Positions 1 through 41,015 of a stretch of DNA of 41,015 nucleotides are shown in pieces. This DNA is from Leptolinea sp. (GTDB lineage: Bacteria > Chloroflexota > Anaerolineae > Anaerolineales > Anaerolineaceae): contig JAAYYW010000238.1 of NCBI GenBank assembly GCA_012515195.1, positions 1 through 41,015 on the forward strand, given 5' to 3'. Position 1 is the first letter of the stretch. Each line of letters starts with the position of its first letter. Both the position numbers and the translations under genes were made by a program. The notes below the pieces were generated by a model. That model searched no databases. It worked only from the letters and a program-made list of their open reading frames with translations, and was not told the DNA's origin.

Positions 1-933
1 GCCGATCAACTCGCCAAATACGGTGATATCATCGCGATCCGCACCGGAATGGGACGGATGTTCATCGGCCTGCTGCTGCTGGCCGGCGCCACATCCCTTC
101 CAGAGGTTCTCACATCCATAAGTTCATTAAGTCAGAACTCACCCGATCTGGCTGCAGGCAACCTGCTTGGCAGCAATGGCTTCAATATGCTCCTTCTGGC
201 TGTAGTGGATATGGTAAACCGCAATCAACGCCTCCTTCGAAAAGCTGTATTGCGCCACGCCCTGTCGGGCAGCCTGGCGGTATTTCTGATCAGTTCGGTG
301 ATCTTTTTCATGCTGGCCGATATCAAAATCCAGATCGGCTGGGTTGGATTGGATAGTCTCATCATTATCGCCATTTATATTGTGGCCGTCTGGCTTATTC
401 AGAGCAATGAGAACCATTCTCACTCCACGGACGAGGGGATGGAAATCCCGGAAGATACCCCCACCTTGAAAAAAGGGCTTATCGGGTTTATCCTCGCAGC
501 CGGGGGGCTGATGATTGTCACACCCATCATGGTGCGCAGCGCGAATGAGATCGCTGAAATCACCGGGCTTGGAGCCACATTTATTGGAACCACGCTGGTC
601 GCGTTGGTTACATCACTGCCAGAGCTTGTTACCACCATGGCCGCCATCAGGATCGGGGCGGCTGATATGGCCATCGGCAACCTGTTTGGAAGCAACATGT
701 TTAACATGTTCGCCATCGGCCTTACGGATTTCTTCTTCACCGACGGGCGCTTTCTGGCTTCCATTGACCCCTCTTTCTTGTTGGTAGGAACTGTCGGCCT
801 GATCTTGACGGGTATCGGTTTGATCGGGAATCTGGCAAAATTGGAAAGACGGGTATGGCGTTTCGAGATCGATTCTACGTTGATGATCATTACATATATC
901 GGATGCCTCTGGCTGCTTTATATTCGAAGTTGA
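1..933 (+). CDS. Sodium/calcium exchanger family membrane protein (CaCA), 5'-truncated by window edge
   Basis: The frame is open from base 1 (ADQLAKYGDIIAIRTGMGRMFIG...). Two alpha-repeat-like motifs (GATSLPEVLTSI...GNLLGSNGFN and VTSLPELVTTMAA...GNLFGSNMFN) and many TM segments. Confidence 0.9.
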   Translation, partial: ADQLAKYGDIIAIRTGMGRMFIGLLLLAGATSLPEVLTSISSLSQNSPDLAAGNLLGSNGFNMLLLAVVDMVNRNQRLLRKAVLRHALSGSLAVFLISSVIFFMLADIKIQIGWVGLDSLIIIAIYIVAVWLIQSNENHSHSTDEGMEIPEDTPTLKKGLIGFILAAGGLMIVTPIMVRSANEIAEITGLGATFIGTTLVALVTSLPELVTTMAAIRIGAADMAIGNLFGSNMFNMFAIGLTDFFFTDGRFLASIDPSFLLVGTVGLILTGIGLIGNLAKLERRVWRFEIDSTLMIITYIGCLWLLYIRS

Positions 934-962
934 GTGATCTTCCGATCACCGGGAGTATCGGA

Positions 963-1013
963 ACCGGGTTGATGAATTTTTTCGTCTTTTGACGAAAGTA
1001 TCATCAACCCGGT
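963..1013 (+). terminator. Long stem-loop downstream of the exchanger gene
   Basis: 13-bp inverted repeat ACCGGGTTGATGA (963-975) / TCATCAACCCGGT (1001-1013), with a nested 7-bp stem TTTCGTC/GACGAAA (980-997). Only a weak T-tract follows. Confidence 0.5.
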
Positions 1014-1066
1014 CTCTTATTAAAGACAAATTTCAAATGACCAAGATTGGTTTATAAAATTGCCTC

Positions 1067-1095
1067 TTGACATACTATGTATCACACAGTATTAT
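1067..1095 (+). promoter_or_regulatory. Sigma-70-type promoter overlapped by a PadR-like operator palindrome
   Basis: TTGACA (1067-1072), 17-bp spacer, TATTAT (1090-1095). 21-bp imperfect palindrome ATACTATGTATCACACAGTAT at 1072-1092. Confidence 0.75.
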
Positions 1096-1115
1096 GTCTA
1101 CAAGGATATAATATT

Positions 1116-1478
1116 ATGAACGATATTGGAATAGAAAACATATCATTGGAAATGCGGCGCGGGGTTATTGTTCTCGCGGTGCTCAATCTGTTGCAGCAAG
1201 AACAATATGGCTACTCCGTACTTAAGCTGCTATCTGAAAACGGGTTGAGCGTCGACCAGGGAACTCTATATCCCCTGCTCAGGCGGATGGAGAACCAGGG
1301 ATTGTTGCAATCCGCCTGGCGCGTGGAAGAGGCTCGTCCTCGCCGATATTACATTATTAGCACCCAGGGGCGTAAAACCCTGCCGTTATTGCAGCAGGAA
1401 TGGAACACAATTGTCACCGCCCTGCAACAAATTTCACAAGTAGGATCTGAACAGGATGGAAAGAATGAATCTAATTGA
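1116..1478 (+). CDS. PadR family transcriptional regulator
   Basis: PadR wHTH sequence (LEMRRGVIVLAVLNLLQQEQYGYSVLKLLSENGLSVDQGTLYPLLRRMENQGLL). ATG at 1116 with AAGGA upstream; the ORF-track start at 1077 lies inside the promoter. Confidence 0.92.
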   Translation: MNDIGIENISLEMRRGVIVLAVLNLLQQEQYGYSVLKLLSENGLSVDQGTLYPLLRRMENQGLLQSAWRVEEARPRRYYIISTQGRKTLPLLQQEWNTIVTALQQISQVGSEQDGKNESN

Positions 1479-2460
1479 TAAATATATCGAGCAGGTAGGC
1501 GAAAACCTGCCCGCCAAAGATCGTGAAGATATTCAGAAAGAGATCCGGTCAATACTGGAAGACACACTGGAAAACCGCAGCCAGCAGGAAGACCGTCCGA
1601 TTAATGACCCTATGATCGTGGGAGTGTTGAAGGAATTTGGAACACCCCGAAAAATGGCCGAAGCCTACATGCCTCCACGGTACCTGATCGGACCGAGATT
1701 ATTTCCCACCTTTTTGATGGTAACCAAGATTATCCTGGGTATCGTTCTGTTGGTTGGTATTGTCACCACATCAGTGACCTTATTCCAGCAGCCGCTTACC
1801 CTGGAATCGGCATTTGAAGTAGTCTTAAAAAGATTGCTTGAACTTCTGGGATCAATGCTTTCCGTGTTGGGGAATATTGTTTTTGTGTTCGCCATAATTG
1901 AATGGGTTTTGTCCAAGGAAAAGTTCATCAGCGAAGAGAATTGGGACCCACGCAGTCTGGAAGGCGAAGAAAACCGGGACGAGATCAAACCCTGGAGTCA
2001 GGTTCCTGATATTGCGTTTACTATCTTTACCCTGCTGTTCTTCAATCTATTCGCCGCCAAACTCGGGGCCTATTTCAATGACGCTTCCGGTATATCGGTG
2101 TTCATCCCCGCGCTTTCCCCGGTCTTTTTTACCTACCTACCCTGGTTCAATACCATCTGGGTTCTGGGATTGGGGTTGAATTTAGCCCTTATCCGCATTG
2201 GCAAATGGCAGCCCTGGAGTCGCTGGTTTCAGGTCGGCCTGGATGTAATGAGCCTGATCGTACTGATCCTGATGGCAAGCGGCCCATCGATCATCGCGCC
2301 GGCAACTGACAATTTTTCGACGTACGGGGTTACCGGTTCACAGATCGCAGGCATCTATACCGGGCTGGCGATCGGGATCAAAGCCTTGTTGATCATTTTG
2401 ATCATTGTATTTATCTACGAAATCGGTGAAACTGTTTACAGGATATTCCGCAAGAAATAA
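1456..2460 (+). CDS. HAAS/DUF1700-like N-terminal domain with multi-pass membrane domain, coupled to PadR
   Basis: Overlaps the padR 3' end. N-terminus (LIDKYIEQVGENLPAKDREDIQKEIRSILEDTLENR) resembles HAAS domains; several TM helices follow. Confidence 0.75.
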   Translation: MERMNLIDKYIEQVGENLPAKDREDIQKEIRSILEDTLENRSQQEDRPINDPMIVGVLKEFGTPRKMAEAYMPPRYLIGPRLFPTFLMVTKIILGIVLLVGIVTTSVTLFQQPLTLESAFEVVLKRLLELLGSMLSVLGNIVFVFAIIEWVLSKEKFISEENWDPRSLEGEENRDEIKPWSQVPDIAFTIFTLLFFNLFAAKLGAYFNDASGISVFIPALSPVFFTYLPWFNTIWVLGLGLNLALIRIGKWQPWSRWFQVGLDVMSLIVLILMASGPSIIAPATDNFSTYGVTGSQIAGIYTGLAIGIKALLIILIIVFIYEIGETVYRIFRKK

Positions 2461-2501
2461 GGAAAGAATGAAATCCTTGTTTTGAACCCATCAGAGATTC
2501 A

Positions 2502-3011
2502 ATGAACATACGTAAAGCAACACCACAGGACAATTTTTTACTGGCAAACTTGGGAGTCCGCACCTTCGCGGACTCCTTTGGTGCTGATAACACTCCCGAA
2601 GATATGGCCGACTATCTGAAAGGGTCATTCTCACCAAAAAAGCAGGCTACCGAACTGGCTGAAGAGGGAACCACATTTCTAATCGCCGAAATTGATGGCC
2701 AGCCTGTTGGATATACCCGATTACGGCAGGATCCACCGCCGGACTGTGTGACAGGGGTTCACCCGATCGAGATCGTTCGTCTGTACTCCGTAAAAGAATG
2801 GATCGGCCGCGGTGTGGGTGCTGCTCTAATGCAGGCCTGTCTGGATGAAGCCTCACGCGCGGGGCATGATGTTATCTGGCTGGATGTCTGGGAAAAGAAT
2901 CCGCGCGCCATCGCGTTTTATCAGAAATGGGGATTCAAAAAAGTCGGTGAACAGGGTTTTCAACTGGGAAGCGACCTGCAAAATGATTGGTTAATGGTCC
3001 GGCAAGTATAA
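2502..3011 (+). CDS. GNAT family N-acetyltransferase
   Basis: MNIRKATPQDNFLLANLGVRTF... VKEWIGRGVGAALMQACLDEA...NPRAIAFYQKWGFKKVGE, typical GNAT motifs. Confidence 0.92.
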   Translation: MNIRKATPQDNFLLANLGVRTFADSFGADNTPEDMADYLKGSFSPKKQATELAEEGTTFLIAEIDGQPVGYTRLRQDPPPDCVTGVHPIEIVRLYSVKEWIGRGVGAALMQACLDEASRAGHDVIWLDVWEKNPRAIAFYQKWGFKKVGEQGFQLGSDLQNDWLMVRQV

Positions 3012-3173
3012 TCAGGCTTCTCCTTTGGAAAGACAGGTCGAACAAGACAAAACCGTATTTCGTTCAATATTCCAGACTTTTTTGGTATTTATCAGAATAT
3101 TGGTATAATATCAATGGCTATCCATGATCCTGTCTACTTACCGGTATACGCATGTAGGAGGAAATTCACAACC

Positions 3174-3242
3174 ATGCTGCAGTTTAATTTGTACGTCGAG
3201 TCCAAGCCGGAAATTCCGGAGATCGACGAGGAGCACGCTTAA
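3174..3242 (+). pseudogene. Short ORF, possible remnant of a hemerythrin-like gene
   Basis: Strong SD (AGGAGG) before ATG 3174; encodes MLQFNLYVESKPEIPEIDEEHA then stop. EIDEEH resembles the hemerythrin N-terminal metal-ligand motif; the next intact gene is a hemerythrin. Confidence 0.3.
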
Positions 3243-3443
3243 ATCCATGCCAATTCCAGACGATCCCTGGAATTGAAAATTTTTTTCTCGACGAATAAAG
3301 CGGCTTTCGAAACAACCATGACCGGTACCTGCATGAGGATCAGCACCACATTGGAAAATTGACAAAAAGTTATCCGTTTTCAATCAAAAAAAGGACTTAT
3401 TTAGAAAACTTGACTCCGCACGGGGCAAAAAAAGGAGAACGCC

Positions 3444-3851
3444 TTGAACAACCAGCTTTTTGACTTCGAAAAAGAATATAAATTTGGGATAGATGAAATT
3501 GACGGACAGCATGCCAGTCTGGTAAATATGATCGCTGAGATACAGATCATGTTCAGAGATAACAAGAAGGAAGAGGCTGCCAAGTATTTTTTTGAAACCA
3601 TGTCCCGTTATTTAATCGAGCACTTTTCTTATGAAGAATCGTTCATGGAAAAGATCGGATATCCGCAATTGGAAGAGCACCGGAAAGTTCACGCGAACTT
3701 TCGGAAAAATATGGAGAAATCCTTTGAGTTGATCTCGAAAGGGGATGAACCTGCTTTTCGTAATGCGTTATCGGACACATACCTGTGGATCCTCACTCAT
3801 ATAGGAAAAACAGACCGCAAGTATGCAGTTTTTTACAACACAAACCAGTAG
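3444..3851 (+). CDS. Bacteriohemerythrin
   Basis: FGIDEIDGQHASLVNMI, LIEHFSYEESFMEKIGYPQLEEHRKVHANF and LTHIGKTDRKYA contain the characteristic His/Glu/Asp ligand pattern. Confidence 0.93.
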   Translation: MNNQLFDFEKEYKFGIDEIDGQHASLVNMIAEIQIMFRDNKKEEAAKYFFETMSRYLIEHFSYEESFMEKIGYPQLEEHRKVHANFRKNMEKSFELISKGDEPAFRNALSDTYLWILTHIGKTDRKYAVFYNTNQ

Positions 3852-3863
3852 AAAATACAGTAA

Positions 3864-3898
3864 AACCCCCACGGATCACAACCCGTGGGGGTTTTTTC
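3864..3898 (+). terminator. Rho-independent terminator
   Basis: AACCCCCACGG (3864-3874) / CCGTGGGGGTT (3883-3893) followed by a T-run. Confidence 0.85.
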
Positions 3899-3908
3899 TA
3901 GAAATATC

Positions 3909-5009
3909 TCAATAGCGTAGGATCGCGCCGATGTTCCCCACTTTTTCAAAATCCGGATTGGTGCGAACCACCTCAACTTCGCCCCCGCTGCGCATTACTT
4001 CATTCACAGCCAGTTCAACCCCATCCTCCACCGGAACGATCTTGCTGCCGCAGTATTTACATTGTGGGTTTGAATGCAGAGTCAATCTGCCGCAACCAGT
4101 GCAACGGTGTGCTGACTGCCGGAATCCTTCCGTTACGACCAGCGTTTGCACCCGGCTCTGGGAAACAGCTTGAAATGTGTTTTCCAGCCCGATCTCGGCG
4201 CCGGCATGTTTACCGGCCCGTGAAATGACGGAGCGCACCGTCTGAAGATCGCGGGCAGCCTCCGCTTCTTTACCTATCTGCATGGCCTTTGCCAGAACCT
4301 CCGCATGTGAAGCGGTCATACTCATGGCAAATGAGCCAATGATCAGGCTATGCCAGGTTTTCGGCAACTGGGTCTTGAATAGCGCAATATTATCGTCGGT
4401 TCCGCCGATCACAATCCGCCGGATATGCTTCTCCTCGAAGAAATGTGAGGCAAAAGCCGCGATCTCTTTCATATTCCGCTCAACCACTTCATCTTCATAA
4501 TTCGTCTGTCCGGCTGTTCCACCTCGCTGACCGGCAACTGTAGACGCCCCCCCACGTTTGGTGTGTTTGACCAATGTGCCCAGAACACCTTCCTGCTCCA
4601 CCAGTTCACCCAGGTGAAAATGGAATACCCGTGCTCCCTGGCGGTCGATTAGTATCACCCCATATCCCCCAAAAAGATCGAAGATATCTGCCAGTGGCTT
4701 TATGGCAAATTGGTGACCGCTAAAAACTTGATCGCGAACCGGAACACCCAGCCAAACCGCGCGGAAAAAACCTTCCCCACTCGCAGAGAACATGGCCAAT
4801 CCGCGTCCAGCCATTGGCTGATGTGTTTCGAAATAATCCATCACAGCCTTGACATCGGGCTCTGGCTCCACCCCCTTTAATAATGCCCGCAGCCGTAACT
4901 TAATCGTTTCCGCGTTTCCCACGGCAGGATCAGTATTCAAGTACACGGTCAGCGCTGGAGATTTGGTGTTAATACCTGCCATTTCTTTTAACTGGTGATC
5001 CGTAAACAT
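3909..5009 (-). CDS. Bacterial eRF1/Vms1-like (baeRF family) protein with C-terminal zinc ribbon
   Basis: Start MFTDHQLKEMAGINTKSPALTVYLNTD has SD GAGGAGG. Loop KHTKRGGASTVAGQRGGTAGQTNYEDE, then an IVIGGTDDNIALF domain, then CTGCGRLTLHSNPQCKYCGSK (four Cys). Confidence 0.7.
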   Translation of the reverse strand: MFTDHQLKEMAGINTKSPALTVYLNTDPAVGNAETIKLRLRALLKGVEPEPDVKAVMDYFETHQPMAGRGLAMFSASGEGFFRAVWLGVPVRDQVFSGHQFAIKPLADIFDLFGGYGVILIDRQGARVFHFHLGELVEQEGVLGTLVKHTKRGGASTVAGQRGGTAGQTNYEDEVVERNMKEIAAFASHFFEEKHIRRIVIGGTDDNIALFKTQLPKTWHSLIIGSFAMSMTASHAEVLAKAMQIGKEAEAARDLQTVRSVISRAGKHAGAEIGLENTFQAVSQSRVQTLVVTEGFRQSAHRCTGCGRLTLHSNPQCKYCGSKIVPVEDGVELAVNEVMRSGGEVEVVRTNPDFEKVGNIGAILRY

Positions 5010-5068
5010 GAAATCCTCCTCGAATGAGATGGTTGGATCAAATTGGGTGCGGCGTGCACTCAATTATG

Positions 5069-6241
5069 TCAGGGGCGTTTGCCCAGTGTCAAAGCGAACT
5101 CCTTCTCCTCATTATTCCGTATCACCCGGACTACAATTGAATCTCCCGGGCTTTTATTGGTCATGATGTAGCTCATCAGATCCCCGAAAACACGAACCGG
5201 TCGGCCATCAACGGCGATGATCAGGTCACCCCCGCCCAGCAGCCCGCGGATGCGAGTGGCGGCATGTCCGCCTACGAGTCCGGCCTTATCAGCCGGGCTG
5301 CCGGCAAGAACTTCGATGAGGTACGCGCCCGAAGTTGTGGTTAAACCCAGTTCTTCGCGCTCCAGCAGACTTAAATCTCCGCCCGGCGGGGTGGAAATAC
5401 CCAGGTATGGGTAATCATAAGAACCCTGTTCGATTAACACAGGGACAACTCGTTTGAGAATATTAACCGATACGGCAAAACCTATACCGCTGTTGACTGG
5501 ATCACCATCTGAATTCGTCCCGGTGGTGCGAATGGAACGGTTCAACCCGACCACCTCTCCATTCAAATTCAATAACGGGCCACCTGAATTACCGGGGTTG
5601 ATTGAAGCGTCTGTCTGCAATATGTCGCCAGTGGAAAAATAACTGCCATCTTCCGTCTGCCGCAGTGAATCCATGGTTCGGCCTTTGGCAGAGATAATTC
5701 CCATTGTCATCGTTCCGTTCAATCCAAACGGATTTCCAATGGCGACGACAGTCTGACCAACCTTCGTCTGATCCGAATCTCCCAATGTTAGCGGGAATAG
5801 TTGATCGGCCGGGGCCTCCACCTTGATCACAGCCAGATCCGAATCCAGGTCTATGGCTTTGACAATTCCACGCGTTTTGAAACCGCTGGGAAAATCGACT
5901 TCCAGATCAGTAGCCCCTTCCACCACATGGTAGTTTGTAACCACATACCCATCTGAGTTGAACACAAATCCAGAACCCAATCCACTGCCGATCTCGCCGA
6001 TCTGCTGAATCAGAACAACACCCGGGCTGACTGCGTCATACAAACGAACCAGCCTGTCCTGATCTGCCTCAAGATTGGGATTCACCGCCGAGACGGATAT
6101 CGTCATCGGGGTTGGAGCCGCGAGTGTTGGCAAAGATTGTGCCGCGCCCTGTGCCATGGACGGCGCATTGTAGGTAAATTGACATGCCACCATGCTCAAT
6201 GCCAGAATCACGGTTACAACAACGATCTTAATATTTCGCAT
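5069..6241 (-). CDS. HtrA/DegP-like trypsin-fold serine protease with PDZ domain, probable lipoprotein
   Basis: Start MRNIKIVVVTVILALSMVAC (lipobox-like). TNYHVVEGA (His), DLDSDLAVIKV (Asp), INPGNSGGPLLN (Ser), C-terminal PDZ. Start could instead be 6292. Confidence 0.93.
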   Translation of the reverse strand: MRNIKIVVVTVILALSMVACQFTYNAPSMAQGAAQSLPTLAAPTPMTISVSAVNPNLEADQDRLVRLYDAVSPGVVLIQQIGEIGSGLGSGFVFNSDGYVVTNYHVVEGATDLEVDFPSGFKTRGIVKAIDLDSDLAVIKVEAPADQLFPLTLGDSDQTKVGQTVVAIGNPFGLNGTMTMGIISAKGRTMDSLRQTEDGSYFSTGDILQTDASINPGNSGGPLLNLNGEVVGLNRSIRTTGTNSDGDPVNSGIGFAVSVNILKRVVPVLIEQGSYDYPYLGISTPPGGDLSLLEREELGLTTTSGAYLIEVLAGSPADKAGLVGGHAATRIRGLLGGGDLIIAVDGRPVRVFGDLMSYIMTNKSPGDSIVVRVIRNNEEKEFALTLGKRP

Positions 6242-6266
6242 GTACCATCCTGAAAAACCAGTAATT

Positions 6267-7232
6267 CTATTTTTCTTTGGAAAGCTGTTCAAATAATTCT
6301 CGCTGCCTGGTTGAAAGGGTTTTTGGCAATTGCACCTTTACTTTCGCATACAGGTCTCCGAAAGTCTGCGAATTACGCAGATGCGGCATTCCCCTGCCAG
6401 CCAATCGGAACGTTTGACCGGGTTGGGTGCCTGATGGAATTTTCAACATCACATTTCCTGAAAGTGTACCAACATTGATCTGTCCACCCAAAATAGCTGT
6501 ATAAAGATCAATGGGAACTTCGCAATGCAGATCGTCACCTTTGCGCTCAAAGCGCGCATCGGGCAGCAACTCGATTAAAAGATAGATATCCTGCTTCAAT
6601 CCGTTGGAATTTCCGCCGGCAACCCGGACTTTCGTTCCATTGCCTGCGCCTGGTGGAATCTTAACCTCCAGCCGACGGCTATCCACCTGCAGGATTCGCT
6701 GTGTTCCCCGAAATGCCTCATCCAATGAGATGGAAACATTCCGCTCTATGGAACGCGGTGCGGCTTTTCGTGGATCCAGCCGGGTGGTTCGGGCTGTACT
6801 CGCGCTTCCGCGCGGCGATGAACGGGGCATCCCACCAGCCATTCCTCCAAAAACCGCGTTGAAGAAATCAGAAAAACCTCCGCTGAAAATATCTTCAAAG
6901 CCGGTGGAATCAACCCGGTACGTTGCACCGCCTCGACCAGCTTGCTGCTGAGCCTGGTTGATCCAATCGTTCCAGTTAAATCCGCCCTGGGCACCACCGC
7001 GCTGCCAGGAATTGTACGAATCTCCCAGCTGATCATACCGGTTGCGCTTTTGCGGGTCGCTCAATACTTCGTAGGCTTCATTGATTTCTTTAAAGGTATC
7101 TTCCGCCTGTTTATTACCCTGATTACGATCAGGGTGATATTTCATAGCGAGTTTCCTGTAAGCCTTTTTTATTTCATCCGCATTGGCAGAACGTTCCACC
7201 CCTAATATTTTGTAATAATCCTTATAATCCAT
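6267..7232 (-). CDS. DnaJ-class (CbpA-type) chaperone
   Basis: [41 protein letters not shown]-domain with HPD, Gly-rich region, DnaJ C-terminal domains, no zinc finger. Confidence 0.93.
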
Positions 7233-7437
7233 AAAATTATTGTATTCATTACACGGATGGAAAGTCAAGAGATACAGCATATATCTTACGTAAAGTTAAT
7301 GTAAGTTTCACAACCCGGATGCTTTCTGTACGACCGATGGTTATGTGCTATCATAAACACTTGGATTTAGCAATTTTCGACATGTCAGTTCTTTGCTGGT
7401 CCGCCTTAAGGATATTTATACGGGTAACACAGAAGAT

Positions 7438-9378
7438 ATGACCCCATCTCCTCACGATCCTATACTCGTCCTCACGGCAGATTCCCAGGTGAATTCACTG
7501 GTGGAGACCCTGTTGAATCCGGAAGGATTCAATGTTAAGATCGTCAACCAGATACTCGAAGCAAAAAAAACGATCAATGAAGGGTTGCCGCGGCTGGTTA
7601 TCCTGGGGGAAAAACTGCCTGATGGAAGCGGCGTTGCTTTTGCCCGTGAATTAAGTGATCTTGCGCCTACAACACCAATTTTGTTGTTTGTCTACCAGGA
7701 ATCCGCACCCATTATGAAACAGGCTATCCAGGCCGGGGTTTTTGATACATTCACCCTGCCGATACGCAGCGAGGATCTCTTGCAGCTTGTACGCAACGCA
7801 CTGGCAATAGGCGACCGGCGCCGCGGTTGGATGCAAAAGGAAACCCGCCTCGCCACTGCCAGCCTTCGCAGCCAGATGAGTGATCTGGAATTACTTGGAG
7901 AGCTTACCCGTTCCATCACCAGCAATCTCGATCTGGATGCCGTCCTGTCAACAGTGATGGATACTGCCATCTCTCTAACCGGAGCTGAAGAAAGCAGCCT
8001 GTTGATGTTGGATGAAACAACAGGCGAGCTTTACTTGCGCGCGTCACGCAATTTTAAAAAAGATGAGGAAAACGGTCAATTCCGCATGGGAATCGACAAC
8101 ACCCTGGCCGGGACTGTTGTGCAAACCGGACAACCGGTATTGTTGGATGAAGAAAACTTGAAGAAGATCAAGACAGATTATCTCGTTTTCTCTCTGATCT
8201 ATGTGCCATTAAAAACCAATAACCGAACGGTTGGTGTACTGGGGGTGGACAACCGGAATATCAAAAAACCATTCACCGATTACCACGTCCGCCTTCTCAC
8301 TGCTGTGGCTGATTTTGCCGCCATCGCCATCGAAAACGCGCGAGTGTTCAGTGATACCGATAATGAGCGGGTCCGCCTTGAAACCATTCTAACTAAGGTG
8401 CAGGATGGCGTCATTATTCTTGATTCAGATAACAACATCAGATTTATCAACCAGGGAGCGCGTGAAGCTCTTTCTTTGAACGGCACAGAGGTGGCCAATC
8501 AACCCGCCCGTGACGCCCTGAGGAATAACCAGATCATGGATCTACTGGAAAAAGGCGGCAACCGCGCCGAAATCAACCTGGAGGAGGGACGGGTCATGGA
8601 TGCCCAGGTAACCCCTATTTCCAATGTCGGTACGGTAATCACCCTGCATGATGTCAGTATGTTCAAAGAGCTGGACCGTGCCAAGAGTGATTTTGTCAAT
8701 ACGGTTTCCCATGATCTCCGAACGCCATTGACCACCATTCTGGGCTACGTGGAACTGGTGGAACGGGTTGGACCGGTGACAGATTTGCAGCGTGAATACA
8801 TTCAGCATGTTCAAATGAGCGTGCACAACATCACCAATCTTGTGAACGATTTGCTGAACCTTGGGCGCATTGAAGCCGGAGTAGATAGGCACAAAGAATC
8901 AGTGCGGATCGATCAGTTGATCGGCGAAGCCTGTGAAACACTGAAAGACCAGTTGGCTTACAAGGGCCACCGCTTGCTGGTCGAAGTTCCAGCAAGCCTG
9001 CCACCAGTGTGGGGAAACCCGATCCTGCTGGCGCAGGTTGTCGACAACCTGCTGGGAAACAGCATAAAATATACGCCGCCCGGTGGACAGATTATCATAA
9101 AGGCCGAGGTGGATAGCGACCAGATGATCCTGCAATTCAAAGATACCGGCGTCGGCATACCATCCATGGATCTTCCGTTCATCTTTGATAAATTCTATCG
9201 CGCCAGTAATGCCGCCGGTGAAGCCTCAGGTACCGGACTTGGCCTGGCCATTGTCAAGAGCATTGTCGAAAACCACTATGGACGAATCTGGGTAGACTCT
9301 GTGATCAGTCAGGGTTCCACATTCAACGTTGTCCTTCCGTTAAACGAAGAAAGCAAGATAACCTCATTAGAAGGATAA
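7438..9378 (+). CDS. Sensor histidine kinase: receiver-like, GAF, PAS, HisKA, HATPase_c
   Basis: FVNTVSHDLRTPLTTILGYVEL (H-box), DNLLGNSIKYTPPGG (N-box), FKDTGVGIP and GTGLGLAIVKSIVE (G-boxes), GAF region SLLMLDETTGELYL..., N-terminal receiver-like domain. Upstream TTG at 7393 is also in frame. Confidence 0.93.
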   Translation: MTPSPHDPILVLTADSQVNSLVETLLNPEGFNVKIVNQILEAKKTINEGLPRLVILGEKLPDGSGVAFARELSDLAPTTPILLFVYQESAPIMKQAIQAGVFDTFTLPIRSEDLLQLVRNALAIGDRRRGWMQKETRLATASLRSQMSDLELLGELTRSITSNLDLDAVLSTVMDTAISLTGAEESSLLMLDETTGELYLRASRNFKKDEENGQFRMGIDNTLAGTVVQTGQPVLLDEENLKKIKTDYLVFSLIYVPLKTNNRTVGVLGVDNRNIKKPFTDYHVRLLTAVADFAAIAIENARVFSDTDNERVRLETILTKVQDGVIILDSDNNIRFINQGAREALSLNGTEVANQPARDALRNNQIMDLLEKGGNRAEINLEEGRVMDAQVTPISNVGTVITLHDVSMFKELDRAKSDFVNTVSHDLRTPLTTILGYVELVERVGPVTDLQREYIQHVQMSVHNITNLVNDLLNLGRIEAGVDRHKESVRIDQLIGEACETLKDQLAYKGHRLLVEVPASLPPVWGNPILLAQVVDNLLGNSIKYTPPGGQIIIKAEVDSDQMILQFKDTGVGIPSMDLPFIFDKFYRASNAAGEASGTGLGLAIVKSIVENHYGRIWVDSVISQGSTFNVVLPLNEESKITSLEG

Positions 9379-9393
9379 CGATCTATTCTGTTG

Positions 9394-10386
9394 TTATTTC
9401 GACCAATCTACAGAGGCTTTACTGCGTCCGTGAAGGTTCTTCTCAAGCGCGATGGCGGCGATGGCACCTTCACCGGCTGAGATAACCGCTTGCTTTATGT
9501 GATCGCATAACACATCACCCACAGCATATACCCCGGGAATGGATGTTTGGAATTCCCGGTCCACCAGCAGGCAGCCTGTGTCACTCACGTTCAATTGTCC
9601 CTGCAAAAAACCTGTCTCCGGTTTACCACCCTGCAAATAGATAAACGCTCCCGCTACTGGCAACTCCACTTCCGGTTTTCCGCGCGGAGCATACCGCACC
9701 GCGTCCACCTTCGAATCCCCAAGGATTTCCACCAGGCTTGCGCCCTTCACAAGAGTGATCTTTTCATTTTCTTCCAACTCATCCAGCAAATGACGGGGTG
9801 CTTTTACTTCCGGCGCGGGTGATAAGAAATGCACCCGGCTGGCGAATTTTGTCAGGAAGAGAGCTTCTTCAACCGCTTCATCGCTGTTTCCGGCTACCAT
9901 CACGTCTTTTTCACGATAGAACGCCCCATCACAGGTGGCACAATAAGAAACTCCGCGTCCCAGTAGACGGTCTTCACCTTTTACCCGTGACCCGCGTCCC
10001 ATGGATCCGGTGGCGATGATCACAGAACGCGAATTGTATGTCCCCTGATTACCGAAAACCACCTTTTCTTCTCCGGTCAACTCGACACCAATGACCTTGT
10101 CGGATACAAACTGTGCACCAAATGATTCCGCCTGCCCGCGCATGCGTTCCAATAGTTCGGCACCGGTAATCTGCTCGGATACACCGGGGTAATTGGCGAT
10201 CTTACCAGTGATGCCCAGCGCACCGGCCGTCAGTCCTTTATCAATAACCAGTGTTTTCAAACCAGCCCTGGCAGTATAAATGGCCGCCGAGGCGCCAGCC
10301 GGACCCCCACCGATGATCAATACATCAAACTTACCATCTTGACCCAGACTCTCTGAGTGATGTCCGTTGTTATTTACAGAATCCAT
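9394..10386 (-). CDS. Thioredoxin reductase-like FAD-dependent oxidoreductase
   Basis: FAD motif DVLIIGGGPAGASAAIYTARAG, redox CxxC in YCATCDGAFY, C-terminal GVYAVGDV. SD GGAG upstream of ATG. Confidence 0.9.
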   Translation of the reverse strand: MDSVNNNGHHSESLGQDGKFDVLIIGGGPAGASAAIYTARAGLKTLVIDKGLTAGALGITGKIANYPGVSEQITGAELLERMRGQAESFGAQFVSDKVIGVELTGEEKVVFGNQGTYNSRSVIIATGSMGRGSRVKGEDRLLGRGVSYCATCDGAFYREKDVMVAGNSDEAVEEALFLTKFASRVHFLSPAPEVKAPRHLLDELEENEKITLVKGASLVEILGDSKVDAVRYAPRGKPEVELPVAGAFIYLQGGKPETGFLQGQLNVSDTGCLLVDREFQTSIPGVYAVGDVLCDHIKQAVISAGEGAIAAIALEKNLHGRSKASVDWSK

Positions 10387-10560
10387 TTGATCTCCTCAAT
10401 GTGAAATACCTGTAATCAGTCTATTTTTTTAGATGCCATCCGTCAAAAAAAGATACAACGTTTTGAAACGAATCCATCTTTTGACATTCAGCATGGTCTA
10501 ATAAAAGGATTGAACGTAAAATATATTCCGTTCATAATCCAGCCTGCAGGAATACCCATA

Positions 10561-11592
10561 ATGCCTAAATACAGTTTTCAAAATGATTACTCCGAAGGCG
10601 CCCATCCGCGCATCCTTGAAGCACTTGTATCATCCAACCTGACACAGGAAATAGGGTATAGCGAAGACCGGTACTGTTTGTCTGCCACGGAAAAGATACA
10701 CAAGGCTTTAGGCAATCCCGATGTTGACATCCATTTTGTCAGCGGTGGTACACAGGCCAACCTGCTAGTCATGTCATCATGCATGCGGCCGTTCGAATCG
10801 GTCATCGCGGTGGAATCCGGGCATATATGTGTCCATGAAACCGGAGCCGTTGAGGCCACAGGACACAAGGTACACACTGTGAAAGGCAAGGACGGCAAAG
10901 TAACCACCAATGAGATACAGGCCGTGGTGGACGAACACTATTTTGAGCATATGGTCAAACCGCGGGTGGTATATATTTCCCAGTCCACCGAAGTTGGCAC
11001 CATCTATTCAGCCGCCGAGTTGCGTGAAATATCAGCCCTGTGTAAAAAACTGGGACTTATCCTTTTCATGGACGGTGCCCGCCTGGGTGCCGCGCTGTCA
11101 TCTGCCAGAGCCGACCTTGACCTGAAGGAGACCTGCTCGCTGGTGGACGCCCTGTATATTGGCGGTACAAAAAATGGCGCGCTGATCGGTGAGGCCATAG
11201 TGATCAACAACCCCGCGCTTAAACCCGATTTCCGCTACTGCATCAAACAGCGCGGCGCGCTGCTGGCCAAAGGCCGGCTGTTGGGTATTCAATTCGATGT
11301 GTTATTCAACGACAACCTTTTCTACGATCTGGCACGCCATGCCAACCTGATGGCGGAACGACTCACCCGGGGTATGTTTGCGCAGGGCTACAACTTCCTG
11401 ACGGATTCGCCCACCAACCAGATCTTCCCCATTCTGCCCAATGATGTGATCGCGAAGTTGCGGGAAGACTACCTGTTTTACGATTGGGCAAAGATGGATA
11501 CAACCCACACCGCCGTACGTCTGGTCACCTCGTGGGCTACACCGATCGAGACAATAGATGAATTCTTGAAAGATCTAAAAATCCTTTCGTAA
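10561..11592 (+). CDS. Threonine aldolase family PLP-dependent lyase
   Basis: NDYSEGAHPRILEAL, HICVHETGAVEATGHKV, FMDGARLGAA and GGTKNGALIGEA (PLP lysine) are typical of threonine aldolase/beta-eliminating lyases. Confidence 0.9.
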   Translation: MPKYSFQNDYSEGAHPRILEALVSSNLTQEIGYSEDRYCLSATEKIHKALGNPDVDIHFVSGGTQANLLVMSSCMRPFESVIAVESGHICVHETGAVEATGHKVHTVKGKDGKVTTNEIQAVVDEHYFEHMVKPRVVYISQSTEVGTIYSAAELREISALCKKLGLILFMDGARLGAALSSARADLDLKETCSLVDALYIGGTKNGALIGEAIVINNPALKPDFRYCIKQRGALLAKGRLLGIQFDVLFNDNLFYDLARHANLMAERLTRGMFAQGYNFLTDSPTNQIFPILPNDVIAKLREDYLFYDWAKMDTTHTAVRLVTSWATPIETIDEFLKDLKILS

Positions 11593-11753
11593 ATTGTGGC
11601 TCGTATTACCCGTTTACACCGCACAACCTGGAATAAGCCGTTTCTCCCAATCGTCATGCACAATCAGTGACTCTTTTTGCCTTTGGCGAAAATACAATCC
11701 GGTACAATGGAAAACTAGGAACATTCAACTTTTGCGGGGAAAAGGATAACGCA

Positions 11754-13157
11754 ATGCAGATCACAAAATCAGATTTCCGTTTGTTCCGGGAGGCACCGCG
11801 CCACCTGTGGGCAAAAAAACACGACCGTTTGGACAAAACCGAAATCGACGAGCTGCTTTTGGTGCAGGGTGACCATATCGAGCAGCTGGCTCGTGAGTAT
11901 CTGGAAACAATCATCCTCCCTCAAAAACCCGCATGGACAATGAACTGGCAGGAGACTGCATCTGACGGGCCTTACCTGGCAAGAGCGGACGCGATCCTGC
12001 TCCATCCTGATGGGAACGAAGCGGAACTGTTCGAGATCAAGAGCAGTACCAGTGTCAAAGACGAGCACATCGAAGATGCAGCGTTTCAAACCCTGATATT
12101 CCGCAAACAATACAACGTCAGCCGGATTCATCTGGTGCTGGTGAACAACGAGTACATCTTCCATGGCTCGCTTGATCTCAGCCAGTTTCTAAAGATGGAA
12201 GATATCACGGAAAAAGTGGAAGAAATACTACCGGATATCGCCATACTGCGCGAGCAAGCGTTGAACGCGGCTTTATCTGATGATCCGTCAAAATGGGAAC
12301 ATTGCTGGAAAACCAGGGACTGTGTGTGCCTTGACGTCTGCCACCCCGGTCTGCCGGAGGGATTGACCATTTATGATGTTCCCCGTTTGAAGAAAGAGAA
12401 AAAGCAGGAACTGGAAGGGATGGTCATTCGTGCCGCGAAAGATATTCCCGAAGATTTTCCTCTCAGCGGTAATCAATCTTCCGTTGTGGCCGCGGCAAAG
12501 AGCGGTCAACCCGTCATAGACGTTTCCGGTATCCGGCGTGAATTGGCGCGGGTAAACTATCCCATATATTTCCTGGACTACGAAACCTGCCCTCTGGCAG
12601 TGCCTGCATATGCAAGGTTCAAACCCTACCAGCAAGTTGTATTTCAGTATTCACTCCACCGTCTCGATTCTGTTGATTCGAACCCGATCCATTCGGAGCA
12701 TCTATCCACTGGTGAAGGAGATCCATGCGTACCATTACTAGCCAGTCTCAAGAACGACCTCGGCATGGAAGGAACCGTGATCGTATGGAATGCCCCCTTT
12801 GAAAAAACGCGCAACAAAGAGATGGCAGATTTGCACCCCGAATTCCGCACGTTCCTTGAAGATGTCAATGACCGTATTTACGACCTGATGGAGATCGTCA
12901 GTAAAGGCCTGTACCTGCATCCGGGGTTTAAAGGCAGCAGTTCGATTAAGAACGTACTGCCGGTACTTGTGCCGGAATTACGCTACGATACGCTGGCGAT
13001 CAACAATGGAACAAGGGCTTCATTCTCCTGGTGGCGGATGATGTTCACCCCCATGCCCGACGGAGAGAGACAGGTGATCTCTACCGATCTGTTAAAGTAT
13101 TGCGAGCTTGATACCCTGGCAATGGTGGAGCTATTCCGTCAATTTTGCCGGGTTTGA
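11754..13157 (+). CDS. DUF2779-type protein: RecB/Cas4-like nuclease domain plus RNase H-fold exonuclease-like domain
   Basis: MQITKSDFRLFREAPRHLWA; EIKSST...AFQTLIFRKQY (PD-(D/E)XK-like motifs); Cys cluster CWKTRDCVCLDVCHP; YFLDYETCPLAVPAY (DxE) and LKYCELDTLAMVELF (DEDD-like). SD AAGGA at the 11754 start. Confidence 0.8.
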   Translation: MQITKSDFRLFREAPRHLWAKKHDRLDKTEIDELLLVQGDHIEQLAREYLETIILPQKPAWTMNWQETASDGPYLARADAILLHPDGNEAELFEIKSSTSVKDEHIEDAAFQTLIFRKQYNVSRIHLVLVNNEYIFHGSLDLSQFLKMEDITEKVEEILPDIAILREQALNAALSDDPSKWEHCWKTRDCVCLDVCHPGLPEGLTIYDVPRLKKEKKQELEGMVIRAAKDIPEDFPLSGNQSSVVAAAKSGQPVIDVSGIRRELARVNYPIYFLDYETCPLAVPAYARFKPYQQVVFQYSLHRLDSVDSNPIHSEHLSTGEGDPCVPLLASLKNDLGMEGTVIVWNAPFEKTRNKEMADLHPEFRTFLEDVNDRIYDLMEIVSKGLYLHPGFKGSSSIKNVLPVLVPELRYDTLAINNGTRASFSWWRMMFTPMPDGERQVISTDLLKYCELDTLAMVELFRQFCRV

Positions 13158-13249
13158 CAGGAGAAAAATTCAACTAAAGGGTTTCATAGACCTCAAACAG
13201 GGTAATCCGTGACTGTTTCGCTCTTTTTCCAGTTCGCATACATTTCGGC

Positions 13250-13330
13250 CTAAATATTCTTCTTCAATAAGTTAGGATATTCGCTTACACGAGATCGCTC
13301 AAATTCATTCACTAGGGCTAAGTCTTTCAT
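13250..13330 (-). pseudogene. Short fragment with protein-like composition, possible gene remnant
   Basis: Minus strand reads MKDLALVNEFERSRVSEYPNLLKKNI*. The frame stays open upstream (DTIDFTRLRAILYRVEK) and more protein-like sequence follows the stop (AEMYANWKKSETVTDYPV). Confidence 0.3.
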
Positions 13331-13400
13331 TTTTTCAACCCGATAAAGAATAGCTCGCAACCGTGTAAAATCAATAGTATCAATTCAAATCAGGTGACCC

Positions 13401-15077
13401 ATGACTGACCAACAAGTAATTTTTTCCATGGTGCGTGTCGGCAAGATCGTCGAGCCGAACAACCGCCAGATATTACGAGACATTTCCCTCGGCTTCTACT
13501 ACGGCGCCAAGATCGGGGTGCTCGGCCTCAATGGCGCGGGCAAGTCAACTCTGCTGCGCATCATTGCCGGCAAGGATGACCAGTACAACGGGCAGGTGGT
13601 CTTCTCGCCTGGTTACTCTGTCGGCATGCTCGACCAGGAACCGGAGTTGGATGCGTCGAAAACCGTACAGCAGGTGGTGGAGGAAGCTGTCCAACCGCTG
13701 GTGGACATGCTGAAAAAATTCGAAGAGGTCAGTGAAAAATTCGGGGAACCCGATGCCAACTTCGACGCGCTGATCGCCGAGCAAGGGAAACTGCAGGAAG
13801 AACTGGACAAGCACGACGCCTGGAACCTTCAGAACCGCCTTGACCTGGCCATGGACGCGCTACGCTGCCCGCCAGGCGATACACCCATCAAGAACCTATC
13901 CGGCGGCGAACGCCGTCGTGTGGCCCTCACCCGGTTACTGCTCACCGAACCGGATATCCTGCTGCTGGACGAGCCTACCAATCATCTGGATACCGAATCC
14001 GTGGCCTGGCTGGAACGGCATCTGCAGCAGTACAAAGGCACAGTGATCGCCGTCACCCACGACCGCTACTTCCTCGATAATGTGGCTGGTTGGATACTGG
14101 AGCTGGATCGCGGCTTCGGCATCCCCTGGCAGGGCAATTATTCCTCCTGGCTGGAACAGAAGGAAGAGCGCCTGCGGCAGGAACAGAAAAGCGAGACCAA
14201 ACGCCTGCGCACGCTGGAGCGCGAGCTGGAATGGATTCACATGTCACCCAAGGCCCGGCAGTCCAAGGGCAAAGCGCGTTACACGGCCTACGAAAACCTG
14301 CTCAGTCAGGATTCAGAAAAACGCCGTGAAGAGCTGGAGATATACATTCCACCCGGCCCGCGCCTGGGAGACAAGGTTATTGAATTTAAAGGTGTCACCA
14401 AAGCCTATGGTGAGCGATTACTGATCGACAACCTCAACCTGAGCATACCGGCCGGTGGTATTGTTGGCATCATCGGCCCCAACGGCGCCGGTAAGACTAC
14501 CTTCCTGCGGATGATCACCGGACAGGAAAAACCCGATACAGGCGGGATCATCATCGGCGAGACCGTCAAACTGGCCTATCTGGACCAGAGCCATGAATCG
14601 CTGGACCCGGAAAAGACCGTGTGGGAAGAGATCACCGGGGGAGACGAGACGATCACTCTTGGCAACCAGAAGCGCAATTCGCGTGCCTATGTAAGCGCCT
14701 TCAACTTCCAGGGGACGGAACAGCAAAAGAAGGTGGGCGTGCTTTCGGGCGGTGAACGCAACCGCCTGCACCTGGCTAAAATGCTGAAGAGCGAGGGTAA
14801 CGTGTTGATGCTCGACGAACCGACCAATGACCTGGATGTCAACACACTGCGCGCGCTGGAAGAGGCGCTTGAGAATTACGCCGGCTGCGCCATTATCGTG
14901 TCGCACGATCGCTGGTTCCTCGACCGCATCGTCACCCATATTCTGGCCTTTGAGGGTGACAGCAATATATTCTGGTCAGTGGGCAACTGGTCGGATTACG
15001 AAGCTGACCTGCACAAACGCCTCGGCACCGACGCCGACCAACCGAAACGCATCAAGTACAGAAGTATGACGCGGTGA
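13401..15077 (+). CDS. ettA: Energy-dependent translational throttle protein EttA (ABC-F)
   Basis: Two ABC domains: GLNGAGKST/LSGGERRRVALTRLLL and GPNGAGKTT/LSGGERNRLHLAKML; inter-domain arm; EttA-like N- and C-termini. Confidence 0.95.
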   Translation: MTDQQVIFSMVRVGKIVEPNNRQILRDISLGFYYGAKIGVLGLNGAGKSTLLRIIAGKDDQYNGQVVFSPGYSVGMLDQEPELDASKTVQQVVEEAVQPLVDMLKKFEEVSEKFGEPDANFDALIAEQGKLQEELDKHDAWNLQNRLDLAMDALRCPPGDTPIKNLSGGERRRVALTRLLLTEPDILLLDEPTNHLDTESVAWLERHLQQYKGTVIAVTHDRYFLDNVAGWILELDRGFGIPWQGNYSSWLEQKEERLRQEQKSETKRLRTLERELEWIHMSPKARQSKGKARYTAYENLLSQDSEKRREELEIYIPPGPRLGDKVIEFKGVTKAYGERLLIDNLNLSIPAGGIVGIIGPNGAGKTTFLRMITGQEKPDTGGIIIGETVKLAYLDQSHESLDPEKTVWEEITGGDETITLGNQKRNSRAYVSAFNFQGTEQQKKVGVLSGGERNRLHLAKMLKSEGNVLMLDEPTNDLDVNTLRALEEALENYAGCAIIVSHDRWFLDRIVTHILAFEGDSNIFWSVGNWSDYEADLHKRLGTDADQPKRIKYRSMTR

Positions 15078-15175
15078 ATCTCGCCATTGCTGCCTGCAGC
15101 AAATACCCTGCGGCATGCCTGATCACACTTTTTTGATACCGCTTTGTTCCTCTCTCGATGGAGAGAGGCTTCTAC

Positions 15176-15874
15176 TTACCGGCAGCCGGGAATCTCGTCC
15201 TTCTGATGGTTCTTGTTCAAATTAAACCCAAAATATGGCGACGGGTCTAACGTATTATTAATATCTGTCTCGTTCTTATACATCCCACTACCGTCATCTT
15301 TGACGATCGAAAGATGCAAATGAACCCCGGTCGGGTTACCGGGCGTGCCGGAATAGTTCCCCATTCGTCCCAACAGCGTACCGGCTTTTACGAAGACATC
15401 CCTCGTTCCCGGCGGGAAGGCTTCATCCACCAGTGATATGCCGTTGATAGTAGCCATGTGTGTGTAATACACCCAGATCTGCCTGCCGGGCTGCATAGGG
15501 TCATCTGGTACACGGATGATTACCGTAGATTTCCAATCCGGGAGCCGGGTAAGATAACCTTCATAGGCAGCGTGGATCTCTGTTTCGCCGGGTTCCTTGC
15601 CACTGAAAATATCAATCCCCGAATGACGATGGCCGATACGCCATGAATCATCCCACAAAAACCCGATGAAACCATCCGTTGGCATCTGGAAAGGCGCTTC
15701 ACCGCAACGTGCGCCGGCTTGTATGATCCAATCCGGATGCTTTTCCGGGGAATTTATAAAATCCATAACTCTTATGGTATTCAAGGCGTACATACGCGAT
15801 CGATACAGATAATACCCGCCCGCCGCGCCAACCGCCACAAAAGCCGCCAACAGGATCTTTGTGCCGGTCTTCAT
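15176..15874 (-). CDS. M23 family metallopeptidase, membrane anchored
   Basis: N-terminal TM segment, HRHSGIDIFS and GVHLHLSI motifs typical of LytM/M23. Confidence 0.85.
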   Translation of the reverse strand: MKTGTKILLAAFVAVGAAGGYYLYRSRMYALNTIRVMDFINSPEKHPDWIIQAGARCGEAPFQMPTDGFIGFLWDDSWRIGHRHSGIDIFSGKEPGETEIHAAYEGYLTRLPDWKSTVIIRVPDDPMQPGRQIWVYYTHMATINGISLVDEAFPPGTRDVFVKAGTLLGRMGNYSGTPGNPTGVHLHLSIVKDDGSGMYKNETDINNTLDPSPYFGFNLNKNHQKDEIPGCR

Positions 15875-17205
15875 TTTCCTGCGCCATCCTCAACCGGAAA
15901 GCGCGATTGCATAGACCATGGTCCCGTCCAGGTGATCTGTACCGGCAATACCTGACCGCGTAGATCGGCATCGCTTTCAAGGAACACCAGCTTGTTGGTT
16001 CCGGTACGGCCGCGCCAGCGGGATTTCACCTTTTCCTCAAATAGGACCGGAACAGTCTGACCCAGATAACGCGAATGGATCTCTGCGACAATCTTTTCCT
16101 GCAGTTCTTCCAACAGGCGGAAGCGGTGCATCTTTTCTTCTGCCGGAACATCATCCGGCATATGCCGTGCCGATAATGTCCCCTCGCGTGGAGAATATCG
16201 CGCCAGATGAGCTACGTCCAGTTTCAAGTCCGCCAACAGATCATATGTGTGCTGGAACTGTTCTGCTGTCTCACCGGGGAATCCCACGATAATATCCGTG
16301 GCAATGGATACGCCAGGAATGATCCGGCGGAGCTTTTCAACCAGCCGCCGGTATTGTTCCACCGTATAACCGCGTTTCATGTTGACCAGCACCTCATCAT
16401 CGCCCGCCTGGATGGGCACCTCAATATGCGGACAAACCTTGTCCAATGCGGCTACAGCTTTCAGTAGATCATCCGTCATATAAGCCGGGTGTGACGTTAA
16501 AAAGCGGATCCGCTCGAGTCCCTCGATCTCATTGAGCTGTTCCAACAAACCAGAAAGTCTGGGCAACGAAGGATCATCCAACCCGTAACGGTCAACGATC
16601 TGCCCCAACAGCGTAATCTCTCTGACTCCCTGACGTACCAGCGAGCGGGCTTCCTTAAGAATATCCTCAGCCGGGCGGCTTTGTTCAGCCCCGCGCCGGT
16701 AGGGAATGATGCAATAGGTACAGGCGTGTGAACAACCCAACACAATCGGGATGTGCGCGGAAACGAGTTTGCCATGCTCTACGGCAGGCAAGGGAAGATC
16801 TTCATCCATCCACGCGTTACGCAGCCGGGTCTCATCTTTCAGACGTGACCTGACCTCGTCCTGCGTCAGGTACGACAACAGCGGACCGGGATCAGATGGC
16901 GGAGAGAATACATCCACAAAGGGGAAGCGTTCCCGCAGCTTATCCGGCGCCCGAAAACCGACCAGGCATCCCATCAGATTGATGACCAGATTGGGATTAG
17001 CTTTCTTGAGCGGGGCAAGTGAACTTAAGCGGCCGATGGCTTTATTCTCCGCGGATTGCCGCACTACGCAGGTATTTAATACAATGACGGAAGCATCTTC
17101 CGGTTTGGCGGTGGCGGAGTACCCCAGATTTTCAAGGCCGGATGAAACGCGCTGTGAATCGGCCACATTCATCTGGCAGCCTTCTGTCCAAACATAATAT
17201 TTCAT
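15871..17205 (-). CDS. miaB: tRNA-2-methylthio-N6-dimethylallyladenosine synthase
   Basis: MKYYVWTEGCQMNVADSQRV, radical SAM LGCSHACTYCIIPYRRGAEQSRP, IVGFPGETAEQF, C-terminal TRAM. Confidence 0.95.
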   Translation of the reverse strand: MKYYVWTEGCQMNVADSQRVSSGLENLGYSATAKPEDASVIVLNTCVVRQSAENKAIGRLSSLAPLKKANPNLVINLMGCLVGFRAPDKLRERFPFVDVFSPPSDPGPLLSYLTQDEVRSRLKDETRLRNAWMDEDLPLPAVEHGKLVSAHIPIVLGCSHACTYCIIPYRRGAEQSRPAEDILKEARSLVRQGVREITLLGQIVDRYGLDDPSLPRLSGLLEQLNEIEGLERIRFLTSHPAYMTDDLLKAVAALDKVCPHIEVPIQAGDDEVLVNMKRGYTVEQYRRLVEKLRRIIPGVSIATDIIVGFPGETAEQFQHTYDLLADLKLDVAHLARYSPREGTLSARHMPDDVPAEEKMHRFRLLEELQEKIVAEIHSRYLGQTVPVLFEEKVKSRWRGRTGTNKLVFLESDADLRGQVLPVQITWTGPWSMQSRFPVEDGAGK

Positions 17206-17212
17206 GGCGGCG

Positions 17213-17218
17213 ATTATA
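17213..17218 (-). promoter_or_regulatory. -10 element (TATAAT) immediately upstream of miaB
   Basis: Minus strand TATAATCGCCGCCATG, with 7 nt between the hexamer and the start codon. Confidence 0.5.
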
Positions 17219-17277
17219 ACAAATAAACCGGACGTATTTCGTCTAATTCGCACCAAACAAGTCCTGTTTTCGTAGGG

Positions 17278-17283
17278 TACAAT
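17278..17283 (+). promoter_or_regulatory. -10 element (TACAAT) immediately upstream of the C39 peptidase gene
   Basis: GGGTACAATTCGGGAATG, with 6 nt between the hexamer and the start codon. Confidence 0.45.
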
Positions 17284-17289
17284 TCGGGA

Positions 17290-18561
17290 ATGAAGTACCA
17301 ACCACAACATCAGAGACACCTGCCTCCGGCATTGACAGGTCTTCTTGGCCTTGCCGGGGTTCTGTTGATCGGATACCTGGTTTACCTGCTTCCGCCAGTC
17401 AACGAACGCCTGGGTTGGCGGGTGGAATATGCCGGGATCTATCTCAAAGAAATAATTGATCCGGTACCCCCGCTGCCATCTCCTGCCGCTGTATCACCGA
17501 ATATCATGACACCGACTTTCACCATCATTCCGCCTACATCCACTCAACCCATCCAAACCCTCACCCCGGTCCCCACCAGCACACCATCACCTTCTCCGAC
17601 GCCGATCCCGGGGCATGTACGGCTTGACTCACCCGCCTACGAGAAGGAAGATCTGAACAACTGCGGACCGGCCGCGCTTTCCATGAATCTGAAGTTCTTT
17701 GGCTGGCAGGGCGACCAATTCACCATATCCAATATCATCAAACCCATTCGCGGCGACCGTAATGTGAATGTGGAAGAGTTGCAGTATTATGTTCGCAACT
17801 ATGCCGGTTATCTCAATACGGAATACCGGGTCGGGGGTACGATCGAGCGGTTGAAACAGATCATCGCAACCGGTATCCCGGTGATGATCGAAGAGGGATA
17901 CAAAATCGATCAGAAATACTGGCCTAAAGATGACATGTGGGCCGGGCATTACCTTTTGATCAACGGATACAACGATGAAACTGGCACATTCCTCACACAG
18001 GATGTCTTTACCGGCCCCGATGTGGAAGTGAAATACACAGATCTTGATAAGCGCTGGCAAAGTTTCAACCGGGTTTACATCCTGGTTTACCCCGCAGAAA
18101 AAGAAACCGAGCTTAAACAGGTCCTTGGTGAAGACTGGGATCCTGATGCGAATCGTCAGAACGCTTTGGAAACCTCCCGGTCGGAAACAGAAGCCGATCC
18201 TTCCAATGTATATGCCTGGTTCAACCTGGGCTCCAACCTGGTGTACTTTGAACGATATGAAGAAGCCGCCGCCGCCTACGATACCGCCCGTAAGATCGGT
18301 TTCCCGCAGCGTATGTTGCGCTACCAATTCGGACCCTTCCTGGCCTACTTCCACTCACTTCGCACGGAAGATCTTCGCGCCCTTACAGAAAATGCCCTGG
18401 GACGAACACCCAATTCGGAAGAGGCTTTGCTGTGGGAAGGTTGGGCACTTTACCGGATTGGGGAGACATTTCAGGCACTTGAATACTTCCAGAAAGCGCT
18501 GGACGCGCGTCCCGGTTACGCGGACGCCGAATATGCGTTGAATTTTGTGCGCAATAATTAG
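17290..18561 (+). CDS. C39-like cysteine peptidase with TM anchor, Pro/Thr-rich linker and TPR repeats
   Basis: N-terminal TM; TPTFTIIPPTSTQPIQTLTPVPTSTPSPSPTPIPG linker; NNCGPAALSMNLKFFGW (Cys), WAGHYLLINGYND (His/Asp); C-terminal TPRs. Confidence 0.85.
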   Translation: MKYQPQHQRHLPPALTGLLGLAGVLLIGYLVYLLPPVNERLGWRVEYAGIYLKEIIDPVPPLPSPAAVSPNIMTPTFTIIPPTSTQPIQTLTPVPTSTPSPSPTPIPGHVRLDSPAYEKEDLNNCGPAALSMNLKFFGWQGDQFTISNIIKPIRGDRNVNVEELQYYVRNYAGYLNTEYRVGGTIERLKQIIATGIPVMIEEGYKIDQKYWPKDDMWAGHYLLINGYNDETGTFLTQDVFTGPDVEVKYTDLDKRWQSFNRVYILVYPAEKETELKQVLGEDWDPDANRQNALETSRSETEADPSNVYAWFNLGSNLVYFERYEEAAAAYDTARKIGFPQRMLRYQFGPFLAYFHSLRTEDLRALTENALGRTPNSEEALLWEGWALYRIGETFQALEYFQKALDARPGYADAEYALNFVRNN

Positions 18562-18593
18562 CCGTCCGGTATAATCTAACGCTGGTCTTAAAT

Positions 18594-20027
18594 ATGAATA
18601 ATAAAATAATTGTCTCACTGATCATTTTGATCGTTCTTTGCACATGTGGAACCCTGACTGTTCTGGCTGGCTTGTTTTTGGTCTCCCGCGCTCCCTTTGC
18701 CATCCCCTCGGCGGTTGTTGAAACCCTCCCGCCATCAGAAATGGAGGCAGACACTTTGCCTCCCCAACCATTACATACACCATTGCCGGCTAAATCTGGA
18801 AATGACTCGGTATCATCCCTTCCCGTGGAACTCGCTCTGGCGATGGACGAAATCCAATTGCAGGTCAGCGATATTCGTGGATTACAGGCCGATCAATCTT
18901 TTACTCGCGCCTTGCTTACCGAGAGTGATCTTCAACACAAAGTAGAAACCGAATTCTTTGAAGACTATTCTGCTGATGACGCCGAAGAGGATGTACTGGT
19001 ATTAAGTAAACTGGGGCTTTTACCGGAAGGATTCGACATTCTCGGCCTTTACAAAAATCTTTACGCGGAACAGATCGCTGGATATTATGATAGCGAAACG
19101 AAAGAAATGTATGTTGTGCAGGGAGAAGGTTTTACAGGTATTGAGCGGATGACATATGCCCACGAATATACACACACCCTTCAGGACCAGGCATACGACC
19201 TTGAAAAGGGCCTCAAGATCAACGAGGATTACTGCGAGAATGAGACTGAATACTGCTCTGCTGTAACCGCATTGGTTGAAGGTGATGCGGTTTTTACCGA
19301 GCAAGAGTGGTTATTAAAACATGGGAGTGAACAGGACCAACAGGAAATTCAGGATTTCTACCTTTCATATTCAAGCCCTGTTTTCGATACAGCCCCCATG
19401 TATCTCCAAAAAGATTTCCTGTTCCCGTATTTATACGGACTGGAATTTGTTTACTCCCTGAATGATCGGGGAGGGTACACACTGGTGAACCAGGCCTTTC
19501 AAAATCCACCGGTAACAACAGAACAAATCCTGCATCCTGATAAGTACCCCGCCGAAAAACCGGTTGAGGTTTCCCTGCCAGACATTCAATCAGCTTTGCC
19601 TGAAACCTGGAAGATGATCGATGAGAATGAGTTGGGCGAATGGTATTCTTACCTGGTACTGGCACATGGACGCGAAAAGAAGTATTCATTACCGGAAACA
19701 ACCGCCCGCACGGCAGCTGCCGGATGGGGAGGTGACCGATATGCCCTGTTCGCCGATCCAACGGCGAAGGAAACTGTATTCATTCTACGAACAGAATGGG
19801 ATACAGAAAATGATGCGTTGGAATTCCTTTCGGCCATGAAACAATACGGGGAAAATCGATGGGGTGATCCGGTCTCAAAAGACAACAGATCAATTCTGTG
19901 GACTGACACCACGGATGGATCGGTGAATTTGTCCCGTAACGGGTCAACTACAACCTGGTTAATCGTGCCCGATGAAACCATCTGGCAGACCATGCAAACC
20001 ATTCTGCCTGATTCCCTAACACAATAA
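18594..20027 (+). CDS. Exported HExxH metallopeptidase-like protein of unknown family
   Basis: N-terminal signal/TM. MTYAHEYTHTLQDQAYDLEKGL (HExxH) followed by VTALVEGDAVFTEQEWL, a plausible Glu third ligand. Confidence 0.7.
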   Translation: MNNKIIVSLIILIVLCTCGTLTVLAGLFLVSRAPFAIPSAVVETLPPSEMEADTLPPQPLHTPLPAKSGNDSVSSLPVELALAMDEIQLQVSDIRGLQADQSFTRALLTESDLQHKVETEFFEDYSADDAEEDVLVLSKLGLLPEGFDILGLYKNLYAEQIAGYYDSETKEMYVVQGEGFTGIERMTYAHEYTHTLQDQAYDLEKGLKINEDYCENETEYCSAVTALVEGDAVFTEQEWLLKHGSEQDQQEIQDFYLSYSSPVFDTAPMYLQKDFLFPYLYGLEFVYSLNDRGGYTLVNQAFQNPPVTTEQILHPDKYPAEKPVEVSLPDIQSALPETWKMIDENELGEWYSYLVLAHGREKKYSLPETTARTAAAGWGGDRYALFADPTAKETVFILRTEWDTENDALEFLSAMKQYGENRWGDPVSKDNRSILWTDTTDGSVNLSRNGSTTTWLIVPDETIWQTMQTILPDSLTQ

Positions 20028-20037
20028 GGATTTACGG

Positions 20038-20724
20038 ATGCCATTGGAAACCAGTCTTATTCGTGCCATATGCTTTGATGTTGACGGCACATTGAGCGAC
20101 ACCGATGATGTCTGGTTGGAAAAATCGCTGTCTTTCATTCGCCCGTTCCGGTGGATATATCGCCAGACGGAACCGGACAGACTGGCCCGACGCTTGATCA
20201 TGGGAATAGAAACACCCGGGAACAATGTTTATCATATACTTGACCGCCTGGGTATGGATGCCCTGGCAGGCCGTGTTTACAGTATGGTAAGCCGGGCCTT
20301 TCACCGCCATCCCAAAAAATACCAACTGGTTCCAGGAACCATGGACACTCTGGAATTTCTGGGAAGATTTTTCCCGTTGGCGGTGGTAAGCGCGGGCAGC
20401 CATACCGGCACGCACGGCTTTCTGGAAACATTCGGGCTTCACAAGTTTTTCAAAGCCGTTGCCACCTCGCAAACATGCAAATTCACAAAACCATTCCCCC
20501 ACCCGTTGATCTGGGCCGCAGGGCAAATGGGTGTCGATCCACGAAATTGCCTCATGATCGGGGATACCGTTGTTGATATCAAAGCTGGCAAAGCAGCCGG
20601 CGCACAAACTGTTGGTGTATTATGCGGTTTTGGTGAAAGAGATGAGCTGGAGAAAGCCGGCGCCGATCTTATCCTCAACAGTCCTGTCGAACTCCTCGAA
20701 AGTTTCAGGCCCGACCCTAGTTGA
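20038..20724 (+). CDS. HAD family hydrolase
   Basis: ICFDVDGTLSDTDD (DxD), VVSAGSHTGTHG, MIGDTVVDIKAGKAAGAQTVGVLCGFG. Confidence 0.92.
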   Translation: MPLETSLIRAICFDVDGTLSDTDDVWLEKSLSFIRPFRWIYRQTEPDRLARRLIMGIETPGNNVYHILDRLGMDALAGRVYSMVSRAFHRHPKKYQLVPGTMDTLEFLGRFFPLAVVSAGSHTGTHGFLETFGLHKFFKAVATSQTCKFTKPFPHPLIWAAGQMGVDPRNCLMIGDTVVDIKAGKAAGAQTVGVLCGFGERDELEKAGADLILNSPVELLESFRPDPS

Positions 20725-20845
20725 TTGGCAGGGTTCTGGAATACGGGCAACCAAAACATTTTATTTGTGATCCAAGTCCATCCCTGCCCGGCTTGACCGA
20801 CATTTTTTCACATGTTATGATGCTCAAATTATCGAAGAAGGATGT

Positions 20846-22072
20846 ATGACCGAAATTTCACCGACTCCGGAAAAGGATTTTCTGGACGGATCAATAAACG
20901 AAAACCCAGTTGACGAAGAATCCGAAGGATCTGATGAATCGGAATCGTTGTGGATTCGCGTCTGGCAAGCCATTCAACAGCGTGGACTGACCGAACAGGC
21001 TATGAGAGCCGGTACGGGTCTCGCTTCCATCACGTTGATCTTGATCGCTGTCTGGGTTATGAATAGCTTCTTTCTCTCCGGGACTGTAACCAATCCACAG
21101 AAGGCCGACATTCCATATACCAGCAGCACACCCACTTCACTGCCGGGGACTAATCCATCTTCCGTGGTCTACACAGGCGGCAATGTTTTGCTGGATAGTA
21201 TTCCCCGGTTTACAGACGCGCATACTTCATTACCTGCAAAACCGCGTTCCCAAATAACCCAATACACCGTTCAAAAGGGTGACACGATTTTTGCCATTGC
21301 GTCCAAGTTCAACCTGAAGCCCCAAACCATACTTTGGGGCAACTATCACGTACTGGCAGATAACCCCCATTACCTGCAACCTGACCAGGTTTTGAACATA
21401 CTTCCCGTGGATGGGGTGTATCACGAATGGCACGCCGGCGAAGGACTTAACGGTGTGGCCAAGTTCTACGGTGTAACACCAGAAGTTGTCGTCAACTTCC
21501 CGGGAAACGGGTTGGACATTGCGAGCCTGGGTGATTTTGCGAATCCCAATATTGAACCGGGAAAAATGCTGATCGTCCCTGGAGGACAGCGGGAATTTGT
21601 TGTATGGTCAGCACCGCGCATAACCCGCAGTGATCCCGCTGTTGCAAAGATATACGGCCCCGGCGCCTGTGGTGCTGTCGTGGATGGTACGATTGGCAGT
21701 GGTCTGTTCCTCTGGCCATCGACGGACCGCTTCATTTCCGGATACGATTATTCGCCCGAAACCGGGCATTACGCTATTGACATCGGTGGGGCTTTGAATA
21801 ACGGTGTCTTCGCGTCAGACGGCGGTGTGATCGTATATGCCGGATGGAATGATTTCGGGTACGGGAATGTGGTCGTAATTGATCATGGTAACGGCTGGCA
21901 ATCGTTGTACGCGCATCTCAATTCCATTAGCGTCGCCTGCGGACAGTCTGTTTCGCAAGGGGCAGTGATTGGTTTGCTGGGTTCGACCGGAAAATCCACC
22001 GGGCCTCATCTTCATTTTGAAATGCGCAGCGACACCTACGGTCGTGTAAATCCAAAAGATTTCCTGCAATAA
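20846..22072 (+). CDS. LysM and M23 peptidase domain protein
   Basis: TM segment; LysM YTVQKGDTIFAIASKFNLKPQTILWGN; second LysM-like repeat; GHYAIDIGG and GPHLHFEMR M23 motifs. Confidence 0.92.
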   Translation: MTEISPTPEKDFLDGSINENPVDEESEGSDESESLWIRVWQAIQQRGLTEQAMRAGTGLASITLILIAVWVMNSFFLSGTVTNPQKADIPYTSSTPTSLPGTNPSSVVYTGGNVLLDSIPRFTDAHTSLPAKPRSQITQYTVQKGDTIFAIASKFNLKPQTILWGNYHVLADNPHYLQPDQVLNILPVDGVYHEWHAGEGLNGVAKFYGVTPEVVVNFPGNGLDIASLGDFANPNIEPGKMLIVPGGQREFVVWSAPRITRSDPAVAKIYGPGACGAVVDGTIGSGLFLWPSTDRFISGYDYSPETGHYAIDIGGALNNGVFASDGGVIVYAGWNDFGYGNVVVIDHGNGWQSLYAHLNSISVACGQSVSQGAVIGLLGSTGKSTGPHLHFEMRSDTYGRVNPKDFLQ

Positions 22073-22152
22073 CAACCTGTTCCTTTTCCAACTGGCGAAT
22101 GTTAGAATGATAAAAACATTCTTATTATTTCACTAATCGAAAGGATTCTGAC

Positions 22153-23001
22153 ATGTCAGCCCTTTCAGATGTGCGTCCTTCTCCAATTGCAGGACGCTGG
22201 TACGAAAACAATCCGACCCGTCTCGCCCGCCAGATTGATACATACCTGGATTATGCTGTGATCCCACCCCTTCCGGGCGAGGTGATAGGCCTTGTTGCTC
22301 CGCATGCCGGGCATCGGTATTCCGGGTTAACGGCAGCTCATGCCTTCAAGACTGTCCAGGGCAATTCATATGACCTGGTGGTCGTGATCGCACCGTACCA
22401 CGACCTTTATCCCGGTTCTCTGATAACAACAGCACACCAGGCATATGGCACACCGCTTGGCCCCATACCGGTTCATGGGGAGTGTCTGTCTCATCTGGAG
22501 ATGGCATTAAAAACCTCTGGCGGCTTAACCCTGAACCGTCTTTTCCGCGATACAGAACATTCACTGGAAATCGAGCTTCCATTTTTACAGCGAAGCCTTA
22601 TTGGAAAGTTTTCACTTCTTCCAGTTATGGTCCGCTCGCGTGATGCCATGGAAATGCGGACGTTGGGAGAAACAATCGCGGACGTCACAAAGGACCTAAA
22701 AACCCTGTTGGTAGCCAGCAGCGACCTCTCTCACTTTTTCCCTGAATCACAGGCTTTATTGCTTGATGGGTTTCTGGAAAAGCAGGTAGAAAAACTCTCC
22801 CCGGAAGGGGTTCTAAACGCGGATATTACCGGAAAAGGTTACGCGTGTGGAGCAGGGGCAATCAGCGCGGTTATGTGGGCATCACTTAAGCGGCAAGCCA
22901 ACAAGGCAATAATTCTTCATCATAGTACATCCGCAGATGAGACTGGGGATCGCAGTTCGGTTGTCGGGTATGCTTCAGCAGTTTTTGTGAAAACTGAATA
23001 A
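22153..23001 (+). CDS. amrB: AmmeMemoRadiSam system protein B / MEMO1 family protein
   Basis: SPIAGRWYENNPTRLARQIDTYL, GLVAPHAGHRYSGLTAAHAF, DTEHSLEIELPFLQ, LLVASSDLSHFFP, CGAGAISAVMW. Confidence 0.9.
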   Translation: MSALSDVRPSPIAGRWYENNPTRLARQIDTYLDYAVIPPLPGEVIGLVAPHAGHRYSGLTAAHAFKTVQGNSYDLVVVIAPYHDLYPGSLITTAHQAYGTPLGPIPVHGECLSHLEMALKTSGGLTLNRLFRDTEHSLEIELPFLQRSLIGKFSLLPVMVRSRDAMEMRTLGETIADVTKDLKTLLVASSDLSHFFPESQALLLDGFLEKQVEKLSPEGVLNADITGKGYACGAGAISAVMWASLKRQANKAIILHHSTSADETGDRSSVVGYASAVFVKTE

Positions 23002-23042
23002 AAAAAACACGGTTTTATACACATATCGTGTAAACTCTTAAT

Positions 23043-25517
23043 ATGGATAAACCGCAATACGTAAGGGTGGCGGTAAACATCCCGGCGATTGACTCGGAGT
23101 TTGATTACAGCCTTCCTGATGAACTCAAGGATTGTGTACTGCCCGGCTGCCTGGTCGAAATTCCATTCGCCAACCGGGTTGTACAGGGCATCATCACTCG
23201 GTTTATCGACATACCTTCTGTGCCTGAAGTTAAGGCTGTCAGTGGGTTAATTGATCCGGTTCCCGTTCTTACAGACAAACAAATCCAACTGGCCATCTGG
23301 ATGTCGAAAGAAACCCTGACACCTCTGGGGCTCTGTATTGATCAAATGCTCCCACCGGGTCTGGTTGCACAGGCAGATAACCTGTACGAAGTCATAACCG
23401 ATGAGATCAACCTGGTCAAGATGGATCAGACAGAGCAACGCATCATGCAACAACTAATAAACCGTGGGGGATTACGATTGCACCAAATGGAAGCTGCCAT
23501 TCCTCATACAACCCTCGAGGGAGCACTACGAAAACTGCAACAAGCCGGACAGATAACATCAAGGTCTATTTTGCTTCCACCAAAGGTCAGACCAAAATTT
23601 GTGCGCACAGCTTCTCTTGCCTGTCCGAACGAAACAATAAACGCGAAGAAGGAAAATCTGAGCATGTTCCCGGCAGTACAGGAGCGCCGTCAACGGGCGC
23701 TTGAATATCTCATGGGGGAGCCGTTGCCGGTTGAGGTCACCTGGGTGTACGCTGCCAGCGGATGCAACATGGCTGACCTGATCATTTTGCAGGAAATGGA
23801 TCTTGTTGTTTTGAGTGAGACTGAAGTCTGGCGTGATCCATTGAGGAACGTACAACCATTAGATCAAGAAGTGCCGGAACTTACCGAAGACCAGCAGAAA
23901 GTTTGGAATGAGGTTAAGACTGCGTTGGAATGGAGCCGGAGCGGTGAAATGATCCAACCACTCCTGATACAGGGGGTTACCGGGTCCGGCAAAACTGAGA
24001 TCTATTTACGGGCAGCCGCAGAGACGGTGAATGCGGGACGACAGGCCATTATTCTGGTTCCCGAAATATCCCTTACGCCTCAGGCAGTCCAACGGTTCCT
24101 GACCCGGTTTCCCGGCCAGGTGGGATTGATCCATTCAAAACTGACACCGGGTGAACGGTATGATACCTGGAGGCGCGCCCGTGCTGGTGTTCTCCCGATC
24201 ATCGTCGGTCCGCGCAGCGCACTGTTCACACCATTGAAAGACCTTGGACTGATCGTTATTGATGAATGTCATGATGATTCATATTACCAACGGGAACCAG
24301 CTCCGGCGTTTTCTACCCAGCGTGTTGCCTCACGACTTACCGAGCTATGCTCAGCCGCGCTTATAATGGGTTCTGCCACACCGGATGTTTCTCAACAGTA
24401 TTTTGCCCGAAAAGGAACCTACCAGCACTTGCTGCTTCCCCGCCGGGTAACTCCGCTCGAAAATGGATCAGGGAAACAGACAGAAGATCCGGGATTGCCA
24501 CCAATCCAGGTCGTAGATATGCGTTCTGAATTGAAAGCGGGTGTGCGGTCCATGTTCAGCCGGCCACTTCAAGAATCCTTGCAGAAGGTGCTTGAAGCAC
24601 AGGAACAGGCGATACTATTTCTCAATCGCCTGGGAACCTCAACTTTTATCTTTTGTTACGACTGTGGACACACGATTCGCTGCCCGCGTTGTGAGATTCC
24701 GTTAACCTACCATTCAGTTGAAAACATCCTGCTCTGCCATCATTGTGGTTACCAGAGGCAGATGCCAAAAGCGTGCCCCAATTGCACCAGCCAGCGCATT
24801 CGCGGTTTTGGAACCGGGACCGAACGGGTGGAGACTGAATTAAAGAATCTATTTCCTGACGCCCGCGTTCTTCGCCTGGATTCCGAGACCACACAGACAA
24901 AGGGTGCCAACGAAATCATCTTGGGCCATTTCAGCGCACATCATGCCGATTTCCTGGTTGGAACACAGATGGTGACCAAAGGACATGATTTTCCACTTGT
25001 CACACTTGTCGGTATTCTACTGGCAGAATCCGGCCTTAACCTGCCAGATTACCGGTCGCCGGAACGCACATTCCAATTGGTAACCCAGGTGGCAGGCCGT
25101 TCAGGCCGCAGTGAGCGGCAGGGCAATGTGATCCTTCAGACTTACCAGCCGGAACACTTCGTCATCCAGGCCGCGTCCAGGCATGATTTAAATACGTTTT
25201 ACGACCACGAGATAGAACAACGCAAACGTCTTCAGTATCCGCCTTACACACGGTTGGCCCGGTTGATCTTTGTAAATCTAAATGAAGAATTCTGCAAAAC
25301 CCAGGCGGAAAATGTGCGGGAAAGAATAGCCCACCGGATTGAAGAAGAGAACCTGGGGGCATCCTCAGTTGGTGCAGCACTTCCCTGTTACTTTTCACGT
25401 GAGAATGGTCAATACCGCTACCAGGTGGTCATCCGAAGTTCTGACCCTGCCCGGGTTCTGCACGATATCCCACTCAATAATTGCCGTGTGCAGATCGATC
25501 CTGTTGATTTGTTATAA
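23043..25517 (+). CDS. priA: Primosomal protein N' (replication restart helicase PriA)
   Basis: VTGSGKTEIYLRAA (Walker A), IVIDECHDDSYY (DExH), paired Cys zinc-binding CYDCGHTIRCPRCEIPL...CHHCGYQRQMPKACPNC, GTGTERVETEL. Confidence 0.95.
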   Translation: MDKPQYVRVAVNIPAIDSEFDYSLPDELKDCVLPGCLVEIPFANRVVQGIITRFIDIPSVPEVKAVSGLIDPVPVLTDKQIQLAIWMSKETLTPLGLCIDQMLPPGLVAQADNLYEVITDEINLVKMDQTEQRIMQQLINRGGLRLHQMEAAIPHTTLEGALRKLQQAGQITSRSILLPPKVRPKFVRTASLACPNETINAKKENLSMFPAVQERRQRALEYLMGEPLPVEVTWVYAASGCNMADLIILQEMDLVVLSETEVWRDPLRNVQPLDQEVPELTEDQQKVWNEVKTALEWSRSGEMIQPLLIQGVTGSGKTEIYLRAAAETVNAGRQAIILVPEISLTPQAVQRFLTRFPGQVGLIHSKLTPGERYDTWRRARAGVLPIIVGPRSALFTPLKDLGLIVIDECHDDSYYQREPAPAFSTQRVASRLTELCSAALIMGSATPDVSQQYFARKGTYQHLLLPRRVTPLENGSGKQTEDPGLPPIQVVDMRSELKAGVRSMFSRPLQESLQKVLEAQEQAILFLNRLGTSTFIFCYDCGHTIRCPRCEIPLTYHSVENILLCHHCGYQRQMPKACPNCTSQRIRGFGTGTERVETELKNLFPDARVLRLDSETTQTKGANEIILGHFSAHHADFLVGTQMVTKGHDFPLVTLVGILLAESGLNLPDYRSPERTFQLVTQVAGRSGRSERQGNVILQTYQPEHFVIQAASRHDLNTFYDHEIEQRKRLQYPPYTRLARLIFVNLNEEFCKTQAENVRERIAHRIEEENLGASSVGAALPCYFSRENGQYRYQVVIRSSDPARVLHDIPLNNCRVQIDPVDLL

Positions 25518-25553
25518 AAAAAAGCTGGAAGAAGCAAGAGCTTCCTCCAGCTG
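25518..25553 (-). terminator. Rho-independent terminator for the minus-strand M23 gene
   Basis: Minus strand AGCTGGAGGAAGC TCTT GCTTCTTCCAGCT followed by a T8 run (25517-25524). Confidence 0.8.
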
Positions 25554-25570
25554 ACAGTCAAAAAATGTTT

Positions 25571-26695
25571 CTACTGTAATACAGCCCAGGGATTGATAAA
25601 ACCGCCAAAGTAACGGACCTCAAAGTGAAGATGCGGTCCGGTGGAGTTACCCGTACTTCCCGCGAGAGCAATGATCTGTCCCTGGGTCACACTCTGCCCG
25701 CAGCGCACCTGCACCGCGTTGTTGTGGGCATAGGCTGTGCGGTAACCATTTCCATGATCGATCATGACAAAGTTGCCATAACCACCGCCGATGGGCCCGG
25801 CATAAACGACCACACCGCTATCAGCCGCCTTAATATAGTCTCCTGTTAGCGCGGCAATATCAATTCCCAGGTGGCCTGACCAGTAGTCATTGCCAGAAAT
25901 CTTGTGAGCGTTATTGGTAGGCCAGATGAAACCACCTGTTCCAACAGCGCCACCATCACCTGTTTCACAGGCACCTGGCCCGATGATCTTTGAATTGGCG
26001 ATAGTAGCCGATTTACCTTTGGCAATATCCGGAACGATCCACTGACGAACTTCACCTGTTCCTCCGGGGATCATCAGGTATTGACCTTCCTTAATCTGCG
26101 GATCAACAAAATCGAGTTTGTTACCAGGCCACATGACAATATCTTCCACGTAGACCCTGTATTTGGACGCGATCTTTTCCAGTGTGTCGTATTTTTTAAC
26201 TTTATAGTACACGCCGTCTGTCGGCGGGATATTCAATGTCACACCCACCGAAAGCATCTGGGGGTCATCTTGAAGCACATCAAAATTAGCCCAAAGAATT
26301 GATTCTGGTTCCAGGTCATATTGCCGGGAAATCGAAAATACCGAATCACCTTTTTGGACAAGATAGTGTTGGATTTTATCTAACGGTCTGTCAGGTTTAT
26401 CCGTATGAAGGGACGCCGCTCGTGATAGGGATATCAGGTTATCTACTGTGATATCAGGCATGTGCGGTGCTCCCCCGCTGCCTTCAGGAATGGGGGAAAC
26501 TGGAATGGGGGTTGGAACCGGGGCTTCAACCTTAATCAATCCGGGAATTTTTTGGAACGCGACAAAGCCGGCAAAACCGACCATGATCAGCGCAACCCCC
26601 CAGCTGATTTTTGGAAGCCAGAATTCGAGGGGGGAAACACGGGTTGTACCCGTTTGATCCTCCGGCTTCTCGCGGGTTGCGAATTTTAATTTCAC
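25571..26695 (-). CDS. LysM and M23 peptidase domain protein (paralogue of 20846-22072)
   Basis: YLVQKGDSVFSISRQYDLEPESILWANFD LysM; GHLGIDIAA and GPHLHFEVRY M23 motifs. GTG start overlaps the rho stop (TAGTG). Confidence 0.92.
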   Translation of the reverse strand: MKLKFATREKPEDQTGTTRVSPLEFWLPKISWGVALIMVGFAGFVAFQKIPGLIKVEAPVPTPIPVSPIPEGSGGAPHMPDITVDNLISLSRAASLHTDKPDRPLDKIQHYLVQKGDSVFSISRQYDLEPESILWANFDVLQDDPQMLSVGVTLNIPPTDGVYYKVKKYDTLEKIASKYRVYVEDIVMWPGNKLDFVDPQIKEGQYLMIPGGTGEVRQWIVPDIAKGKSATIANSKIIGPGACETGDGGAVGTGGFIWPTNNAHKISGNDYWSGHLGIDIAALTGDYIKAADSGVVVYAGPIGGGYGNFVMIDHGNGYRTAYAHNNAVQVRCGQSVTQGQIIALAGSTGNSTGPHLHFEVRYFGGFINPWAVLQ

Positions 26696-27972
26696 TAATC
26701 CTCCGTTAAGTTTTCCAAAAACTCCTGATTGTTACGGGTTCGTGTTAACCGCTGCAGAATCGCTTCCGTTCCCACAGAAGTATCCATCCCGGCCCCTTGA
26801 GGCGGCGGCGTGATCATTTGCAGGTACATACGCCGCATTAACCAGGCTCTTTGAAGAATATCCGGACCCAACAACAACTCCTCCCGGCGGGTGGATGAAC
26901 GTTCAATATCGATAGCCGGGAAAACCCTGCGTTCTTGTAAACGCCGGGAAAGATGCAATTCCATGTTGCCAGTACCTTTAAATTCTTCATAAACGACATC
27001 ATCCAACCTTGAACCTGTATCAATTAAAGCAGTAGCGATGATCGTCAGCGAACCGCCTTCCTCCAGATTCCTTGCTGCTCCGAAAAACCGTTTCGGTGGG
27101 TATAACGCGGTTGGATCCATTCCACCAGAAAGAGTTCTTCCGGATGGATTTACTACCAGATTATAAGCCCTTGCGAGCCTTGTTAGCGAGTCCATTAGTA
27201 TAACCACATCCCGCCCCATTTCGACCAGTCGTTTTGCCCGGTCTAGCGCGATCTCAGCAGCCCTGACATGAGAGGTGACCGGTTCATCGAACGTGGAAGC
27301 CACCACTTCAGCATCCACAGAACGATCCATATCGGTAACCTCCTCCGGTCTTTCACCGATCAATGTGATAATGAGGTGAACATCGGGGTAGTTGGTGGAA
27401 ATGCCATTTGCCACCTGTTTCATGATCGTGGTTTTACCCGCCTTGGGCGGTGAGACGATCATACCTCGCTGACCCCGCCCGATCGGAGATACCAGGTTGA
27501 TCAACCGGGTGGAAAGTATTGACCGGTCTGTTTCCAGGTCAAACCGCTTGTCGGGAAAAATTGGAGTCATATCCTCAAATCGGCGGCGGTTGTGCAATTC
27601 TTCAGGAGAAATCCCATTTATCGTTTCAACTTTTAAGAGACCGTAATGGCGCTCCGTTTCGCGCGGCGGACGGACCTGTCCAAGTACAAAATCGCCACTT
27701 CGCAGTTCATACCGGCGCAGCTGGGCCTGGGACACATAAACATCATCCGGTCCAATGGCGTAATTCCGGCGCAGGAAACCGATACCTTCCTGCAAAACTT
27801 CAAGAACACCACCGCGAACTTCCAGCCCCTCCTGCGCGGCTTCATTCTGACGGATCTGAAGTATCAGATTCTCTTTCTTCAATCGGGCTGCGTTCGGCAC
27901 GTTAAAATCTATGCCTATTTGCCTGAGATTCGCCAGGGGAGTTTTTTGTAATTCAGCAATATCAACGGTCAT
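26695..27972 (-). CDS. rho: Transcription termination factor Rho
   Basis: N-terminal [19 protein letters not shown]-binding [30 protein letters not shown]; Walker [65 protein letters not shown]. Confidence 0.97.
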
Positions 27973-28330
27973 AAGGATCTCTTATCAATTTTTCCAGGAT
28001 AGACAGACAATAACCCAGCCACCCAGTGATTGGGCCTGCCTGTTGCGATCCATCAGTTTGTCAGGGAAAAGGGATTGTTCTAAGCCAATAAAATAATAAT
28101 CCTAGTCAGAAAATTCGGAGTGATTTTGTCTGACCCAGAAAGATTATAGCATGCCCTCAAAACTCCGGCAAGAACAGGTGCATAGTGTTCAGAATCGTCT
28201 GGATGTTTTATGTTGAAAGTCCAGTCTTCGATTCGTGATTTCAATGTTTTCACTCCGGCGCATTTTTTTGTATCAACGGCCTATGATAGAATTTCTGCAG
28301 GTACTTTCTTCAAAAGGCGTGCAGAATTTT

Positions 28331-28783
28331 ATGAATGAATTGTTTGCAACCATACAAAAGTTCTTTACAGACGATGAGTGGTATTACATGCAATTGGGGA
28401 ATCAGCCCATCCTGCAAATGACCTTTCAAGGAAAAAATGGGAAATGGACCTGTTACGCGCAGGTCCATGAAGAACAACCAATTTTTTTCTTCTTTTCTGT
28501 TTGCCCGGTCAATGTTCCGGAGGAAAAACGACCTGTTCTTTCCGAGTTCATTACCCGCGCGAATTATGGATTGAAAGTTGGCAATTTCGAAATGGATTTT
28601 TCAGATGGAGAAATTCGATACAAGACAAGCATAAATGTAGAAAATGATTCTCTATCCGGCGCGATTATCCGAAACCTGGTTTATGCCAATCTGTGGACTA
28701 TGGATCGTTATTTAACAGGAATTCTCTCTGTGATTTATGGAGATGTCACGCCAGTAGAGGCCTTACAGAAATCGGAGGAATAA
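28331..28783 (+). CDS. YbjN-like domain protein
   Basis: MNELFATIQKFFTDDEWYYMQLGNQPILQMTFQGKNGKWTCYAQVHEEQPIFFFFSVCPVNVPEEKRPVLSEFITRANYGLKVGNFEMDFSDGEIRYKTSI. Confidence 0.7.
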   Translation: MNELFATIQKFFTDDEWYYMQLGNQPILQMTFQGKNGKWTCYAQVHEEQPIFFFFSVCPVNVPEEKRPVLSEFITRANYGLKVGNFEMDFSDGEIRYKTSINVENDSLSGAIIRNLVYANLWTMDRYLTGILSVIYGDVTPVEALQKSEE

Positions 28784-29293
28784 ATGGACGCACTGGATGC
28801 CATATTGTCCCGACGCAGTATCCGGAAGTACACAACAGAACCGGTAACCGACGAGGAAATTGACTTTCTATTGCAGGCCGCCATGGCTGCCCCATCTTCT
28901 GGAAACGCCCGACCGTGGCACTTTATTGTTATCCGGAACCGCGAGAAATTGGATGAGATCGCTCGAAATCACCCCTACGCTGGAATGCTTCCCCAGGCGC
29001 AGGCTGCCATCATGGTATGCGCGGACGAGATGCTGGAAAACCACCCCGGACGTTGGCCACAGGATTGTGCCGCGGCCACCGAAAACATCCTATTGGCCGC
29101 GCATGCTCAGGGTTTGGGAGCGGTGTGGATTGGCCTTTACCCCGAGGTGGAACGCAATGTGTTCATTTCAAAGCTCTTTGATCTTCCGAAAACAGTGCAT
29201 CCGCTTTCAATCGTTGCCCTGGGCAAACCAAACGAGAAAAAATTACCCCCGCACCGGTTCAAACCGGAACGTATCCATTTGGAAAAGTGGTAA
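28784..29293 (+). CDS. Nitroreductase family protein
   Basis: MDALDAILSRRSIRKYTTEPVTDEEIDFLLQAAMAAPSSGNARPWHFIVI; AATENILLAAHAQGLGAVWIGLYP. Confidence 0.93.
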   Translation: MDALDAILSRRSIRKYTTEPVTDEEIDFLLQAAMAAPSSGNARPWHFIVIRNREKLDEIARNHPYAGMLPQAQAAIMVCADEMLENHPGRWPQDCAAATENILLAAHAQGLGAVWIGLYPEVERNVFISKLFDLPKTVHPLSIVALGKPNEKKLPPHRFKPERIHLEKW

Positions 29294-29311
29294 TCCGTTT
29301 GTAATATAGTA

Positions 29312-29342
29312 AAAGGCAGGGTGTGTACCCTGCCTTTTTTTC
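29312..29342 (+). terminator. Rho-independent terminator
   Basis: AAAGGCAGGGT (29312-29322) / ACCCTGCCTTT (29327-29337) plus a T-run. Confidence 0.88.
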
Positions 29343-29349
29343 CTTGTTT

Positions 29350-30525
29350 TTATTGCACATAATCCTTCAATTGCCGTGCCCGGCGTGGGTGCCGCAGCCG
29401 GCTCAGCGCTTTACCTTCTATCTGCCGGATGCGCTCTCGGGTAAGACCAAACTTCTTTCCCACTTCCTCCAACGTGTACGTCCGGCCGTTATCCAAACCA
29501 AATCGCAAACGCAATATGCGGGCTTCACGCGGGGGTAGTGTAGCTAGAACTTCTTCGATCTTCTCACGAAGCAGGTTTGTATACGCTGATTGCATGGGGG
29601 TGGGCGTAATCTCATCTTCAACGAACATGCCCAATTCCGAGTCATCTTCATCGTTGATGGGACTTTCAAGTGATAATGGCAGCCAGGATACCTGCAGCAT
29701 CCAGTCAACTTTGTTGGAGCTTACGCCGATCTGATCTCCAAGTTCTTCGGTTGTGGGAATGCGTCCCAGTTTTTGTTCCATCTCATGGGTCAATTTGTAC
29801 AACTGACGGATGCGGTCTACCATGTGAACGGGAACTCGAATGGTGCGCCCCTGATCCGCAATGGAGCGGGTTATGGTTTGCCGTATCCACCAGGTGGCAT
29901 AGGTGGAAAATCGAAAGCCGCGTTGATATTCATATTTTTCGACAGCTTTCATCAAACCCAGGTTGCCTTCCTGGATCAAGTCGAGGAAAGGTACACCCCG
30001 GCTCAGGTATCGTTTGGCAATGGAAACCACCAGACGGGTGTTGGCTTTGATCAGATGTTCCCGGGCTCGCAAACCGTCATCAATAGTCCGTTCCAACTCT
30101 TCTCTTAATTCAGGTGTACCTTTTTCAGGAAAGGTACGCAGTTTTTTCGCGGCATTGACCCCGGATTCAATCCGTTTCGCGAGATCCAATTCCTCTTTTA
30201 CATTCAAGAGCGGAACTCGCGACATCTCTTTCAGGTAGAGGCCAATGGTATCTTCACTGGACAAAGGTGCGAGGTCTGAATAGGGATCAAAATCGGTATC
30301 CCCGATATCTTCCGCATTTTCACTTGTCTCATTCTCGCCATCCAGAAACTCAACCCCCCGCCGGCGAAGTGCCATCATGACTGCTTCCAACCGTTCCGCA
30401 TCAGCAGACACTTCAGGGTAGGCCTCCATGAGGTCTTCTGTTGTGAGGTAGCCCTGAACATCTGCTTTTTCAAGCAGCATGCCGAGGATCTGGGTATTCT
30501 TACGCCGTCTAGCCGGATTAGCCAT
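29350..30525 (-). CDS. rpoD: RNA polymerase primary sigma factor (RpoD/SigA family)
   Basis: DTIGLYLKEMSRVPLL; LIKANTRLVVSIAKRYLSRGVPFLDLIQEGNLGLMKAVEKYEYQRGFRFSTYATWWIRQTITRSIADQGRTIRVPVHM; C-terminal ALSRLRHPRRARQLKDY. SD AAGGAGGG before MANPARRR. Confidence 0.95.
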   Translation of the reverse strand: MANPARRRKNTQILGMLLEKADVQGYLTTEDLMEAYPEVSADAERLEAVMMALRRRGVEFLDGENETSENAEDIGDTDFDPYSDLAPLSSEDTIGLYLKEMSRVPLLNVKEELDLAKRIESGVNAAKKLRTFPEKGTPELREELERTIDDGLRAREHLIKANTRLVVSIAKRYLSRGVPFLDLIQEGNLGLMKAVEKYEYQRGFRFSTYATWWIRQTITRSIADQGRTIRVPVHMVDRIRQLYKLTHEMEQKLGRIPTTEELGDQIGVSSNKVDWMLQVSWLPLSLESPINDEDDSELGMFVEDEITPTPMQSAYTNLLREKIEEVLATLPPREARILRLRFGLDNGRTYTLEEVGKKFGLTRERIRQIEGKALSRLRHPRRARQLKDYVQ

Positions 30526-30560
30526 GCCCTTCCCTCCTTCTTTTGGCAACACCATTCATG

Positions 30561-31046
30561 CTAAATGCCTGTCCGATTCTCTTCAGTCTGGTGCTCGCAG
30601 ATTTGGTGGTTGAGATTTTCTCCGCAAACAGTGCACAGGCCTTTGCAATCCTCCCGGCATACTGTTTTGATTGGGATTTCTATTAATAGATACTCTCGAA
30701 GTAAAGGCATCAAATCGATATTCGCATCTTCAGGAACAATCAGTCCGGATTCAGTTACAGAATTTGAATGAAACGCATATAATTCGTTGAAATCAGTTCC
30801 AAGCCGTAGGTCAAATTCATCTAGGCAACGAACACATTCGGCGTGATATATGGACGAGAACCTGGCTTGAATAAAAATCCCTTTCGGGGTTCGGGTCAAT
30901 TCGACCTTACCGCTCAGGTTATTTATGGTTAATTCGCCGCCCAAGTCTACTGTCGGTAGATCAAAAATGATCTCCCGACTGGTACTGATCGGCGCGTTGA
31001 TCAGAAAACCTACATTGATCCGGAGAGGGAAACGATCGTGTGCCAA
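30561..31046 (-). CDS. YceD/DUF177 family protein
   Basis: ECVRCLDEFDLRL and CREDCKGLCTVCGENLNHQICEH cysteine pattern typical of DUF177. TTG start assumed. Confidence 0.88.
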   Translation of the reverse strand: MAHDRFPLRINVGFLINAPISTSREIIFDLPTVDLGGELTINNLSGKVELTRTPKGIFIQARFSSIYHAECVRCLDEFDLRLGTDFNELYAFHSNSVTESGLIVPEDANIDLMPLLREYLLIEIPIKTVCREDCKGLCTVCGENLNHQICEHQTEENRTGI

Positions 31047-31145
31047 GGAGTATCCACGTGTTAATTAATAAGATATACGAAATTATAGCACGCAGAAATT
31101 TAAAGTCAACGACTTTTATGAATTTACATTAAATTGGTGAAAGAA

Positions 31146-31745
31146 ATGAAATTATTAATTGCCAGCAGCAACAAAGGGAAACTCATCGAGATCATGGACC
31201 TGCTCCGTGATCTTCCGATTGAAGCAATCCTTCCGATGGATATTGGGGTTTCTCTGGACGTGGAAGAGGACGGAAAAACATACGCTGAAAATGCCACCAA
31301 GAAAGCCCAGGCCTATTGTCAAGCCAGCGGCTTGGTGACGCTGGCTGATGACAGTGGATTGGAAGTGCAAGCCCTAGACGGAAAACCCGGACTGCATTCC
31401 GCCCGGTTTTCCGATAAACCAGGTGCTACTGATTCTGACCGGCGAATGTTTTTACTAGATAGGTTAAAAGGCCTTCCCCGTCCCTGGGCAGCCGCTTTTT
31501 ACAGCACTGTTGTGATCTCTGTGCCAGATGGCGAAACATACACCCTGGATGGGTCATGCCGCGGAGAAATAATTCCGGAGGAACGTGGTACAAATGGTTT
31601 CGGTTACGATCCAATCTTTCGGATTGAAGGTATGAATCGAACCATGGCAGAGTTGACAAAGGAAGAGAAAAACCGACTGAGCCACCGTGCGCGTGCCGTT
31701 CTGGCGGCCCGCCCGGTTTTGGTAAAACTGGCAAGCAGCTCTTAA
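31146..31745 (+). CDS. rdgB: XTP/dITP diphosphatase (RdgB/HAM1 family)
   Basis: MKLLIASSNKGKLIEIMDLL; TYAENATKKAQAYCQASGLVTLADDSGLEVQALDGKPGLHSARFS; GTNGFGYDPIFRIEGMNRTMAELTKEEKNRLSHRARA. Confidence 0.96.
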   Translation: MKLLIASSNKGKLIEIMDLLRDLPIEAILPMDIGVSLDVEEDGKTYAENATKKAQAYCQASGLVTLADDSGLEVQALDGKPGLHSARFSDKPGATDSDRRMFLLDRLKGLPRPWAAAFYSTVVISVPDGETYTLDGSCRGEIIPEERGTNGFGYDPIFRIEGMNRTMAELTKEEKNRLSHRARAVLAARPVLVKLASSS

Positions 31746-31827
31746 CAAATTACAAAGAAGGGATATTTCCCCCATCTTGACTGTGCTTTGATCCATTTTA
31801 TTCTTTTGCGCTATATCAAAATGTTTC

Positions 31828-32583
31828 TTACTCTTTCCATTTCACAACGGCCTCGAACGCGCGCGTTCCATTGGTGCAGTTATCTCCCCGTATGAACCAC
31901 AAAGATGGATTTTCCAATGAGCTTTTTGATGAAACCGAAACATCTTCGCCTGGCAGAACTTCTTTGTCGTAATTTATCTGCATCCAATCAAGGCTATTCT
32001 CACGATGCATTCCAATGGGGAAGGTATCGCAGATCCATTCCACATAACGGCTGTTGTTTACATGGCCCAGCATGTCCACCGCGGAATACCCCGCCCGAAA
32101 TGTAAGCCGTTCTTCACTATCTTCCGGAACAGAAAGCCGCTCCAAGGGTTCATTCAAGGCAACTTCTTCGGTCATGGATGGAAGATCGAGCCCAGCCGTC
32201 TTAGGGGGTACCATCCGGCGGGCTATCGCGTCGATCACTAACCAGGCCGATGATGCTTTGGCCAGTTGTTCGCCATCTTCGGCGTGAATGACATAATCAC
32301 GCACGAAGAAAAGCTTTTGTTGAATGGTCTTGGGCCACGTGGTGATATGTACCACCTCACCGACTGTCGGGAATCGCAGAAATTTGATCTTCATCCGGGA
32401 ATGCACCCACAAAAGATTACGGGAATACATGGTCTCAAATCCGCAACCCAATTGGTCAGCGTGTTCTCCGGCTGCTTCAGTAAGCTGCTGAAAGAAAGCA
32501 GACGGTTTCAAGCGGAGATTAACGTCACAATCAAATGCGTTGATATGTATCTTTTTTTTAAATATATTGGTGAGCTCATCCAT
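31828..32583 (-). CDS. Acyl-ACP thioesterase family protein (hotdog fold)
   Basis: HINAFDCDVNLRLKPSAFFQQLTEAAGEHADQLG; MKIKFLRFPTVGEVVHITTWPKTIQQ; MLGHVNNSRYVEWICDTFP. An upstream in-frame start at 32616 exists. Confidence 0.88.
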   Translation of the reverse strand: MDELTNIFKKKIHINAFDCDVNLRLKPSAFFQQLTEAAGEHADQLGCGFETMYSRNLLWVHSRMKIKFLRFPTVGEVVHITTWPKTIQQKLFFVRDYVIHAEDGEQLAKASSAWLVIDAIARRMVPPKTAGLDLPSMTEEVALNEPLERLSVPEDSEERLTFRAGYSAVDMLGHVNNSRYVEWICDTFPIGMHRENSLDWMQINYDKEVLPGEDVSVSSKSSLENPSLWFIRGDNCTNGTRAFEAVVKWKE

Positions 32584-32746
32584 AGTATTTTCCATAAAAA
32601 AATATCTGTACATCATAACAAAAAACCGGTTTTTTTGCGGATGTCATAACATACCATTTGGCAACCCGATTCCGGTCGCCTGCTGCTACCCCCTGGTCAA
32701 TCTCATTCATTCCGGTTGAAAGAGATGTTTGAGTCAGATGTTTTAA

Positions 32747-32788
32747 AAGCGGCCTCCGCCGGGGGTGGTCAGGAACCCGGCGGAGGCC
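32747..32788 (-). terminator. GC-rich stem-loop, probable terminator for the minus-strand gene ending at 32910
   Basis: 13-bp perfect inverted repeat GGCCTCCGCCGGG (32751-32763) / CCCGGCGGAGGCC (32776-32788). On the minus strand GCTTTTAAAAC follows. Confidence 0.55.
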
Positions 32789-32909
32789 TTCGCCAAAGGA
32801 GGAGACAGCGATATGATCAGTTGTCGTTCGGTGTACTGAACTGTCTTAATCTTACTCTCGCAGCGGTTGTCTGACCATTGTCGAAAGTCATATTTCTGTC
32901 AGATAACAT

Positions 32910-33335
32910 TCACAATCCGGGCAAGCTCTTTAAGAAGACCCTCACTTCCCGGATAGCTTCGTCGATATTTTTATACGCAAACACCCGGAAACCCGGAGAG
33001 GTGTTTCCCAGAATCATCTTTGAAACCACACTGCCTTCTCGGTAGCAACAGAATACTGGTTTCCCCAGCGATTCTGCCAGTGCAATCTCATACCCTACGC
33101 CATGCGAAGGAGTTGAAACCTCAGCCACGAGGATATTGCAGTGGGTAACCCATTCCACATCACGATGATAAACCTCTTGAGGTTTAACCACTTTTTCAAG
33201 AGAGAGTATATCCGCATCAGCTAGATGAGCCGTGGGAACAATATGACCATCTTCCATCAGCGCATTTACCAGGCGCTCATAATCTGGCTGGTCTTTTCGT
33301 CCTCCAGTAATGGAACAGGAGAAATAAATATTCAT
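32910..33335 (-). CDS. Nucleoside 2-deoxyribosyltransferase-like / DNPH1 (Rcl) family protein
   Basis: MNIYFSCSITGGRKDQPDYERLVNALMEDGHIVPTAHLAD...REVEWVTHCNILVAEVSTPSHGVGYEIALAESLGKPVFCCYR-type sequence. Confidence 0.85.
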   Translation of the reverse strand: MNIYFSCSITGGRKDQPDYERLVNALMEDGHIVPTAHLADADILSLEKVVKPQEVYHRDVEWVTHCNILVAEVSTPSHGVGYEIALAESLGKPVFCCYREGSVVSKMILGNTSPGFRVFAYKNIDEAIREVRVFLKSLPGL

Positions 33336-33452
33336 TGCTCCCTTTCTATAGTACTCTATTGGCGCGCTTCTTGCACCAATGCCGATACACTCCGATAACG
33401 GAATTTTATCTGGCGGAGATAACCGCCTGTCGAATTGGAAGGAGCATTCCAA

Positions 33453-34073
33453 ATGAAAAAGGTTCTGTTCGCCCTTTCCTTGTTTTCTATTTTACTGCTT
33501 GTGGTGACCAGTGGATGCACCATGAAAGCATCAAGGCTGGGTTCGTTCAAACCCACGCCAACTGTGCTTTCATTGTTTGACGCTGAACAGCAAGACATGC
33601 AGCTGGCTGTCTCCTCAGCCGCAGAAATGCCGCCTGCCAAAGCCGCCAGTGATTCATCACCAAAAGCTGTATCATCCGACGACGATGATGATGACGATGA
33701 TGATGACGAAACCGTGACCTATACAGACCGGCCGGAAAAATATACCTTGAATAAAGGTGAATGGCCTTTCTGCATTGCGAGACGGTATAACCTTAACCCG
33801 CTCGATCTATTGAACGCGAACGGATTGTCATTGGAATCCAAACCAGACGTTGGTTTTGTACTCAAGATTCCACAGACAGGCGAATGGCCCGAAAGCCGCT
33901 TTGGCCATCGCTGGATCCGCGCGCATCCTGCCATGCATCAGGTTGGTGCGGGTGAAACCCTGTATACCATTTCTTGCCTGTACGGGGATATCGATCCGAG
34001 TCAGATCGTTGAAGCCAATGAACTACCTGAACCATACAAGATTTACGCTGGTCAAATGCTGCGTATTCCATAG
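33453..34073 (+). CDS. LysM domain lipoprotein with poly-Asp linker
   Basis: MKKVLFALSLFSILLLVVTSGCT lipobox; SSDDDDDDDDDDETV; YTLNKGEWPFCIARRYNLNPLDLLNANGL and HQVGAGETLYTISCLYGDIDPSQIVEANEL LysM repeats. Confidence 0.85.
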   Translation: MKKVLFALSLFSILLLVVTSGCTMKASRLGSFKPTPTVLSLFDAEQQDMQLAVSSAAEMPPAKAASDSSPKAVSSDDDDDDDDDDETVTYTDRPEKYTLNKGEWPFCIARRYNLNPLDLLNANGLSLESKPDVGFVLKIPQTGEWPESRFGHRWIRAHPAMHQVGAGETLYTISCLYGDIDPSQIVEANELPEPYKIYAGQMLRIP

Positions 34074-34119
34074 CACGGGTATTCCGAGAACTCCTCGATA
34101 GATTCTCGATCCATCCTCA

Positions 34120-34157
34120 AAATGAAAAGACGCGCCCGCCAGTGCGTCTTTTCATTT
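34120..34157 (+). terminator. Stem-loop terminator
   Basis: 14-bp inverted repeat AAATGAAAAGACGC (34120-34133) / GCGTCTTTTCATTT (34144-34157). Confidence 0.7.
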
Positions 34158-34301
34158 AATAGTGTGTATTGGATTCATCAGGTCATAAAAGGATACTATG
34201 GATTCGCAATTAATTTCACCCAAAAGGTCTATTTTAGGTAATACCAGGAACAAGGTATAATAACCCCCGATAAACATGTAAGGATTTCGCAAAAGCAAAC
34301 G

Positions 34302-34838
34302 ATGAATTTTGAATGGTTGGAAAAAGAAGAAGTATTTCGCGGACGGGCATTCGCGGTTGATAAAGTAAAAGTTCGCCTGCCCGATGGAAGAACGACCACA
34401 TATGATTGTGTCAAACATTCCGGAGCTGTGACCATTGTCCCGGTGGACGACCAGAATCGGATTATTTTTGTCAACCAGTACCGAATGGGATCAAAAGGGA
34501 TGTTGATGGAACTTCCAGCCGGCACCCTGGAAGAAAATGAAGACCCGACTATCTGTGCTGAACGTGAGATCCGCGAAGAGACCGGGATGGCCGCAAAACA
34601 TGTCACCAAACTGGGAGAGTTTTTTCTTGCACCGGGGTATTCTTCTGAATACATGCACGTTTATCTAATGACCGGACTTTATCCGGCACCTTTGAAACAC
34701 GATGACGATGAGTTTTTGCAGACGCAAGCCATCCCAGTATCTGAGGTTTGGGAAATGGTGCGATCGAACCAGATACATGACGGAAAAACCCTGGCTTGTC
34801 TGTTTTTGGCCATGGACCACTTGAAAAATGCTGCATGA
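34302..34838 (+). CDS. NUDIX hydrolase (ADP-ribose pyrophosphatase-like)
   Basis: Nudix box GTLEENEDPTICAEREIREETGM (Gx5Ex7REUxEExGU). Confidence 0.94.
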   Translation: MNFEWLEKEEVFRGRAFAVDKVKVRLPDGRTTTYDCVKHSGAVTIVPVDDQNRIIFVNQYRMGSKGMLMELPAGTLEENEDPTICAEREIREETGMAAKHVTKLGEFFLAPGYSSEYMHVYLMTGLYPAPLKHDDDEFLQTQAIPVSEVWEMVRSNQIHDGKTLACLFLAMDHLKNAA

Positions 34839-34983
34839 TAACAGCATTTTCGGTGATTTTTGGTACTTATTGAGGAAATTAGACCGATTTATACTTCTTA
34901 ATTGGATGAATAACCCTGCCGGAAACGCGGGTTAATATCAACAAACCCAACCGAGCGGCAAACAGAGCCTCCCGGAAATTTTT

Positions 34984-37900
34984 GTGAATGGAGTAAGCCA
35001 AATGCAGCGAGAAAAAGTAACTCTTGACGCTAACGAAGCTGTAGCAGACATCGCGTTTAAGCTCAGTGAAGTCATCGCCATTTTCCCCATCACACCCTCT
35101 TCAACCATGGGTGAGTGGGCAGATCAGTGGGCGGGACAAAAACACCCGAACCTGTGGGGAACTGTTCCTACAGTCATGGAAATGCAATCTGAAGGTGGAG
35201 CTGCGGGTGCCGTCCACGGCGCACTGCAAACCGGTTCTTTGACCACCACCTTTACCGCCTCTCAGGGTCTGCTTCTGATGATCCCGAATATGTTCAAGAT
35301 CGCCGGTGAATTGACTGCCACGGTCTTCCATGTGTCAGCCCGTTCATTGGCAGCACAGGCGTTATCGATCTACGGCGACCACAGCGATGTTATGGCTGCC
35401 CGGTCTACCGGCTTTGCTATGCTAACTTCCCGCTCCGTGCAGGAAGCCCATGACATGGCTCTCATTTCTCATGCCGCCACTCTGGAATCCCGCGTTCCGT
35501 TCGTACATTTCTTTGACGGTTTCCGAACCTCCGCCGAAGTCAACAAAATTGAACGCCTGACGGTTGATGATATCCGCGCTGTTATCGAAGAGAAATACAT
35601 TATGGAACACCGCCAGCGCGGCCTCACACCTGACCGCCCGGTACTTCGCGGCACAGCTCAGAATCCTGATGTGTACTTCCAGGGACGCGAGACTGTTAAC
35701 CCGTATTACGATGCAACCCCGGGGATTGTCCAGAAATATATGGACAAGTTCGCCAAAATAACCGGACGTAAGTACCAGATTGTGGAATACTTCGGCGCGA
35801 AAGATGCGGAAAAGATCATTGTGATCATGTGCTCAGGTTCAGAAACCGCGGAAGAAACTGCTCTGTACCTGAATAAAAAAGGTGAAAAGGTCGGTGTGGT
35901 AAACATTCGCCTTTATCGCCCATTCCCGTCCGATGAATTCCTGAAAGTCCTCCCAGCCTCTGTCAAGAAGATTGCGGTTTTGGACCGTACCAAGGAACCT
36001 GGCGCGACCGGTGAACCCCTGTACCAGGATGTCATCGCCGCAATCAGTGAAGGACTCACAAATGGTTCGGCACCTTTCAAGACAGCTCCTATCATTATTG
36101 GCGGCCGCTATGGACTTTCCTCCAAAGAATTTACCCCTGCCATGGTCAATGGTATCTACACCGAACTTGGCAAAGCTGCACCCAAAAACCACTTCACGGT
36201 AGGTATCATTGACGACGTCACCCATTCCAGCATTGACTATGATGCTGATTTTGACATCGAAGATTCTGAAACGGTGCGCTGCGTATTCTTTGGCCTGGGT
36301 GCCGATGGTACTGTCGGTGCAAACAAGAACTCCATCAAGATCATTGGAGAAGAAACGGATAACTCAGCTCAGGGCTACTTTGTGTATGACTCAAAGAAAT
36401 CCGGTTCTGTTACCATTTCTCACCTGCGATTCGGACCCAAACCCATTCGCGCGCCGTACCTCATCAGCAAAGCCAATTTCGTAGCCTGCCACCAGTACTC
36501 TTTCCTTGAACGCTTCGATATGACCCGCTACGCCCTCCCGGGCGCTGTGTTCCTGCTCAACAGCATCTACGGTCCCGATGAAGTGTGGGACAAACTCCCG
36601 CAGGAAGTTCAGAAAGACATCATCGAAAAGAAACTGAAATTCTATGCCATCGATGCCAGCGCCGTGGCCCAGAAAACCGGCATGGGCGGCCGTGTGAATA
36701 CCATCATGCAGACTTGCTTCTTTGCCATCTCCGGTGTCCTCCCGCGCGAACAGGCCATTACCGAGATCAAGAAATCCATCAAGAAAACCTATAGCAAACG
36801 TGGTGAAGCTGTTGTCAAGCAGAATTATGACGCGGTTGATGCCTCCCTGTCTCATCTGCATGAGATTAAGGTTCCAGAAAAAGTAACCAGCACTATAACC
36901 CGCCGTTCCAGCGTACCCGCTGCCGCACCGCAGTTCGTGAAAGATGTCCTCGGTCAGATCATCGTCTTCGAAGGCGATAAACTGCCTGTTTCCGCGATGC
37001 CTGCAGATGGTACTTTCCCGACAGGCACGTCACAGTGGGAAAAACGGAATATCGCTCTCGAGATTCCCGTTTGGGATCCGAATACCTGTATCCAATGCGG
37101 TAAATGCTCCTTCGTCTGTCCGCATGCCGTTATCCGTCAGAAAGTGTATGATCCGAAATTGCTGGATAAAGCACCTGCAACTTTTAAATCGACGGATGCC
37201 AAATTCAAAGAACTACCCGGTATGAAATTCACCATCCAGGTAGCTCCGGAAGACTGCACTGGCTGCGGTCTCTGCGTGGAAGCCTGCCCATCCAAGAACA
37301 AGGCTGATTCCAGCCTCAAAGCCATCAACATGGCCGAGCAACCCCCGCTTCGCGAGCAGGAACGTGAGAATTGGGAATTCTTCCTCAGCCTGCCTGAAGT
37401 TGACCGGTCAGCATTCCAGCCGACAACGGTAAAGAACTCTCAATTGCTTCAGCCTCTGTTCGAGTTCTCCGGTGCGTGCGGTGGTTGTGGTGAAACCCCC
37501 TACATCAAACTGGTTTCCCAGCTCTTCGGCGATCGGATGGTTGTAGCCAATGCCACCGGTTGTACATCAATCTACGGTGCCAATCTACCTACAACTCCCT
37601 GGACCTTTAACAATGATGGACGCGGTCCCGCCTGGTCCAACTCACTGTTTGAAGATAACGCTGAATTCGGTCTTGGTATGCGCCTCACGATCGACAAACA
37701 GAACGAGTTCGCCTGTGAATTGCTTCCCAAATTTGCTTCGGTCCTCGGGGACAGCCTGGTGAACGACCTGCTTAATGCTGATCAGGCAACAGACGCGGGT
37801 ATCAAAGCCCAGCGAGAGCGTGTTGAGATTGTGAAGCAGAAACTTGCCGGTAACAAAGACCCGATGGCCGGTCAGCTTGTTTCCCTGGCCGATTCTCTTG

Positions 37901-38574
37901 TGAAGAAATCCGTTTGGATCATGGGTGGAGATGGTTGGGCATACGATATCGGTTACGGCGGCCTTGACCACGTCCTGGCTTCCGGCCGTAATGTGAACGT
38001 CCTGGTTTTGGATACCGAAGTCTATTCCAACACCGGCGGTCAGGCCTCCAAAGCCACCCCGCGTGCCGCAGTTGCAAAATTCGCCGCCAGCGGTAAAGGA
38101 CTTCCCAAGAAAGACCTGGGAATGATCGCGATGGCTTACGGATATATCTATGTCGCCCGTGTCGCCATGGGTGCCAACGATGCCCAAACGCTCAAAGCCT
38201 TCCTTGAAGCCGATGCCTACGACGGCCCATCCCTGATAATTGCTTACAGCCACTGTATCAACCATGGTATTGATATGCGCCGAGGTCTTGATCAGCAGAA
38301 AGCGGCTGTCAATTCCGGAATGTGGCCTCTCTACCGGTACAACCCGGCCCTGGTTGATGAAGGAAAGAATCCCCTGCTTATTGACTCCAAAGACCCGACG
38401 ATCCCAGTTTCTGAGTACGCGTACAAAGAAACCCGCTATCGTATGCTTCTACAATCAGATGAAGCACGTGCTGAATTGTTGATGAACCAGGTCACAGAAG
38501 ACGCAGCCAAGCGTTGGGAATTGTACAAATCCATGGCAGCTGTTGAATACAAAGCCAAAAATCCTGAGTCCTAA
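34984..38574 (+). CDS. nifJ: Pyruvate:ferredoxin (flavodoxin) oxidoreductase
   Basis: 1196 aa; DANEAVADIAFKLSEVIAIFPITPSSTMGEWAD; two 4Fe-4S motifs CIQCGKCSFVCPHA and CTGCGLCVEACPSKN; GACGGCGETPYIKL; TPP region GGDGWAYDIGYGGLDHVLASGRNVNVLVLDTEVYSNTGGQ. GTG start, ATG 35002 alternative. Confidence 0.97.
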   Translation: MNGVSQMQREKVTLDANEAVADIAFKLSEVIAIFPITPSSTMGEWADQWAGQKHPNLWGTVPTVMEMQSEGGAAGAVHGALQTGSLTTTFTASQGLLLMIPNMFKIAGELTATVFHVSARSLAAQALSIYGDHSDVMAARSTGFAMLTSRSVQEAHDMALISHAATLESRVPFVHFFDGFRTSAEVNKIERLTVDDIRAVIEEKYIMEHRQRGLTPDRPVLRGTAQNPDVYFQGRETVNPYYDATPGIVQKYMDKFAKITGRKYQIVEYFGAKDAEKIIVIMCSGSETAEETALYLNKKGEKVGVVNIRLYRPFPSDEFLKVLPASVKKIAVLDRTKEPGATGEPLYQDVIAAISEGLTNGSAPFKTAPIIIGGRYGLSSKEFTPAMVNGIYTELGKAAPKNHFTVGIIDDVTHSSIDYDADFDIEDSETVRCVFFGLGADGTVGANKNSIKIIGEETDNSAQGYFVYDSKKSGSVTISHLRFGPKPIRAPYLISKANFVACHQYSFLERFDMTRYALPGAVFLLNSIYGPDEVWDKLPQEVQKDIIEKKLKFYAIDASAVAQKTGMGGRVNTIMQTCFFAISGVLPREQAITEIKKSIKKTYSKRGEAVVKQNYDAVDASLSHLHEIKVPEKVTSTITRRSSVPAAAPQFVKDVLGQIIVFEGDKLPVSAMPADGTFPTGTSQWEKRNIALEIPVWDPNTCIQCGKCSFVCPHAVIRQKVYDPKLLDKAPATFKSTDAKFKELPGMKFTIQVAPEDCTGCGLCVEACPSKNKADSSLKAINMAEQPPLREQERENWEFFLSLPEVDRSAFQPTTVKNSQLLQPLFEFSGACGGCGETPYIKLVSQLFGDRMVVANATGCTSIYGANLPTTPWTFNNDGRGPAWSNSLFEDNAEFGLGMRLTIDKQNEFACELLPKFASVLGDSLVNDLLNADQATDAGIKAQRERVEIVKQKLAGNKDPMAGQLVSLADSLVKKSVWIMGGDGWAYDIGYGGLDHVLASGRNVNVLVLDTEVYSNTGGQASKATPRAAVAKFAASGKGLPKKDLGMIAMAYGYIYVARVAMGANDAQTLKAFLEADAYDGPSLIIAYSHCINHGIDMRRGLDQQKAAVNSGMWPLYRYNPALVDEGKNPLLIDSKDPTIPVSEYAYKETRYRMLLQSDEARAELLMNQVTEDAAKRWELYKSMAAVEYKAKNPES

Positions 38575-38595
38575 GAACCATCAAAACGTTATACG

Positions 38596-38627
38596 CCCGG
38601 CGAGGTAACCCCTCGCCGGGTTCATTT
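38596..38627 (+). terminator. Rho-independent terminator after nifJ
   Basis: CCCGGCGAGG (38596-38605) / CCTCGCCGGG (38611-38620) then TTCATTT. Confidence 0.7.
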
Positions 38628-38679
38628 AACAGATGTATAGTATTTGTAAAAGTAATAGACCATTAAGGGAGACTTGAAA

Positions 38680-39687
38680 ATGATCGATCTAACAACCCAA
38701 TATCTCGGATTAGACCTGAAAAATCCTCTTGTCGCCTCTTCTTCGCCTCTATCAAAAAAAGTTGATACTGTTAAGAAAATGGAAGATGCTGGCATTGCTG
38801 CCGTTGTAATGTATTCTCTGTTTGAAGAACAGATCACGCATGAAAGCAAGGCGCTTAATCATTTTTTGGAACGGGGAACAAATTCCTTTGCGGAAGCGGT
38901 AACGTACTTTCCAGACTTGGGACACTACAATATCGGACCGGAGGAATACCTGGAACTGATCCAGAAAATAAAAAAATCGGTGTCAATACCCATCATTGGC
39001 AGCCTGAATGGCATCTCATCCGGCGGTTGGATCCAATACGCGCAAAAGATTGAGCAGGCAGGCGCTGACGCTCTTGAGTTGAATATGTATTACATACCCA
39101 CGGATTCCGATCTAACTGGCCTTGAGATGGAAAACACCTATATTGACCTTGTCAAAGATATCAAGAGCGCTTTGCACATCCCGCTCTCGGTCAAACTAAG
39201 TCCATATTTTAGTGCTTTGCCTAACATGGCTCAACAACTTGTGAAGTCAGGCGCCTCAGGACTGGTCATGTTCAACCGTTTCTTTCAACCAGATTTTGAC
39301 ATTGAAACGCTTGATGTTCTCCCATCATTGCAGATGAGCACCAGCGCTGATCTGCGCCTTCCCCTTCGTTGGACGGCCTTACTTTACAATAGAGTTAAAG
39401 CTGATCTGGCCATAACGGGAGGAGTTCACACTGTAGAAGATGTTGTGAAATCTGTCATGGCAGGCGCAAATGTCACCATGCTGGCCAGTGAATTACTTGA
39501 AAATGGCACACGTCGTATTACCGAGTTAAACAGTCAATTACTTGATTGGTGTAACGCGCATGAATATAAATCCATCAAACAAATGCGGGGAAGTATGAGC
39601 CAGAAGAACGTGACAGAGCCAGCTGCATTTGAACGCGCTAATTATATGAAAGCGCTCACATCCTTTGATAACAAACTTCTAATTTAG
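38680..39687 (+). CDS. Dihydroorotate dehydrogenase-like protein
   Basis: [130 protein letters not shown]. Confidence 0.88.
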
Positions 39688-39704
39688 AATTATTAACAAC
39701 AAAA

Positions 39705-39745
39705 AAGACCCCCTCTTTATAAAACATAGAGGGGGTCTTCTTAAT
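39705..39745. terminator. Bidirectional terminator between the DHOD-like gene and infA
   Basis: AAGACCCCCTCT (39705-39716) / AGAGGGGGTCTT (39728-39739), with A/T tracts on both sides. Confidence 0.88.
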
Positions 39746-39759
39746 TAGCGAAAAGTTGA

Positions 39760-40023
39760 TTATTCTTCGCTGGGACTACTTTCATTGGGTTTCTTGGCAC
39801 GGTATACGATCCGGCCGCGGGATAGGTCGTATGGAGACATTTCCACACGAACGTGATCTCCCAACAGGATGCGGATGTAATACTTGCGCATCCGGCCGGA
39901 AAGGTAGGCCAGAACTTCATGGTCGTGGTAATCTTTGTCTGTCAGACGTACACGAAATTGTGTGGCGGGTAATGCCTCAACAATTACGCCTTCGACCTGA
40001 ATTTTATCTTCTTCTTTAGCCAT
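39760..40023 (-). CDS. infA: Translation initiation factor IF-1
   Basis: [73 protein letters not shown]. Confidence 0.97.
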
Positions 40024-40050
40024 CCGTTCCTCCTGGATGCAATCCGCTTA

Positions 40051-40251
40051 TTAGTCACCCGAGTGGGTGAACTGGCGACGTTTAATTCGGCGGATCGCCT
40101 TCTTCTTCTCTACCCGGCGTAACTCACTCTTGGAGATGAACCAGCGTTTCCGTCGCACAGTGCTTAGCACACCGCTTTTAACAACTTTTTTGCGGAAACG
40201 TTTCAGCAGTGCGTCCTGTGATTCATTGGGGCGCAAAACAACTGCAGTCAT
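40051..40251 (-). CDS. rpsU: 30S ribosomal protein S21
   Basis: MTAVVLRPNESQDALLKRFRKKVVKSGVLSTVRRKRWFISKSELRRVEKKKAIRRIKRRQ. SD AGGAGGTGA. Confidence 0.95.
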   Translation of the reverse strand: MTAVVLRPNESQDALLKRFRKKVVKSGVLSTVRRKRWFISKSELRRVEKKKAIRRIKRRQFTHSGD

Positions 40252-40281
40252 TAGATTCTCACCTCCTGTCTTTTACGGATA

Positions 40282-40320
40282 GAAAAACAAAACCGGCTGG
40301 TTCTTCAGGCGCAGCCGGTG
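40282..40320 (-). terminator. Intrinsic terminator or attenuator hairpin in the rpsU 5' leader
   Basis: Minus strand ACCGGCTG-CGCCTGAAGAAC-CAGCCGGT followed by TTTGTTTTT, ending about 30 nt before rpsU. Confidence 0.75.
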
Positions 40321-40359
40321 AAACAAGATAATTGAGTATTCTCAATTGACCCAGATCAA

Positions 40360-40410
40360 TCAGCCAGAGCCCTCCGTAATGATAACCGCGATAATAAAGA
40401 ACCTGCCCAT
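40360..40410 (-). other. Putative 16-codon leader ORF (MGRFFIIAVIITEGSG) upstream of rpsU
   Basis: ATG 40410 to TGA 40360, starting about 13 nt downstream of a TATAAT (40424-40429, minus) and preceding two hairpins. Confidence 0.35.
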
Positions 40411-40423
40411 AAAGAGCGAAATA

Positions 40424-40429
40424 ATTATA
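40424..40429 (-). promoter_or_regulatory. -10 element (TATAAT) for the rpsU-infA transcript
   Basis: Minus strand GGGGTATAATTATTT; -35 not evident. Confidence 0.45.
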
Positions 40430-40494
40430 CCCCATTTTTGTCCGTTTTCATTATTTGATTCGATTGAACCATGTTTGGGGTAGAAAAAAGAAAT

Positions 40495-40540
40495 AAAAAA
40501 AAGAGGCCAACCAAAAAATGTTAAAAGAAAAAAGCCTCTT
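40495..40540 (-). terminator. Terminator of the rRNA operon after 5S
   Basis: Minus strand AAGAGGC ... GCCTCTT followed by a T-run (40495-40500). Confidence 0.65.
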
Positions 40541-40655
40541 GGCAACGACCTACTCTCCCAGGGGGCCGCCCCCCAAGTACCATCGGCGCTGACAGCCTTA
40601 ACGACCGGGTTCGAGATGTGACCGGGTGTACCACTGTCGCACAAATCACCAAGAG
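40539..40655 (-). rRNA. 5S ribosomal RNA (boundaries approximate)
   Basis: Minus strand CTTGGTGATTTGTGCGACAGTGGTACACCCGGTCACATCTCGAACCCGGTCGTTAAGGCTGTCAGCGCCGATGGTACTTGGGG...CTGGGAGAGTAGGTCGTTGCCAAG, typical 5S. Confidence 0.95.
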
Positions 40656-40734
40656 ACTTTAATTCACAAAGTCAGTTTGAATAGTATGTAGGTTTTACGC
40701 AATTAGGAAAGAATTCCGAATTCCCCGCGTCACA

Positions 40735-41015
<281 letters not shown>

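Follow-up and report, generated by a model that had tools for sequence, protein, structure and literature searches.

A predicted transcription attenuator with a conserved Shine-Dalgarno-like sequence upstream of rpsU-infA in Anaerolineales

The window analyzed here is a stretch of 41,015 nucleotides from a genome placed by its relatives in the genus Leptolinea (Anaerolineaceae). The minus strand of the window carries an rRNA operon, with the 23S gene running down to 40731 and the 5S gene at 40653-40537, followed by a TATAAT box, a leader of approximately 165 nt, rpsU and infA. The rpsU gene starts with ATG at 40251 and orthologues in relatives showed 77 to 95% identity. The next gene is infA, which was located directly after rpsU in 76 of 78 loci. 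The arrangement of rpsU-infA immediately 3' of the rRNA operon (window 40537-41015) was also seen in L282. The 5S gene was within 600 nt of rpsU-infA in 29 of 75 loci, and in L. tardivitalis rpsU-infA is located about 4.2 kb past the 16S 3' end. The features of the locus are as follows.

40424-40429, minus strand: -10 box TATAAT of the rpsU-infA promoter; GGTATAAT invariant in four of four Leptolinea, present in most leaders of the order
40360-40410, minus strand: mini-ORF MGRFFIIAVIITEGSG, judged non-functional; neither its start codon nor its frame is conserved within the genus
40396-40408, minus strand: 5' leader segment GGGCAGGTTCTTT, alternative antiterminator strand against 40295-40305 in the minimum-energy fold of the full leader
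40370-40376, minus strand: putative decoy Shine-Dalgarno (SD) sequence CGGAGGG, invariant in the genus and conserved in position across the order
40361-40372, minus strand: GGGCTCTGGCTG, which by homology with the class is the likely 5' strand of the antiterminator; partner 40307-40317; weak in the window itself
40330-40347, minus strand: hairpin AATTGAG-AATA-CTCAATT between the decoy SD and the terminator, found in three of four congeners
40283-40319, minus strand: intrinsic terminator, stem 40319-40312 (ACCGGCTG) with 40299-40292 (CAGCCGGT), U-tract 40291-40283 (TTTGTTTTT); stem invariant in the genus
40307-40317, minus strand: CGGCTGCGCCT, terminator 5' arm and start of the loop, predicted antiterminator 3' strand
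40258-40267, minus strand: extended SD of rpsU, AGGAGGTGAG, -16.8 kcal/mol in the window
40051-40251, minus strand: rpsU, encoding bS21 (66 aa)
39760-40023, minus strand: infA, encoding IF-1 (87 aa)

The window leader was aligned with those of L. tardivitalis, HRD-7 and AS27yjCOA_114, giving four Leptolinea leaders in total. Four blocks were invariant: the -10 box, a stretch that starts at 40376 (CGGAGGGCT), the stem of the terminator, and AGGAGGTGAGAATC ahead of rpsU. The hairpin at 40330-40347 had differing loops and variable stem ends in the congeners. The original prediction had described a leader-peptide attenuator based on the 16-codon mini-ORF (40410-40360) and on pairing of CUGGCUG with CAGCCGG. 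The TATAAT, mini-ORF, AATTGAG hairpin, terminator and U-tract are all present where they had been placed. The terminator was said to lie about 30 nt before rpsU and its U-tract ends 31 nt before the ATG (40251). The complementarity of CUGGCUG and CAGCCGG over seven positions also exists, but it was kept in two of the four Leptolinea, with an A.C mismatch in HRD-7 and AS27yjCOA_114. The ATG of the mini-ORF was found only in the window species (TTATGGGC compared to AACGGGC, AAAGGGC and AATAGTGC in the congeners), and its frame is disrupted by indels in the congeners, so that the peptide is specific to one species. The mini-ORF has no SD, and about 6 nt would separate its start from the predicted site of transcription initiation. 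Conservation in relatives, which the prediction had named as its own test, went against both the mini-ORF and the pairing. As neither is conserved even among four Leptolinea species, the peptide-based interpretation fails; its elements exist in the window, but it is already contradicted by the comparison within the genus and is very improbable. Across the order there is strong support for the more general claim that a leader terminator and an antiterminator competing with it attenuate rpsU-infA transcription. The SD-like sequence CGGAGGG at 40376-40370 had been overlooked; of the blocks between the promoter and the terminator that are invariant in the genus, the longest contains it.

Folding had been suggested as a further check. 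The window terminator folded at -13.1 kcal/mol, more stable than shuffles (z -2.0), but the leader before the terminator was no more stable than shuffles (z 0.0). For this reason the case for an attenuator is made by the class and not by the window sequence on its own.

The upstream regions of rpsU were gathered from Anaerolineaceae, 80 named contigs, the family of G047 (f12) and distant Chloroflexota. There were 141 dereplicated regions, and 70 passed strict promoter and terminator criteria. These 70 dereplicated Anaerolineales leaders contain a promoter, leader and intrinsic terminator ahead of rpsU-infA. The gap between the U-tract and the rpsU SD had a median of 19 nt and was under 45 nt in 67 of the 70. 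This gap is too short for a promoter, and therefore rpsU transcription must cross the terminator. The possibility that the terminator ends a separate small RNA gene was rejected on the same grounds. The leader precedes an r-protein operon, to which it is specific. The core pattern of f12 matched in 20 of 100 genomes, with one match each and always just upstream of rpsU, while the reversed pattern gave 0 matches. No such leader was found on reading 20 upstream regions from Chloroflexota outside the order. A DNA search with the leader gave real matches only in congeners, and the weaker matches looked like chance. At the class level, interpretation of the leader as a conserved transcription attenuator is well supported by these comparisons of sequence.

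Leaders were more complementary to the terminator 5' arm than were their dinucleotide-shuffled versions (mean z -0.82, N = 70). Pairing of a leader with its own terminator 5' arm and loop was 2.84 kcal/mol better than with swapped ones (z -8.5, 0 of 2,000 permutations as good). Swaps within families also favored own pairs, by 2.12 kcal/mol in f1 (z -6.2) and 2.91 kcal/mol in f12 (z -6.4), with 0 of 5,000 as good in each case; the swap control covers composition, but not every effect of shared ancestry. RNAalifold predicted the same helix in 21 f12 leaders (UCGGYUG with CAGCCGA), with 93% of cells paired compared to at most 55% when slid. Covariation in this helix was modestly above shuffles, 47 of 1,000 of which reached it. 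One example of a two-sided change is GAATGC:GCATTC in L091 compared to GAACGC:GTGTTC in L066. Because a leader segment is complementary to the 5' arm and loop of the terminator in the same leader, the predicted antiterminator and the terminator are mutually exclusive. Roughly half of the lineages have the antiterminator 5' strand immediately after the SD mimic. In the others it is close to the transcription start and precedes the SD mimic by tens of nucleotides.

In the window itself the pairing with the 5' arm is weak (covZ +0.3, pre-terminator fold as above) and a rival pairing with the 3' arm scores better. Two options were found using the four Leptolinea sequences. In the first, 40372-40361 pairs with the 5' arm and loop at 40317-40307. 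In the second, 40408-40396 pairs with the 3' side at 40305-40295, and folding of the full leader gives this as the minimum-energy structure. This pairing of GGGCAGGTTCTTT was kept in three of four congeners and was ambiguous in L. tardivitalis. HRD-7 lengthens the 5'-arm pairing to a 7-bp helix, GGAGGGC:GCCCTCC, which takes in the decoy SD.

The 16S 3' end was searched for in the assembly of the window and was not found, so the L. tardivitalis anti-SD sequence was used instead. Within the leader, the segment with the best complementarity to the anti-SD lay at a nearly fixed distance from the terminator stem, a median of 48 nt before it (IQR 44-52, 10-90% range 40-57). The strength of these SD mimics had a mean z of -1.69 against dinucleotide shuffles. 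In the window the decoy (CGGAGGG, 40376-40370) has a pairing energy of -10.0 kcal/mol and lies approximately 51 nt upstream of the terminator. Some f12 leaders carry a stem-loop of almost constant sequence after the SD mimic (GAAGCG...UGAUCNNNNGAUCA...CGUUUC).

A constitutive partial terminator would sense nothing and would simply reduce rpsU-infA transcription by a constant factor. The terminator is the best conserved part of the leader, and some relatives (genus g15) seem to manage without it, with an extended SD alone. If it acted in this way, however, nothing would explain why the leader-specific complementarity and the fixed decoy SD persist, and this explanation is quite improbable.

It was also considered that the SD mimic drives initiation on a short upstream ORF, and that translating or paused ribosomes on it set the choice between terminator and antiterminator. 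The candidate in the window behind GGAGG is TTG ATC TGG GTC AAT TGA, and TTG-ATY-TGG-GTC-NAT-TGA is kept in three of four Leptolinea. A start-like codon was located exactly at +11 in 14 of 59 leaders, near the spacing of rpsU itself. In some genera start-like codons were slightly overrepresented at +10 to +12 (TTG or ATG at +11), and a leader ORF is possible in those genera. Overall, however, start codons at +4 to +12 after the SD mimic were not enriched (24 observed compared to 27.1 expected; ATG 7 compared to 10.3), and a conserved upstream ORF behind the SD mimic was rejected on this basis. Starts were lost between close relatives (ATG in L091 and ACG in L066, GTG in L098 and AAG in L101), and ORF lengths ranged from 4 codons to no stop before rpsU. 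As an explanation for the leader, this remains improbable.

The accessibility of the SD mimic did not differ between the antiterminator and terminator folds (p 0.21). A switch of the SD mimic from exposed to hidden between the two folds was therefore rejected, and any coupling through the SD mimic would need to be steric.

The rpsU anti-SD duplex had a median of -20.2 kcal/mol compared to -8.5 kcal/mol for infA at the same loci, infA being the only comparator gene. McNutt et al. reported rpsU SD strengths of -14 to -21 kcal/mol in Bacteroidia and autoregulation by ribosomes lacking bS21 (PMC9976891). The Flavobacterium johnsoniae system shares with the present one the same gene and an exceptionally strong, extended rpsU SD. 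It differs in that control is translational, the native leader is 25 nt and other genes are mostly without an SD (PMC9976891). Unlike the Anaerolineales leader, no terminator, antiterminator or decoy SD is described for it, and Chloroflexota are absent from the main text of that paper. The Bacteroidota condition, in which the genome is largely SD-less and the anti-SD is occluded by bS21, bS18 and bS6, is unlikely to apply here as such, since infA has an ordinary SD. In E. coli bS21 supplies SD:anti-SD pairing, according to a 2024 review which gives the regulation of rpsU in E. coli as unknown and describes bS21 autoregulation for Flavobacteria only (PMC10931766).

In the preferred reading, to which we give an even chance, the leader controls rpsU-infA by transcription attenuation, and the antiterminator is disrupted when a 30S subunit occupies the decoy SD. 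The 30S subunits able to use SD sequences, an ability that depends on bS21 in E. coli, would dock on the decoy. Once docked, a 30S would mask or melt the antiterminator strand, which overlaps the decoy or lies next to it, and termination would result. When bS21 or free, idle 30S subunits are scarce, the decoy would be empty, the antiterminator would form and readthrough would follow. The rpsU and infA genes would then be transcribed, and translated from the extended SD. We infer the 30S/bS21 sensing step, and the direction of the response follows from the geometry and from the role of bS21 in E. coli. If bS21 hides the anti-SD as it does in Bacteroidia, the sign of the response would need to be reversed. 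The earlier suggestion that a ribosome on the leader favors termination would survive in this form, with a 30S on the decoy SD, while the version with a ribosome at the leader stop codon does not. Against the 30S reading are the lack of a difference in SD-mimic accessibility between the two folds, the placement of the antiterminator 5' strand well ahead of the SD mimic in roughly half of the lineages, the weak 5'-arm antiterminator of the window beside its better-scoring 3'-arm rival, the small surplus of start-like codons in some genera and the modest covariation of the f12 helix. A more specific proposal, tentative and at well under even odds, is that the decoy SD in the nascent leader measures anti-SD-competent 30S subunits, and hence the state of bS21, with docking but no initiation deciding the fate of rpsU-infA. 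If the decoy does read the state of the 30S, the attenuator would be taking its signal from the ribosome, and not from a peptide, a metabolite or a free protein. The leader suggests that a separate lineage may also have built bS21 feedback on the strength of SD:anti-SD pairing, here at transcription and together with IF-1.

The leader may alternatively be of the classical r-protein type, in which free bS21, another r-protein or IF-1 binds a structured site and stabilizes the terminator. The SD-like sequence would then be part of the protein site. The bS21 protein is an RNA-binding protein. The nearly invariant stem-loop after the SD mimic in part of f12 is specific to rpsU, and most r-protein attenuators act by protein binding to a structured leader site, for example B. 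subtilis L10(L12)4 (PMC4538822). No structural element is common to the families, however, beyond the terminator, antiterminator and SD mimic. The P2 stem-loop is missing in f1, which includes the window, and the leader matched no Rfam family, including the known r-protein leader families. A wcaG match in Rfam (E 2.8) was attributed to chance. On balance a protein-binding leader is rather unlikely.

The leader shares with r-protein leader attenuators (B. subtilis L10(L12)4 rplJL, PMC4538822; rpsL-type, PMC2965389) an r-protein operon, a terminator just ahead of the SD and a competing structure. Those leaders are thought to answer an r-protein at an rRNA-like site, whereas here the conserved feature is an SD mimic. 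With trp and his leader-peptide attenuators it shares the possibility that a ribosome on the leader decides between terminator and antiterminator. Unlike that type, it has no conserved start codon or peptide and no run of regulatory codons, and a conserved translated ORF with an SD and start codon, which defines a leader-peptide attenuator, was not found. No S21/rpsU leader attenuator was found in the open-access literature searched. The leader is probably a previously unrecorded S21 leader of Anaerolineales, within the group of r-protein leader attenuators.

Two genera had rpsU leaders without the attenuator. In genus g15 (L154, L155, L157, L160-L165 and others) the leader is about 50 nt with an extended SD alone. 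In genus g11 (Anaerolineaceae; L149, L169, L170, L176-L178, L188, L190 and L193) the SD can sit in a hairpin, AUCACCUUUU-GGAA-GGGAGGUGA, within the last 70 nt before rpsU. In this hairpin a mimic of the anti-SD (16S 3' tail) pairs with the rpsU SD, which differs from the attenuator. The sequence CGGCTG was present in 36 of 70 terminator arms, which suggests that the terminator may mimic the 16S 3' end. The Leptolinea terminator loop (window 40312-40300 and L064; TGCGCCTGA...GGATCA in L. tardivitalis) resembles the 16S 3' end of the genus, TGCGCCTGGATCACCTCC, and this likeness could be 16S mimicry or chance. Tandem rpsU pairs approximately 740-800 nt apart were found in G261:C47, G240:C15, G245:C30 and G199:C80. 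In G261 and G199 the attenuator core motif precedes the second copy.
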